Origin: Bacteroidota bacterium
GTDB taxonomy: Bacteria; Bacteroidota; Bacteroidia; Palsa-965
Direction: 5' to 3'
Length of the DNA stretch: 51,615 nt
Assembly: GCA_013298545.1 (NCBI GenBank)
Contig: JAAFIA010000024.1
Span: 861 to 52,475, forward strand
The notes beneath the pieces are model-generated. The model was not told the origin of the DNA and ran no database searches. It was given only the letters and a program-made list of their open reading frames with translations. Positions 1 through 51,615 of this stretch are shown in pieces (the first letter of the stretch is position 1; each line of letters opens with the position of its first letter). Position numbers and translations under genes: made by a program.

Positions 1-368
1 CGCCTGCCCGTCCATTCTTCAGCTTGTGGATTGCGGTTTTGAACAAATAAAATTTCATCCGTATATAACGTATCGATTTTGCGTTTTTCTTTGAAAACGA
101 GCAAGAGCGCATTCGGCTCATCATACCCTGTCAAATAATGAAAATCGGGATCTTGGTGGTATTCGTAATCCACATCATTGGCTCGATTTTTTACCGCGCC
201 AGCAAAAAATACAGCCACACTGCTATCGGGCATCATGGCGCGAAGCGCATCGCGGCGACCACGGTGAAAATCGGCAGAAAGTAAATCTGTATCGTAGGCA
301 TAATTGTCTTCTTTGGCCGAAATAAAAAGCACAAAGACTGTAAGCAAAATAAAAAAGCTGAAACGCAT
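1..368 (-). CDS. Xaa-Pro aminopeptidase (M24B), N-terminal part; gene runs off the left edge
   Basis: Reading the minus strand from the ATG at 368 gives an open frame to the window edge (about 122 residues). It starts with a hydrophobic signal-peptide-like stretch (residues 1-18, MRFSFFILLTVFVLFISA). It continues into the aminopeptidase P N-terminal (AMP_N) domain, with the characteristic run FHYLTGYDEPNALLLVF and then DEILFVQNRNPQAEEWTGR. Family knowledge: these are metallopeptidases that remove an N-terminal residue preceding proline; the catalytic 'pita-bread' domain would lie beyond the left edge. The leader suggests a secreted or periplasmic form, common in Bacteroidota. The gene follows rpmB on the same strand but is separated from it by two hairpins, so it probably has its own promoter. 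The family call is fairly sure; completeness cannot be judged. Confidence 0.85.
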   Translation of the reverse strand, partial: MRFSFFILLTVFVLFISAKEDNYAYDTDLLSADFHRGRRDALRAMMPDSSVAVFFAGAVKNRANDVDYEYHQDPDFHYLTGYDEPNALLLVFKEKRKIDTLYTDEILFVQNRNPQAEEWTGR

Positions 369-380
369 GGTATAAAAGCT

Positions 381-412
381 AAAAACCGCCTACAAGGAAT
401 TTTGCAGGCGGT
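381..412 (-). terminator. Hairpin with U-run downstream of rpmB
   Basis: On the minus strand a 7-bp stem (ACCGCCT/AGGCGGT, 385-391 with 406-412) encloses a 14-base loop and is followed by five T residues (381-385). This has the form of an intrinsic terminator. It ends only about 12 bases before the aminopeptidase start codon, so it could alternatively be a leader hairpin of that gene. Confidence 0.45.
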
Positions 413-423
413 ATAAAAATACA

Positions 424-458
424 AAAAACGTTGTCTTGGCTTGCAAAACAACGTTTTT
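424..458 (-). terminator. Intrinsic terminator of rpmB
   Basis: A perfect 11-bp inverted repeat (AAAAACGTTGT at 424-434, ACAACGTTTTT at 448-458) with a 13-base loop lies 18 bases past the rpmB stop codon. Both arms end in A/T runs, so it could stop transcription from either side. Genes on both sides are on the minus strand, so its main role would be ending rpmB. Confidence 0.6.
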
Positions 459-475
459 AAAAGACTTTGTACAGA

Positions 476-718
476 TTACTTTGCTCGTGGCAAGAAACCG
501 TTTTCACGCGCGCGTTTTACCGCTTCGTTGATTCCGATTTTATTGATGGTGCGCAAACCAGAAGTAGAAAGTTTCAATTTGATGGAAGATTTATCCTCCA
601 ACACAAATGTTTTTTCAAGCAAGTTCACTTTGAACTGGCGCTTCGTTTTACGGTTTGAGTGAGAAACCTTATTGCCTACAATGGCTTTCTTTCCGGTGAT
701 TTGGCAGACTTTTGACAT
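476..718 (-). CDS. rpmB: 50S ribosomal protein L28
   Basis: The 80-residue product begins MSKVCQITGKKAIVGNKVSH and continues SNRKTKRQFKVNL, the L28 signature. It ends with the basic helix segment INEAVKRARENGFLPRAK. The length is normal for L28. L28 is a component of the large ribosomal subunit. I chose the ATG at 718 because the L28 N-terminus begins there; an upstream in-frame extension reaches 754 but would add a non-conserved leader and overlap the promoter. A promoter-like element lies at 752-781 and two hairpins follow the gene. In many Bacteroidota rpmB is followed by rpmG; here an aminopeptidase gene follows instead. Confidence 0.95.
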   Translation of the reverse strand: MSKVCQITGKKAIVGNKVSHSNRKTKRQFKVNLLEKTFVLEDKSSIKLKLSTSGLRTINKIGINEAVKRARENGFLPRAK

Positions 719-751
719 GGCTGAAATTGTATTTTTCCCGATTTGGGAGTG

Positions 752-781
752 CAAATATCGGAAAATTTCCCGAAAAACAAA
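752..781 (-). promoter_or_regulatory. Bacteroidota-type promoter of rpmB
   Basis: On the minus strand TTTG (778-781) is followed after 18 bases by GATATTTG (752-759). This matches the TTTG-N19-TAnnTTTG pattern at all but one position. The expected transcription start near 745 leaves about 27 bases before the rpmB ATG. Confidence 0.5.
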
Positions 782-920
782 ATGTATTGAGTTTTTTGCT
801 TGTTTTTTATTGGCTTGTGTCTGTTTATAAGTTTCGACTAAGGTGTGTCTCGTGCTGCTAGCAAGACTTTTCGCTTTGGCAAAACTGAGCCATTGGTCTG
901 TTTTTGTTGGCTTATAAGGC

Positions 921-1502
921 TTACGAACGACTTAGACCTAACTCTTCAATGAAACGTTTCAGTTCATCAGCCGCATTGGGCGATCGAACATGCCAATGGT
1001 TAATTTCATGAATGAGGAGCACGCGCTTTCTTCTTGTAAGTCCAATACGATCTAACATAAAGGTATAAATCGGATTTTCTAGTTTCAACGGAGTTAGTCC
1101 GTAGCCATTCAAAATATTGGTGTAATCATCCTTCGTATAAACATACACAAGTCCATGATCGTCAAAAACAACAAACGATTCGTTTTCAGGACGGCTTATC
1201 CATAATTCATGTCCCCCATCATACAACACAAGATCTTCATACTTTTCTATAAGCGTTTGAATCTGTTCATTGGCGGCAAAACCAGTATATGTGATCGGAT
1301 TTTGATAATCGCCATGATCAATGATTCTGACTTCCAATCGACCGATCGATTCGTCCATGAAGTGCAACAAAAACTGCTTTATATTAACTCCATCTTGAAA
1401 TGAAACCACATAACGCGTTTCTTGTTTTTGCCTGTCAATAACATAAAACGGTTTTCTGTTGTAGCCCGCAGCAGCACATTTTATAGGACGGTTTAATAGC
1501 AT
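921..1502 (-). CDS. Hypothetical protein, 193 residues
   Basis: I do not recognise the family. The protein is soluble-looking, with no signal peptide or membrane segment, and alternates charged and aromatic residues (for example LVLYDGGHELWISRPENESFVVF). A basic patch (LTRRKRVLLIHEINHWH) lies near the C-terminus. The ATG at 1502 sits 29 bases downstream of a good -7 box, which supports both the start and real expression. It is the last of a group of small minus-strand genes between rpmB and the VirD4-like gene. The neighbour at 1675-2214 resembles an immunity-protein group, so a role in toxin immunity or another accessory function is possible, but nothing in this sequence shows it. Confidence 0.55.
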   Translation of the reverse strand: MLLNRPIKCAAAGYNRKPFYVIDRQKQETRYVVSFQDGVNIKQFLLHFMDESIGRLEVRIIDHGDYQNPITYTGFAANEQIQTLIEKYEDLVLYDGGHELWISRPENESFVVFDDHGLVYVYTKDDYTNILNGYGLTPLKLENPIYTFMLDRIGLTRRKRVLLIHEINHWHVRSPNAADELKRFIEELGLSRS

Positions 1503-1530
1503 AGTGTATTTGATTGGTGATTTTATTTAG

Positions 1531-1538
1531 CAAAAATA
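1531..1538 (-). promoter_or_regulatory. Probable -7 box for the 921-1502 gene
   Basis: On the minus strand TATTTTTG matches TAnnTTTG exactly, at the usual distance from the ATG at 1502 (inferred leader about 22 bases). No clear TTTG -33 box was seen at the right spacing. Confidence 0.35.
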
Positions 1539-1674
1539 TGTATTCAGGTTACGAGGGCATACATCTACTCCTTCAACGCCCAGCCAGCAGCCAACAAAAC
1601 AGATCAACACGATTTGCAAAATTCTTACTAATAACAGCTTTTTACAATAGTAATCAAAGAGCACCGAATCACGT

Positions 1675-2214
1675 TCATCGGAATGTCTTAATAAAAGAGA
1701 ACTTATCTTTAAGTTTAAGAATATGTTTTTCGACAATTTCATAAGTTGCTTCTCTATTCAATTCGCTTTCCTTAATAATCTTAGAAAGTTCAAGTAATTG
1801 TTCTGATGTCAAGTCTAATTTGGCTTTTAATGCTGTCGGTTGTAATGTTCCGTCCTTGAAAGCTGAAAGTAATTGATACGTTTCGTTCCATTTGTTTTCA
1901 CGATCGCTCAAAGCGGCATAAGCTCCGTGTGATACTAATTCAACCTGCCCGTTGTATTTATTGACTGTCAAACCACGATCCCCAGCAAAAGGTGCTTCTT
2001 CGCTTCTTTCGCCTTTCAATGTTAGGAGGATAAAATCAAAGTAATAGCTTTCTATAAACTTCTCCTCGTCTCCAAGTCCGAACATAAATCCAGGCAAAAC
2101 TTCACCCATTTCTGAAACGTATTTGAGTGCAATATGTCTTGCATTTTGGTGTGTCATCTTAAAATTGGCTATAATGTTTGGCGATTGGGCGTTCGTTTTT
2201 CTGGCTTGTAACAT
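1675..2214 (-). CDS. Hypothetical protein, possibly YrhB/Imm35-like
   Basis: The product is about 179 residues. The middle part (YYFDFILLTLKG, then AGDRGLTVNKYNGQVEL) resembles the YrhB/Imm35 fold group, in which a strand-rich domain carries an 'AG..P..V.K..G.V' pattern. That group includes predicted immunity proteins of polymorphic toxins; the match here is by eye and weak. The C-terminal third is Lys/Glu-rich and helical (LTSEQLLELSKIIKESELN). Two ATGs are possible: 2214, and 2157 (MTHQNARHIALKYV), which fits the start of the domain better. The gene lies 31 bases after the 2246-2584 gene on the same strand, so they are probably co-transcribed. No partner toxin was recognised in the window. 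Confidence 0.5.
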   Translation of the reverse strand: MLQARKTNAQSPNIIANFKMTHQNARHIALKYVSEMGEVLPGFMFGLGDEEKFIESYYFDFILLTLKGERSEEAPFAGDRGLTVNKYNGQVELVSHGAYAALSDRENKWNETYQLLSAFKDGTLQPTALKAKLDLTSEQLLELSKIIKESELNREATYEIVEKHILKLKDKFSFIKTFR

Positions 2215-2245
2215 TCTATTTTAGCTGCTCTTTGCAAAACCGTGT

Positions 2246-2584
2246 TCAAGTTCGTCTCACGTACGAAAATAACGTAACCTGACCAGCTTCAAACGTATCT
2301 AGTTTCGAGGCTAAATCGCCGTAAGCAATACGATCAAATGTACACCTTAAATAACCTTTAAACACCAAGGTATTTTCAATCTCAAGGATTTCGAATTGTT
2401 TCGTTTTGGTAAAAATTAAAAGCAATTGCTCATCGATCTCAACCAATAATTTAAACTTGCGATCCTCGGTCCAAGTGATGCCGTGAATATTGTCGTAAGG
2501 ACGACCGAACCAGCCGTTGGGCAATTCCAATCCAAACTGTTGATTTTTTTGAGACCATTCTTCAACTAGTTTTTTGTAGTTCAT
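2246..2584 (-). CDS. Hypothetical protein, 112 residues
   Basis: This is a small acidic/aromatic protein starting MNYKKLVEEWSQKNQQFGLE. It contains LPNGWFGRPYDNIHGITW and ends in a strand-rich segment (GQVTLFSYVRRT). There is no signal peptide or membrane helix. I do not recognise the family. Small strand-rich proteins with 'LPNGWFGRPYDN' beginnings occur among predicted immunity proteins and single-gene accessory loci, but this is only an impression. It is upstream of, and same-strand with, the 1675-2214 gene. The start at 2584 is the only ATG near the N-terminus. Confidence 0.5.
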   Translation of the reverse strand: MNYKKLVEEWSQKNQQFGLELPNGWFGRPYDNIHGITWTEDRKFKLLVEIDEQLLLIFTKTKQFEILEIENTLVFKGYLRCTFDRIAYGDLASKLDTFEAGQVTLFSYVRRT

Positions 2585-2842
2585 GGGGGGATTTGGTTAA
2601 ATGGCTTAGTTGTGATGGCAAAATGAATTTAATATTGAGGACTGAGGTTGGTTTAAGGCGCGACTTCTTCGTTCCGAACAGAACTTGCCTATGTCAGTCA
2701 GTAATCTGCAGGTGATTAATGATGAAAAGTTGATTAGATATTCTAAAACTAAATTACTAAAGTCAAAATGGATATTTAGCTAAATTGAAAAACAAAAGTT
2801 GAAACATGAATTCCGTCAAGCATTCTTGTTGCGCATTTATTA

Positions 2843-3517
2843 TTAACGGTTTCGTTCTTGTTCCTTCTTTCGTTCTAATTCTTGTTGACACTCAAACTCT
2901 TTTCGTTGCTTTTCTATTTCTTGCTTTCTTTCATTTTCGTGCATCCCTCTTGCACTGTCATAAGCATTTTGAAGAGCCTGTTTTTCATTTTCTATTTCTT
3001 TTGAATCTCTCATGAATTTGTCGTCGATTTGAACTTTTTCTTTGGCAATGCTGTTATTTAATTGAGACAGTTTTTCTTCATAGCCATCTTTCTTAGAGTC
3101 TTTCAGTTGGCTTTCTTGCATAATTCTATTTTGCTCTAAAGTTTGATGAAGACTTGAATGTTTATCATTTAAGTCGACTTCTTTTTTATTAATATCTTTT
3201 CTCCATTCTTCCGCTGCATCTTTTTCAGAAAATTTATTTTCTAAATAATTTTTAGCTTCATCATAAAGTTCTTTACCTACCTGTGCAGTTAACGCAGCAA
3301 TAACACCAGCAGTAGCAATGACTGACGTAGTCATGTCTAATTGATGTGCATCAATAAATGGTTTATCGGCTGGCATTCCAACTTCAGTGAGTGTTTTTTC
3401 TATCTTTTCTTCAATTGCTTTTTCATTAATTACTTGTAATATTTCAAGAATTTTTTCTGTAGCCTCTATTTGTGTCTTTCTCTTTTCATTTTCTAAGTCA
3501 ATATCTTCTTTTTTCAT
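2843..3517 (-). CDS. Coiled-coil protein with one hydrophobic segment, next to the VirD4-like gene
   Basis: The protein has about 224 residues. An N-terminal charged helix (MKKEDIDLENEKRKTQIEAT) is followed by a hydrophobic stretch (MTTSVIATAGVIAALTAQVG). A long Lys/Glu/Gln-rich helical region then runs to the end, with repeats such as ERKQEIEKQRKEFECQQEL, typical of a coiled coil. The frame is open up to 3553 only with a TTG start; the ATG at 3517 gives a natural N-terminus and leaves 32 bases after the VirD4-like stop codon. The two genes are probably one transcript. I infer a membrane-tethered or scaffold partner of the ATPase. No enzyme motif is visible and no family is recognised. Confidence 0.6.
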   Translation of the reverse strand: MKKEDIDLENEKRKTQIEATEKILEILQVINEKAIEEKIEKTLTEVGMPADKPFIDAHQLDMTTSVIATAGVIAALTAQVGKELYDEAKNYLENKFSEKDAAEEWRKDINKKEVDLNDKHSSLHQTLEQNRIMQESQLKDSKKDGYEEKLSQLNNSIAKEKVQIDDKFMRDSKEIENEKQALQNAYDSARGMHENERKQEIEKQRKEFECQQELERKKEQERNR

Positions 3518-3549
3518 AGATTTTATTTTGCGCTTAAATAATTTGATTG

Positions 3550-5508
3550 TCAATTATTTTGGTAATGAAATCGTTTCTTGACTTTTGCTGGTTTTGTGTT
3601 GGCCGCAATTACTAATGCGATGTCTTTATAGTTAGGGCCAGCTAATTCAAGTGGTTCTACAATTTTTTGCCTTGTAGCGTCAAGTGGGCCATCTCGAAAG
3701 CCAAGTTGTTCTGAAAGTTTTGTCGCGAGTTCATCATTTAAAGGAACATTCATAAAAGTCCTCACAACACAACTACCCAATAAACCATCAGGATTTGGAT
3801 ATGCTTCTTTTAACTGTCCGTAACTTTGTGCAAACATCCATAATTTAATTCCATATTGACGTCCAACATTTAGTGCTTCGTCAACAGGTGGCATTTTTTT
3901 TAATCTCGGGAGTTCGTCAAGCATAAAGAGAACAGGTGTAATATCTCTTGATGGCAACTCACTTGTCAGCATTCTGATATGCTGAGCAATAAAGACCCTG
4001 AGTATTGATAGATAGCTTTCAATTTCATTCGGATTCACACAGATGTATACAGTTGACTTGGATTTGCGTAAATCCAAAGGATTCCAATCCGATTTCTTTG
4101 TAATTCTTTCTATTCGTTCTCCTTGCCAAGCACTTAAAATGCTTTGCGCAGTTTTTAAAACGCTATCTTTGGTTTTCGCCTCCATTTCCGATAATGCAAA
4201 GCCTGTACGTTTCATTGCTGACACTAAGACATTTGTTTTCATTGCTAAAATCATTTCATCATAACCAATACCGTAAAGAATATCAATAACTTTTGACATA
4301 GGTCGTTCCGTAGAAGCATTATTCATACTGGTATATGCAATTGCTGCAGTTAAAATGTCTCTTGCCGTATTTTCCCAAAATGGGTCAGAGCCACTGGATG
4401 GAACTAACATCATGTCAGCAAGAAATCTGGAATCCTCCCATACATAATCACTCTCTTGACGAATAAAAACAAGAGGATTATAACTATGGCTACTGTTGGG
4501 GTCTAATGGACTAAATTTATAAACTGGGCCAACATTTTCCGAACGCCATTTACTTGTAGCAGAATAAATCTCTCCTTTAACGTCAAGTACAACCGCTCCA
4601 CCTGTCCAGCTTAACATATTTGGCAAAACAAAACATTGAGTTTTTCCTGAACCCGGTGGTGCAATGGTAATTAGAGACCCTTCGCCGCCGTATGATAGAA
4701 TTGTATCTCTATCATCATTAAGTTGCCCCAGTATAATTTTGTATTCGCTTTGACCGTTATAAACACTGTTTTTTAAGTCTTCTACTGATAGCCATGCCCC
4801 GCCTCCATGAATATGGCTGTCTATCTCACTTACAATTGGGTCTACCTTATCAGTAAGTTTTAATTTTTGTAGAATCTTCATGAAATTTGTAATTGCGCTA
4901 TCTACTGCTGCATCCATAACATTTTGAGAAAATCTTATTATGGTCTGGTTATCATTAAAACAGTTTTGATTCATATAAGCAATCGCAGTATTATTATCTT
5001 CTACTCTGGAGATTGCCTTACAATAACTTTTATATCCAATATTATCAATTGCTGCTTTTCCATTGCCATTTACAAAAGCATATAGATAATATGAAAAGTT
5101 TTCGGGGGTGATTAAATTGCTATTATATAATAAAAATGTTGCTCTTAAAAACGTCCTTTCTTTTGATTCCATTATGGATAAATTGCGGCTTTGAGTAAAC
5201 CATATATCATAGTCAACAGTACCATATTTGTATTGATAAAGAAAAGATGATCTTATTGTAGCTTGTTTGCTGTCAAACATATTTTTAATATTCCTCTCTC
5301 TTTCTTCTTTTGTGCTACCAATAGAGTTGAAGTATTTTATATTTTCCTGTTTATAAGTCTGCTGAAAAAGTGCTCTGTCTTTTTGATTTTTACTAAGTCT
5401 GTAAATAGAATAGCCAACCAGAGCAATTATTGTTATCCAAAAAGAAATGTAATATCCGATTATTAAACTGGCTACAAGAATTAGTAGCTCTTTCATTTTT
5501 TCTACCAT
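3550..5508 (-). CDS. Orphan VirD4/TraG-type coupling ATPase
   Basis: The 652-residue protein has two closely spaced N-terminal membrane helices (about residues 7-36). A helical region precedes a VirD4/TraG-type ATPase domain: Walker A APPGSGKT (283-290), the family segment WTGGAVVLDVKGEIY (301-315) and Walker B VLFMLDELPRLKKMP (526-540). The family couples DNA or protein substrates to type IV secretion channels. Unlike typical TraG genes there is no relaxase, VirB4, VirB6 or other channel gene nearby; the only partner is the coiled-coil protein just downstream. The length is within the family range, and the region before the ATPase domain (roughly 40-270) is not one I recognise. It may be a remnant of a conjugative element or a dedicated two-gene system. 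The ATPase family call is fairly certain; the function is not. Confidence 0.8.
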   Translation of the reverse strand: MVEKMKELLILVASLIIGYYISFWITIIALVGYSIYRLSKNQKDRALFQQTYKQENIKYFNSIGSTKEERERNIKNMFDSKQATIRSSFLYQYKYGTVDYDIWFTQSRNLSIMESKERTFLRATFLLYNSNLITPENFSYYLYAFVNGNGKAAIDNIGYKSYCKAISRVEDNNTAIAYMNQNCFNDNQTIIRFSQNVMDAAVDSAITNFMKILQKLKLTDKVDPIVSEIDSHIHGGGAWLSVEDLKNSVYNGQSEYKIILGQLNDDRDTILSYGGEGSLITIAPPGSGKTQCFVLPNMLSWTGGAVVLDVKGEIYSATSKWRSENVGPVYKFSPLDPNSSHSYNPLVFIRQESDYVWEDSRFLADMMLVPSSGSDPFWENTARDILTAAIAYTSMNNASTERPMSKVIDILYGIGYDEMILAMKTNVLVSAMKRTGFALSEMEAKTKDSVLKTAQSILSAWQGERIERITKKSDWNPLDLRKSKSTVYICVNPNEIESYLSILRVFIAQHIRMLTSELPSRDITPVLFMLDELPRLKKMPPVDEALNVGRQYGIKLWMFAQSYGQLKEAYPNPDGLLGSCVVRTFMNVPLNDELATKLSEQLGFRDGPLDATRQKIVEPLELAGPNYKDIALVIAANTKPAKVKKRFHYQNN

Positions 5509-5599
5509 AAGTGAATAGTTTTAGTGCATTTGCGCTTAAGTATAAGTCTTGTGATAATCGGAGTGTCGCCTTATGGTTGCCGCTAACTAGCATATCAAC

Positions 5600-5994
5600 G
5601 AAACAAACCTTACCCAATCCACCATACTCATGCTGAAATTTACAAACAAACCCTATATTAACAACAATAAATACAAAAAAATAATGAATGTTATAACACC
5701 AATCCAAAATCCCCTACTTTCGACTCACCTCCCTCAACCGCCCAATCATCCCCCCCCAATGCAAATTTTGCGGATCCATCGCTGCTAGTTTTTCAAAATT
5801 GGCTAGTGCCCCAGCTCCATCCCCCGCGCGCTTCTGTGCTTCGGCAAGACTTTCGAGCACGGGCGGCACGTTCGGGTATTCGCTCACATGCAATTCGTAA
5901 ATCCGAATTGCATCTGCTATACGACCTGCGCGTTGCAAGCCGTTTCCTACTTGCAGCAATTGCGTAGGATCAAAAACAAAATTGGGTTTTGCTG
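5600..5994. repeat. 395-bp direct repeat, copy A
   Basis: This segment aligns without gaps to 7043-7437, with about 20 mismatches (roughly 95% identity by eye). It contains the C-terminal coding end of the serine-hydrolase gene and about 110 bases of downstream flank. The two copies bracket the DNRLRE/T9SS gene. Confidence 0.9.
5714..5994 (-). pseudogene. C-terminal TPR fragment of the serine hydrolase (duplicated)
   Basis: The minus-strand frame encodes about 93 residues nearly identical to the C-terminus of the 7172-8623 protein (for example ADAIRIYEL, VSEYPNVPPVLESLAEAQKR, NFEKLAAMDPQNLHWG). It has no catalytic domain and no ATG at its beginning; similarity stops abruptly at 5994. The stop codon of the intact gene is mutated in this copy, so the frame runs four residues further (EVSRK). 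It is best read as a gene relic left by the duplication, not a functional protein. Confidence 0.8.
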
Positions 5995-6041
5995 TCCACC
6001 GAGAACGAAGCAGTTTAACGATCGTAACGGTTAATGAAAAA

Positions 6042-6941
6042 TTATCTGTCAGTGATTACGAATTTGTCTTCCGCAATGATTTCGTTTTCTTCTGTCAGTT
6101 GAACGAAATACAATCCACTTGCAAGATTTTCTCGATTGAAAAGGATTGTCTGTCCACTGATGTTTTTTATGAGCGCAACTGTCTGCCCAAAAGAATTATA
6201 AACTGTCAATGTTGCGTCATTTAAAACCTTATCCATCTGTAAAGTTACCGTAGAAGTAAATGGATTGGGATAAATGCTCATTATACTTTGTGTGTTAATC
6301 GTTTCAGCAACACCGACATTCGTAGTATAAGTGATTTGTATTTTGGGATGTAGTGTTTTATCAATGTTATCACTTGATGCCAGCATTACATCTGCATAAG
6401 GAGTTTCATTTTGTAATTGAAGCATGAATCCAAAACTGGTAGCAGGGTTATTTATCATATCCTGAACCAATGCCGTTACATCAATATCAATGTAATCTTG
6501 AGTCGGTGATAAACTCTGAGGCACACTTACTTGGTTTATTGAAGTGGTGGTTGGCTGTGTGTTCCATGTAACTGTATTTTCAGTCCAAGTAGAAGTTATT
6601 CTTTTAATCCAAAAAGCGTTGCTGCCATTATGTTGGGTTAGAGGAGCATAATTGGGGTTATAAAACAATGTAAATTTTGCATCCGTTATCGTTGCATTTG
6701 CAGGGATGTTGGATAAATCAAATTCGATGAGTGGTCTTACAACATTAAGTATTGAATTCTGCGTCCATGCATAAGGAGAACATTTACCGCTGTTACCATA
6801 ATTGTTATTCGGCACAATGAGAGCAATTTCAGCATCTTTCCCACCAGCCGAATCGGGTTGCAATGTGATCGTCGTTTGTGCATTTGAATAAAAGCCACCG
6901 AAAGCCGAGATCATAATTGTAAAAAGTAGTTTTGATTTCAT
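6042..6941 (-). CDS. Secreted DNRLRE-like domain protein with T9SS type A sorting domain
   Basis: This is a 299-residue precursor. Residues 1-21 are a signal peptide (MKSKLLFTIMISAFGGFYSNA). Residues about 23-205 resemble the DNRLRE beta-sandwich: TTITLQPDSAGGKDAEI, RPLIEFDLSNIPANATITDA, TSTWTENTVTWNTQP, IDIDVTALVQDMIN and SFGFMLQLQ. The last ~75 residues are a type IX C-terminal sorting domain beginning SIYPNPFTSTVTLQM and ending in the GLYFVQL strand. By family, the protein would cross the outer membrane through T9SS and be anchored or released; the DNRLRE-like domain suggests carbohydrate or surface binding. The gene lies between two 395-bp direct repeats, so it was probably placed here by a duplication or insertion event. 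No catalytic motif is visible. Confidence 0.85.
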   Translation of the reverse strand: MKSKLLFTIMISAFGGFYSNAQTTITLQPDSAGGKDAEIALIVPNNNYGNSGKCSPYAWTQNSILNVVRPLIEFDLSNIPANATITDAKFTLFYNPNYAPLTQHNGSNAFWIKRITSTWTENTVTWNTQPTTTSINQVSVPQSLSPTQDYIDIDVTALVQDMINNPATSFGFMLQLQNETPYADVMLASSDNIDKTLHPKIQITYTTNVGVAETINTQSIMSIYPNPFTSTVTLQMDKVLNDATLTVYNSFGQTVALIKNISGQTILFNRENLASGLYFVQLTEENEIIAEDKFVITDR

Positions 6942-7042
6942 TTTATTTTCGTCAGAAATTAGAGTGCTGACCCCGCACTTTTAGTTGTTCTAATTTTATA
7001 AATAATGTTGTCTTTTGGCATTGTGACTAACGGTTTATTGAT

Positions 7043-7437
7043 GAAACAAACCTTACCCAATCCACCATATTAATGCTGAAATTTACAAACAAACCTCATA
7101 TTAACAACAATAAATACAAAAAAATAAGGAATGTTATAACACCAATCCAAAATCCCCTACTTTCGACCCACCTACCTCAACCGCCCAATCATCCAGCCCC
7201 AATGCAAATTTTGCGGATCCATGGCTGCTAGTTTTTCAAAATTGGCCAGTGCCCCCGCCCCATCCCCCGCGCGCTTCTGTGCTTCGGCAAGACTTTCGAG
7301 CACGGGCGGCACGTTCGGGTACTCGCTCACATTCAATTCGTAAATCCGAATCGCATCTGCCATGCGACCTGCGCGTTGCAAGGCGTTTCCTACTTGCAGC
7401 AATTGCGTGGGATCAAAAACAAAATTGGGTTTTGCTG
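7043..7437. repeat. 395-bp direct repeat, copy B (parent copy)
   Basis: This copy includes the true 3' end of the intact serine-hydrolase gene and is therefore the likely source of copy A at 5600-5994. Identity ends at the same base at both ends of each copy. The repeat starts are 1443 bp apart. Confidence 0.9.
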
Positions 7438-8623
7438 CGGCTTTTAGTTCTTTGTATATAGCAATGCCCGCATCTACACCACCCGCTTCAATACACACGT
7501 TGAGCGTATCCATCAAATTCCATTTGTAGCGATAAGGCTTAAACGGATACGCCGTGTCGAGGATGTGCAAGCCGATATCCGTAATCGAATTATCGGAATT
7601 CGACAAAATCACAAACGCATACTTATTCTTTTTATCAATACCAATAAACGAACGAAACCCCGGTGTGCCGCCATCTTTCCAAAGCAATTCCTGTCCATCG
7701 TACCGCAGCAAGGTCCAGCCCATCGTGATATCGCCATCGTTGCCATCTTTGGGGCCTTGTGGCAGATGCGTCAACTTCATGGCCTCACTCAGCGGCGATT
7801 CCACCAAGCCCAGTTGCGCGCCCGCAAACGTGAGCAAATCATCCGCACTCGAAAGCAGAAAGCCCGCACCTTCCATAACAGGCACCGAAACCGTTTGCGA
7901 CATGGCATGGCCCGATTCGTTATGCCCTACCGCTTTATTGGTTTTGATGGTATGCGCCAAGTCTAAGGAAGTGCGCGTCATGCCCAACGGCTTGCAGATG
8001 CGTTCTTGCACCAGTGTTTCGTAATTTTTATGCGCGTGGCGCGTCAGCAAATGTCCCAGCAAACCATAACCGATATTGGAATACTCCCATTTTGAATCAA
8101 TCTCGCGGCTGAGTTGAAACGTCTTGAGGTATTCGTACAAAAGCGTTTCGTTGTAATCGGCAAAAGGATGATCCACATGTTTTTGATCCACGTTGTATGC
8201 CATGCGCGGAAAGCCGGCGCGGTGCGTGGACAAATTCAAGAGCGATATTTTTTTACCCTTGTAGGTCGGTGTTTGAACCGTATCGGGAAGAAATTTAGAA
8301 ATCGGATCGGTCAATTGGAGTTCGCGTTTCAAGGCCATATCGGCCAAGACGAGCGAGGTAAACAATTTTCCGATTGAACCAATTTCATAAACCGTATTGG
8401 CATCTGGTTTGAGTTGCTGCACATCGCTATAAGTTCCCGCACTCACAAACCGCCGACCTTGCGCATCGATGATGCCAACAATGATGCTTTTGCTGCGCTT
8501 AGACGCAACTTCTTGTTGAATGATTTTTTCAATTTCGGTGATGTTGGGCTGGTTTGACGTTTCGTCTTTTTTTGCGGATATGAGTAAGATGCAACTTATA
8601 AACGGAAGGATAAATTTGGTCAT
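7172..8623 (-). CDS. Serine hydrolase (class C beta-lactamase / PBP-like) with C-terminal TPR region
   Basis: The protein has about 483 residues with an N-terminal hydrophobic leader (MTKFILPFISCILLISA). Catalytic motifs of the beta-lactamase/transpeptidase-like fold are present: SIGK (about 83-86), YSN (181-183), and a third motif written KDGGTPG (about 314-320) rather than KTG, which is common in the esterase/peptidase branch. Residues ~400-475 form TPR-like helices (DAIRIYEL, ALANFEKLAAMDPQN). It probably acts in the periplasm on a D-amino-acid peptide or ester; the substrate is unknown. The ATG at 8623 is preferred to the one at 8701 because a perfect -7 box lies at 8668-8675 and the leader peptide starts there. 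Its 3' end was duplicated (5600-5994). Confidence 0.85.
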   Translation of the reverse strand: MTKFILPFISCILLISAKKDETSNQPNITEIEKIIQQEVASKRSKSIIVGIIDAQGRRFVSAGTYSDVQQLKPDANTVYEIGSIGKLFTSLVLADMALKRELQLTDPISKFLPDTVQTPTYKGKKISLLNLSTHRAGFPRMAYNVDQKHVDHPFADYNETLLYEYLKTFQLSREIDSKWEYSNIGYGLLGHLLTRHAHKNYETLVQERICKPLGMTRTSLDLAHTIKTNKAVGHNESGHAMSQTVSVPVMEGAGFLLSSADDLLTFAGAQLGLVESPLSEAMKLTHLPQGPKDGNDGDITMGWTLLRYDGQELLWKDGGTPGFRSFIGIDKKNKYAFVILSNSDNSITDIGLHILDTAYPFKPYRYKWNLMDTLNVCIEAGGVDAGIAIYKELKAAAKPNFVFDPTQLLQVGNALQRAGRMADAIRIYELNVSEYPNVPPVLESLAEAQKRAGDGAGALANFEKLAAMDPQNLHWGWMIGRLR

Positions 8624-8667
8624 TGGCTGAAAAATAGAGCTGTGAAGCGAACACGTGTGCGCGTAAT

Positions 8668-8675
8668 CAAAGTTA
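8668..8675 (-). promoter_or_regulatory. -7 box for the serine hydrolase gene
   Basis: Minus-strand TAACTTTG matches TAnnTTTG exactly. The inferred transcript would start near 8661, giving a leader of about 38 bases before the ATG at 8623, and would exclude the alternative start at 8701. Confidence 0.45.
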
Positions 8676-8736
8676 TCTTTTTTCAGGTTTAGAAATGACA
8701 TAGAATTTAGCGAATTGCGACTATATAATCGACAAT

Positions 8737-9618
8737 TTAATCCTGCTGAACCTCTTTTGTCTTTGTTTTAAAAACAGTTCCTGTTGCAACACCTCCAACC
8801 GAGAAAATTGCTCTATCTGTCAATCCGTTAATAGTTCTAGAATTGTATAATGGAGAATATTTTCTAATCTCGAAGAAAAAACAGAAATCGTTAAGGAATA
8901 CATTCACCTTACCTCCTCCGCCAAGAATATTTTTGCTTAAATTCAAACTTGATTTACTCAATTCTTCAAAAGCACGACCATTTGATTCGTTCTCATAAAT
9001 ACCAATAAAATTAGCTTGTGGGCTGAAGGTAATCCCTATCAACCCAAAATCGGTATTCGTAATGTAACCCAATGTATAGCCAACATTGATATTGAAATTT
9101 TTAAAACCCTTATTTAGTGGGTTATAACTAGAAATAAGTTCATAAGGAGCCATTGAGCCGTCAACAAAAAAAGAATTTAAAAACTTTGAGTTATTGTCAA
9201 TTCCCATTGCGCGCAATGAAACTAAACGGAGGCCCAACAAAAACTGAAATTCATTATCCACAAATGCTAGTTTTTTTAACTCTATAGAATCTCCCGACAC
9301 ATAATTTGCTTGTAAAAGTGGATTGTATTTGAAGATTGTTGTAAGCGTCGTAAGTTTTTCTTTATTCCTTACACTCGTATAACCATTACTGAGAGCAATA
9401 TTCCAGTCTATTGCTACCTGACCCGATGTGGAATTTTTATTTGCCGTAAATTCATATACATTGCCGCCACCGACACCTGAAACCGCAAACTTATTTACGC
9501 GTGGGTTAAATAGAATTCCAATTGGTGAGGCTTGTTGAGCAATCACACAAGTTGTTGCTAGTATAAAAGCAAAAAACAATGTTGTTTTTTTTATTCCAAT
9601 TAAGTAGCTTGTGTTCAT
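8737..9618 (-). CDS. Outer-membrane beta-barrel-like protein, unknown function
   Basis: The product is about 293 residues. The ATG at 9618 gives a signal peptide (KKTTLFFAFILATTCVIAQ) ending in a good cleavage site; the open frame extends upstream to 9807, but that part is Cys/Phe-rich and unlike a protein start. The mature part shows alternating strands with Gly/Asn turns (NVGYTLGYITNTDFGLIGITF, and GGGGKVNVFLNDFCFFFEI), typical of small outer-membrane barrels. I do not recognise a named family. On the minus strand, TTTG-N19-TAAACTTA upstream may be its promoter. The stop at 8737 lies 61 bases upstream of the serine hydrolase's -7 box, so the two are probably separate transcripts. Confidence 0.6.
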   Translation of the reverse strand: MNTSYLIGIKKTTLFFAFILATTCVIAQQASPIGILFNPRVNKFAVSGVGGGNVYEFTANKNSTSGQVAIDWNIALSNGYTSVRNKEKLTTLTTIFKYNPLLQANYVSGDSIELKKLAFVDNEFQFLLGLRLVSLRAMGIDNNSKFLNSFFVDGSMAPYELISSYNPLNKGFKNFNINVGYTLGYITNTDFGLIGITFSPQANFIGIYENESNGRAFEELSKSSLNLSKNILGGGGKVNVFLNDFCFFFEIRKYSPLYNSRTINGLTDRAIFSVGGVATGTVFKTKTKEVQQD

Positions 9619-9921
9619 GAGGTCGATGTTTAATCTTGATAGATTAGTTAAGTTTATTTTGCGTCCAATCTTCCTCAAACCTAAAACATCACAATTAAAA
9701 AAACAATTATTTTTACCTAAAAACAAGCAATTGCATATAACTATTTTAAAATAAAACGTGGAGTAATAGCTAGAACCAACGCTAATCCATAAAACAAACG
9801 ACAACAAATAGCTAAATCAAGAATAAACAATAACAAAAGGCATTATATCCATTACAATGCCCGAAAACAAAGAGAAGTAAACAACTTGAAAATTGTAACA
9901 CAAGGAAGCAGAAAACTTCCC
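9619..9921. other. Intergenic region, no gene seen
   Basis: About 300 A/T-rich bases lie between the MBL-fold gene (ends 9922) and the outer-membrane protein gene (starts 9618). A 5-bp hairpin (GGAAG 9904-9908 / CTTCC 9916-9920) lies immediately after the MBL stop codon and may be a weak terminator. No RNA gene or conserved frame was found. Confidence 0.4.
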
Positions 9922-10695
9922 CTAAAACTCCAACCGCACCACCAACCCATCATACGCCGGAGCAATGCCTTTAGGCAATTTGGCCGCAAGCTCCGCATGT
10001 GGTCCAGCCTGATGACTCAAATGCGTAAAATACGTTTGCTTCGCTCCTATTTCTTGCGCCAAGGCAATGGCCTCATCAATCGTAAAATGTGAAATGTGTT
10101 TTTCAAAACGCAAGGCATTCAAGACCAAAATTTCGGTGCCGCGTATTTTTTCTTTTTCAAGTTCCGAGATGTAATTCGCATCGGTGATGTACGTGAAATT
10201 GCCAACGCGAAAACCCAAAACTGGCAATTGGTAATGCATCACTTCAATCGGTATAAATTTTATACCCGCTACGTCAAACGGATTCAAATCAATTTGGTGC
10301 AGATCAATTTTCGGAATGCCTGGATATTCGGGCGTTTCAAAAATATAATGGTATTCGCGCCGAATGGCTTTTTCTACCCGCGCATGCGCATACACGGGAA
10401 CATTTTTTTCCATGAAATAATTGTATGCGCGAACTTCATCTAAACCCGATAAATGATCTTTATGCTCATGTGTAAACACGACTGCATCTAACGTTCGTAT
10501 GCCGCTTCGCAACATCTGCTGCCGAAAATCTGGACCGGTATCAATAACAATATTTTTGCCCGAAATGGTAAACAAAACCGAGCTACGCAAACGCTGATCG
10601 CGCGGGTCAGATGAGGTGCATGCCGCACACGCGCAACCCACCATCGGTATGCCCAAAGATGTACCAGTACCTAAAAACGTTACCTGCATGCTCAT
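9922..10695 (-). CDS. MBL-fold metallo-hydrolase (PhnP/RNase Z-like group)
   Basis: The 257-residue protein has a short cysteine-bearing insert (GCACAACTSSDPRDQRLRSS) after the first strand (VTFLGTGTSLGIP). The metal motif HEHKDH is followed by LSGLDEVRAYN, then ITDANYIS and FTHLSHQAG. This pattern matches the PhnP-like branch of metallo-beta-lactamase-fold hydrolases, found in nearly all Bacteroidota and probably acting on a phosphodiester or cyclic nucleotide/phosphate ester. The cysteines resemble the zinc-binding insert of PhnP. The start is at 10695 (MSMQVTF) or two codons later. It is divergent from the bestrophin gene. The fold is certain; the substrate is not known. Confidence 0.85.
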   Translation of the reverse strand: MSMQVTFLGTGTSLGIPMVGCACAACTSSDPRDQRLRSSVLFTISGKNIVIDTGPDFRQQMLRSGIRTLDAVVFTHEHKDHLSGLDEVRAYNYFMEKNVPVYAHARVEKAIRREYHYIFETPEYPGIPKIDLHQIDLNPFDVAGIKFIPIEVMHYQLPVLGFRVGNFTYITDANYISELEKEKIRGTEILVLNALRFEKHISHFTIDEAIALAQEIGAKQTYFTHLSHQAGPHAELAAKLPKGIAPAYDGLVVRLEF

Positions 10696-10813
10696 GGTGT
10701 GAAATTACATGCTGTTTGCCGATTCTGCAATGTTTTTATTTGTTCCAAAAGTTAAGAGCCTGTTTAAATTTCATCCTTGTTTAATAAAAAACGGCCATAA
10801 CCGCTTCCATTCT

Positions 10814-10821
10814 TATATTTG
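10814..10821 (+). promoter_or_regulatory. -7 box for the bestrophin operon
   Basis: TATATTTG matches TAnnTTTG exactly, and the ATG at 10853 follows with a leader of about 25 bases. This favours the ATG at 10853 over the upstream in-frame ATG at 10709. No TTG at the usual spacing was seen. Confidence 0.4.
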
Positions 10822-10852
10822 CTTCAAATCAATTCCTTTTTGCGGTAAGCGT

Positions 10853-11851
10853 ATGTATATTGGTAAAGTTTTCAAGTTTGGTTTGCTTTGGCATTTTGCT
10901 CGGCGCAATTTATTGCGCACCTTGCTTGTAAGTTTGTTGGTATGTGTGCTTTACGCCATTTTCGATATTCGGGGTGTAGCTATTCCGTTTCTTCCTATCG
11001 GAACAATTGGTACAGCCGTTGCTTTTTATATTGGTTTCAAAAACAACCAAGCATACGATCGGCTCTGGGAAGCGCGACGTTTGTGGGGAAGTATCACCAA
11101 TTCCACGCGCAGTTTTTCGGCCATGATTGTGGCGTTTATTCCAGACAAAACCATTCGCGAAGATTTGCTCAACCGCCACATTGCCTACATCAACATCTTG
11201 CGCTTGCAATTGCGGCGCACCATTCCTTGGGCCACCAACCGCGAAAAATTGCACCAAACCTTTGTGCACGATGCGAAAGAACTTGGCGAATACGAAATTG
11301 CGATCCGCGAACTTTTTCAAGAACGCGATAAAATGGATATTTACGACCAAGTAAAAAATAAATCAAACATTGCAGCATCGGCCCTGGCGCACCAAATGAA
11401 AGTCGTTACCAAATTGCGGCACGATAAAACCATTACCGATTTTGAACACACCGAATTAGTGCGTCAGATCAACGATTTTTACAATTGGCAAGGCGGCTGC
11501 GAACGCATTAAAACAACACCGCTTTTTAGACAATACAGCATTTTTAGTCGCGTCTTTGTCGATTTGTTTATTTGCCTTCTGCCCTTTGGTTTAATTACCG
11601 AAATGATCAAACTCACCGACAATGGTCATGGTTGGCAAATATGGCTCACCATCCCATTTTCGATGCTCATTTCGTGGGTCTTTTTTACCATGGAACAAGT
11701 GGGCGAATTCAGCGAAAATCCGTTTGATAGTGCGGTAAACGACATTCCCATGACCACCATTTGCCGCAATCTCGAAATTGAAATACTGGAACTATTGGGC
11801 AAAACCAATTTGCCACCGAAAATAGAACCGCATGATGATATGATGCTTTAA
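10853..11851 (+). CDS. Bestrophin-family anion channel (UPF0187)
   Basis: The protein has about 332 residues with hydrophobic helices near the N-terminus (LLRTLLVSLLVCVLYAIF, then PIGTIGTAVAFYIGF). These are followed by the family hallmark NNQAYDRLWEARRLWGSITN. A second helix pair lies near residues 225-285 (FVDLFICLLPFGLI, WLTIPFSMLISWVFF), and the conserved end FSENPFDSAVNDIPMTTICR follows. Bacterial bestrophins form pentameric anion or cation channels in the inner membrane. The upstream ATG at 10709 would add a non-conserved 48-residue leader and precede the likely promoter, so 10853 was chosen. It is followed 13 bases later by a carbonic anhydrase. Bestrophins conduct bicarbonate in some organisms, so a shared role in CO2/bicarbonate handling is a fair inference. 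Confidence 0.9.
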   Translation: MYIGKVFKFGLLWHFARRNLLRTLLVSLLVCVLYAIFDIRGVAIPFLPIGTIGTAVAFYIGFKNNQAYDRLWEARRLWGSITNSTRSFSAMIVAFIPDKTIREDLLNRHIAYINILRLQLRRTIPWATNREKLHQTFVHDAKELGEYEIAIRELFQERDKMDIYDQVKNKSNIAASALAHQMKVVTKLRHDKTITDFEHTELVRQINDFYNWQGGCERIKTTPLFRQYSIFSRVFVDLFICLLPFGLITEMIKLTDNGHGWQIWLTIPFSMLISWVFFTMEQVGEFSENPFDSAVNDIPMTTICRNLEIEILELLGKTNLPPKIEPHDDMML

Positions 11852-11864
11852 AAAAAACAAAACG

Positions 11865-12491
11865 ATGAACATCGAAAACGTATTTAAGAATAATCAAGCG
11901 TGGATCAATGAAAAACTGGCAAAAGATCCTGACTATTTTACAAATTTGGCCAAAGGACAATCACCCGAAATACTCTACATCGGTTGCTCCGATAGTCGTG
12001 TAACGGCTGAAGATATTATTGGTGCGCAACCAGGCGAAGTATTTGTGCATCGCAATATTGCCAATTTGGTCAACAATGTCGATCTCAATGTGATGTCTGT
12101 ATTGAATTATGCGGTGCGCCACCTTAAAGTCAATCATGTTGTGGTCTGTGGCCATTATTATTGTGGAGGCGTAAAAGCCGCTATGCAACCTGTTGATTTA
12201 GGCATTTTAAATCCTTGGTTGCGCAATATCCGCGATGTGTTTCGTTTACATCAAGATAGTCTGATGGCCATTGCCGACGAAGATGCGCGCTACAATCGCC
12301 TCATCGAACTCAATGTTATTGAACAATGCACCAACCTCATTAAAACAGCCGCTGTGCAGGAAGCATACAAGCTGCGTGGACTAAAAGTTCACGGCTGGGT
12401 ATTCGATATTCACACCGGAAAACTCGTTGATCTCAATATTGATTTTGAAGGTATTTTGAAAAAAATCATGGAGATTTATGAGTTGAAATAA
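11865..12491 (+). CDS. Beta-class carbonic anhydrase
   Basis: This is a 208-residue cytosolic enzyme that interconverts CO2 and bicarbonate. The zinc ligands and catalytic dyad are in place: CSDSRV with Cys41, Asp43 and Arg45, and VVVCGHYYCGGV with His97 and Cys100. The segment GEVFVHRNIANLV is also typical. The length matches plain bacterial beta enzymes. The gene starts 13 bases after the bestrophin stop codon and ends 14 bases before the tRNA-synthetase-like gene, so the three form an operon. Pairing with a bestrophin channel suggests coupled bicarbonate transport and hydration. Confidence 0.95.
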   Translation: MNIENVFKNNQAWINEKLAKDPDYFTNLAKGQSPEILYIGCSDSRVTAEDIIGAQPGEVFVHRNIANLVNNVDLNVMSVLNYAVRHLKVNHVVVCGHYYCGGVKAAMQPVDLGILNPWLRNIRDVFRLHQDSLMAIADEDARYNRLIELNVIEQCTNLIKTAAVQEAYKLRGLKVHGWVFDIHTGKLVDLNIDFEGILKKIMEIYELK

Positions 12492-12505
12492 ACGCGTTTT
12501 CGTTC

Positions 12506-13324
12506 ATGCTCCACGCTTCCCCGCTTCATACCCGCCTTGCGCCAACGCCAAGCGGATTGTTGCACTTGGGCAATGCCTATTCTTTTCTGCTCACGGCACA
12601 ACTTGCCGCACAAACGCAGGGTTCGTTGTTGCTGCGTATCGACGATCTCGATAACGATCGAAAACGCACAGAATACCTGATCGATATTTTTGAAAGTCTT
12701 GCTTACTTAAACATCACCATTGACCGAGGGCCACAATCGCTTGCTGATTTTGAAAAAAACTGGTCGCAAAAAACACGTTTGCCCTTGTATGAGGCCGCGT
12801 TAGCAAAATTAGTGGCTGGTGGTCATGTATTCGCGTGTGCGTGTTCGCGCAAAGACTTATTGAAAAAGGCTTGCACGTGCTTTGAACGCAAATTGGATTT
12901 AGCAACACCGAATTTCGCTTGGCGTATTTTTGTTCCCGAAAAAACTATTGTGCGGTTTGCCGATGCGCGTCTGGGTGCGGTGGCGTGCGATGTGCATGAG
13001 GCGTTGGGAAATTTTGTGGTGCGGCGGCGCGATGGCATTCCGGCCTATCAACTCGTTTCGTTGGTTGATGATTTACATTTTGGAATCAATGCGCTTGTGC
13101 GTGGCGAAGATTTATTGCCTTCTACGGCTGCGCAAATTTTTCTTGCGCAATTGCTCGACGAAAAATCATTTTCCGAAAATTATTTCCTCCATCACGATTT
13201 AATACGCAGTCCGTCGGGCGAAAAACTATCCAAATCGGTAGGTGCTGAAGCCTTGAAAACATTGCGTCTGCAAGGCAAAAAAATTAGTTTGCGTAATGAT
13301 GAATTACACATCGAAGTAGCGTAA
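12506..13324 (+). CDS. gluQ: Glutamyl-Q tRNA(Asp) synthetase-like protein
   Basis: The 272-residue protein is the catalytic half of a class I glutamyl-tRNA synthetase. It has the HIGH-like motif HLGN (in TPSGLLHLGNAYSF), the segment LLLRIDDLDNDR, and KLSKS as the KMSKS loop near residue 248. It lacks the anticodon-binding C-terminal domain, as in GluQ (YadB), which places glutamate on queuosine in tRNA(Asp). A Cys-rich insert (FACACSRKDLLKKACTC) corresponds to the zinc site of this group. It is the last gene of the bestrophin operon and converges on ruvX. It could simply be annotated as a glutamate-tRNA ligase family protein; the truncated architecture favours GluQ. Confidence 0.8.
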   Translation: MLHASPLHTRLAPTPSGLLHLGNAYSFLLTAQLAAQTQGSLLLRIDDLDNDRKRTEYLIDIFESLAYLNITIDRGPQSLADFEKNWSQKTRLPLYEAALAKLVAGGHVFACACSRKDLLKKACTCFERKLDLATPNFAWRIFVPEKTIVRFADARLGAVACDVHEALGNFVVRRRDGIPAYQLVSLVDDLHFGINALVRGEDLLPSTAAQIFLAQLLDEKSFSENYFLHHDLIRSPSGEKLSKSVGAEALKTLRLQGKKISLRNDELHIEVA

Positions 13325-13360
13325 AAATCGATTCGATAAGATGAGGTGCAAATGCAGTTT

Positions 13361-13783
13361 TCAAATTCTATGCTGCCGCATTTCCATAAAATCTTGCAAC
13401 ATAATCGTTGCGCTTACTTCATCGATCAAGGCTTTATCGCGCCGATCTTTTTTCTTCAAGCCCGAATCGATCAATGTTTGAAAAGCCATTTTGGACGTAA
13501 AGCGTTCGTCAATGACTTCCACACGCATTGCCGGAAACTCGCGCCGCAAAAGGCGTACAAAGGCTTGTGCCATAGCCGTAGCATCGGTTGCTGTATTATC
13601 GAGTCGTTTGGGTAAACCAACAACAACTACTTCTACGGCCTCTTTCAGAAAATAACCACGAAGAAATGGAATGCAATCTTTTGTAGCTACCGTTGTCAAT
13701 CCTTGCGCAATCAACTGCAACGGATCACTAACCGCAATGCCCACACGCTTTGTTCCATAGTCGATGGCAAGCAGACGTGGCAT
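13361..13783 (-). CDS. ruvX: Holliday junction resolvase-like / pre-16S rRNA nuclease RuvX (YqgF)
   Basis: The 140-residue protein starts MPRLLAIDYGTKRVGIAVSD, the RNase H-fold signature of YqgF. It also has VVVVGLPKRLD and VEVIDERFTSKMA, with DEVSATIMLQDFME at the end; the acidic residues of the active site are present. YqgF acts in 16S rRNA 5' processing and was originally predicted as a resolvase. The ATG at 13783 lies six bases after the glyA stop codon; an upstream TTG is less likely. Tight linkage to glyA implies co-transcription and probably translational coupling. Confidence 0.93.
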   Translation of the reverse strand: MPRLLAIDYGTKRVGIAVSDPLQLIAQGLTTVATKDCIPFLRGYFLKEAVEVVVVGLPKRLDNTATDATAMAQAFVRLLRREFPAMRVEVIDERFTSKMAFQTLIDSGLKKKDRRDKALIDEVSATIMLQDFMEMRQHRI

Positions 13784-13789
13784 GTACAA

Positions 13790-15064
13790 TTAATCAGCAA
13801 AAAGTTCAAACTTCGACATCATGGTATTGACGGTCTTTTTCACAGCAGCCAGATTTTTTTCATCTTCTGGTTTCATCAATACTTTATCAATCAACTCCAC
13901 AATTTTCGGCATGTGTTTTTCTTTCAATCCGCGCGACGTAATGGCTGGCGTTCCAATGCGGATGCCGGAAGTAACAAACGGCGATTTATCGTCGAAAGGC
14001 ACCATGTTTTTATTTACCGTAATGTCTGCTTTCACCAAGGCATTTTCAGCCAGTTTGCCTGTCAATCCTTTAGACCGCAAATCAATCAACATGCAGTGGT
14101 TGTCGGTACCGCCAGAAACTACGTTGTAGCCACGTTTCATAAATTCATCGGCCATGACTTTCGCGTTTTTAACCACCTGAATGGTGTACTGCATAAACTC
14201 GTCCGAAAGTGCTTCTTCAAATGCCACGGCTTTAGCTGCAATCACATGCTCCAACGGACCGCCTTGTGTGCCCGGAAATACCGCCGCATCGAGCAACGAC
14301 GACATGCTACGGATTTCGCCTTTCGGTGTTGTAATTCCCCAAGGATTTGGGAAATCTTTACCCATCATGATTAAGCCACCGCGCGGCCCACGCAAGGTTT
14401 TATGTGTTGTAGTGGTTACAATATGGCAATGCGGCAATGGATCGTTGAGCAAACCACGCGCAATCAAACCCGCCGGATGCGAAATATCGGCAAGCAATAA
14501 AGCCCCAACTTTATCAGCAATCGCACGCAGTTTGACATAATCCCAATCGCGCGAATAAGCCGACGCACCACAAATAATCAACTTCGGATTTTCGGCGAGT
14601 GCTATTTTTTCTACGTTTTTATAATTGATTTTTCCAGTCGATTTCTCTATGCCATAAAATGTAGCACGATATAATTTTCCAGAAAAATTGACAGGTGAAC
14701 CGTGCGTTAAATGCCCACCATGCGATAGGTCAAAACCCAAAATCGTATCACCAGGCTTTAAACAGGCGAGCATAACAGCCGCGTTGGCCTGTGCGCCACT
14801 GTGCGGCTGAACATTTGCCCATTCGGCATTAAACAACGTTTTGACGCGGTCAATCGCCAATTGCTCCACCTGATCCACAATTTCACAACCACCATAATAC
14901 CGTTTTCCCGGAAGACCTTCTGCGTATTTATTGGTCAATACAGAACCCATAGCTTTCATCACTTGATCGCTCACGAAATTTTCGGAAGCAATCAATTCGA
15001 TGCCATTGGTCTGACGGTGCAACTCTTCGCGGATGAGTTTAAAAATGACGGTATCTTTTTTCAT
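13790..15064 (-). CDS. glyA: Serine hydroxymethyltransferase
   Basis: The 424-residue PLP enzyme interconverts serine and glycine and supplies one-carbon units on tetrahydrofolate. Recognisable segments are [44 protein letters not shown], the PLP-lysine loop [14 protein letters not shown], and [17 protein letters not shown]. The frame is open upstream to 15130, but the ATG at 15064 matches the family start ([11 protein letters not shown]) and follows a -7 box at 15092-15099. It is followed directly by ruvX. Confidence 0.96.
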
Positions 15065-15091
15065 AAGGATGGTGTAAAATTCGGATTGATG

Positions 15092-15099
15092 CAAATGTA
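15092..15099 (-). promoter_or_regulatory. -7 box for glyA-ruvX
   Basis: Minus-strand TACATTTG matches TAnnTTTG exactly, leaving a leader of about 21 bases before the ATG at 15064. A TTTG lies about 23 bases further upstream, a little farther than the usual spacing. Confidence 0.45.
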
Positions 15100-15171
15100 C
15101 TAGTCGCAATTGATTTACAGTGCAAAACACAATAAATTTTACACCTGCACATTGTTGAAAAACTCAAGGAA

Positions 15172-15639
15172 CTATTTTCTTGTCGCAATCAAACGGAAAG
15201 CAGCCATCAACACCACCAACAACGCCGGAGATTCTGTCATACCCGCCAAAAAACGTGCAATCGTATAACCAAACTCGCCGTTTCCTGAAAAATACCCCAA
15301 CAGAAAAAACAACCAGCCCAATACAAAAACAAAGGCAAATGAAGCCAGCGTAAACTTCACGAGCCGACGTTCGCTAAACATGAGGTAAATAACCCAGCAC
15401 GATAAGAAACAGAAAATTACCGCGAAAACCAATGTCAACGGAAACTTTGCGTAATACAGATTGCTGTACGAAAAACTTTCCAAAAATTTCATCGATGGCG
15501 CCAATACCGAATCTTGCGCATGGTAATACGTTACGCGCATCTGCTCATTGATGTTCACAAATAAAAATTCGCGGAAAAAGCCAAGAATGCTATATGCCAG
15601 CAGCAGCAATACAATCAAAACACCTTGTATCCGAATCAT
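15172..15639 (-). CDS. Exosortase F system-associated protein
   Basis: The 155-residue protein has four predicted membrane helices (LIVLLLLAYSILGFF; LTLVFAVIFCFLSCWVIYL; FTLASFAFVFVLGWLFFLL; LLVVLMAAF). The N-terminal motif REFLFVNINEQMRVTYY is typical of the small protein encoded next to XrtF in Bacteroidota. Its ATG overlaps the xrtF stop codon by four bases (ATGA), so translation is coupled. The exact role is unknown; it is presumed to assist the exosortase or its substrate in the inner membrane. Confidence 0.85.
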   Translation of the reverse strand: MIRIQGVLIVLLLLAYSILGFFREFLFVNINEQMRVTYYHAQDSVLAPSMKFLESFSYSNLYYAKFPLTLVFAVIFCFLSCWVIYLMFSERRLVKFTLASFAFVFVLGWLFFLLGYFSGNGEFGYTIARFLAGMTESPALLVVLMAAFRLIATRK

Positions 15640-16190
15640 GCCTTCGTCGATTTACGCAGTTGCAAGCCAGAATAGCGTTTGATCCAAAACATCCAGAGCA
15701 AAAAAATAAATCCATACATCACCAACTGAAACAAATAGGTATGATTAAATTCCAGCCATTCCGGTTTGTATTTGACAATCATACACAAACACGTAACGCG
15801 AATAATATTCAAAAGATGAATGAGTAAAATACCTGTTGGGATAAACCAAGCTTTGTGTTTCCACGAACCCGGAAAAGCCACAATAAAACTCAGAAACAAA
15901 GCAAATAAGGTTAAGCCATTGCATGGATCGCCAATCCAAAGACCATGCGTTCCATCAATGCCTACGGTACGAACAGTCTCGTTATTGCTGATAAACACAT
16001 CGTAACCAAAAAGATTCAACATTTGTTGGGTATGTGCAACGGTATCGTTGATCACAAGCGAATCGAGCTTGCCCCAAGGATGAATGAACAACTCATACAC
16101 CAAATACCAGCCCAGATAAATAAGAATAAATGCTAGCAGAAAACGAAGCAATCTTCGTTCAGGCCCTTGTAATTTCAGCCGCAGGTTCAA
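15636..16190 (-). CDS. xrtF: Exosortase family protein XrtF
   Basis: The 184-residue polytopic membrane protein carries the exosortase catalytic triad in the expected order: Cys90 in GDPCNGLTLFALF, Arg131 in NIIRVTC, and His150 in EFNHTYLFQ. Family knowledge: exosortases are membrane transpeptidase-like enzymes that cut and relocate C-terminal sorting signals, usually in species with polysaccharide export loci. There is no ATG before the first membrane helix; the start is a TTG at 16190 that overlaps the preceding TGA (TTGA), so its translation probably depends on reinitiation. The putative substrate gene is immediately upstream. The large EPS locus starting at 19177 on the other strand fits the usual exosortase/EPS association. 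Confidence 0.9.
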   Translation of the reverse strand: MNLRLKLQGPERRLLRFLLAFILIYLGWYLVYELFIHPWGKLDSLVINDTVAHTQQMLNLFGYDVFISNNETVRTVGIDGTHGLWIGDPCNGLTLFALFLSFIVAFPGSWKHKAWFIPTGILLIHLLNIIRVTCLCMIVKYKPEWLEFNHTYLFQLVMYGFIFLLWMFWIKRYSGLQLRKSTKA

Positions 16191-16411
16191 GCCTCTTCGT
16201 TGCTGTTCTTGAAACTATTGTAGATTTTCTTGCCACCGAAAATAGCGGCAGCACCAATGGCAAGCGTTATGCCACCATCAACCGGAACGCATGGCGGTGG
16301 CCAACATGGCGGGCCGCCACCCGGAGGAGGAGGTTGCGAAAGACCTGTCTTTACAAACAGAGGAACTGAAAATAAAACAGTAACGATAATCAAACGGGCT
16401 ATCTTGCTCAT
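16187..16411 (-). CDS. Small PID-CTERM-like exosortase substrate
   Basis: This is a 74-residue precursor. Residues 1-26 are a signal peptide (ending KTGLSQ). Residues 27-42 are Pro/Gly/Cys-rich (PPPPGGGPPCWPPPCV). Residues 43-47 are PVDGG, followed by a hydrophobic helix (ITLAIGAAAIFG) and the basic KK of a sorting tail. This tripartite C-terminus matches the PID-CTERM type of sorting signal known next to XrtF. After processing only about twenty residues would remain, so it may act as a linker, a cross-linkable peptide or a lipid-like anchor, not an enzyme. The gene starts 20 bases after the T9SS-protein stop codon, overlaps xrtF, and probably belongs to the same operon. Confidence 0.8.
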   Translation of the reverse strand: MSKIARLIIVTVLFSVPLFVKTGLSQPPPPGGGPPCWPPPCVPVDGGITLAIGAAAIFGGKKIYNSFKNSNEEA

Positions 16412-16431
16412 GAAATAAGGTTGTCTTAAAA

Positions 16432-19083
16432 TTAGCGGGCTACTTTTTGTGAATAAATTTTATCGCCATGCTGAATGCGTACAATATAAACACCTTCTGC
16501 TTCTGGCATAGGCAACTGGATGCGTTCTGAAGATACGTTCATGGTTGAAACATAAACTTCGCGACCCAGCATGTCGAGCATCGATACTTGCACTTCAGTT
16601 ACATCGTTGTAATTGAATTCAACAACCACATTCGGACTCAACGCATAAATTTTAGGCGCGCCAGCAAGATTGGCAGATGCCGTACGTTGCTCAAACGGAC
16701 AAACCGTACTACCATCAGCAAGACGAGTAAGTTGATCGAAATGAACAACAAAGTTTTTCTCTTCTTGACTATCTGTTACCTCAAACAGATAATCTGGATG
16801 TTGTTTCAAATCAACAAACGTTCCATTGCTCAAATCTTCGAGATAAACACAAGCATAAGCTGAGAATAAATTCAATCCACCAAAATTGAGTTTAAACTGC
16901 CCAACCGTATTCGGTGTAATGAGTAAAGGAATGCTTTGACTTTCGGCCAATTGATTGCGTCCATTGTAAAACAATTCTTTATCATCTGTAGATAACGTAC
17001 GCATGTATGGTGCAAACTCGCTCGGCGATGGCAAAGCCGTTAAATCATACACATCTTTATCATCCGTAGAAACATCACTGAATGCGATCACATTCTCAGC
17101 ACCAAAAGGCTGTCCATCTATCCGTGATAGACGCACATTCACCACATTGTTTGTAGCTGGTATGCGAACAAATGTGGTAGAAGTATTGGTCTTATCCGTT
17201 TCGTCAAATGTAACAGATCCAGAACCTGTTGCTTCAACCAAAAATCCTTGTGTCGAATTGATAACACCACCCGAACCACTCAATTTTCCTGTTCCAATGT
17301 TGGTGTTACCATTCCATGTCGCGTAATTGCTGATGGATTCATCGAGAATATAAAACACGTTATTGACATTGCTGCGGTTCAAGTTGCTAAACAAAACCTG
17401 CGACATATATGGATTACCAATCAAGGTAAAACCAGAAGGACAAGAAGATGTAATTGATCCAGTTGTTGGTCTGCCACGCGTATCAATTGACAAGCCATTA
17501 AATTGTGTCATGTCATCAGCCAGCCAAGTTTGGTAACCACGACCTTGAACCAAGGTTGTGCTGACCGATGTTACATTGGTAGTAACCGAACCACTCATTG
17601 TTCGCACCGAAAAGAAAATCGGGCAACAGGCGTTTCCATCAGCACCACCAACACCACTCATGTACATTTCATTGTCCCAATCCGTTAATGCGGCAGAGAT
17701 TACCGGACTACTGAAATACGACCAGTAAGGAGTAGATGTATTGGGTGGTGCTGCACTAATAAAACGTTGACAAACGTATGCTGTACCACTCAACGAGCCA
17801 CCTGTAATGGTTCCTATACGACCCGTTTCCGTAGCACTCGATAAAAATGTAAATTCTTGAGAAGGTACGCTAAAATTGCCTGCCGTTAAGGTTAGTGTGC
17901 CATGGCAGCGATTGAAAGCCGCATTCGTAACCCCGTTGATGTTGTTAATTTCAACATTGCCCCAATCGGTAAAAATTGTTCCACCCATGGTTTGCGCCAC
18001 AGCACCTTCAAACGAAACATTGCCCGAAGTTGTCGTATTGCCACCTTGCCCGTTCCATTGTGCCCCGCGCTGGCGATAAACAAACCCATTGGGATCAAGT
18101 ACGCAAAAGTTAATGGTGGTTGTTCCGTTTACGATCACATCACGCATCAAACGGATGGTATCGTTCCCATTACTCAGATTGACATTGTTAAAAATCTCAC
18201 TACCACTTGTACGGCTAATTCGCTGCAAATCGGAACCATTAAATTCTACTGTGGCCAAACCATTAACATTGGTATTGGCGTTGTTTGTCCAGTTTCCACC
18301 AACAAAAATATCGTTATTACCTGCATTAAAAATCACACCGGCATTGAGTGTTAGATTACCCAGAACGGTTAGCGGACTTGTAATGTATTTATTGTGCGTT
18401 CCGGCAGCATTGATGTTCAGGTTGTAATAGGTTGCATTGGTTGTTTTAATTGTATTGTAGGTATTGAGGTAATATGTAAATGTATTTGGTGCAGCCGAAG
18501 CATCAATCGTCCCAGCAGCAGAAACATTATTTGCAACACGCATGGAAGCATTTGCAGCGTTAACCCAAACAGAACCCGCATACATCGTTATACTTCCTCC
18601 CCACAATGTAATATCGCCATTGTTAGTTAACGTACGGTTTGCAGCTACTGTGATGTAATTATTCTTATTTACCACAACGCCAGGGGCAATTGTGTAATTG
18701 ACATAAAAAATCCAATTGCCGCCAGCACTGATGGGCAGTGTTCCGCTCATGGTGCCAACGGCTTGAAAATAAATACCACCAAGGCCCGTCATATTTCCAT
18801 TGTGCGTAAAATTGCCATGGACATAAACCGGAAAATTGGCATTCGCGAAAACAGCCGTTGCGTTAATCAAAATAGAACGCATGACACCTGTTGTCGCTTG
18901 TGTTACCGTATGACCAGCAGAAATAATCACATCGTCATCGCTGTCAGGAATACCATCCGCATCAATACCAACAACACTCCAAGTTCCTGCATTGTGGAAA
19001 CTTCCTGTTGCCAAAGAAGTAAAAGTAGCTGCACGCGAGGTAAATGCTGCTAATAAAAATGCCAGTAGGGTAATTTTTTTCAT
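16432..19083 (-). CDS. Large surface protein with beta-helix-like repeats and T9SS type A sorting domain
   Basis: The 883-residue precursor has a signal peptide (MKKITLLAFLLAAFTSRA). An N-terminal region (FHNAGTWSVVGIDADGIP) then leads into Asn/Thr/Gly-rich strands such as NLTLNAGVIFNAGNNDIFVGG, suggestive of a right-handed beta-helix. The middle contains a hydrophilic region with STQGFLVEATGSGSVTF, and the last ~70 residues form a T9SS sorting domain (VQVSMLDMLGREVYV, ERIQLPMPEAEGVYIVRIQ, KIYSQKVAR). It is secreted and probably cell-surface attached. There is no catalytic motif; it may be an adhesin or matrix protein. It heads an operon with the exosortase substrate and XrtF, so two surface-anchoring routes are encoded together. 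A good promoter lies at 19112-19140. Confidence 0.85.
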   Translation of the reverse strand: MKKITLLAFLLAAFTSRAATFTSLATGSFHNAGTWSVVGIDADGIPDSDDDVIISAGHTVTQATTGVMRSILINATAVFANANFPVYVHGNFTHNGNMTGLGGIYFQAVGTMSGTLPISAGGNWIFYVNYTIAPGVVVNKNNYITVAANRTLTNNGDITLWGGSITMYAGSVWVNAANASMRVANNVSAAGTIDASAAPNTFTYYLNTYNTIKTTNATYYNLNINAAGTHNKYITSPLTVLGNLTLNAGVIFNAGNNDIFVGGNWTNNANTNVNGLATVEFNGSDLQRISRTSGSEIFNNVNLSNGNDTIRLMRDVIVNGTTTINFCVLDPNGFVYRQRGAQWNGQGGNTTTSGNVSFEGAVAQTMGGTIFTDWGNVEINNINGVTNAAFNRCHGTLTLTAGNFSVPSQEFTFLSSATETGRIGTITGGSLSGTAYVCQRFISAAPPNTSTPYWSYFSSPVISAALTDWDNEMYMSGVGGADGNACCPIFFSVRTMSGSVTTNVTSVSTTLVQGRGYQTWLADDMTQFNGLSIDTRGRPTTGSITSSCPSGFTLIGNPYMSQVLFSNLNRSNVNNVFYILDESISNYATWNGNTNIGTGKLSGSGGVINSTQGFLVEATGSGSVTFDETDKTNTSTTFVRIPATNNVVNVRLSRIDGQPFGAENVIAFSDVSTDDKDVYDLTALPSPSEFAPYMRTLSTDDKELFYNGRNQLAESQSIPLLITPNTVGQFKLNFGGLNLFSAYACVYLEDLSNGTFVDLKQHPDYLFEVTDSQEEKNFVVHFDQLTRLADGSTVCPFEQRTASANLAGAPKIYALSPNVVVEFNYNDVTEVQVSMLDMLGREVYVSTMNVSSERIQLPMPEAEGVYIVRIQHGDKIYSQKVAR

Positions 19084-19111
19084 GTTTTGAGGTCTGGTTT
19101 ACACCTTGTTA

Positions 19112-19140
19112 CAAAGGTAAATAATTCTATGTTGCTGCAA
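19112..19140 (-). promoter_or_regulatory. Promoter of the T9SS protein / XrtF operon
   Basis: On the minus strand TTG (19138-19140), an 18-base spacer and TACCTTTG (19112-19119) match the Bacteroidota consensus. The inferred leader to the ATG at 19083 is about 22 bases. On the plus strand a weaker TTG-N22-TAATTTAG at 19132-19164 could serve the Wzc-like gene, so the two large operons would diverge from overlapping promoters. Confidence 0.55.
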
Positions 19141-19176
19141 CACCATTCATTTTTAATAATTTAGGGCCGAATTCGT

Positions 19177-21621
19177 ATGAAAGACACCACCCGCCAAAAC
19201 GCCTCATTCTCCGTGAATGACCTTCAGAAATTCTTACCCCTTGTACGAAAGAACTGGTGGATCGTTGCACTTTTCGCATTAGTTTCTGTTGCCTTAGGTT
19301 GGTTTTATGTCTTTAAACTCGATAAAATCTACGCAGCTAGCACACAACTCTTGCTCAAATCGAACGATCAGTACAATAACCAAAGTCTGATTACCGAAAA
19401 TAGTGGTGGCTTTTATGGTGCTTCTTACAAAACGTATATCGACAATTCCAACGAAACACGCGTTATTCGTTCGCAGGATTTGATCGAAAAGGCTTTGCGC
19501 CGCTTAGACTTCGATGTCTCGTATTTTTTGGTTGGACGCATCCGAACGACAGAGGTTTATGAAGGTGTGCCTTTCTCTGTTGAAATTTTAGCCATGGACG
19601 ATCAGTTGTACGAACAACGGATGAAAGTGCGCTTTATCGACAATACGCAATTTGAAATTACCTACACACTCGAAGATAAACCCGTTGTCATTAAAGGCAA
19701 ATTCAACGAAACCTGCGGCGATACACACGCTAGTTTAATTGTCCATCAGAAAAAAGCTTTCATGCAAGGCAAACAAAGTGGTCAGGAATTTGGTAGCTAC
19801 CTCATTCAACCGCACCGCATGCAAGATTTGACGAAAAATTTCTTGGCGCGTTTAAAAGTTGAAAACCCCGAATATACCAATGTTTTGAAAATGACCATCG
19901 AAGATGTCATCCCGCGCAGAGCGGTGCGTTTTCTCGATACACTTTCACAAGTTTACATCGACAATTCACTCAAATCGCGGCTCGAAGTAAATAAGAATAC
20001 CTTGTTCTACATCGACCGCCAAATGGAAGAAGTAGCCAACTTCCTCGATAATATTGAAGATACCTTGCAACGCTACCGCGAAATCAATTCGGTCATTGAT
20101 CTCGAAAAACAAGGCTCAGAATATTTCAATCAACTCAGCCAGTTTGAAACCTACAAACGCAACCTCATGCTCCAGCAATTATCGCTCGATGATCTGGAAA
20201 AATATGTGATCGAAGACCGCGATCCGGCTTTCCTCCCACCCTCTGCCTATCAGCTCGAAGACGATCAGTTTCAAATCAAAACACTTTCTGATCTCTACAA
20301 CAAACAACTGCAACTGAACGAACTCCTCACCAAAGCAACGGCAGATAACTTCGCGGTGAAAGATTTAAAAAATCAAATCGAATCAACCAAACGCGACATT
20401 CTTGTTTACATCAAAAATTCCCGTGTCGCCATTCGCGAAAAAATTAAAGGTGTTGATGAACAAATTGGTTATTACGATAGTCAACTGCATTTTCTCCCCG
20501 TAAAACAGCGCGGCTTACTCAATATTATGCGCAAACAAAAGGTCAACGAAGACATGTATCTTTTCCTTTTGCAGAAACGTGCCAATACCATCATTGCCCG
20601 CGCAACCATTGTACCTGAAACAAAAATCATTGAAAAGTCAAGACCTATTGGCATCGTCAGCCCCAACGAAAGCAAACTGATTTGGACCTTTTTAGGTGTT
20701 GGTATTATTCTCTCTTTGTTCATTGTCTTGATTCGTATTTTCTTCTACAACCGTTTAGAAACTTACGAAGAACTCAAAGCCTCTACCAGTCTTCCTATTT
20801 TGGGCGATGTGGTTTTCAACAAAGACTTGAAAGAATTGACCATTGCTGTTGAGCACGATCCCAAATCGCCGCTTGCCGAGTCGTTTCGAACCATTCGTAC
20901 CAACCTGCAATACATGGCAACTGGCGAAGGCGCACAAACAATCGTTGTTACATCAAATAATCCTGGCGAAGGGAAAACCTTCTGCTCGCTCAACCTCGCT
21001 ACGGCCATTGCAAAAGCCGGACGCAAAGTTGTGCTACTCGAACTCGATTTGCACAAGCCACGCGTTCACAAAGGCTTGAATCAAGAATCTGATAAAGGAA
21101 TTAGCACATACATCATTGGCAAGCACAAAGCCGACGAAATCATCATGCCTTCTGCTATCGAAAATTTGGATGTTATTCTTGCCGGACCAATTCCACCCAA
21201 TCCGTCAGAACTCATCATGACCAAACCGATGGCCGAACTGATTGAGTACTGCAAAAAACATTACGAGTATGTGATCATCGATACGCCGCCCGTTGGATTG
21301 ATTTCCGATGCGTTGGTATTGATGAAAATGGCGACCATTTTATTGTTTGTCCTCAACACACGCTTTGCCTACCGCAGCGCGCTCGACAATGCACACGATA
21401 TTGTTGCAATGAATCCAAACTTGCACTTCGGATTCATTCTCAACGGCGTCAAACGCCGCAAATCGAAATACTATTACAACCGTTACGGCTATGGCTACGG
21501 AAGTTATGGTGGTGGCTACGGAAGCTACGGCGGTTATGGTGGTTATGGCAATTACGGCTATGGCAGTGGTCCTGCAAAACGCATCCGCACCATCGGCTCA
21601 CGCAAAAAATCTGACAATTAA
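19177..21621 (+). CDS. wzc: Wzc-type polysaccharide co-polymerase and BY-kinase
   Basis: The 814-residue protein has a Wzz-like region bounded by two membrane helices (about 28-50 and 503-522) with a periplasmic coiled-coil part. A cytoplasmic BY-kinase domain follows: Walker A NNPGEGKTF with GEGKT at 597-601, Walker A' LLELDLHKPRV, and Walker B YVIIDTPPVGL. The C-terminus is a Gly/Tyr tail (for example GYGSYGGGYGSYGGYGGYG, 13 tyrosines within about 35 residues), the cluster expected for autophosphorylation. It controls length and export of a polysaccharide at the inner membrane. It heads the plus-strand cluster and is followed after nine bases by the ABC permease. A Wza-type outer-membrane pore was not seen in the window. 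BY-kinases usually accompany Wzy pathways, so pairing with an ABC exporter is a little unusual. Confidence 0.92.
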   Translation: MKDTTRQNASFSVNDLQKFLPLVRKNWWIVALFALVSVALGWFYVFKLDKIYAASTQLLLKSNDQYNNQSLITENSGGFYGASYKTYIDNSNETRVIRSQDLIEKALRRLDFDVSYFLVGRIRTTEVYEGVPFSVEILAMDDQLYEQRMKVRFIDNTQFEITYTLEDKPVVIKGKFNETCGDTHASLIVHQKKAFMQGKQSGQEFGSYLIQPHRMQDLTKNFLARLKVENPEYTNVLKMTIEDVIPRRAVRFLDTLSQVYIDNSLKSRLEVNKNTLFYIDRQMEEVANFLDNIEDTLQRYREINSVIDLEKQGSEYFNQLSQFETYKRNLMLQQLSLDDLEKYVIEDRDPAFLPPSAYQLEDDQFQIKTLSDLYNKQLQLNELLTKATADNFAVKDLKNQIESTKRDILVYIKNSRVAIREKIKGVDEQIGYYDSQLHFLPVKQRGLLNIMRKQKVNEDMYLFLLQKRANTIIARATIVPETKIIEKSRPIGIVSPNESKLIWTFLGVGIILSLFIVLIRIFFYNRLETYEELKASTSLPILGDVVFNKDLKELTIAVEHDPKSPLAESFRTIRTNLQYMATGEGAQTIVVTSNNPGEGKTFCSLNLATAIAKAGRKVVLLELDLHKPRVHKGLNQESDKGISTYIIGKHKADEIIMPSAIENLDVILAGPIPPNPSELIMTKPMAELIEYCKKHYEYVIIDTPPVGLISDALVLMKMATILLFVLNTRFAYRSALDNAHDIVAMNPNLHFGFILNGVKRRKSKYYYNRYGYGYGSYGGGYGSYGGYGGYGNYGYGSGPAKRIRTIGSRKKSDN

Positions 21622-21630
21622 TTCCTGCGT

Positions 21631-22473
21631 ATGTCTAAAAACGACGAATACTGGGATATCGAAATTGGCCCCAAACCGCGCCTGTTCTCACTCGGACTAC
21701 GCGAGGTTTGGAACTACCGCGATTTACTATTGCTACTTGTGCGCCGCGATGTGGTGGCCATGTACAAACAAACCATTCTTGGCCCAATTTGGTTTTTCAT
21801 TCAACCACTATTAACAACCGTCGTTTTTACACTCATCTTCGGAAATCTGGCCAAACTTTCTACCAACGGAATTCCGCCTTTTCTCTTTTATTTAAGTGGG
21901 CAAATTCTCTGGTTATTTTTTGCAGAGAATGTGCAGAAAACTTCAGGCACATTTGTGGGGAATGCAACACTTTTCGGAAAAGTTTATTTCCCCCGTTTGG
22001 TTGTGCCAATGGCTGCCATTGCTGCTGGATCGCTGAAACTAGTCATTCAATTTCTGGTGTTTATCGTAGCCTTATTTATTTACGGGTATGCCAGCTATAT
22101 CAATTGGACAGCAGCACTCTTTCCGCTATGGATTATCATTGCTGGTATGATTGCGTTAGGCGCTGGAATTTTAATTTCTTCGCTCACCACACGTTACCGC
22201 GATCTGATGTTTTTGGTTGGTGTTGGTTTGCAATTGCTCATGTACGTTTCGCCTGTGATTTGGCCACTCTCACAAACATCGGGCTGGAGCAAATACCTCT
22301 TGCTATCTAATCCGATGACACCATTAATTGAAGCATTCCGATTTGGATTTACAGGTCAAGGAGTTTTCAATTGGCTCTACCTCGCTTACAGCTTTGCATT
22401 CGGATTCTTGCTTCTAATCGCCGCCATGTGGAATTTCCAACGTGTCGAAAAACGTTTTATGGACACCGTCTGA
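21631..22473 (+). CDS. wzm: ABC-2 type polysaccharide export permease (Wzm/TagG-like)
   Basis: The 280-residue inner-membrane protein has about six helices. It has the family start (EVWNYRDLLLLLVRRDVVAMYKQTILGPIWFFIQPL) split over the first helix, and later GILISSLTTRYRDLMFLVGVG and LLMYVSPVIWPLS. These are standard landmarks of O-antigen/teichoic acid ABC exporters. It pairs with the ATPase whose start is four bases after its stop codon, and would move a lipid-linked polysaccharide or glycolipid to the periplasm. Confidence 0.93.
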   Translation: MSKNDEYWDIEIGPKPRLFSLGLREVWNYRDLLLLLVRRDVVAMYKQTILGPIWFFIQPLLTTVVFTLIFGNLAKLSTNGIPPFLFYLSGQILWLFFAENVQKTSGTFVGNATLFGKVYFPRLVVPMAAIAAGSLKLVIQFLVFIVALFIYGYASYINWTAALFPLWIIIAGMIALGAGILISSLTTRYRDLMFLVGVGLQLLMYVSPVIWPLSQTSGWSKYLLLSNPMTPLIEAFRFGFTGQGVFNWLYLAYSFAFGFLLLIAAMWNFQRVEKRFMDTV

Positions 22474-22477
22474 TCGT

Positions 22478-23770
22478 ATGGCAAAAACGGTGATACAAGT
22501 CGAACAAGTTGGCAAACTTTACCGCCTCGGTCAAGTTGGTGCGGGCACACTCGCGCAAGACATGAGCCGCATGATTGCGCGTATGCGTGGACAAGAAGAT
22601 CCAACCCTCAAACTCGGCGAAACAAACGACCGAACCGCAAAAAGTAATTCCGATTATGCTTGGGCCTTGCGCGATGTTTCGTTCGAGGTGAAAGAAGGCG
22701 AAGTATTGGGCATTGTGGGAAGAAACGGCGCAGGAAAATCGACACTCTTGAAATTATTATCGCGCGTTACCTTGCCCACCGAAGGAAACATCCGTATGCG
22801 TGGACGCATGGCTTCGCTGCTCGAAGTTGGAACGGGTTTTCATCCCGAATTAACAGGCCGCGAAAATGTGTTTTTGAATGGCGCCATCATGGGTATGCGC
22901 AAATACGAAATTAAAAAACTGTTTGACGAAATAGTTGATTTTGCTGGCGTAGAGCGTTACATCGACACTCCGGTAAAACGTTATTCGAGCGGAATGTATG
23001 TGCGGTTAGCTTTTGCGGTTGCGGCACACCTCAGTCCCGAAATCATGATTATAGATGAAGTGCTTGCTGTGGGCGATGCCGAATTTCAACGCAAGTGCTT
23101 GGGCAAAATGGAAGACGCTGCCGGGAATGGCCGCACCGTTTTGTTTGTGAGCCACAACATGGCGGCAGTACGCAGACTTTGCCAACGCAGTTTACTGTTA
23201 GAAAAAGGTGGTTTACGCATGGAAGGGCCAACGGGCGATGTGGTGAATGAATACTTACGTGGTGGCGCAGCAACTGGTACGTTCGGCATCATTCCCGATG
23301 CGTATCCGCGCAATAGTTACAACAAAGACTGCATTCGCCTCACATCCATTCACGCATACAATCAGGAAGCCGCTTCTACAACGGTATTCAAATACCACGA
23401 AGCTTTAAAATTGGTGATTGATGCCGATGTGCTGAAACCCTGCGATGATGTGGTACTCAACATTTCGCTGATGAACGATAACGACGAACGCTTGTCGCTC
23501 ACCAGTACGATGGATCGGCAAGAAAATCAAAAAATTTCGGTGCAGCCCGGACGCATACGTTTTGAAGCCATTTTAGAACAACGTTTATTGCCAGGCATCT
23601 ATACGGTTTGCGTGGACATCATGAACGATAAAGGCTATGCTTACGACAGTGTACAAGGATTTGGACAAGTCTCGGTAGAAAGTTTTGGCGAACATGGCGA
23701 AAAATATCCGTGGGCACGACCGATTGGTTGGGTAAACATTCCGGCCACAATAAACGTACAAATGCTTTGA
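22478..23770 (+). CDS. wzt: ABC polysaccharide export ATPase with C-terminal Wzt-like domain
   Basis: The protein has about 430 residues. The nucleotide-binding domain has Walker A GRNGAGKSTLLK, signature YSSGMYVRLAFAVAA, Walker B EIMIIDEVLAVGD and H-loop VSHNM. After residue ~270 comes an extra beta-rich domain (LKLVIDADVLKPCDDVVLNI, GIYTVCVDIMND) like the Wzt C-terminal domain. In ABC O-antigen systems that domain recognises the chain terminus, for example a methylated or phosphorylated end. The cluster encodes several methyltransferases that could supply such a cap. The ATG at 22478 (MAKTVIQVEQVGK) is chosen over an upstream GTG inside the permease gene. Confidence 0.93.
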   Translation: MAKTVIQVEQVGKLYRLGQVGAGTLAQDMSRMIARMRGQEDPTLKLGETNDRTAKSNSDYAWALRDVSFEVKEGEVLGIVGRNGAGKSTLLKLLSRVTLPTEGNIRMRGRMASLLEVGTGFHPELTGRENVFLNGAIMGMRKYEIKKLFDEIVDFAGVERYIDTPVKRYSSGMYVRLAFAVAAHLSPEIMIIDEVLAVGDAEFQRKCLGKMEDAAGNGRTVLFVSHNMAAVRRLCQRSLLLEKGGLRMEGPTGDVVNEYLRGGAATGTFGIIPDAYPRNSYNKDCIRLTSIHAYNQEAASTTVFKYHEALKLVIDADVLKPCDDVVLNISLMNDNDERLSLTSTMDRQENQKISVQPGRIRFEAILEQRLLPGIYTVCVDIMNDKGYAYDSVQGFGQVSVESFGEHGEKYPWARPIGWVNIPATINVQML

Positions 23771-23783
23771 TTAAAAATTAGAC

Positions 23784-24758
23784 ATGGAAATTCAAGGAAA
23801 AAAAATTCTCGTGATTGGTGGCGCTGGTTTCATCGGCGCATTTGTAGTAGCCGAATTGCTGCGCGAAGGTGCTAGCGAAGTTATTGTTTATGACAATTTT
23901 GCCCGCGGAAAAATGGATAATTTAACAGCATCGTTGCAAGACCCGCGTTGCACCATCTTCCCACTCGGTGGCGATGTGCGCGAAACCGATATTCTCGATG
24001 CAGCCATACAAGGTGTGGATTATGTTTTTCACCTCGCCGCCATGTGGCTCTTGCATTGCAAAGATTTTCCGCGTACAGCATTTGATGTCAATGTTGCGGG
24101 AACATTCAATGTGCTCGAAGCCTGTGTCAAACACAAAGTCAAAAAATTAATTTACTCTTCTTCTGCTTCGGTTTATGGCGATGCCGTGGAAGTGCCCATG
24201 ACTGAAAATCATCCCTTCAACAACAAAAACTTTTACGGTTCAACCAAAATTTCGGGCGAAGCCATGTGTACAGCCTTCAACGATCGCTACGGCCTTGCCG
24301 TGATTGGTTTGCGCTACATGAATGTGTATGGTCCTGGGCAAGACCAACATGCTGTGTATAGCGGCGTTGTTCCAATCATGCTCAATAAAATTGATGCCAA
24401 CGAAGCGCCAACCATCAACGGCGACGGCACACAAGCTTACGATTTTATTTATGTCGAAGATGTTGCACGCGCAAACGTTGCCGCACTCAAAAGCAATACC
24501 ACATTTGGCTATTACAACGTTGGAACAGGCGTACAAACGACCATCAAAACCTTGTGCGATACCATTCTCAAATTAAAAAATTCGTCGCTCACAGTAACGT
24601 ATGTTCCCTATAGTGCCGATGATGCACGCGCACTCGTCAAAAACCGAATTGGTTCTACCGAAAAAGGCGAACAAGAAATCGCATTCCGTTACCAATATTC
24701 GTTAGAACAAGGGCTGCAACGCCTCATCGATTGGCGCGACGCCCATAAAAACAGTTGA
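23784..24758 (+). CDS. NAD-dependent epimerase/dehydratase (extended SDR)
   Basis: The 324-residue protein has the Rossmann motif GGAGFIGAFVVAELL and the acidic loop VYDNFARGKMDNL. The catalytic residues lie in SSSASVYGDA and YGSTK (Tyr-x-x-x-Lys), with RYMNVYGPGQ further on, all typical of UDP-sugar 4-epimerases and dehydratases. It probably converts an NDP-sugar for the surface polysaccharide. The exact sugar cannot be told from the sequence. It lies 13 bases after wzt and 26 bases before the MBOAT gene. Confidence 0.88.
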   Translation: MEIQGKKILVIGGAGFIGAFVVAELLREGASEVIVYDNFARGKMDNLTASLQDPRCTIFPLGGDVRETDILDAAIQGVDYVFHLAAMWLLHCKDFPRTAFDVNVAGTFNVLEACVKHKVKKLIYSSSASVYGDAVEVPMTENHPFNNKNFYGSTKISGEAMCTAFNDRYGLAVIGLRYMNVYGPGQDQHAVYSGVVPIMLNKIDANEAPTINGDGTQAYDFIYVEDVARANVAALKSNTTFGYYNVGTGVQTTIKTLCDTILKLKNSSLTVTYVPYSADDARALVKNRIGSTEKGEQEIAFRYQYSLEQGLQRLIDWRDAHKNS

Positions 24759-24784
24759 TTTACCGAACTCCGAAGCACGTTTAG

Positions 24785-26281
24785 ATGCTATTCAACTCGT
24801 TTAACTTCCTGATTTTTTTTCCGATCGTAACCGGATTGTACTTTCTGTTGCCGCATCGGTTCAGGTGGTTTATGTTGTTGGCTGCAAGTTGCATCTTCTA
24901 CATGTTCTTCATTCCAGAGTATATCCTGATTCTCATTTTCACCATTGTCATTGATTATTACGCTGGAATTTACATTGCCAAAACACAAGACCCCAAACAC
25001 CGCAAACGATGGCTCATTGCTAGTTTGATTGCCAATATCGGTGTGTTGGCTATTTTCAAATATTACAATTTTTTCAATGCCAACCTCGAAGCTGCCGCAC
25101 ATGCCATTGGCTGGACGTATGGCATTCCGGCACTAAAAATCGTTCTCCCAATTGGCCTTTCGTTTCATACGTTTCAGGCCATGAGTTATACCATCGAAGT
25201 GTATCGTGGCAATCAAAAAGCGGAGAAGCATTTTGGTATTTATGCGTTGTATGTCATGTATTACCCGCAACTCGTAGCCGGACCAATTGAACGCCCGCAA
25301 AATGTCTTGCACCAGTTTCACGAAGATCATAAGTACGATTATAAAAATTTCACTGATGGCCTGAAACTCATGGCTTGGGGACTTTTCAAAAAAGTAGTGA
25401 TTGCTGATCGTTTAGCCGTTTTTGTCAATCAAGTATTTGATCATCCAGAGAGTTTTCCTGGTGTTTCGATGTTGATTGCCGCTGTATTTTTTTCGTTTCA
25501 GATTTACTGCGATTTTTCGGGCTACTCCGATATTGCTCTGGGCGCATCACAGACCATGGGTATCAAGCTCATGAAAAATTTCGATCGTCCGTATTTTTCC
25601 AAAACCATTTCTGAGTTTTGGAAACGCTGGCACATCTCGCTTTCTACTTGGTTTAAAGATTACCTCTACATTCCGCTTGGCGGCAATCGCGTGAGTAAAG
25701 CAAAAATCTACCGCAATTTATTTCTCACGTTTTTGATTTCGGGATTTTGGCACGGTGCCAACTGGACCTTTATCATTTGGGGCGGTTTGCATGGTTTGTA
25801 TTTGACCTTGGGTATGGCCACAGAAAAAATACGTGCACGCGCACGACGCGCGCTTGGTTTTGAAAAATGGCCACGTCTCAATAAATTTATTCAAGCTGTG
25901 ACAGTATTTGTACTCGTTACCATTGCTTGGATTTTCTTTCGTGCCAAATCGTTTGATGTGGCTTGGTATATGATTAAAAACATTGTTATTGGTGTGCCCG
26001 ATTATTTTGTAAGTGCGCTTACCAATCCATCCTTTCTCTGGTTAGAACCCTTACTCCTACTCCGCGATCAACGGGTGGTGATTCCTGAATTTGGTTTGAT
26101 TGTGGTATTTTTACTGCTCATGGAATCCGTTCACTGGATTCAGCGCGGAGGCAGTGCGCGGGCGTGGCTCGAGCATAAACCGTTTGCTTTTCGTTGGGTC
26201 GCATACCTTGGTTTGGTAGCCCTTTTACTGTTCTTCGGCGTGTATCACGATAAGGCCGAATTTATTTATTTCCAATTCTAA
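24785..26281 (+). CDS. MBOAT-family O-acyltransferase (AlgI-like)
   Basis: The 498-residue polytopic membrane protein has the AlgI/DltB landmarks: YPQLVAGPIERPQNVLHQF, HISLSTWFKDYLYIPLGGNR, and the catalytic histidine His323 in SGFWHGANWTFIIWGGLHG. These proteins pass acyl (often acetyl) groups across the membrane to a periplasmic partner for polysaccharide O-acylation. The expected SGNH partner is encoded at 28618, but a restriction-modification pair now separates the two. This is strong evidence that the polymer is O-acetylated. Confidence 0.92.
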   Translation: MLFNSFNFLIFFPIVTGLYFLLPHRFRWFMLLAASCIFYMFFIPEYILILIFTIVIDYYAGIYIAKTQDPKHRKRWLIASLIANIGVLAIFKYYNFFNANLEAAAHAIGWTYGIPALKIVLPIGLSFHTFQAMSYTIEVYRGNQKAEKHFGIYALYVMYYPQLVAGPIERPQNVLHQFHEDHKYDYKNFTDGLKLMAWGLFKKVVIADRLAVFVNQVFDHPESFPGVSMLIAAVFFSFQIYCDFSGYSDIALGASQTMGIKLMKNFDRPYFSKTISEFWKRWHISLSTWFKDYLYIPLGGNRVSKAKIYRNLFLTFLISGFWHGANWTFIIWGGLHGLYLTLGMATEKIRARARRALGFEKWPRLNKFIQAVTVFVLVTIAWIFFRAKSFDVAWYMIKNIVIGVPDYFVSALTNPSFLWLEPLLLLRDQRVVIPEFGLIVVFLLLMESVHWIQRGGSARAWLEHKPFAFRWVAYLGLVALLLFFGVYHDKAEFIYFQF

Positions 26282-26360
26282 ACATCTGCACCCTAATTGA
26301 TGTATGAAGCAATCATTTAAAAAAACGTAAATTAGCAACATCTAAACACCAGTATCACGG

Positions 26361-27470
26361 ATGCTTTTCGACGAATATTCTTTTTTCGACTTTATATTTC
26401 CTGAACCACAATACTTGGGTGCAAAACACACACATTTAGCTTGGATTAAAAATTTTATTCCTAGTAATATTAAAACTGCTGTTGATGCGTTTTCTGGCTC
26501 TCAATCTGTTGCTTTTCTATTCAAGCAAATGGGCTTGCAAACCATTACAAATGATTTTTTAAACTTCAACAATCAAATTGGAATTGCACTCATTGAAAAT
26601 AAAGGCATAAAACTGACTAGCGAAGATTTAGCTTTTTTATTTCAAGCATCCACTAACAAAAAAGAATACGAACTCATTGAAAACACGTTTACAAATATCT
26701 TTTTCGAAAAAGAAGAAGCAATATTTTTAGACAATTTTAGAGCGAATATCGCCCGGCTTAAAAATCCTTGCAAAGAAGCAATCGCTTTAGCCGTGATGAA
26801 CAGAAGTATGACTCGTAAAATCACAATGGGGCATTTTGCACATACGCAAGCTTTAGTGTATGCGAGTAATCCTGAACGAATCAAACGAAATCGGAGCTTG
26901 ATTCGGCCTCTGAAAGAAATTTTTCAAGAGCTTTTGCCAAAATACAACAATGCAATTTTCGATAATAATCAAGAAAATAAAAGTTTCAATAAAAATATAC
27001 TCGAACTTCTACCAAATCTGAATAATATTGATCTGATCTATTTTGATCCACCTTATTGCGATAGCCATGCCGATTATCAAGGCTTCTATCATTTATTAGA
27101 AACTTATACAGAGTATTGGAAAGACAAAAAATTTATCAACGGAATAAAACGCTACGAACCACAACGCGTAAGTGGATTTGATAAAAAAAGAGACGTAATC
27201 AATTCCTATCAAAAACTATTCGAAGGCTCGGAAGAAATACCCAACTGGCTAATTAGTTATAACAACAGAAGTTATCCTGATATTGATACATTTGAAAAAA
27301 TGATTTCAAAATATAGGTCTGTGAAGATTGAAACCAAGACGTATCAAAATGGAAGAGGTGGCAAAGGAAGTGTTGCTGGTAGCCAAGAAATTCTTTTTGT
27401 TTGTAAGCCTAAGAAAAAACACATCATATCTTCCAGAAATCAACATGCTATTGTAAATGAAGGACTTTAA
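26361..27470 (+). CDS. D12-class DNA adenine methyltransferase
   Basis: The 369-residue protein has the Dam-like order of motifs: an N-terminal Y-L-G-A-K (EPQYLGAKHTHLAW), the SAM-binding VDAFSGSQSVAFLF (Asp42, Gly46), and the catalytic DPPY at 229-232 in LIYFDPPYCDSHADY. It would methylate adenine N6 in a specific site to protect host DNA from the partner nuclease. The codon usage is visibly more A/T-rich than in the surrounding EPS genes, pointing to recent arrival. It overlaps the next gene by 14 bases. A modification methylase of a type II system is much more likely than a regulatory Dam. Confidence 0.87.
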   Translation: MLFDEYSFFDFIFPEPQYLGAKHTHLAWIKNFIPSNIKTAVDAFSGSQSVAFLFKQMGLQTITNDFLNFNNQIGIALIENKGIKLTSEDLAFLFQASTNKKEYELIENTFTNIFFEKEEAIFLDNFRANIARLKNPCKEAIALAVMNRSMTRKITMGHFAHTQALVYASNPERIKRNRSLIRPLKEIFQELLPKYNNAIFDNNQENKSFNKNILELLPNLNNIDLIYFDPPYCDSHADYQGFYHLLETYTEYWKDKKFINGIKRYEPQRVSGFDKKRDVINSYQKLFEGSEEIPNWLISYNNRSYPDIDTFEKMISKYRSVKIETKTYQNGRGGKGSVAGSQEILFVCKPKKKHIISSRNQHAIVNEGL

Positions 27471-28578
27471 ATACTGGAAAGCTTTGCATGATTCGGGCAA
27501 GTTTGATTTGCTTGGCGATGATGCTAATGGATTGCTGTGGTTGAAAACAAAGTCAATCATCCGAAGTAAATTAATCAAAGAATTTTGTGAACAATACAAC
27601 ATTGTTCTTGTTGCTAAAAAGCAAGAAGGAAAATTCATCGAACTTTTTAATTTGTTTCAAGGTGATACAGAGAAATACAATACGCTTTTAGATTTGTTCT
27701 CCAGAAAAGAGAATAGTAAACAACTTGACTTAATCAACACCAAACAACTTACATCAGAATTATTCAAGTTGAAATCATTTGATTGGGGTGGCGACTACCA
27801 AAATGCATTAGATAAGTTTCTTGTAAACCAATATGTGAAAAAACATCAATCTTTTGATGCTTTGCAGACCAAGTTTAATACAGAAATCAATGAAGCTGTC
27901 AAAGGATATGTTTTAAATAGTTGGTATAACCACTGGAGTAGTATTTTAATTGAGCATATCTTTAAATCACATCCAGTCGTATTGCCTACTGTGGGTCAAA
28001 TACAAAATGTTGATTTTTTCATTCACGATATTCCTTTTGATTTAAAAGTTACCTACTTCCCAGCTGAGTATATTAAAAGAAAACGGAAAGAAAACGGCTA
28101 CCCAGTTGAATTGACTTTTTTAAGAAAGAAAGCCAAAGAAGCCAAAATCGAGTTTGATAAAAAAGCAAAAGCAAACGACATTATTTATGAAATAACAGAA
28201 AAAATGGAATACCGAAATGATGATTTCTGTAATTCTGTTTTAGCAACATTGAAACAAGAACGAACTCAAATTCTACAAGACGCTAAGGCAAACCCTAAAG
28301 AATTAGCAACTTGGCTTTACAATAACCAAGGCGACATGCGATTTAGTTCTGAAAATCGATTATTCTTGATTCTCATTGATTCTAAAAACATCCATGAGTC
28401 ATGGAAATTGAAACGAGACATTGAATTCCTTGCTCCTACTATCAAATCGTATTTAGATAATTTTGATGCAAAAAGAAAAGATGATTTGAAAGTAAATTTT
28501 AGTCGCAAAGGAAAGTCAGAAAAATATACCGCGTATGGAGATGTCATTTTTGTAGTAAAAGAACAAACTCATAAATGA
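27457..28578 (+). CDS. Probable type II restriction endonuclease partner
   Basis: The 373-residue protein is AT-rich in coding and Lys-rich. It overlaps the end of the adenine methylase gene. A PD-(D/E)xK-like core is visible in NVDFFIHDIPFDLKVTYFP, with Asp186 and Asp195-x-Lys197. The rest is helical and has no family I can name. Overlap with a methylase, similar composition and the nuclease-like core make a restriction enzyme the best reading. The recognition sequence is unknown. The N-terminal part (WKALHDSGKFDLLGDDANG) may bind DNA. Confidence 0.7.
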   Translation: MKDFKYWKALHDSGKFDLLGDDANGLLWLKTKSIIRSKLIKEFCEQYNIVLVAKKQEGKFIELFNLFQGDTEKYNTLLDLFSRKENSKQLDLINTKQLTSELFKLKSFDWGGDYQNALDKFLVNQYVKKHQSFDALQTKFNTEINEAVKGYVLNSWYNHWSSILIEHIFKSHPVVLPTVGQIQNVDFFIHDIPFDLKVTYFPAEYIKRKRKENGYPVELTFLRKKAKEAKIEFDKKAKANDIIYEITEKMEYRNDDFCNSVLATLKQERTQILQDAKANPKELATWLYNNQGDMRFSSENRLFLILIDSKNIHESWKLKRDIEFLAPTIKSYLDNFDAKRKDDLKVNFSRKGKSEKYTAYGDVIFVVKEQTHK

Positions 28579-28617
28579 TACTAGCGATATATCCAATTCA
28601 TGTAATTTTCTGAGCCG

Positions 28618-29562
28618 ATGAAAAAATTGATCCTCCGTCTGCTCATTTTCCCTGCGGTATTTATCATTCCGATGATCCTGCTACATCGTTGGTATGAGCA
28701 AAAAGTACCGCTCAAAACCAGCGACAAAGCGCTTTGGATTCTCGCACAAAAAAATCAAACGTATGACTATGCGGTGATTGGTTCGTCGCGTGTATTGAAT
28801 TTAGTTGATATACGAACCATCAATGAAAAGAACAAGCAACACGGCATTAATCTAGGTATTAGTGGCGCGGCTTATGCGCAAAATCTTTTATCGCTACGCG
28901 AATTTTTGAAGAATGGCAACAAAATCGGAACACTTTTAATTCAAGCCGATCTCTGGGGATTTATTGATCCCGAAAAAGCCTATTCCGATCCGTATGCCAT
29001 TCATAGCTATTTGCATTTGATTGGAACGGATGCCGATTCGCTACTTGCTGCGCATTCTCCTGTTTTGAAACACCAGTTTCGCAAATACGTTCCGTTTTTT
29101 AAGTATTCCGAGTATGGGAGTATCTATCCGATGTACGAGGCTTGGCGCGGATTCCCAACAGATGCGCAAAAATTTGACAAAACATTTGGATCGGAATTAT
29201 TGAAAGAATCGTTGCCCGAAAAATTCAAGCAAAAACTCAACCCACAAAAGCGCACATTCGATACCGATGCGTTTTATAATTTTGAAATGCTTGTGCGTGA
29301 AGCGCAGAAAAGTGGTATTCGCGTTGTGCTTTTCACATCGCCACAAGATTTGATTTTTCAACCAACGGAATTGCTCAACAAACCAGTCAGCGATACACTT
29401 GTGCAGTTTTCTACACGCCATAATATTCCGTACTACGATTTTCAAAAACACCCGATTTGTGCCGATCGTTCCAACTTCCGCGATTTTACACACCTCAACG
29501 AAAATGGGGCGTTGAAATTTTCTGCGATATTGGCCGATTCGCTAAAAATGATCGTACCTTGA
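28618..29562 (+). CDS. SGNH/GDSL-like periplasmic partner of the MBOAT acyltransferase
   Basis: The 314-residue protein has an N-terminal signal-anchor (KKLILRLLIFPAVFIIPMILL). A nucleophile motif IGSSRVLNLVD (Ser56/57) follows, then GINLGISGAAYAQNLL, and near the end DFTHLNENGALKFS with the Asp289-His292 pair. This is the arrangement of SGNH acyltransferases such as AlgJ/AlgX/DltD-like proteins, which receive acyl groups from MBOAT partners and place them on a polysaccharide. It follows the restriction-modification pair by 39 bases and ends 11 bases before the aminotransferase gene. Confidence 0.75.
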   Translation: MKKLILRLLIFPAVFIIPMILLHRWYEQKVPLKTSDKALWILAQKNQTYDYAVIGSSRVLNLVDIRTINEKNKQHGINLGISGAAYAQNLLSLREFLKNGNKIGTLLIQADLWGFIDPEKAYSDPYAIHSYLHLIGTDADSLLAAHSPVLKHQFRKYVPFFKYSEYGSIYPMYEAWRGFPTDAQKFDKTFGSELLKESLPEKFKQKLNPQKRTFDTDAFYNFEMLVREAQKSGIRVVLFTSPQDLIFQPTELLNKPVSDTLVQFSTRHNIPYYDFQKHPICADRSNFRDFTHLNENGALKFSAILADSLKMIVP

Positions 29563-29573
29563 TCTCCATTTCT

Positions 29574-30722
29574 ATGATGACAGATAAACGCATTATTCAG
29601 ATTTCTACACCAGACCTTGGCGAAGAGGAATGGCAAGCCCTGCGCGAACCTTTATTCAGTGGCTGGGTAACGCAAGGCCCCAAAGTAAAAGAGTTTGAAA
29701 CGCTCTTTGCACAACGCCATCAGGTCAAACATGCTTTGGCCGTTTCCAATTGCACGACAGCGCTTCACCTCGCGCTTTTAGCGTGTGGCGTGCGCGAAGG
29801 CGACGAAGTGCTTGTACCAGCATTTACATGGGTTTCTACGGCCAATGCGGTTTTGTATTGTAATGCAACACCCGTTTTTGTCGATGTCGATCCGATTACC
29901 TTCAACATTGCGCCTGAAAAAATTGCGGCTGCTATTACATCCAAAACCAAAGCCATTATTCCGGTTCACTTATTTGGTTTATGTGCCGATATTGATGCGA
30001 TCAAACGCATTGCGCCACAACTTAAAATTGTTGAGGATGGCGCTTGTGCGGCTGGTGCTGCTTTACACAACCGCCCCGCAGGAAGCCTCGGCGATCTCGG
30101 ATGTTTCTCTTTTCATCCACGCAAATCGGTTACAACTGGCGAAGGTGGTATGATTACCACCAACGACGATGCGCTTGCCGCAGAAGTTGATCGTTTACGC
30201 AATCATGGTGCTTCTATTTCTGAAGAACAACGCCACAAAGGCCCACGCCCGTATATTCTTCCTGAGTTTGAAGTCGTTGGCTACAACTACCGCATGACCG
30301 ATTTACAAGGTGCTGTTGGTGTAGTACAATTGAAAAAACTCGATCGGTATATTGATGAACGCCAACGTCGCGCCGAATGGTATGCCGAGCAATTGAAATC
30401 CATTCCTTGGCTCCGCACACCTGTTGTTGCCGACGGTTACAAGCATGGCTGGCAATCGTTTGTAACGTTTGTCGATGAATCGAAGTCGCCCATGAAACGC
30501 AACGACATCATGGAGTATTTGCAACAACGGGGCATCAGCACACGTCCGGGCACACACGCCGTTCACATGTTGCAGTATTACGCCAATCGGTACAACATCA
30601 AACCATCCGATTTTCCGGGCGCACAGGCAGCCAATGATTTCTCCATGGCCATTCCGTTACACAACCGCATGAACGACGATGATTACGCCTATATCGTAAA
30701 CGCACTTCGAAGCATTTCATGA
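29574..30722 (+). CDS. DegT/DnrJ/EryC1/StrS-family aminotransferase
   Basis: The 382-residue PLP enzyme has VSNCTTALHLALLACGV, GDEVLVPAFTWVSTANAV, the metal/PLP region VEDGACAAGA, and the PLP-lysine Lys184 in SFHPRKSVTTGEGGMI. C-terminal segments such as YNYRMTDLQGAVGVVQLKKLD are standard for sugar aminotransferases. It would convert a keto-sugar nucleotide to an amino sugar. The ATG at 29574 gives the normal family start; a longer frame overlapping the SGNH gene is not needed. It overlaps the next gene by four bases. Confidence 0.92.
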   Translation: MMTDKRIIQISTPDLGEEEWQALREPLFSGWVTQGPKVKEFETLFAQRHQVKHALAVSNCTTALHLALLACGVREGDEVLVPAFTWVSTANAVLYCNATPVFVDVDPITFNIAPEKIAAAITSKTKAIIPVHLFGLCADIDAIKRIAPQLKIVEDGACAAGAALHNRPAGSLGDLGCFSFHPRKSVTTGEGGMITTNDDALAAEVDRLRNHGASISEEQRHKGPRPYILPEFEVVGYNYRMTDLQGAVGVVQLKKLDRYIDERQRRAEWYAEQLKSIPWLRTPVVADGYKHGWQSFVTFVDESKSPMKRNDIMEYLQQRGISTRPGTHAVHMLQYYANRYNIKPSDFPGAQAANDFSMAIPLHNRMNDDDYAYIVNALRSIS

Positions 30723-31666
30723 ACATAGAAGATTTATTTGGTGTTCCTGTTTCGCGTACCAACAATTTAATTGAAGTTGTTGGCGCATCTCAGCATGCCA
30801 ATCAACAACAAACCAACGAAGCCTTTTCCGAAAAATGGCACAAGCTCGAAGGTCGTCAAGGTATTGAAGAAGCGTATGCTTTTCAGCAAGAATGGTATTT
30901 GAAACTTTATGGATTTGAAACCGAAGAGAATCTAGCGACCTTTTTACGCAGCAAAAAAACAATTCTCGATGCTGGATGCGGCTTGGGTTACAAAGCGGCG
31001 TGGTTTGCGCGTCTTGCTCCCGAATCCATTGTGATTGGGATGGATTTCTCTGAATCGGTCTATCAAGCTGCGGTAGATTATGCCGATCTGAAAAATTTAT
31101 TTTTTGTACGCGGCGATATTGCCGATACGAAATTGAATGCGGGTAGCATCGCTTACGTTTCGTGCGATCAAGTGATTATGCATACCGAAGTTCCTGAAAA
31201 AACATTTGCGCATTTATCGTCTTTACTTCCAACGGGTGGCGAGTTTGCGTGTTATGTTTATGCGAAGAAAGCATTGCCACGCGAATTGTTGGACGATTAT
31301 TTCCGCAAATCGGTATATGGTTTAACGCATGAACAAATCTGGGAAATGTCGGAACAGTTGACCGAATTGGGTAAACGCTTGAGTGAATTGGATGTCAAAT
31401 TCATATCGCCCGATATTCCATTGCTTGGCATCAAAGGTGGCGAGTACGATATTCAACGTTTTATTTATTGGAATTTCATCAAATGTTTTTGGAATCCACG
31501 TTTTACGGATGAAGTCAACAACGCCACCAATTTCGATTGGTATTCGCCATCGAATGCGAAGCGTTTTAGTGAAGCGGAATTTCAGCAAATGATTTCAGAC
31601 AATACTTTACAAACTACTTTTTTCCATCGCGAAGAGGCTTGCTATTCAGGCCGATTCGCGCGCTAA
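30719..31666 (+). CDS. SAM-dependent methyltransferase
   Basis: The product has 315 residues. SAM-binding motif I is ILDAGCGLGYKAAW, followed by VIGMDFSESVYQAA, FVRGDIAD and YVSCDQVIMHTE, as in class I methyltransferases. A ~95-residue N-terminal part and a C-terminal part (SPDIPLLGIKGGEYDIQRF) are extra. Its ATG overlaps the aminotransferase stop codon. It is probably a sugar or amide methyltransferase of the pathway; the target atom is unknown. Composition is G-rich compared with the aminotransferase before it. Confidence 0.85.
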   Translation: MNIEDLFGVPVSRTNNLIEVVGASQHANQQQTNEAFSEKWHKLEGRQGIEEAYAFQQEWYLKLYGFETEENLATFLRSKKTILDAGCGLGYKAAWFARLAPESIVIGMDFSESVYQAAVDYADLKNLFFVRGDIADTKLNAGSIAYVSCDQVIMHTEVPEKTFAHLSSLLPTGGEFACYVYAKKALPRELLDDYFRKSVYGLTHEQIWEMSEQLTELGKRLSELDVKFISPDIPLLGIKGGEYDIQRFIYWNFIKCFWNPRFTDEVNNATNFDWYSPSNAKRFSEAEFQQMISDNTLQTTFFHREEACYSGRFAR

Positions 31667-31669
31667 CGT

Positions 31670-33562
31670 ATGTGCGGACTTGCAGGCATATTTCATTTTG
31701 ATGGTCGTCCGGTTTCGGAAGGGCTTTTGCGGAGCATGTCGGCGCGTATTGCACATCGCGGGCCGGATGGTGAAGGTTATTTTACCGAAAACGGAATTGG
31801 TTTAGCGCATCGCCGGCTTTCTATTTTAGATGTATCGGAGAAAGGCGCGCAGCCTATGCACTCGCGCGATGGTGTGTGGACGGTTGTTTTCAATGGTTGC
31901 ATTTACAACTATCAAGAAATACGTGAAGCGTTGCGTGCGCGTGGGCATTCATTTATTTCAGGAACAGATACGGAAGTAATTACCGAAGGACTTGCGGCAT
32001 ACGGGCCAGAAATTTTTCAACGCTTTGATGGCATGTTTGCTGTTGCGGCTTGGAATTCGAAAGAGCAAGCCTTGTATTTGAGCCGCGATCGGTTTGGTGT
32101 GAAGCCTTTGTATTATTGGATGATGCCCAATGGTATTGCGTTTGCATCAGAAATCAAGGCGTTGATTGTACACCCAGATTACAAAATGAATGTCGATCTC
32201 GGCGCGTTGAATGAATACTTTACCTTTCAGAATTTATTTTCTTACCGGACCTTGTTTGGCGAAATTGCCATGCTTCCTCCAGCAAACACCATTCGCTTTG
32301 ATGCAACGCATAAACAAATGAAGCATCAATCGTGGTGGGATTATGATTTTACAAAGCCGGACGAATCCTTGAGTTTTGAAGATGCTTGCTCCGAAACACA
32401 ACGCTTGTTTATCGATGCGGTAAATCGACAAATGATTTCAGATGTTCCGGTTGGTGCGTACTTGTCAGGCGGTATGGATTCGGGTTCGATTACAGGCATT
32501 GCGAGTCGGAAGGTGCGGCGGCTTTCGACCTTTACTGCGGGCTTCGATATGTCGGAGGTTACGGGTGTTGAATCGAATTACGATGAGCGACGCGATGCTG
32601 AGTTGACGGCCAATTATTTTAAAACAGAGCATTACGAACAAGTCATCAATGCAGGCGATTTGTCGTGGTCGTTGCCGCGCGTGGTGTGGCATTTGGAGGA
32701 TTTGCGCGTGGGCATGAGTTATCCCAATTATTACATCAGCCGTCTAGCATCCAAATTTGTAAAAGTTTGTTTGCAAGGAACAGGCGGCGATGAATTGTAT
32801 GGTGGCTATCCGTGGCGGTATTACCGCGTGTATCAATCGCTCGATCAAAAAGCATTTTTCGATAATTACTACGGATTTTGGCAACGCCTTGTGCCAGATG
32901 AACAAAAAATAGAATTGTTCCAGTCCAATATTTTCAATCAAGTTGATTTAAACGAACCTCGCCAAGTTTTTGAACGGGTATTCACCTTCAACGACCTTTT
33001 GCGTTACGATACACCCGAACAGCAAATTGCAAACAGTTTGTATTTCGAGATCAAAACATTTTTGCCGGGCTTGCTCATTGTGGGTGATAAATTGTCGATG
33101 GCGAATGGCTTGGAAGAACGTTTTCCGTTTCTCGATAATGCACTCGTAAATTTTGCGCAAAAAATTCCTATTCGTCACAAACTCGCCGATTTAGAACAGA
33201 AAAAACGATTGGACGAAAACGACTTTGCGGCCAAAAAACGCTTGTATCAGGAAAGCAGTCAAGGTAAGAATGTATTGCGCAAAGCCATGATGGATTTTTT
33301 GCCGGAGTCGATTGTCAACCGCAAAAAACAAGGATTCTCTGCTCCCGACGAATCGTGGTACCGTGGCGAAAATGCGGCGTATGTCAAACAGTTATTGCTC
33401 GATAAGAAAACTATTTCCAGCGAATTTATTCGCCCCGAATACATAGAACGCATTGTTCACGAACACATTGATCAGCGCATCAATCACCGTTTATTGATTT
33501 GGTCGCTGATGAATTTTGAATGGTGGTGCCGCTTGTTTCTAGATGGTCAAACGTATGAATAA
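31670..33562 (+). CDS. asnB: Asparagine synthase (glutamine-hydrolysing)-like amidotransferase
   Basis: The 630-residue protein starts MCGLAGIFHF, with Cys2 as the glutaminase nucleophile, and includes RIAHRGPDGEGYF and the loop FNGCIYNY. The synthetase domain has the PP-loop SGGMDSGS (266-273). In exopolysaccharide clusters AsnB-like enzymes usually amidate uronic acids or link amino groups, instead of making free asparagine, so this may be a tailoring enzyme. It is preceded by a three-base gap and followed by an eight-base gap, within the tight operon. Confidence 0.9.
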   Translation: MCGLAGIFHFDGRPVSEGLLRSMSARIAHRGPDGEGYFTENGIGLAHRRLSILDVSEKGAQPMHSRDGVWTVVFNGCIYNYQEIREALRARGHSFISGTDTEVITEGLAAYGPEIFQRFDGMFAVAAWNSKEQALYLSRDRFGVKPLYYWMMPNGIAFASEIKALIVHPDYKMNVDLGALNEYFTFQNLFSYRTLFGEIAMLPPANTIRFDATHKQMKHQSWWDYDFTKPDESLSFEDACSETQRLFIDAVNRQMISDVPVGAYLSGGMDSGSITGIASRKVRRLSTFTAGFDMSEVTGVESNYDERRDAELTANYFKTEHYEQVINAGDLSWSLPRVVWHLEDLRVGMSYPNYYISRLASKFVKVCLQGTGGDELYGGYPWRYYRVYQSLDQKAFFDNYYGFWQRLVPDEQKIELFQSNIFNQVDLNEPRQVFERVFTFNDLLRYDTPEQQIANSLYFEIKTFLPGLLIVGDKLSMANGLEERFPFLDNALVNFAQKIPIRHKLADLEQKKRLDENDFAAKKRLYQESSQGKNVLRKAMMDFLPESIVNRKKQGFSAPDESWYRGENAAYVKQLLLDKKTISSEFIRPEYIERIVHEHIDQRINHRLLIWSLMNFEWWCRLFLDGQTYE

Positions 33563-33570
33563 GAAGACGT

Positions 33571-34641
33571 ATGACACTTGAAACGCAACTGCTAACACGT
33601 AACGAAGCGCAACAACACGAAGCTTTTTTGTTGCAAACGCCCGATGCCTTGCTGTATCATTCGCACAATTATTTGTGGCATTTAGAACATTATCTAAACA
33701 CCGAAATTTTTGTTGCTGTTACTCTTCATGAAAATACATGTGTGGGTTACTGGCCAATCGCATTCAGTATATCAGGATCGTTTGGGAAAGTAGCCAATTC
33801 GCTTCCGTATTATGGTAGCAATGGCGCGCCTGTTATCCTGCAAGGTATTTCTAGCATTCAAAAAGAAGAAATTCTTGCGGCTTTATTAAAAACGGTGTTA
33901 GAAAAAGTAGAAAGCGAAAAATGCGCTGCATTCACGGTAGTTTCCAATCCGCTCGATGCCGAAACGGCGCAATGGCTCGAACAAAATATGCCACACGATT
34001 TAACCGACGATCGTATTGGTCAACTCACACCATTGCCCGCGCATGAAACAGGAATTGCCGAAAAGCTCTTACAGTCGTTTGATGATCCGCGCCCGCGCAA
34101 CATCCGCAAAGCCTTGAAAGAAGGCGTAAGCATACGTTTCAGTCATACCGCAGACGACCGCGATTTTTTGTACGCTGTTCACCGCGAAAACATTACCGCG
34201 ATTGGTGGCATTGCCAAAGAAAAACGTTTCTTCGATTTTCTTCCTGAGCATTTTTCCGAAAATCAATACCGCATTTATATTGCAGAGAAAGATGGCGAGC
34301 GCATTGCGGGTCTTTTACTGTTTTATTACAACCAAACCGTCGAGTATTTTACGCCGGGTGTGGTGGAAGCACATCGCAATACACAACCCACTGCCCTACT
34401 CGTTTACCAAGCCATGCTCGATGCAATTGAACAGCAATACACGTGGTGGAACTGGGGCGGAACGTGGCTTTCGCAAGGTGGTGTGTATGATTTCAAGAAA
34501 AAATGGGGCACGCGCGATTTGCCTTACCGCTACTTTACGCGGGTGTATGATGCACGTGTGCGCGAGACAAATAAAGAAACCTTGCTGCGTGAGTATCCCA
34601 ATTTTTATGTTGTACCTTTCGGAATCCTGAAACCTGTATGA
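33571..34641 (+). CDS. FemAB/GNAT-like acyl or aminoacyl transferase
   Basis: The 356-residue protein has two tandem GNAT-like halves, as in FemAB and BioF2-like acetyltransferase domains. The first half is around LYHSHNYLWHLEHYL and PYYGSNGAPVI; the second is around RKALKEGVSIRFSH, RIAGLLLFYYNQTVEYFTPG and WWNWGGTW. FemAB proteins transfer amino acids from aminoacyl-tRNA; related forms in polysaccharide loci transfer acyl or amino groups to amino sugars. Its neighbours (aminotransferase, AsnB, PglD/NeuD-like) support a role in N-acylating an amino sugar. The substrate is unknown. Confidence 0.72.
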   Translation: MTLETQLLTRNEAQQHEAFLLQTPDALLYHSHNYLWHLEHYLNTEIFVAVTLHENTCVGYWPIAFSISGSFGKVANSLPYYGSNGAPVILQGISSIQKEEILAALLKTVLEKVESEKCAAFTVVSNPLDAETAQWLEQNMPHDLTDDRIGQLTPLPAHETGIAEKLLQSFDDPRPRNIRKALKEGVSIRFSHTADDRDFLYAVHRENITAIGGIAKEKRFFDFLPEHFSENQYRIYIAEKDGERIAGLLLFYYNQTVEYFTPGVVEAHRNTQPTALLVYQAMLDAIEQQYTWWNWGGTWLSQGGVYDFKKKWGTRDLPYRYFTRVYDARVRETNKETLLREYPNFYVVPFGILKPV

Positions 34642-35291
34642 AGAAGACCAAAAAAGCCATTCTCTTTGGAACTTCGGGCCAAACCGAAGTGTTTGATTAC
34701 TTGCTCACGCACGATAGCGAATATACCGTTGAGGCATTTACCTGCTCGGCTGCTTTTCGCGAAAGCGATACGATTTATGGAAAACCGCTTGTTGATTTTG
34801 AAACAGTGGAAACGGTTTATCCGCCATCTGAATACGAGATGCACATTGCCGTGGGTTATACCAACAACAATAAAATTCGCGAGCGTTTTTACCACGAAGC
34901 AAAAGCTAAAGGTTATACGTTGCTTACCTACATCAGTTCCAAGTGTACAAACTACGCGCGTGCTATTGGCGATAATTGTTTTGTATTTGAAGACAATACC
35001 ATTCAGCCTTTTGTAAGCATTGGTAACAACTGCATTTTGTGGAGTGGCAATCACATTGGACATCATTCGAAAGTGGAAGAGAATGTGTTTATTTCTTCGC
35101 ATGTGGTAATTTCTGGGCATTGCAAAATTGGCGCAAATTCATTTCTAGGTGTCAATTCAACGTTGCGCGATGGCATTACCATTGGGCGTGAAACAACGCT
35201 TGGCGCAGGTTGTCTGATTGTGAAAGATACACCAGAAGGCACTACTTGGATTGGTACAAAAGCGGCACAGTACGAAAAGAAAAACGGATGA
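34638..35291 (+). CDS. NeuD/PglD-like sugar O/N-acetyltransferase
   Basis: The 217-residue protein has an N-terminal Rossmann-like domain (AILFGTSGQTEVFDYLL, IAVGYTNNNKIRERF). A left-handed beta-helix follows (AIGDNCFVFEDNTIQPFVSI, ILWSGNHIGHHSKVEENVF, GVNSTLRDGITIGRE). This two-domain layout matches NeuD/PglD acetyltransferases, with His in the HIGHHS coil as the usual catalytic base. It would acetylate an amino sugar, a natural follow-up to the DegT enzyme. It overlaps the gene before by four bases and the gene after by four bases. Confidence 0.88.
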   Translation: MKKTKKAILFGTSGQTEVFDYLLTHDSEYTVEAFTCSAAFRESDTIYGKPLVDFETVETVYPPSEYEMHIAVGYTNNNKIRERFYHEAKAKGYTLLTYISSKCTNYARAIGDNCFVFEDNTIQPFVSIGNNCILWSGNHIGHHSKVEENVFISSHVVISGHCKIGANSFLGVNSTLRDGITIGRETTLGAGCLIVKDTPEGTTWIGTKAAQYEKKNG

Positions 35292-35908
35292 GTGTAGATT
35301 TAAGTAAAATCGAAAAATTGTACTCCGATAATTTGGAGCAATATGGCATTGACTCACGTAGCGTGGGTTGGAATTCGCCCGAATCGCAAATGTTGCGTTT
35401 TCAAAAATTGGCAGCAGTGATTCACGACAAAACACAACCGTTTACAGTCAACGAATTGGGCTGTGGTTATGGCGAATTGTTGCGTTTTTTTGATCAGGAA
35501 AAATATGCGGTGTCGCAATTCAATGGCTTTGATATTAGCGCGAAAATGTTGGAAACAGCGAAGTCGTACATCAACGATGAACGCGCCAATTGGATTCACG
35601 CACCCGCACTCGACCGCATGGCCGATTATTCGTTTACTTCTGGAATTTTCAATGTGAAGTTTGAAGAGCAAAAAGAGCGTTGGGAAGATTACATCAAAGA
35701 CACACTAAAAAATTTATACGCGCATTCGGCAAAAGGTTTTGCATTTAATGTGCTGACCAAGTATGTTGATTGGGAAGAACCGCATTTGTATTATGCCGAT
35801 CCGTTGATCTATGTGGATTTTTGCAAACGTGAATTATCGCGTTATGTAACGTTGTTGCATGATTATAAACTTTATGAATGGACGATTTATGTTCGTCGCG
35901 AGCCATGA
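35288..35908 (+). CDS. SAM-dependent methyltransferase
   Basis: The product has 206 residues. Motif I VNELGCGYGELLRFF and FNGFDISAKMLETAKSYI identify a class I methyltransferase. The rest (SFTSGIFNVKFEEQKERWED, NLYAHSAKGFAFNVLTKYVD) is typical of a family seen in O-antigen clusters. The ATG at 35288 overlaps the stop codon of the acetyltransferase; a frame extending upstream from there is not used. It is translationally coupled to the beta-propeller gene after it. The target is unknown. Confidence 0.85.
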   Translation: MSVDLSKIEKLYSDNLEQYGIDSRSVGWNSPESQMLRFQKLAAVIHDKTQPFTVNELGCGYGELLRFFDQEKYAVSQFNGFDISAKMLETAKSYINDERANWIHAPALDRMADYSFTSGIFNVKFEEQKERWEDYIKDTLKNLYAHSAKGFAFNVLTKYVDWEEPHLYYADPLIYVDFCKRELSRYVTLLHDYKLYEWTIYVRREP

Positions 35909-36831
35909 TTCAATTCGAGAAAAAAGGATTAATTTTTAAGCCCGATTCGTCAAAATGGTGGCAACATTCGCATGCGGCATTGCCCACCAAATTGCATTTG
36001 GGTGATGATGTGTACCGCATTTATTTTTCGAGTCGCGACGCACAGCAACGCACGCATGTGGGATGGTTTGAATTGGATTTAAAAAATCCGACAGAGATTC
36101 TGCGCGTTTCAGAAGAACCTGTTTTAGCACCCGGCCCGCTTGGTCATTTCGACGATCATGGTGTGCAAGCATGCAGCATTGTTGCGCATAATGGTAAGCA
36201 TTACATGTACTATTTGGGTTGGAATCCGGGATTGACGCAGCCACTTTTTTATACGGCGATTGGTTTGGCGATAAGTACAGATGGCGGATTAACCTTTCAG
36301 AAATACAGCCCAGCACCAATTATGGAACGAAGCAAATTTGATCCGTGGATGGTTTCGGGTGGAACGGTTGTGCATGAAAATGGTGTATGGCGCATGTGGT
36401 ATATTTCAGGCATGAAATTCGAATTGGAAAATGGCCTTGCGAAATCGTATTACGATATTAAGTACGCGGCATCAGGCGACGGCATCAATTGGACGCGTAA
36501 AGGATTTTCGTGTTTTCCGTTGCGCGAGGGCGAAACCAATATTTCGCGTATTTCATTGATTCAACGCGATGGAAAATATTTTGCTTGGTATCCAACCAAG
36601 AAAGAAGGTATGAATTACCGCATTGGTTTTGGTCGATCAAACGACGGCTATAATTGGGATCGCAACGATGCCTTGGCTGGAATTGATGTTGCTGAAACGG
36701 GTTGGGATTCGGAGGCACTTGATAAGCAAGAAGTCATTGCACACAACGGAAAACTCTATATGTTTTACAATGGCAATCGGTTTGGGCTTGATGGTATTGG
36801 CCTTGCGGTTGCAGACGATACCTTATTATGA
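35905..36831 (+). CDS. Five-bladed beta-propeller protein, glycosidase-like (GH43/GH32 fold)
   Basis: The 308-residue protein has repeated strand units with Asp/Trp signatures (YRIYFSSRDAQQRTHVGWF, HYMYYLGWNPG, GLAISTDGGLTF, ISGMKFELENGLAKSYYDI, WDSEALDKQEVIAHNGKLY). These match the five-bladed propellers of GH43/GH68-like proteins and related enzymes in sugar clusters. There is no signal peptide, so it would be cytosolic, which is unexpected for a glycosidase; it may be a phosphorylase, a transferase or a binding protein. Catalytic residues were not assigned with confidence. It overlaps both neighbours by four bases. Confidence 0.7.
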   Translation: MIQFEKKGLIFKPDSSKWWQHSHAALPTKLHLGDDVYRIYFSSRDAQQRTHVGWFELDLKNPTEILRVSEEPVLAPGPLGHFDDHGVQACSIVAHNGKHYMYYLGWNPGLTQPLFYTAIGLAISTDGGLTFQKYSPAPIMERSKFDPWMVSGGTVVHENGVWRMWYISGMKFELENGLAKSYYDIKYAASGDGINWTRKGFSCFPLREGETNISRISLIQRDGKYFAWYPTKKEGMNYRIGFGRSNDGYNWDRNDALAGIDVAETGWDSEALDKQEVIAHNGKLYMFYNGNRFGLDGIGLAVADDTLL

Positions 36832-37571
36832 GCGGACAATTTATTCTAACGTTTGATGTGGATTGGGTACCTGATTTTATCGTGGACGATGTTTTGCATT
36901 TAGTAGAAACGGCTGGCGTAAAATCGACTTGGTTTGTTACGCACGATAGCAAAGCGATACAAGCCATGAAAAACAATGCGCTGGTTGAATTGGGTTTGCA
37001 TCCGAATTATTTACCCCATTCATCGCACGGCAATTCGCAGCAAGAAGTTTTGGCTTATTTATTCAACATTGTTCCTGATGCGGTTTCGGTGCGTTCACAT
37101 GCCGTTGTGCAATCGGGACCGATTTTAAATTATTATACGCATACAGGAATCAAAATTGATTCAACGATTTTTTTGCCGGAGCAAGAAGGCATTCGTCCGG
37201 TAACGTATTTTTTGCCGCAGGGCGAATTGATTCGTGTTCCATTTTTCTGGGCCGATGATTACGAGCTTTCGCGCAAGCCGCTACCCGATTGGAATCCGGC
37301 ACGTTATGCGCAGATGTATGGTGCAAAAGTGATGATGTTTCATCCGGTGCATGTTTTTTTTAATTCGCCCGATTATGCTTTTTATGAGGGCTTGAAAAAA
37401 CAACATCCAAACATTGGCGCATTGACTTTGGCCGAAGCGGGAAAATTGCGCAACACGAGTAAACCTGGTGCGCGCGATTTTCTCTTAAATTTATTGGGCA
37501 TGCCGGAATTGAAACAGGCACCTACACTTCGTGAATTTGTTTTTAATCAAGACGGAAATGGAAACGCCTGA
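36828..37571 (+). CDS. Polysaccharide-deacetylase-like protein (NodB-like fold)
   Basis: The 247-residue protein has the NodB-like signatures: DVDWVPD near the start (metal-binding Asp pair), AGVKSTWFVTHDS, ELGLHPN with the metal histidine, and SVRSHAVVQSG. There is no signal peptide, so it appears cytosolic, unlike secreted deacetylases. It could deacetylate a sugar intermediate, or act on the activated amino sugar made by the neighbours. Overlap with the next gene is 14 bases. Confidence 0.72.
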   Translation: MSGQFILTFDVDWVPDFIVDDVLHLVETAGVKSTWFVTHDSKAIQAMKNNALVELGLHPNYLPHSSHGNSQQEVLAYLFNIVPDAVSVRSHAVVQSGPILNYYTHTGIKIDSTIFLPEQEGIRPVTYFLPQGELIRVPFFWADDYELSRKPLPDWNPARYAQMYGAKVMMFHPVHVFFNSPDYAFYEGLKKQHPNIGALTLAEAGKLRNTSKPGARDFLLNLLGMPELKQAPTLREFVFNQDGNGNA

Positions 37572-38652
37572 TCTCGCTACTGCACGCGCGCTACAACGCA
37601 TTCAAACGTTGATTCAGCGACTCAATCTTGATTTGAGTGGCATGAAGGTGTTGACGGAATGCGCGAGTGGTGCGTATGCTTATACCGCTGTGATGGCGGC
37701 GATGGCTGGCGCAGATGTGATTGCAGTGGGCCGCGATTCGTCGTACGGAAAATTTGAGGATAATAAAAAAAGGCTTGCGGATTTGTTGCGTTTCGCGCAA
37801 ACGAAGACGTCTGTTCGCATGTGCAGGAAAGAAGAATTAGAAGAGCATTTATCCGTCGATATTGTAACCAATTCTGGTTTTCTGCGTCCGATTGATGCGG
37901 CGCTCATTGCTAAATTACCAGCCTCGGCAGTAGTTTGTTTGATGTGGGAAACATGGGAATTTCGTCCGGGCGAGATTGATTTGGATGCGTGTCGTACAAA
38001 AGGAATTCCGGTGATTGGTACAAACGAACATTATCCGGCAACAGATATGTTTCGGTATCCGGGTTTATTGGCTTTGCATTTGTTATTTGCGATGCAGGTA
38101 GAAACGGCGAACAGTGATTTGGTTTTGTTGGGTGGTGGTTTGACGGGAATGCTGATTGCCAAAATGTTTACAGACATGGGCCTTTCGTTTTGGTGGTTTA
38201 CGCCAGAAGGAAATGAGCGCGCAGAAAAATGTAAACCGTATTCGGCCATGCGTGATTTGTTGACGATGGAAAATATTGATGCGGTGATTTGTGCAGAACA
38301 TAAAGATCCGCGTGTGGTTGTTGGAAAAGATACGCCGTTGCGGTTTGCGGAGTTGCAACAGCAATTTCCACTGTTGCGTTGGGGACATCTTTCGGGTGCG
38401 ATTGATGCGGAAGCGTTGGCGGCATCGGGCTTAGAATATTTTCCGAAGAAGATTATGCCTTTTGGTTACATGACATATAGCACCGATGTGCTTGGGCCTG
38501 CGCCGGTGTTGGAGTTAAACGCGGCTGGTTTGAAAGTGGGTGAACTGGCGGCGCGTGTGCGCATGGCGGGTGGCGATGGAAAAACAGCAATTCAAAAAAC
38601 AGTAGATCATGGAATTGGACAAGATTTTGAAGGCGGATTTTTTTCGCACTAA
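37558..38652 (+). CDS. Double Rossmann-fold protein, possible dehydrogenase, unassigned
   Basis: The product has 364 residues. Two nucleotide-binding-like segments are visible: DLSGMKVLTECASGAYAYTA followed by AGADVIAVGRDSS, and NSDLVLLGGGLTGMLIAKMF in the second half. A middle segment (GIPVIGTNEHYPATDMFRYP) recalls 2-hydroxyacid dehydrogenases or S-adenosylhomocysteine-hydrolase-like folds, but I cannot match a named family. It has no signal peptide or membrane helix. Its start lies inside the preceding gene and its end overlaps the next by 44 bases, so it is firmly part of the operon. It could be a new enzyme of the sugar pathway. Confidence 0.55.
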   Translation: METPDLATARALQRIQTLIQRLNLDLSGMKVLTECASGAYAYTAVMAAMAGADVIAVGRDSSYGKFEDNKKRLADLLRFAQTKTSVRMCRKEELEEHLSVDIVTNSGFLRPIDAALIAKLPASAVVCLMWETWEFRPGEIDLDACRTKGIPVIGTNEHYPATDMFRYPGLLALHLLFAMQVETANSDLVLLGGGLTGMLIAKMFTDMGLSFWWFTPEGNERAEKCKPYSAMRDLLTMENIDAVICAEHKDPRVVVGKDTPLRFAELQQQFPLLRWGHLSGAIDAEALAASGLEYFPKKIMPFGYMTYSTDVLGPAPVLELNAAGLKVGELAARVRMAGGDGKTAIQKTVDHGIGQDFEGGFFSH

Positions 38653-39214
38653 TCCAGAACAGGCAAAACTGCTCGAACAGTTGGTGGTATTGCAACATGG
38701 TTTGCGCGATCTGACGTACACGCAATACAAACGGGTGAATCCGATCAATGAGGATTTGACGGATTGGAAAGAGCGTGGAGAATTTTTATTTGGGAAAGGA
38801 AAAAACATTACGGTGTACAATACGGCTTCTGTTGTGGGAACTGTGGAAGTAGGCGAAAATACGTGGATTGGGCCTTACACGGCACTGGATGGAACGGGTG
38901 GTTTGAAAATTGGAAAGTTCTGTTCGATTTCTTCGGGGGTGAATATTGTTTCGCATGATTCGGTGGCGTATGCCTTGAGTGGTGGGAAATTACCGTATGC
39001 GTATGCGTCTATCGAGATTGGTGATTGCTGTTTTATTGGAACGGGTGTATTTATTGGGAAAGGAATAAAAATTGGGAAGCATTGTGTGGTGGGTGCAGGT
39101 GCTGTAGTTACGCACGATTTGCCGGATTTTTCGATAGCGGCGGGTGTTCCGGCGAAAATTATTGGTGAGGTAAAATGGGATGGTGAAAAAATTGAATTAA
39201 ACATATTTAAATAA
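38609..39214 (+). CDS. Hexapeptide-repeat acyltransferase (left-handed beta-helix)
   Basis: The 201-residue protein has an alpha-helical start (DKILKADFFRTNPEQAKLL). Hexapeptide coils follow (VVGTVEVGENTWIGPYTAL, GLKIGKFCSISSGVNIVSHD, IGTGVFIGKGIKIGKHCVV, GAGAVVTHDLPDFSIAAGVP), with the conserved SHDS/His region of O-acetyltransferases. It most likely acetylates a sugar hydroxyl or amino group. It is a second acetyltransferase of the cluster beside the NeuD/PglD-like one. Confidence 0.88.
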   Translation: MELDKILKADFFRTNPEQAKLLEQLVVLQHGLRDLTYTQYKRVNPINEDLTDWKERGEFLFGKGKNITVYNTASVVGTVEVGENTWIGPYTALDGTGGLKIGKFCSISSGVNIVSHDSVAYALSGGKLPYAYASIEIGDCCFIGTGVFIGKGIKIGKHCVVGAGAVVTHDLPDFSIAAGVPAKIIGEVKWDGEKIELNIFK

Positions 39215-39222
39215 GCGCGATT

Positions 39223-39810
39223 ATGATTCCTGCATTGGATGAAAATTATTGGAACAACCGGTATGCGAGCGATGATGCGCGTTGGGATGTGGGCGATATT
39301 ACGAGACCATTGAAAGCGTATATCGATCAGTTGACGAATAAAGAGATGCGTATTTTAATTCCGGGTTGTGGTAATGCTTGGGAGGCTGAGTATTTGTGGC
39401 GGCAGGGATTTCGGAATGTGTTTGTGATTGATATTGCGCCATTGGCGGTGGAGCAATTTAAGAAGCGACTACCTGATTTTCCATCGGAGCAAATTTTTTG
39501 TGAAGATTTTTTCACCCACACAGCGCAGTATGATTTGATTTTAGAGCAAACCTTTTTTTGTGCGTTGAATCCGTCTTTGCGGGAGGCTTATGCGTTGCAG
39601 ATGTCGAATTTGTTGGTGCGTGGTGGCCGTTTGGTAGGCTTATTATTTACCGATTTTTTGAATGTTGATAAACCGCCATTTGGTGGTACGGTAGAGGAAT
39701 ATGAAGGGTATTTTAAAAAAGCGTTTAGGTTTCATGCGTGGGCGCGCGCCTACAATTCGATTGATTCGCGCGCGGGGCGTGAGTGGTTTTTGAATTTGAG
39801 AAAAGTGTAA
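39223..39810 (+). CDS. Thiopurine methyltransferase-like (TPMT family) SAM enzyme
   Basis: The 195-residue protein has the TPMT layout: YWNNRYASDDARWDVG at the start, MRILIPGCGNAWEAEYLW as SAM motif I, VFVIDIAPLAVEQFKK, and LRKV at the end. TPMT-family proteins methylate thiols, selenols or other small molecules. It is the last gene of the tight operon (eight-base gap before it). Whether it belongs functionally to the polymer pathway is unclear. The YhcG leader palindrome begins three bases after its stop codon. Confidence 0.88.
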   Translation: MIPALDENYWNNRYASDDARWDVGDITRPLKAYIDQLTNKEMRILIPGCGNAWEAEYLWRQGFRNVFVIDIAPLAVEQFKKRLPDFPSEQIFCEDFFTHTAQYDLILEQTFFCALNPSLREAYALQMSNLLVRGGRLVGLLFTDFLNVDKPPFGGTVEEYEGYFKKAFRFHAWARAYNSIDSRAGREWFLNLRKV

Positions 39811-39812
39811 AA

Positions 39813-39844
39813 TCAATTTGTGCCACAGGCTGTGGCACAAATTC
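39813..39844. repeat. 32-base repeat with 13-bp palindrome arms, leader copy
   Basis: Identical to 40148-40179. The arms AATTTGTGCCACA (39815-39827) and TGTGGCACAAATT (39831-39843) are perfect inverted repeats around GGC. It lies just before the yhcG start codon, so it could be an operator, a terminator of the upstream operon, or an inserted palindromic element. Confidence 0.85.
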
Positions 39845-39857
39845 AAAATTTGATACA

Positions 39858-40937
39858 ATGAGCAAGATGAATTTAGGAAAAACATATAAGGCATGGCTTA
39901 AAACGATTAAGCAAAAAATAAAAGCGGCCCAATACAAAGCAGCAATGAGCGTGAATGCGCAGCTGATGGAATTGTATTGGGATTTGGGAAAAGACCTTGT
40001 TAAAAAACAAAATGAAGCCAATTGGGGCGATGCTGTTTTAGAACAATTAGCATTTGATTTGCGGTTGAGTTTCCCTGAAATTACAGGGTTTTCAAGAAGG
40101 AATTTGTATGCGATTCGGCAATGGTATTTATTTTATAGTGCCGAAAGTCAATTTGTGCCACAGGCTGTGGCACAAATTCCGTGGGGGCATAATCGGTTGA
40201 TTATTTCAAAAATTAAAAACACAAAAGAGGCACTTTTTTATTGCAACGCAACTGTACAGAATGGTTGGAATCGAGAGCAGTTGGAATTGCAAATCGATAA
40301 TCGGTATTACCAATCAAAAGGGAAATCGATTACTAATTTTAAAGCTACATTGCCTGAATTGCAATCGGCACTAGCAATAGAGACGTTAAAGAACCCTTAC
40401 AATTTCGATTTTCTGGGTTTAGAAAATGATGCGCTGGAATTGGAGATAGAACATGCCATGATGAATCACATTGCAAAATTCCTGATTGAATTAGGCAAAG
40501 GTTTTGCATTTGTTGGACGGCAATATCAGTTGGTGATTAGCGATACGGAATATTATGTTGATTTACTTTTTTACCATTTGCATTTGCGCAGTTTTGTGGT
40601 TGTTGAACTCAAGTCGGGGAAATTCAAACCTGAATATGCAGGCAAACTCAATTTTTATCTATCGGCTATTGATGCGCAAATAAAACAGCCACAAGACAAT
40701 CCAAGTATTGGATTGATTCTATGTCGCCACAAAGACAAAATTGAAGCGGAGTATTCGTTGAAAGACATTAAGAAACCTATTGGAATAAGTGAGTATAAAT
40801 TGACACAGGCATTGCCAAAGAATTATAAAAGTCAACTTCCAACCATTGCACAGATTGAAACTCAGTTGGAATACAAAGAAAAAAAACAAGGTAAATCTGT
40901 TCGGAAAGTGATTGGTAAGCAGAAAAAGAGCAAGTAA
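39858..40937 (+). CDS. YhcG / DUF1016-family PD-(D/E)xK nuclease
   Basis: The 359-residue protein has an N-terminal helical domain (TYKAWLKTIKQKIKAAQYKA, LMELYWDLGKDLV, FSRRNLYAIRQWYLFYS). The family's conserved stretch FVPQAVAQIPWGHN (about 99-112) follows. The C-terminal nuclease core has YVDLLFYH with Asp235 and VVVELKSGKF with Glu250-x-Lys252. Family proteins are predicted nucleases often found in accessory or defence islands. The 32-base palindromic repeat upstream recurs inside this gene and encodes the QFVPQAVAQ stretch. Codon usage is A/T-rich compared with the EPS genes. I chose the ATG at 39858 (MSKMNLGK); an open frame extends upstream through the leader palindrome, but no family start lies there. 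Confidence 0.88.
   Translation: MSKMNLGKTYKAWLKTIKQKIKAAQYKAAMSVNAQLMELYWDLGKDLVKKQNEANWGDAVLEQLAFDLRLSFPEITGFSRRNLYAIRQWYLFYSAESQFVPQAVAQIPWGHNRLIISKIKNTKEALFYCNATVQNGWNREQLELQIDNRYYQSKGKSITNFKATLPELQSALAIETLKNPYNFDFLGLENDALELEIEHAMMNHIAKFLIELGKGFAFVGRQYQLVISDTEYYVDLLFYHLHLRSFVVVELKSGKFKPEYAGKLNFYLSAIDAQIKQPQDNPSIGLILCRHKDKIEAEYSLKDIKKPIGISEYKLTQALPKNYKSQLPTIAQIETQLEYKEKKQGKSVRKVIGKQKKSK
40148..40179. repeat. 32-base palindromic repeat, copy inside yhcG
   Basis: A base-for-base copy of 39813-39844, here translated in frame as part of SQFVPQAVAQI (about residues 97-107). The same sequence is non-coding upstream and coding here, which suggests either an operator-like duplicate or a mobile palindrome. 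Confidence 0.85.
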
Positions 40938-40947
40938 TTTTCAAGCC

Positions 40948-41468
40948 ATGTCGCTACTCGAAAAGCTAAAAATAAATCAACATCTCACGCATACAACATC
41001 ACTTTCTAAAACTGAATTTTTGGAGAAGTTTGCGCGCTTTGTGCATCGTGGCAGTTTTTCATACTTTGTGTTTATGGCTTATTATGAAGCATATTCTCAT
41101 TCACAAAAAAACTGAGAGGTGAATTAAATAATGAAGGTTTTGTACTCCGACGAATAAAACGTTTTTGGGCATTTACTACTGATGGGTGTTTCGCTTTAGC
41201 AATAGGTCGATTTCATGAAATTGAAGGGAAATTAACAATTGAAGTATGCATCAATGGACTTAATTGGGTCTTCATCATTGCATTAATTTTTATGATTTTT
41301 ATTCTTACTGCATCCGTTTTTTTCTTCGATGCATTTTCATTGCCTTTTTTCTTAATTGCAACACTAACAAGTTGTATTTGGCTATTTCAGATGCGAGAAA
41401 GTAGTCGCATTTTAAAAGAAGAATTGGATGATACCTTTTTTATGCTCGAAAACAAAATAACGCTTTGA
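40948..41468 (+). pseudogene. Membrane protein split by a -1 shift at A_AAA_AAC
   Basis: The ATG at 40948 reads MSLLEKLKINQHLTHTTSLS and stops at TGA 41113-41115. A second frame takes over directly and runs to TGA 41466-41468: CTG AGA GGT GAA, with FVLRRIKRFWAFTTDG and two membrane helices (WVFIIALIFMIFILTASVFFF and LPFFLIATLTSCIWLF). The joined product would be about 173 residues. The switch falls on seven A's (41105-41111): A_AAA_AAC at 41106-41112 is in the correct register for -1 slippage, with a stop codon right after. Either a base is missing in the homopolymer (mutation or sequencing error) or it is true programmed frameshifting. No family is recognised. It starts 11 bases after the YhcG stop codon. 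Confidence 0.6.
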
Positions 41469-41511
41469 GCAACCATTTCATAATATAAAATCACTGATGC
41501 AAGTAGGTGTT

Positions 41512-42066
41512 TCAAAACCGAATGTCTAAAATCGGATGAAGTTCTAGATTATTCTTTGCTTGCTTACGTTTGTAGTGGTGATCGATATCGATGAATGCGA
41601 CACCTGTAATGGTTACGGTTTTGCCTTCGAGGTTATTGTTTTCTATAAACGTATTGATGCGCTCGTATGTTGACCAATAGCTTGATGTTTCAGCGTATTT
41701 GCATCCGGGATTGGGGCATTCGGTAATGAGGTAATGATCGCCGTCTTTCAATAAAATATGCCAATCGCCATCGCGTTTACGATCAACTTCTTCAACGGTT
41801 GCAATAACAGTATATACTTTCTTTTCTGCTTCTTGCCGTTCGGTGCTTGATTTGACTTCGGAAACATCGAGTGCGCCAAGTTCGGCGAGTGTGATGGAAA
41901 TAGGTGTTGTATCAACTAATGAAACGGATGCATCAATGAGGAGTTTAACTTCTCGTCGTGTATTGCCATTGCAGGAATCGGGGTCTTTTTTTCCTTTTTT
42001 GCAAGCAGCAAAACAGCCGATTACAATCAAAGCCGTCAGAAAAATAGAACACCTTGTTGCTTGCAT
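41512..42066 (-). CDS. Predicted lipoprotein with an OB-like domain
   Basis: The 184-residue precursor has a lipoprotein signal peptide (FLTALIVIGCFAACKKGKK), with FAAC as the lipobox. The rest has strand patterns that resemble an OB fold (VYTVIATVEEVDRKRDGDWH, LKDGDHYLITECPNPGC, KTVTITGVAFIDIDHHY). It lies downstream of folD on the same strand, separated by a hairpin. The function is unknown; it is probably anchored to the periplasmic face of a membrane. Confidence 0.7.
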   Translation of the reverse strand: MQATRCSIFLTALIVIGCFAACKKGKKDPDSCNGNTRREVKLLIDASVSLVDTTPISITLAELGALDVSEVKSSTERQEAEKKVYTVIATVEEVDRKRDGDWHILLKDGDHYLITECPNPGCKYAETSSYWSTYERINTFIENNNLEGKTVTITGVAFIDIDHHYKRKQAKNNLELHPILDIRF

Positions 42067-42088
42067 CTGATTTTATTTTTAAAACGAT

Positions 42089-42112
42089 GCGAAGTGTATT
42101 TTAGTACTTCGC
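42089..42112 (-). terminator. Hairpin at the folD 3' end
   Basis: Arms GCGAAGT (42089-42095) and ACTTCGC (42106-42112) form a 7-bp stem with a 10-base loop that includes the folD stop codon. On the minus strand only a short T-run follows; on the plus strand a seven-T run follows. It may be a weak terminator or attenuator between folD and the lipoprotein gene. Confidence 0.4.
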
Positions 42113-42979
42113 TTTTTTTGCTGCCAACATGGTATTTTGCAACAATCCGGTAATGGTCATTGGTCCTACTCCACCAGGGACGGGTGTAATCCAATTTGTT
42201 TTGGGTGCCACCTCATCAAAATCGACATCGCCGTGCAATTTGAAACCGAGTTTGGTACCGGGTGCATCGACGCGTGTTGTGCCAACATCAATAACCACAG
42301 CACCTTCTTTGATCATGTGTGCTTTCAGGAATTTTGGTTTTCCGAGTGCAACTACAACAATATCGGCGGTGCGGGTGTGCGCTTCTAAATTTTGTGTGCG
42401 GCTGTGGCAAAGTGTAACGGTACAATTTGCGCCTTTGGTATTGCGTGCGAGCAAGATGCTCATGGGCGATCCAACAATGTGGCTTCGGCCAATGACAACA
42501 GCATGTTTTCCGGCAGTATCAATGCCACAGCGCTGAATCAATTGCATGATGCCATAAGGCGTTGCGGGAAGGTAGCAAGGCAAATTGAGGGCCATGCGTC
42601 CGACATTGACGGGATGAAATCCATCTACATCTTTTGCTGGCGCAATGGCTTCGATGATGGCGTGTTCGTTGATGTGTTTCGGCAACGGGAGTTGCACAAT
42701 AAATCCATCAATTTCGGGATCGTTGTTGAGGCGATTGACTTGTTCGATGAGTTCGTCTTGCGTAATGGTATCTTCTAACCGAACAAGTGTTGAGCGGTAA
42801 CCAATGCGTTCGCAGGCTTTGACTTTGGCATTGACGTAAGTAACACTTCCACCGTCGTTCCCAACCAGAATTGCTGCTAAATGTGGCGGTCGTGCGCCAT
42901 CGGCAAGCATGGTAGCTACTTCCTGTGCGAGTTCGTTCTGAATGGTGGTGGCAATTTCTTTGCCGTCGATCAATTGCAT
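42101..42979 (-). CDS. folD: Bifunctional methylenetetrahydrofolate dehydrogenase / cyclohydrolase
   Basis: The 292-residue protein has family signatures: [20 protein letters not shown] with the catalytic lysine, [32 protein letters not shown], and [12 protein letters not shown]. It makes 5,10-methenyl and 10-formyl THF for purines and formyl-Met. It is paired with ffh 20 bases upstream, an arrangement seen in many Bacteroidota. Confidence 0.96.
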
Positions 42980-42999
42980 AAAAAGAAATTCAAAAAAAA

Positions 43000-44334
43000 T
43001 TAGCGGCGCATATTTGGCATGTTGCGCATCATTTTCGCCATTTGGTCTTTGTTCGACATCATGCGCATCATTTTGCGGGTGTCTTCAAATTGCTTGATGA
43101 GGCGATTGACATCTTGGATGGTTGTTCCGCTTCCTTTGGCAATACGCGCGCGACGTGGGCCTGTTAAAATTTCGGGACGTTCGCGTTCTTCGGGTGTCAT
43201 CGAATAAATAATAGCTTCGATTCCTTTGAATGCGTTATCGTCAATATCAACATCTTTCAGGGCTTTACCAACACCAGGAATCATACCCATGAGGTCTTTG
43301 ATGTTGCCCATCTTTTTGATTTGATGGAGTTGGCCGAGAAAATCGTTAAAGCTAAATTTGTTTTTGGCTAAACGGTCTTGCAAACGTTTTGCTTCAACGG
43401 CATCGAATTGTTCTTGTGCGCGCTCTACGAGTGTAACGACGTCGCCCATACCGAGAATACGGTCGGCCATACGTTCGGGGTAGAACACATCGAGCGCTTC
43501 CATTTTTTCGCCCGTACCAATAAACTTAATTGGTTTATTGACCACAGAACGAATAGAAAGTGCTGCACCACCGCGTGTATCGCCATCGAGTTTGGTGAGG
43601 ATGACGCCATCGAAATCGAGTTTATCGTTGAATGCTTTGGCGGTGTTTACAGCATCTTGTCCGGTCATGGAATCGACCACGAACAAAATTTCGTCGGGGT
43701 TGATTGCTTTTTTGACCGCGGCAATTTCATTCATCATCATTTCGTCGATGGCCAAACGACCAGCGGTATCGACAATGACAACAGAGTTTCCGTTTTGTTT
43801 GGCGTGAGCGACAGCGCGTTTGGCAATGCCAACAGCATCTGTAACACCCGGTTCAGCAAATACTTCGACGCCGATTTGTTCGCCCAAAACTTTGAGCTGG
43901 TCAACCGCAGCAGGACGGTAAACGTCGCAAGCAACGAGCAATGGATTTTTACTGCGTTTCGTTTTGAGCCAGTTGGCGAGTTTGCCGGAGAAGGTTGTTT
44001 TACCAGAACCTTGCAAACCTGACATGAGGATGATGGTTGGGTTGCCACCGAGTTTGATGTCGGCTTTTTCGCCGCCCATGAGTTTGGCGAGTTCGTCGTG
44101 CGTAATTTTAACGAGTAACTGGCCTGGCGAAACAGCGGTAAGTACGTTTTGACCAAGTGCTTGTGTTTTCACATCGTCTGTGAATTTTTTAGCTACTTGG
44201 TAACTCACGTCAGCATCAAGAAGTGCTTTGCGCACATCTTTGAGCGTTTCGGCTACGTTGATCTCAGTAATTTTGCCATCGCCTTTGATGACTTTGAACG
44301 CTCTTTCGAGCTTATCGGATAAATTTTCGAACAT
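43000..44334 (-). CDS. ffh: Signal recognition particle protein (SRP54)
   Basis: The 444-residue GTPase has an N domain ([16 protein letters not shown]), G1 [15 protein letters not shown] (about 106-120), [15 protein letters not shown], and [16 protein letters not shown]. The Met-rich M domain at the end ([20 protein letters not shown]) binds signal peptides and 4.5S RNA. The length is normal. It forms an operon with folD. The region upstream carries repeats but no strong -33/-7 promoter was found (TAATTTTA lies at a plausible -7 place). Confidence 0.97.
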
Positions 44335-44665
44335 GATTCTGCTTAAAAAGGGATGTAAAATTAGCCTTTTTTGGCGTTTGTTGGGGAGAAAAAATGTAAA
44401 GTTCCAAATTCCAAATCACAAGTTCCAAAGCACACTCCTCACAGACAATTCTTTTGGACCGATTTTAGTTTTATAGGGAATAACTCGCGGCGCTCGTTTT
44501 TTTGAGACTAGAGACATGAGACGTGAGACAGGAGACTGGGCTTGCTTCGGTTATGGTATGGAATGCGGGAGTTTTATGCAGTCTCACGTCTCTAGTCTCA
44601 TGTCTAAAATTTCACGTCTCATGTCTGCGTCAGCATTGCGGGCGAGGGACTTGAAAATCGTATCA
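44335..44665. other. Repeat-rich intergenic region before ffh
   Basis: About 330 bases between the response-regulator stop codon and the ffh start contain no coding frame I trust. It holds a degenerate repeat at 44401-44433 (AGTTCCAAATTCCAAATCAC followed by a second partial unit) and the inverted repeats listed next. Such short repeats are frequent between Bacteroidota genes. Confidence 0.5.
44504..44626. repeat. Permuted inverted repeats of GAGAC-type units
   Basis: GAGACTAGAGAC (44504-44515) is the reverse complement of 44588-44599, and AGACATGAGACGTG (44512-44525) of 44613-44626. The arms are about 60-90 bases apart and permuted, so several folded forms are possible. They resemble REP-like intergenic repeats and could form an RNA stem-loop between the kinase/regulator operon and ffh. 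Confidence 0.7.
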
Positions 44666-45355
44666 TCAGCGATGACCGATGCGTTCAAAAAATACACTTC
44701 GGTAAGAATCGGAAATGGGAATGAGTGCTTCACCAATTTTGATGCGGTCGCGTTCGATAGAATCAATTTTTGCGATGGCCACCATGAACGATTTGTGCAC
44801 ACGGCAGATGAGTTCTGGTGGAAGGATTTGTTCAAATTCTCCGAAGGTTTGCAAGGTCATGATGCGTTTTTGCGGGGTATGAATACGGCGGTAATCGCGC
44901 ATGCCTTCGATGTATAAAATTTCGTTGAGGAGAATTTTTTCTAAACGGTATTCTGTTTTTACGAAGATGAAATTCTTTTCGGGAACAGGTTCTTTTTTCG
45001 TTCGATTGGAGAGTGCTTTATCTACGGCTTTCAGGAAACGATCGAAGGTGAATGGTTTGAGTAAATAGTCTGTGATTTTTAATTCGTAGCCTTTGAGTGC
45101 GTATTCGGAGAAGGCTGTAGTGATGATAACTTCGGAATGAATTTCAACGGATTCGAGAAGTTGAATGCCCGAGAGTTCGTCCATTTGAATGTCGAGGAAG
45201 ATGAGATCTACTGCATTTGTTTTCAGGAATGTGATGGCTTCAATGGCATTGTCGAACGTGTGGAGCAATTCGAGCGCAGGAATTTTCTGCACATAATTTT
45301 TAGTTCGTTCTTGTGCAAGTGGCTCGTCTTCGATGATGATACAGGTTGTTTTCAT
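44666..45355 (-). CDS. LytTR-family response regulator
   Basis: The 229-residue protein has a receiver domain (IIEDEPLAQERTKNYV; phospho-Asp in VDLIFLDIQMDELSGI; DYLLKPFTFDRFLKAV). A LytTR DNA-binding domain follows (FIFVKTEYRLEKILLNEIL, LICRVHKSFMVAIAKIDS). It is activated by the kinase gene it overlaps by four bases. The operon also encodes an ABC transporter, so the regulator may control a transporter or cell-surface function. Confidence 0.93.
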   Translation of the reverse strand: MKTTCIIIEDEPLAQERTKNYVQKIPALELLHTFDNAIEAITFLKTNAVDLIFLDIQMDELSGIQLLESVEIHSEVIITTAFSEYALKGYELKITDYLLKPFTFDRFLKAVDKALSNRTKKEPVPEKNFIFVKTEYRLEKILLNEILYIEGMRDYRRIHTPQKRIMTLQTFGEFEQILPPELICRVHKSFMVAIAKIDSIERDRIKIGEALIPISDSYRSVFFERIGHR

Positions 45356-46413
45356 GCGTGTGGGATGACGAGTTGAATGTGATATGTTGCTTCTTTTTTG
45401 GAGACAAGGAGTTCGTGCGCATTGGGATAAATCAATTCGAGGCGTTTGCGAATGAGTTCGTTGCCAAGTCCGCTGTATGTTGGATGACTTGTGGTTGGTG
45501 CATTAGTGTATTGATTGATGCAGTCAAAACTAATTTTTTCTGCTTGGATGGTAATGCGAATTTGAATGGCATTTTCGATTTTTTTATTTTCGGAATGCTT
45601 GAATGCATTTTCTACAAAAGGTAGAAGTATCATCGGGGCAATACTTACTCCTGATGGATTTCCGTTGACTTCAAAATTTACAAAATTGGGATTTGTGGTT
45701 CGAATTTTTTGGAGCGCGATGTATTTTTCTAAGCATACCAACTCGTCTTTTAAAGCGACTTTTTCTGTTTTTGTTTCGTAAAGTAAGAAGCGCAAAATAT
45801 CGGATAGTTTATTGAGGTATTCAGATGCCTGATCTGGATTTTTATGGATGAGTACGTCGATGTTGTTGATGGTATTAAACAGAAAATGTGGATTCATTTG
45901 CGCTTTGACGAGTTCAGATTGCATGATTAAATTTTGTTGATTGAGTTCTTCTTTGATGCGTATATCGCCGTACCAAGAAATAAATCCTTTCATGACTAAA
46001 CCGGCCATACCATTGAGAAATGCACCAACAGCAACAACAGCCCCCATGATGCTTATTTCTGAAATCTCCCAAGATGTAAGAATCAGGTGGTTGTGCAAAA
46101 CAGCAAGAATAAACAACCCAATACAAGAAGATATGCATGTAATGAGCAAAGCATAGATAATAAATTTTGCGATTTTTCTTTGGTGCAAAAAATGTTCAAA
46201 AAGCAACGTATAAAAACTGTAAAAACAAATGATGCCGGGCACAATGGTAAACCCAACCATCATGCGATACCATTTGTACAAGGCAACGTTCTGGCCATTG
46301 GCTTCATTAAATTCGGGCATGTTTGGTGCAAGCATGCCAAAAAAAAGCAACAGCAAGTGAAAAAAAACAAGCCAGTATGCGATGTGCAAAAAAATGACAA
46401 CTCCTTTTTTCAT
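45352..46413 (-). CDS. LytS-type sensor histidine kinase
   Basis: The 353-residue protein has four predicted membrane helices in the first ~150 residues. A cytoplasmic His_kinase domain follows, with the phospho-acceptor in MNPHFLFNTINNIDVLIHK and an ATPase part with MILLPFVENAFKHSENK and YSGLGNELIRKRLELI. No periplasmic sensor loop is large, so it may sense the membrane itself or a transporter. It overlaps the regulator gene, and a 19-base gap separates it from the permease gene. Confidence 0.93.
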   Translation of the reverse strand: MKKGVVIFLHIAYWLVFFHLLLLFFGMLAPNMPEFNEANGQNVALYKWYRMMVGFTIVPGIICFYSFYTLLFEHFLHQRKIAKFIIYALLITCISSCIGLFILAVLHNHLILTSWEISEISIMGAVVAVGAFLNGMAGLVMKGFISWYGDIRIKEELNQQNLIMQSELVKAQMNPHFLFNTINNIDVLIHKNPDQASEYLNKLSDILRFLLYETKTEKVALKDELVCLEKYIALQKIRTTNPNFVNFEVNGNPSGVSIAPMILLPFVENAFKHSENKKIENAIQIRITIQAEKISFDCINQYTNAPTTSHPTYSGLGNELIRKRLELIYPNAHELLVSKKEATYHIQLVIPHA

Positions 46414-46432
46414 GTGCGGATGAAGGTACTAC

Positions 46433-47209
46433 TTAGCCTTTGCTTTTTCGATAGATGTACATAAAATAACTAGCGAGCATAAAAATTGCAAAGTAGATCA
46501 GTGAATAGAGATACATTTCTTTACCAACAACTTGCCCATAACTATATCCAGAAAAATGATGTGCGCCGTGTGCATAAGGAATGAGGAATCCATATTTCCA
46601 CGAGAGCGCGATCATAGATGCAACAAACAAGCCTATTCCTAAACCAAGCGGAATGAGAAAATTTTTGAATTGAAGGCTGAATAAATATTGCAATCCAAGA
46701 ATAGGCAATGCAGCGATGAAGAAACTTGTGTTTTCGCGAAGAATAGCCTTTATGGGATAAGCGGCGTACGGAAATGGGATGTCTGGAAAAAATAAAGCAG
46801 GCAACATTCCAGCAACAAAAATACCGATGTTGAATAGTATAAAAAATTGCACGAGCATAACTAAAACCACTGCAAATTTTGCTAGAAAAACAAAGGTCAA
46901 GGGTTGTGGTGTGGTATGCGTTTGTTTCCATGTATTGTTGCGGTATTCGAGTTGCGCCACGAGGCTAGTAACGAGAATAATTCCCATAGGCAACATAAAA
47001 ACAGCCATGCCTTGCCAGCAATCGCGGAAAAGCATTTTCCATAATTTGGGCGATGTATTGTCTGCATAAAGTTGGTCCGATTCGATGATGCGAGCCGCGA
47101 GCATTATGGCAGGAATAAGCAATGCACCAGCAAGTGTGAGCCACGAAGCGGCGCTGCGTTTCTTTTTGAGCCATTCGCTTTGAAAACTGTGAAGAAATAA
47201 ACGTAGCAT
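46433..47209 (-). CDS. ABC-2 type transporter permease
   Basis: The 258-residue protein has about six membrane helices. It starts LFLHSFQSEWLKKKRSAASW, a common start of ABC-2 permeases, and contains GMAVFMLPMGIILVTSLVAQL. It pairs with the ATPase two bases upstream and has the LytS/LytTR pair after it, an arrangement similar to bacteriocin or antibiotic-resistance ABC exporters with a two-component system. The substrate is unknown. Confidence 0.85.
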   Translation of the reverse strand: MLRLFLHSFQSEWLKKKRSAASWLTLAGALLIPAIMLAARIIESDQLYADNTSPKLWKMLFRDCWQGMAVFMLPMGIILVTSLVAQLEYRNNTWKQTHTTPQPLTFVFLAKFAVVLVMLVQFFILFNIGIFVAGMLPALFFPDIPFPYAAYPIKAILRENTSFFIAALPILGLQYLFSLQFKNFLIPLGLGIGLFVASMIALSWKYGFLIPYAHGAHHFSGYSYGQVVGKEMYLYSLIYFAIFMLASYFMYIYRKSKG

Positions 47210-47210
47210 A

Positions 47211-48125
47211 CTAATTTCCTGTAAGGTTCATGAAAATGGTTTCGAGGTCTGTTTTTTCGGAATGGATTTCATAGACATCGATTCCGTTTTGCACGAGTTT
47301 TTTATTGATGGCTGCAATTTCTTCGTGCGGCATTTCTCGGAGCAAAAGCTTTTTTTCGTCTGATGTGGGAAGTATCCATTTCGGGTCGATGAGTGTTGCG
47401 GCGTGTTGGTTGTTTGTGGTTGCGAGCACAACGTGCGCTGTTTGTTCCTGCTTTTGCAAGAGTTCGTGAAGTGTTCCTTGGAAAAGTAAATTTCCTTTAT
47501 TGATGATGCCGATATGCGTTACGAGTTTTTCAATTTCGGCGAGCAGATGACTGGAAATTAAAATGGTCAATTGTTTTTCTTGATTGAGTTGTTTCAACAA
47601 TTCGCGCATTTCTAAAATTCCGTTTGGATCGAGTCCGTTTGTGGGTTCGTCGAGAATTAAAATACGTGGATTATGCAGGAGGGCTATGGCGATGCTGAGG
47701 CGTTGTTTCATGCCGAGCGAAAATTGTCCTGCTTTCTTTTTTCCAGTATCCGAAAGGCGTACGAGGGCTAAAACTTCGTCGATGCGTTTTTTGGGGCATT
47801 GATAAATTTTCTGCCAAACGGCTAAATTTTCGTATGCCGTAAGTTGGCTATAGAGCGATGGTGTTTCAATGAGTGATCCAATTTGGTGGAGCAATTCGAT
47901 TCTGTGTGCATTGAACGATTTTCCACCAATAAAAATTTCGCCTTGTTGCTTGGCGATTAATCCGAGAATGAGTTTGAGTGTGGTGGTCTTCCCTGCTCCA
48001 TTCGGTCCAAGAAATCCGTAAATACTGGCATTGGGAACTTGCAGGTTGATTTGCGACAAAATTTCTTCGTTTGCGGCAAAACGATGCGAGAGGTTTCGGG
48101 TTTCGAGCTGAAAAGTGGTGTTCAT
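47211..48125 (-). CDS. ABC transporter ATP-binding protein
   Basis: The protein has about 304 residues. Walker A GFLGPNGAGKTTTLKLIL, signature FSLGMKQRLSIAIALLH, Walker B RILILDEPTNGLDPNG and H-loop SSHLLAEIE are all present. The start at 48125 (MNTTFQLETRNLSHRF) is preferred to an upstream TTG. It is the first gene of the ABC/two-component operon. A minus-strand TATACTTG at 48138-48145 could be a -7 box, but it would leave only about six bases before the ATG. Confidence 0.92.
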   Translation of the reverse strand: MNTTFQLETRNLSHRFAANEEILSQINLQVPNASIYGFLGPNGAGKTTTLKLILGLIAKQQGEIFIGGKSFNAHRIELLHQIGSLIETPSLYSQLTAYENLAVWQKIYQCPKKRIDEVLALVRLSDTGKKKAGQFSLGMKQRLSIAIALLHNPRILILDEPTNGLDPNGILEMRELLKQLNQEKQLTILISSHLLAEIEKLVTHIGIINKGNLLFQGTLHELLQKQEQTAHVVLATTNNQHAATLIDPKWILPTSDEKKLLLREMPHEEIAAINKKLVQNGIDVYEIHSEKTDLETIFMNLTGN

Positions 48126-48263
48126 GTATGCTATTGACAAGTATAGTTATGCGAATCACGGCGATAATTTGGATCGGATCAAATTTAATCTGCCAAAAAG
48201 GGGTGTTTATCTGTGAAATTGACCGAATACCTGTTTTGGGTGCTAACGGAATAAATAACTGAG

Positions 48264-48271
48264 TATATTCG
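48264..48271 (+). promoter_or_regulatory. Possible -7 box for the C1 peptidase gene
   Basis: TATATTCG matches TAnnTTTG at seven of eight positions and lies at the usual distance from the ATG at 48305 (leader about 27 bases). The -33 box is weak. Confidence 0.3.
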
Positions 48272-48304
48272 ACACCTTCAAAAGAACAAAACTGTTTTAT
48301 AGAC

Positions 48305-49474
48305 ATGAAAAAAAATATTTCCATTGGTATTGCAGCACTCTGCTGCGTTTCGCTCTCGATGCCGCTAAATGCGCAGGAGCGTTCAAATAAAAAAGACAGC
48401 CAAATTAAATTCACAACGGTTAAAGAGGCGAAACACACTTCTGTAAAAGATCAGTTCCATTCAGGAACTTGTTGGATTTTCTCGACCGAATCGTTTTTAG
48501 AATCGGAGTTTATGCGTCAAGGCAAAGGCCAAGTCGATTTGTCTGAAATGTGGTTGGTGCGTTGCGGATATATTGAAAAAGCGCGCAAGTATATGCGTAT
48601 GATGGGAAAAACAAATTTTGGTCCGGGTGGCGAACCGCATGATGTTATCAATATGGCGGGAACGTATGGCTTGATGCCACAAGAAGCGTATGCAGGTTTG
48701 CCCATGGGTGAAACAAAAGTGCGTCATGGCGAAATGGATGATGTATTAAAAGCGATTTTGGATGCGCAATTAAAATTGACAGATGGAAAATTAAATCCAA
48801 ACTGGTTGGCAGCGTTTACGGCTGCGCTGGATGCGTATTTGGGTGCGCCTCCTGCAAAATTTGATATTGCTGGAAAGTCGTATGATGCCAAATCGTATGC
48901 GCAGATGTTGGGTTTCAATGCAACGGATTATGTTGGATTGACATCGTTTACACATCATCCATTTTATCAACCATTTGTGTTGGAGATTCCAGACAATTGG
49001 GCTTGGGCTTCGTTCCAAAATGTTCCGTTGAATGAGTTGACAGCGATTGTTGACAATGCGACACTCAATAATTATTCTGTGGCTTGGGGTGCGGATGTGA
49101 GCGAGGGTTATTTTTCATACAAAAACGGAATGGCTGTTGTTCCTGAAAAGAATTGGGAAGATATGCGTAAGGGTGAAAAAGATTCGCTTTGGATTATTCC
49201 AGGGAAAGAACGCAGCATCACACAACAGTTGCGTCAGGAAGCATTTGATAATTTGAGTACACAAGACGATCATGGAATGCAAATTACGGGTCAGGCAAAA
49301 GATCAAAACGGCAAGAAATTTTACATGGTGAAAAACTCTTGGGGTTCTGAAAGCAATGAGTTGGGAGGCTTCTTTTATTGCTCTGAATCTTATTTCCAAT
49401 ATAAAACCATGAGTATTTTGGTTCATAAATCGGCCATTCCGAAGGAAATTGCGACGAAAATTGGATTAAAATAG
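48305..49474 (+). CDS. Secreted C1-family (bleomycin hydrolase/PepC-like) cysteine peptidase
   Basis: The 389-residue precursor has a signal peptide ending SMPLNAQ. The catalytic Cys lies in KDQFHSGTCWIFSTESF, the His in DDHGMQITG and the Asn in KNSWGSES, in the order of the papain fold. The bleomycin hydrolase/PepC group is normally cytosolic; a leader is common in the Bacteroidota members. It is an aminopeptidase-like hydrolase of peptides, probably in the periplasm or secreted. A strong hairpin terminator follows. Confidence 0.9.
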   Translation: MKKNISIGIAALCCVSLSMPLNAQERSNKKDSQIKFTTVKEAKHTSVKDQFHSGTCWIFSTESFLESEFMRQGKGQVDLSEMWLVRCGYIEKARKYMRMMGKTNFGPGGEPHDVINMAGTYGLMPQEAYAGLPMGETKVRHGEMDDVLKAILDAQLKLTDGKLNPNWLAAFTAALDAYLGAPPAKFDIAGKSYDAKSYAQMLGFNATDYVGLTSFTHHPFYQPFVLEIPDNWAWASFQNVPLNELTAIVDNATLNNYSVAWGADVSEGYFSYKNGMAVVPEKNWEDMRKGEKDSLWIIPGKERSITQQLRQEAFDNLSTQDDHGMQITGQAKDQNGKKFYMVKNSWGSESNELGGFFYCSESYFQYKTMSILVHKSAIPKEIATKIGLK

Positions 49475-49495
49475 GATTTTTCTTATCTTTTATTG

Positions 49496-49524
49496 AAAAG
49501 GATGCTCTAAAACGGCATCCTTTT
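49496..49524 (+). terminator. Intrinsic terminator of the C1 peptidase gene
   Basis: A 10-bp stem (AAAAGGATGC 49496-49505 approximately, GCATCCTTTT 49515-49524) with a short loop is followed by a seven-T run. It begins about 20 bases after the stop codon. Confidence 0.8.
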
Positions 49525-49970
49525 TTTATTGGAGTCATTTGAGATACTGGAGAAAACAAGGTATATAAATTCATCTAAAAAAAAACAGCCTTCAACTACT
49601 AAAAATAAATAATAGTCGATATTTTATGGAATTATATCGTACTTTACTATCAATAAATATACTGGTAAAATAAGATTTTCAACATCATTTTGTTTAAAAG
49701 TCTATCTTTGACGACCGGAAATAAACCTATTCTAGTTTTTAATCTGACATTCATTTTATGTGTTCCTCAAAGCGCCTAAAATGATTTTAGACTACAATAG
49801 TGATGTTAACATGACCTTCAAGTACAAAATAATTCTTCCTGCGATTACGCATGCTCCAAGCACAATTGGTGTTTGCGGTTTTGCCATATACACACTTTTA
49901 GACTTCCAATTCAATAACACATCTGATGTGTTTATTCCAACGAAATAAGAAGTACACCAATCCATTCTAT
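49525..49970. other. Long A/T-rich leader region before the glycine-rich gene
   Basis: About 450 bases hold no convincing gene; a 62-codon frame (49760-49948) is too short and lacks a family. A perfect -7 box TATCTTTG lies at 49703-49710, which would leave a leader of about 255 bases before the ATG at 49971. TTTG lies only 10 bases before it, too close for a -33 box. Confidence 0.4.
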
Positions 49971-51615
49971 GAAAAACCAACCAATTATGCTACGATTTTT
50001 ACAACGCTCCTTCGTACTTATTGCCTTAGGTATCTTGAGTTTCAGCTCGGCTTTTGCACAACGTGGCAAAGACGGCGCTGAGACCATTACTGCTCTGGAT
50101 CGCATTTTCAACCGTTATACCACTTTATCGGCTTCAGCTACTGTGGGTGCTACTTCTATTACAGTAGCAAACATTGGCGATCTTGCAGCTGGTGCAATTG
50201 GTGGCGGATCAAACAATCCATATACAACTGCTGCACTTGCGCCTTGCGATCTTTTGATGATTATCAAAATGCAAGGGGCTACAATCAATACAACAAATAC
50301 TACAGCATACGGTAACGTTACGAACTACAATAATGTTGGGACTTATGAATTTGTTGAAGTTGGAAGTATTGCAGGAAACGTCATTACCTTTTCTTCTGGT
50401 TGTAGTTTAACCAGTGCATATACCATTGGTGGTACAGAACGTGTGCAAGTTATTCGTGTACCTCGCTTGACACAATTGACAATTAATGCAGGTGCTTCGT
50501 TGACCGGTAGAGCTTGGGGAACAGTTGCTAATACAGGCGGTGTAGTTGTGGTTGAGGTGAATGGCAATACGGTTATCAATGGTTCAATTAATGCAAACAA
50601 TATTGGTTATCGTGGTGGGGCAATTGACAATAATACTGATTATGGCATTAATGTATTTCGCAGTGCCAATAATACAGATGGTGCAGAAAAAGGAGAAAGT
50701 ATTGTTGGCTACCAAGCAGATTATGATGGTTTGAATGGTCGTTATGGTCGTGGCGCACCTGCAAATGGAGGTGGTGGTGGTAATGCGCATAATGCTGGCG
50801 GCGGCGGCGGATCGAATGGCGACAATGGTGTTGCTTACAACGGTTTGGGTAATCCCGATGTTTCTGGAGGCGTGCCTTGGATTTCGGCATGGAATTTAGA
50901 AGCGGCATCGTTTGCTACAAACACTTCTTCTGGAGGTGGTCGTGGTGGTTACAGTTATGCTGCAAATAATCAAGACGCTACAACAACAGCACCTGGTAAT
51001 GCAGGTTGGGGTGGAGACAACCGTGCCAATGTTGGTGGTTGGGGTGGTAAGCCGTTGAATACAAATACCAACACACGCTTATTTATGGGCGGTGGCGGCG
51101 GTGCTGGTGATGGCAATAACAATGCAAATGCGGATGGTGGTGATGGTGGTGGTATTGCCTATGTGATTTCGTATGGCAACATCTCTGGTTCGGGAAGTAT
51201 TACGGCAAATGGACAAACGGCAACGAATACTGTTCCTGGGCACAACGATGCTCCGGGCGGCGGTGGGGGTGGCGGCGCTATTGCAGCTTTTGCATCTGGA
51301 ACAATCACAGGCATTAGCATCAATGCGAATGGTGGCATGGGTGGAAATCAACTGATTACAAATAACGAATCAGAAGGACCTGGCGGCGGCGGCGGCGGCG
51401 GTTATATTTACACAACAACAACAGCCGTTACCCGTACAGTTGCTGCTGGTGCAAACGGAACAACAAACTCAGGTGCTGTAACCGAATTTATTCCAAATGG
51501 TGCTACGCGTGGAGCTACTGGTGTCATTGTTAACAATGCAACTTTTCCAACTTTTGATGAACGAGTTGATATTTCTGTTACCGCAAGTCTTTCAGCAGGC
51601 CCATATTGCATTGGC
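49971..51615 (+). CDS. Glycine-rich secreted protein, 5' part (runs off the right edge)
   Basis: The open frame from ATG 49971 continues to the window end (about 548 residues). Residues 1-31 form a signal peptide (RFLQRSFVLIALGILSFSSA then FAQ). After a region rich in Thr/Ala/Asn (VEVNGNTVINGSINANNIGY) come several poly-glycine tracts (GGGGGNAHNAGGGGGSNG, GGGGGAGDGNNNAN, and a seven-glycine run before GAIAAFASG). The pattern GG-rich hinge plus 'ISGSGSITANG' strands suggests a repetitive surface protein or adhesin. The usual Bacteroidota ending would be a T9SS or gliding-motility sorting domain, which cannot be seen. The function is unknown. Confidence 0.75.

Follow-up and report, generated by a model that had tools for sequence, protein, structure and literature searches.

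Palindromes embedded in yhcG (DUF1016) genes are probably binding sites of the YhcG proteins that these genes encode

Most of the YhcG/DUF1016 genes that we examined carry a palindrome within the codons of their DNA-binding domain, and this palindrome is probably YhcG's own sequence-specific binding site, most likely for autogenous control. Judging from residue-by-base coevolution and a modelled fold, each YhcG very probably recognises the palindrome written into its own gene. The computations establish the palindromes, their confinement to yhcG loci in the genomes searched, their covariation with the protein at the level of DNA and the predicted fold. This large family of nucleases is almost unstudied, with only passing mentions found in the literature, and a full-text literature search on DUF1016, with subscription papers outside its coverage, returned no account of palindromes or of a ParB-like domain.

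The 32-base sequence TCAATTTGTGCCACAGGCTGTGGCACAAATTC occurs twice in the window, the whole 51,615-nucleotide stretch of DNA that was analysed, at 39813-39844 and 40148-40179. As the initial annotation had reported, the two copies are spaced by 335 bp and identical at all 32 bases, and the symmetry that it described as 13-bp arms around GGC is the same as 14 perfect pairs around a single G, with centres at 39829 (39815-39843) and 40164 (40150-40178). Palindromes of such symmetry were absent from the dinucleotide-shuffled window. The upstream copy is non-coding, as had been claimed: the preceding gene ends at 39810, before this copy, and yhcG probably starts after it, at ATG 39858 or ATG 39867. 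The intragenic copy codes for Q-F-V-P-Q-A-V-A-Q-I, directly ahead of PWGH; its centre is 18 bp 5′ of the codon for Trp109, as in most homologues, and Trp109 sits in the motif (I/L)(P/S/T)W(G/S/T)H. The features of the locus are as follows.

39223-39810, plus strand: upstream gene, methyltransferase-like by our own reading; its stop codon is 4 bp ahead of the leader palindrome
39815-39843, no strand: leader palindrome, putative leader operator; 14 pairs around G39829, within the 32-bp repeat 39813-39844; 14 bp ahead of ATG 39858; identical to the intragenic copy, with comparable leader copies at other loci
39858-40937, plus strand: yhcG homologue, DUF1016_N plus PD-(D/E)XK (Pfam PF17761, PF06250); 359 aa from ATG 39858, ATG 39867 also being possible
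39906-40313, plus strand: DUF1016_N domain, residues 17-152, with a predicted ParB/Noc-like DNA-binding fold (AlphaFold pLDDT 90.7 over residues 1-161; structural matches)
40095-40139, plus strand: predicted recognition helix alpha-4, residues 80-94; residue 81 (40098-40100) covaries with bases ±7 and residue 85 (40110-40112) with bases ±5-6
40150-40178, no strand: intragenic palindrome, 14 pairs around G40164, within the 32-bp repeat 40148-40179
40182-40211, plus strand: helix alpha-6, residues 109-118 (WGHNR...); residue 110 covaries with bases ±3 and residue 113 with ±4; ParB GHAR register assigned by eye
40272-40298, plus strand: helix alpha-8, residues 139-147; residue 139 covaries with bases ±3 and residue 140 with ±2
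40380-40841, plus strand: YhcG_C PD-(D/E)XK nuclease domain, residues 175-328, with D235 and E250-L-K252 (Pfam PF06250, E 5.7e-64)

The window protein scored well above the Pfam cut-offs for both DUF1016_N (138.7 bits, cut-off 32.8) and YhcG_C (215.1 bits, cut-off 32.5). Its catalytic residues, D235 and E250-L-K252, are present and form the PD-(D/E)XK motif as given for this family (PMC1189080), with D235 and K252 invariant in the family alignment. The family is widespread in bacteria, with members in 151 of 395 Bacteroidia genomes and in 4420 of 5426 E. coli genomes, and it is also represented on numerous plasmids and in records of phages or prophages. Upstream of the window gene, positions 39788-39818 hold a possible Bacteroidota-type promoter, consisting of TTG, about 20 bp and TCAATTTG (1 base off TAnnTTTG), which overlaps the left arm of the leader palindrome and may be there by chance.

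The palindrome is a family-wide trait. We assembled 242 YhcG/DUF1016 loci from Bacteroidia genomes, phylum-wide genomes and viral contigs, covering many bacterial phyla and one archaeon. At 199 of these, at least 9 of 11 pairs were complementary at the codon-phase centre upstream of the Trp codon, compared with 8 and 2 loci in two shifted phases and 4 in a control region; the remaining 43 were without a clear palindrome under this test. Among odd-length palindromes in this stretch of the gene, 181 of 182 were centred on codon position 1. The sequence of the palindrome differs between related DUF1016 genes at the equivalent position, and the peptide encoded there varies as a consequence. QFVPQAVAQ, which the initial annotation had called a conserved stretch, is indeed encoded by the intragenic copy, but it is one of many peptides at this site and is not itself conserved. 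Among 27 pairs of paralogues from the same genome, none shared a half-site, where chance predicts fewer than one.

Synonymous-codon resampling gave an expectation of 5.24 of 13 pairs, against 9.59 observed, and 67 of 115 genes lay above all 400 of their resamples, indicating that the encoded protein does not account for the palindrome. In comparisons of related proteins, 110 pair positions had changed, 57 of them on both arms with pairing preserved, and some of these double changes occur between relatives whose downstream protein is 94-97% identical. Long, near-perfect arms with compensatory changes would also be left by selection for an mRNA (or DNA) hairpin or cruciform in which arm pairing itself matters, and palindromes can fold. 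This explanation is nevertheless highly improbable, since the mismatches show no wobble-type excess (50 G.T vs 62 A.C) and the bases of the palindrome are predicted by residues of YhcG. The pairing profile also speaks against it: complementarity is retained at pairs 2-8, is poorest at the central pair and declines from pair 9 outward, which looks like a symmetric protein footprint rather than a hairpin stem. A related candidate, structure-only recognition of a cruciform, had been prompted by the Holliday-junction-resolvase-like nuclease domain of YhcG (PMC1189080) and was dropped given the residue-base code described below.

Covariation between protein residues and palindrome bases was ranked across 149 aligned proteins, counting residues outside the palindrome-encoded stretch. 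Residues 81, 110, 139 and 85 ranked highest and 113 and 140 next, and all six lie where helices alpha-4, alpha-6 and alpha-8 begin. At position +7, all 70 proteins with R81 have C and 30 of the 31 with K81 have G. T occupies +5 in 57 of 60 cases with Y85, and G occupies +2 in all 77 with R140; at +3, G is present in 58 of 67 cases with R or K139 and in all 34 with G110. The window protein follows the same code (R81 with C+7, A85 with G+5, G110 and R139 with G+3). Over 66 independent sister pairs, co-change was significant for residue 85 with position 6 (p = 3e-7), residue 110 with position 3 (4e-7) and residue 81 with position 7 (4e-6), and all three survive correction for 2392 tests. The rules also held at 48 held-out loci in which the palindrome lies elsewhere in the gene (R81-C 21/21, R139-G 27/27, R85-G 11/11, G110-G 18/18).

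Where position -7 is the wobble base of a Val GTN codon, it was G with R81 in 44 of 44 cases and C with K81 in 22 of 23, a statistic reached by none of 1000 shuffles; control residues showed some association too, weaker and through shared ancestry. Because the code holds at synonymous wobble positions, it acts on DNA. Together with the synonymous-codon null, this confirms an earlier suggestion that identity at the DNA level exceeds what protein constraint needs. The palindrome-encoded peptide does lie between alpha-4 and alpha-6 in the model, so that residues 98-107 might coevolve with residues 81, 85, 110, 139 and 140 inside the protein, the DNA being a mere reflection of packing. We consider this extremely unlikely, given that the base rules hold at four-fold degenerate wobble positions, which protein packing cannot produce and DNA recognition can, and that they hold where the palindrome is elsewhere in the gene and in untranslated own-core flank copies. 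From the residue-base coevolution and the predicted fold, we infer that YhcG physically binds its own palindrome.

AlphaFold models of the window protein contain a confident N-terminal helical domain. The best twelve structural matches of this domain were all ParB, Noc or Spo0J (Z 7.3-9.2, the next and unrelated match at 5.9), some of them solved with their palindromic sites; a Z of about 9, here obtained from a predicted model, is modest for a helical domain. The HTH_ParB profile matched 6 of 45 family members (best E 1.1e-4), and Foldseek gave no match at E 0.001 or better. From these models, the N-terminal domain of YhcG is predicted to have the ParB/Noc DNA-binding fold. A solved YhcG structure was looked for and none was found.

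Genome searches placed the palindromes at yhcG loci. A third copy of the window palindrome was absent from the 4.53-Mb genome in a search allowing up to 3 mismatches, so that where many random copies across the genome would have spoken against a link to this gene family, there were only two, both at yhcG. One frequent core, CCAGACANTGTCTGG, had 15 sites in the 395 Bacteroidia genomes, 12 of them in yhcG genes or remnants and the other three being an intrinsic terminator (locus L143) and two chance coding matches (L139, L152); its reversed control pattern had no sites in the same genomes. In a second genus, 8 of 8 matches to another core were at yhcG, whether in a gene, in its leader or at a decayed locus. 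A dispersed REP/RAYT-like element was rejected on these searches, and a phage-derived palindrome was rejected since the window palindrome had no exact match in IMG/VR.

Tandem and leader copies do exist, and template switching can perfect palindromes, which might favour either a REP-like or Rickettsia-type selfish palindrome spreading between loci or a passive template-switching product at quasi-palindromes. Both ideas have very little probability in our view, because copies are confined to yhcG loci, 181 of 182 centres fall on codon position 1, and neither idea predicts the match to DNA-binding residues. Of the two interpretations offered by the initial annotation, a binding site for YhcG is favoured by covariation, held-out loci, the wobble test and the predicted fold; the evidence does not support the other, in which a palindromic element was copied into the gene family.

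A different possibility is that YhcG reads the palindrome but has foreign DNA, such as phages and plasmids with matching sites, as its main target, its own copy being regulatory or the address tag of a defence nuclease. YhcG matched the PADLOC profile of phage-defence candidate PDC-S02 (E 1.1e-142), which is a candidate label only; the gene is carried by many plasmids and also turns up in phage or prophage records, and its alleles diversify fast. Against this stand the missing exact IMG/VR match for the window palindrome, the restriction of sites to yhcG loci in the genomes searched, and the consideration that a nuclease of such specificity would meet its own gene too, and we regard a mainly foreign target as quite unlikely.

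In E. coli, reader and site differ together as a cassette, as judged by comparison of alleles. The yhcG gene of K-12 has three palindromes within the gene and one just past its stop codon. K-12 and ECE204 are 87-100% identical along yhcG and only 47-67% identical at nucleotides 240-420, a block of about 180 bp that holds the recognition helix (with K81 or R81) and the palindromes. The base at ±7 of palindrome 1 matches residue 81 in both strains; as an exception, copies 2 and 3 and the downstream copy of K-12 carry C at +7, a misfit to K81, so that only the first of the four fits. The palindromes undergo tandem duplication.

The downstream palindrome lies 16 bp past the yhcG stop codon, between the convergent yhcG and nanQ genes (L124:8971-8995, with equivalents at L125-L131 and L135-L137). 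It has two forms, TGCAGACAnTGTCTGCA and TCCAGACACTGTCTGGA, that differ on both arms, and it is found in most E. coli alleles examined; one strain has a copy downstream of gltD. Alleles without palindromes 2 and 3 occur in E. coli 2003-3014, O157:H7 611 and O111:H8 (L125, L126 and L129, at about 1330-1345), the deletion being an in-frame 78 bp in O157 and a frameshifting 80 bp in the other two. In strains FDAARGOS_401 and C43(DE3) (L132 1906 and L133 1906), yhcG ends exactly at the end of the third palindrome and the remainder is lost; the element that follows encodes a 101-aa 'transposase' (WP_000639208) without a Pfam match. An IS1-linked truncation lies close to palindrome 3. In strain 23CRST013 (L134, 1-2087), only a short remnant of yhcG is left at the locus near nanQ, together with a DUF5682/VWA gene pair, as if the locus were a hotspot for swapping defence-like genes.

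These alleles bear on whether YhcG binds and nicks or cuts its own palindrome, such that the self-target drives recombination, exchange or loss of the cassette, or limits the dose of YhcG through gene damage. The nuclease motif is retained, the E. coli alleles differ as a block, palindromes are duplicated in tandem, and several rearrangements end in the palindrome cluster, namely the 78-bp and 80-bp deletions, the insertion at the end of palindrome 3 and the IS1-linked truncation. The positions of these deletion and insertion ends are suggestive, but they are also expected of unstable repeats, since tandem repeats and palindromes are unstable even without a dedicated nuclease, and few events were examined. 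Intact genes, moreover, commonly hold near-perfect palindromes, which is not expected under frequent self-cutting, and on balance we find self-cutting unlikely.

The reading that we prefer, YhcG binding to its own site, can be set out as a mechanism. We infer that the ParB/Noc-like N-terminal domain acts as a dimer that reads the two half-sites of the palindrome and contacts bases at about ±2 to ±9 through residues at the N-terminal ends of alpha-4, alpha-6 and alpha-8. The site lies in the codons between the recognition helix and alpha-6, and with this placement reader and site would be inherited and recombined as one short cassette. Bound at the intragenic site, YhcG may then keep its own gene from being transcribed, and the identical leader site 14 bp ahead of the start codon may serve as a second operator in this genome. 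Autorepression is argued by the position of the site alone, and it is less certain than the dimer and the base contacts, as is the way in which the nuclease domain might avoid or use cutting at its own site.

Leader or downstream palindromes resembling a gene's own core were found at 12 of 199 loci, compared with 0-3 when the cores of other loci were used, and six of the copies are 24-58 bp ahead of the likely start codon, as in the window. Conservation in homologous leaders, the absence of which had earlier been named as refuting, holds at few loci, and it is the intragenic copy that is conserved. Since most genes are without a leader copy, autogenous control would have to act from within the gene. 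Two relatives (L039, L052) carry leader arrays upstream of yhcG with 47-bp spacing and cores that vary between copies and between relatives. At L035, palindromes in the leader and at 250 and 298 bp past the stop codon mostly have the core GCGAACGCA/GCGTCCGCA, the gene's own being TCTCCGCA, and these may belong with a neighbour since lost or with a YhcG of different specificity.

Autoregulation by itself would not require the site to diversify so quickly. More speculatively, YhcG genes could be self-addressed nuclease cassettes, in which reader and site are swapped together and the nuclease acts at that site, whether in its own gene, in rival alleles or in incoming elements, so that the palindrome would be operator, address and target at once; we hold this reading to be possible yet doubtful.

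With these results, the YhcG family can be given a predicted DNA-binding fold and a probable cognate site, along with a recognition code that relates residues to bases. The site is embedded, across phyla, in the codons of the domain that would read it, which keeps reader and site together in horizontal transfer, and thousands of natural protein-site pairs become available for study of how DNA-binding specificity evolves. The role of YhcG, including that in E. coli K-12, becomes directly testable with short DNA probes.

Several known systems resemble parts of this arrangement. In Type I restriction systems, the specificity region of HsdS is exchanged as a block, and YhcG is similar in that its specificity region is swapped as a block in E. 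coli with the rest of the gene near identical; unlike in HsdS, reader and cognate site both lie in the swapped block. Autogenously regulated DNA-binding proteins and self-repressing homing endonucleases such as I-TevI, which reportedly represses its own promoter, likewise have a site at their own gene; the YhcG site, by contrast, falls within the codons of the DNA-binding domain, is family-wide and coevolves with that domain. Rickettsia palindromic elements are dispersed in many genes. Like these elements and the palindromes of Nematomorpha mitochondria, which are repeats of up to 284 bp in several genes (PMC6649704), YhcG palindromes lie inside reading frames; unlike them, the palindrome is a single short site in each yhcG gene and is linked to the reading residues of the protein.

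A further close parallel is with ParB, Noc and Spo0J and their parS or NBS sites, which YhcG resembles in the predicted fold of its DNA-binding domain and in having a palindromic site. In ParB, alpha-4 enters the major groove at parS and alpha-6 and alpha-8 add contacts (PMC7383237), and the base-covarying residues of YhcG likewise fall at the N-ends of these three helices. Specificity residues of ParB include 173 and 201, and R204 contacts parS (PMC7383237); in a motif register set by eye, G110-H-N-R113 of YhcG aligns with G201-H-A-R204 of ParB, such that G110 and R113 match the specificity residue G201 and R204. The two families differ in that YhcG carries a PD-(D/E)XK nuclease domain in place of the ParB CTPase domain: the window protein begins with its DNA-binding part, and the N-terminal ParB CTPase family was absent among the Pfam matches of the window protein and family members. 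Unlike parS and NBS, the YhcG site occurs only within or beside its own gene and differs in nearly every gene, and its palindrome is of odd length, with one central base.
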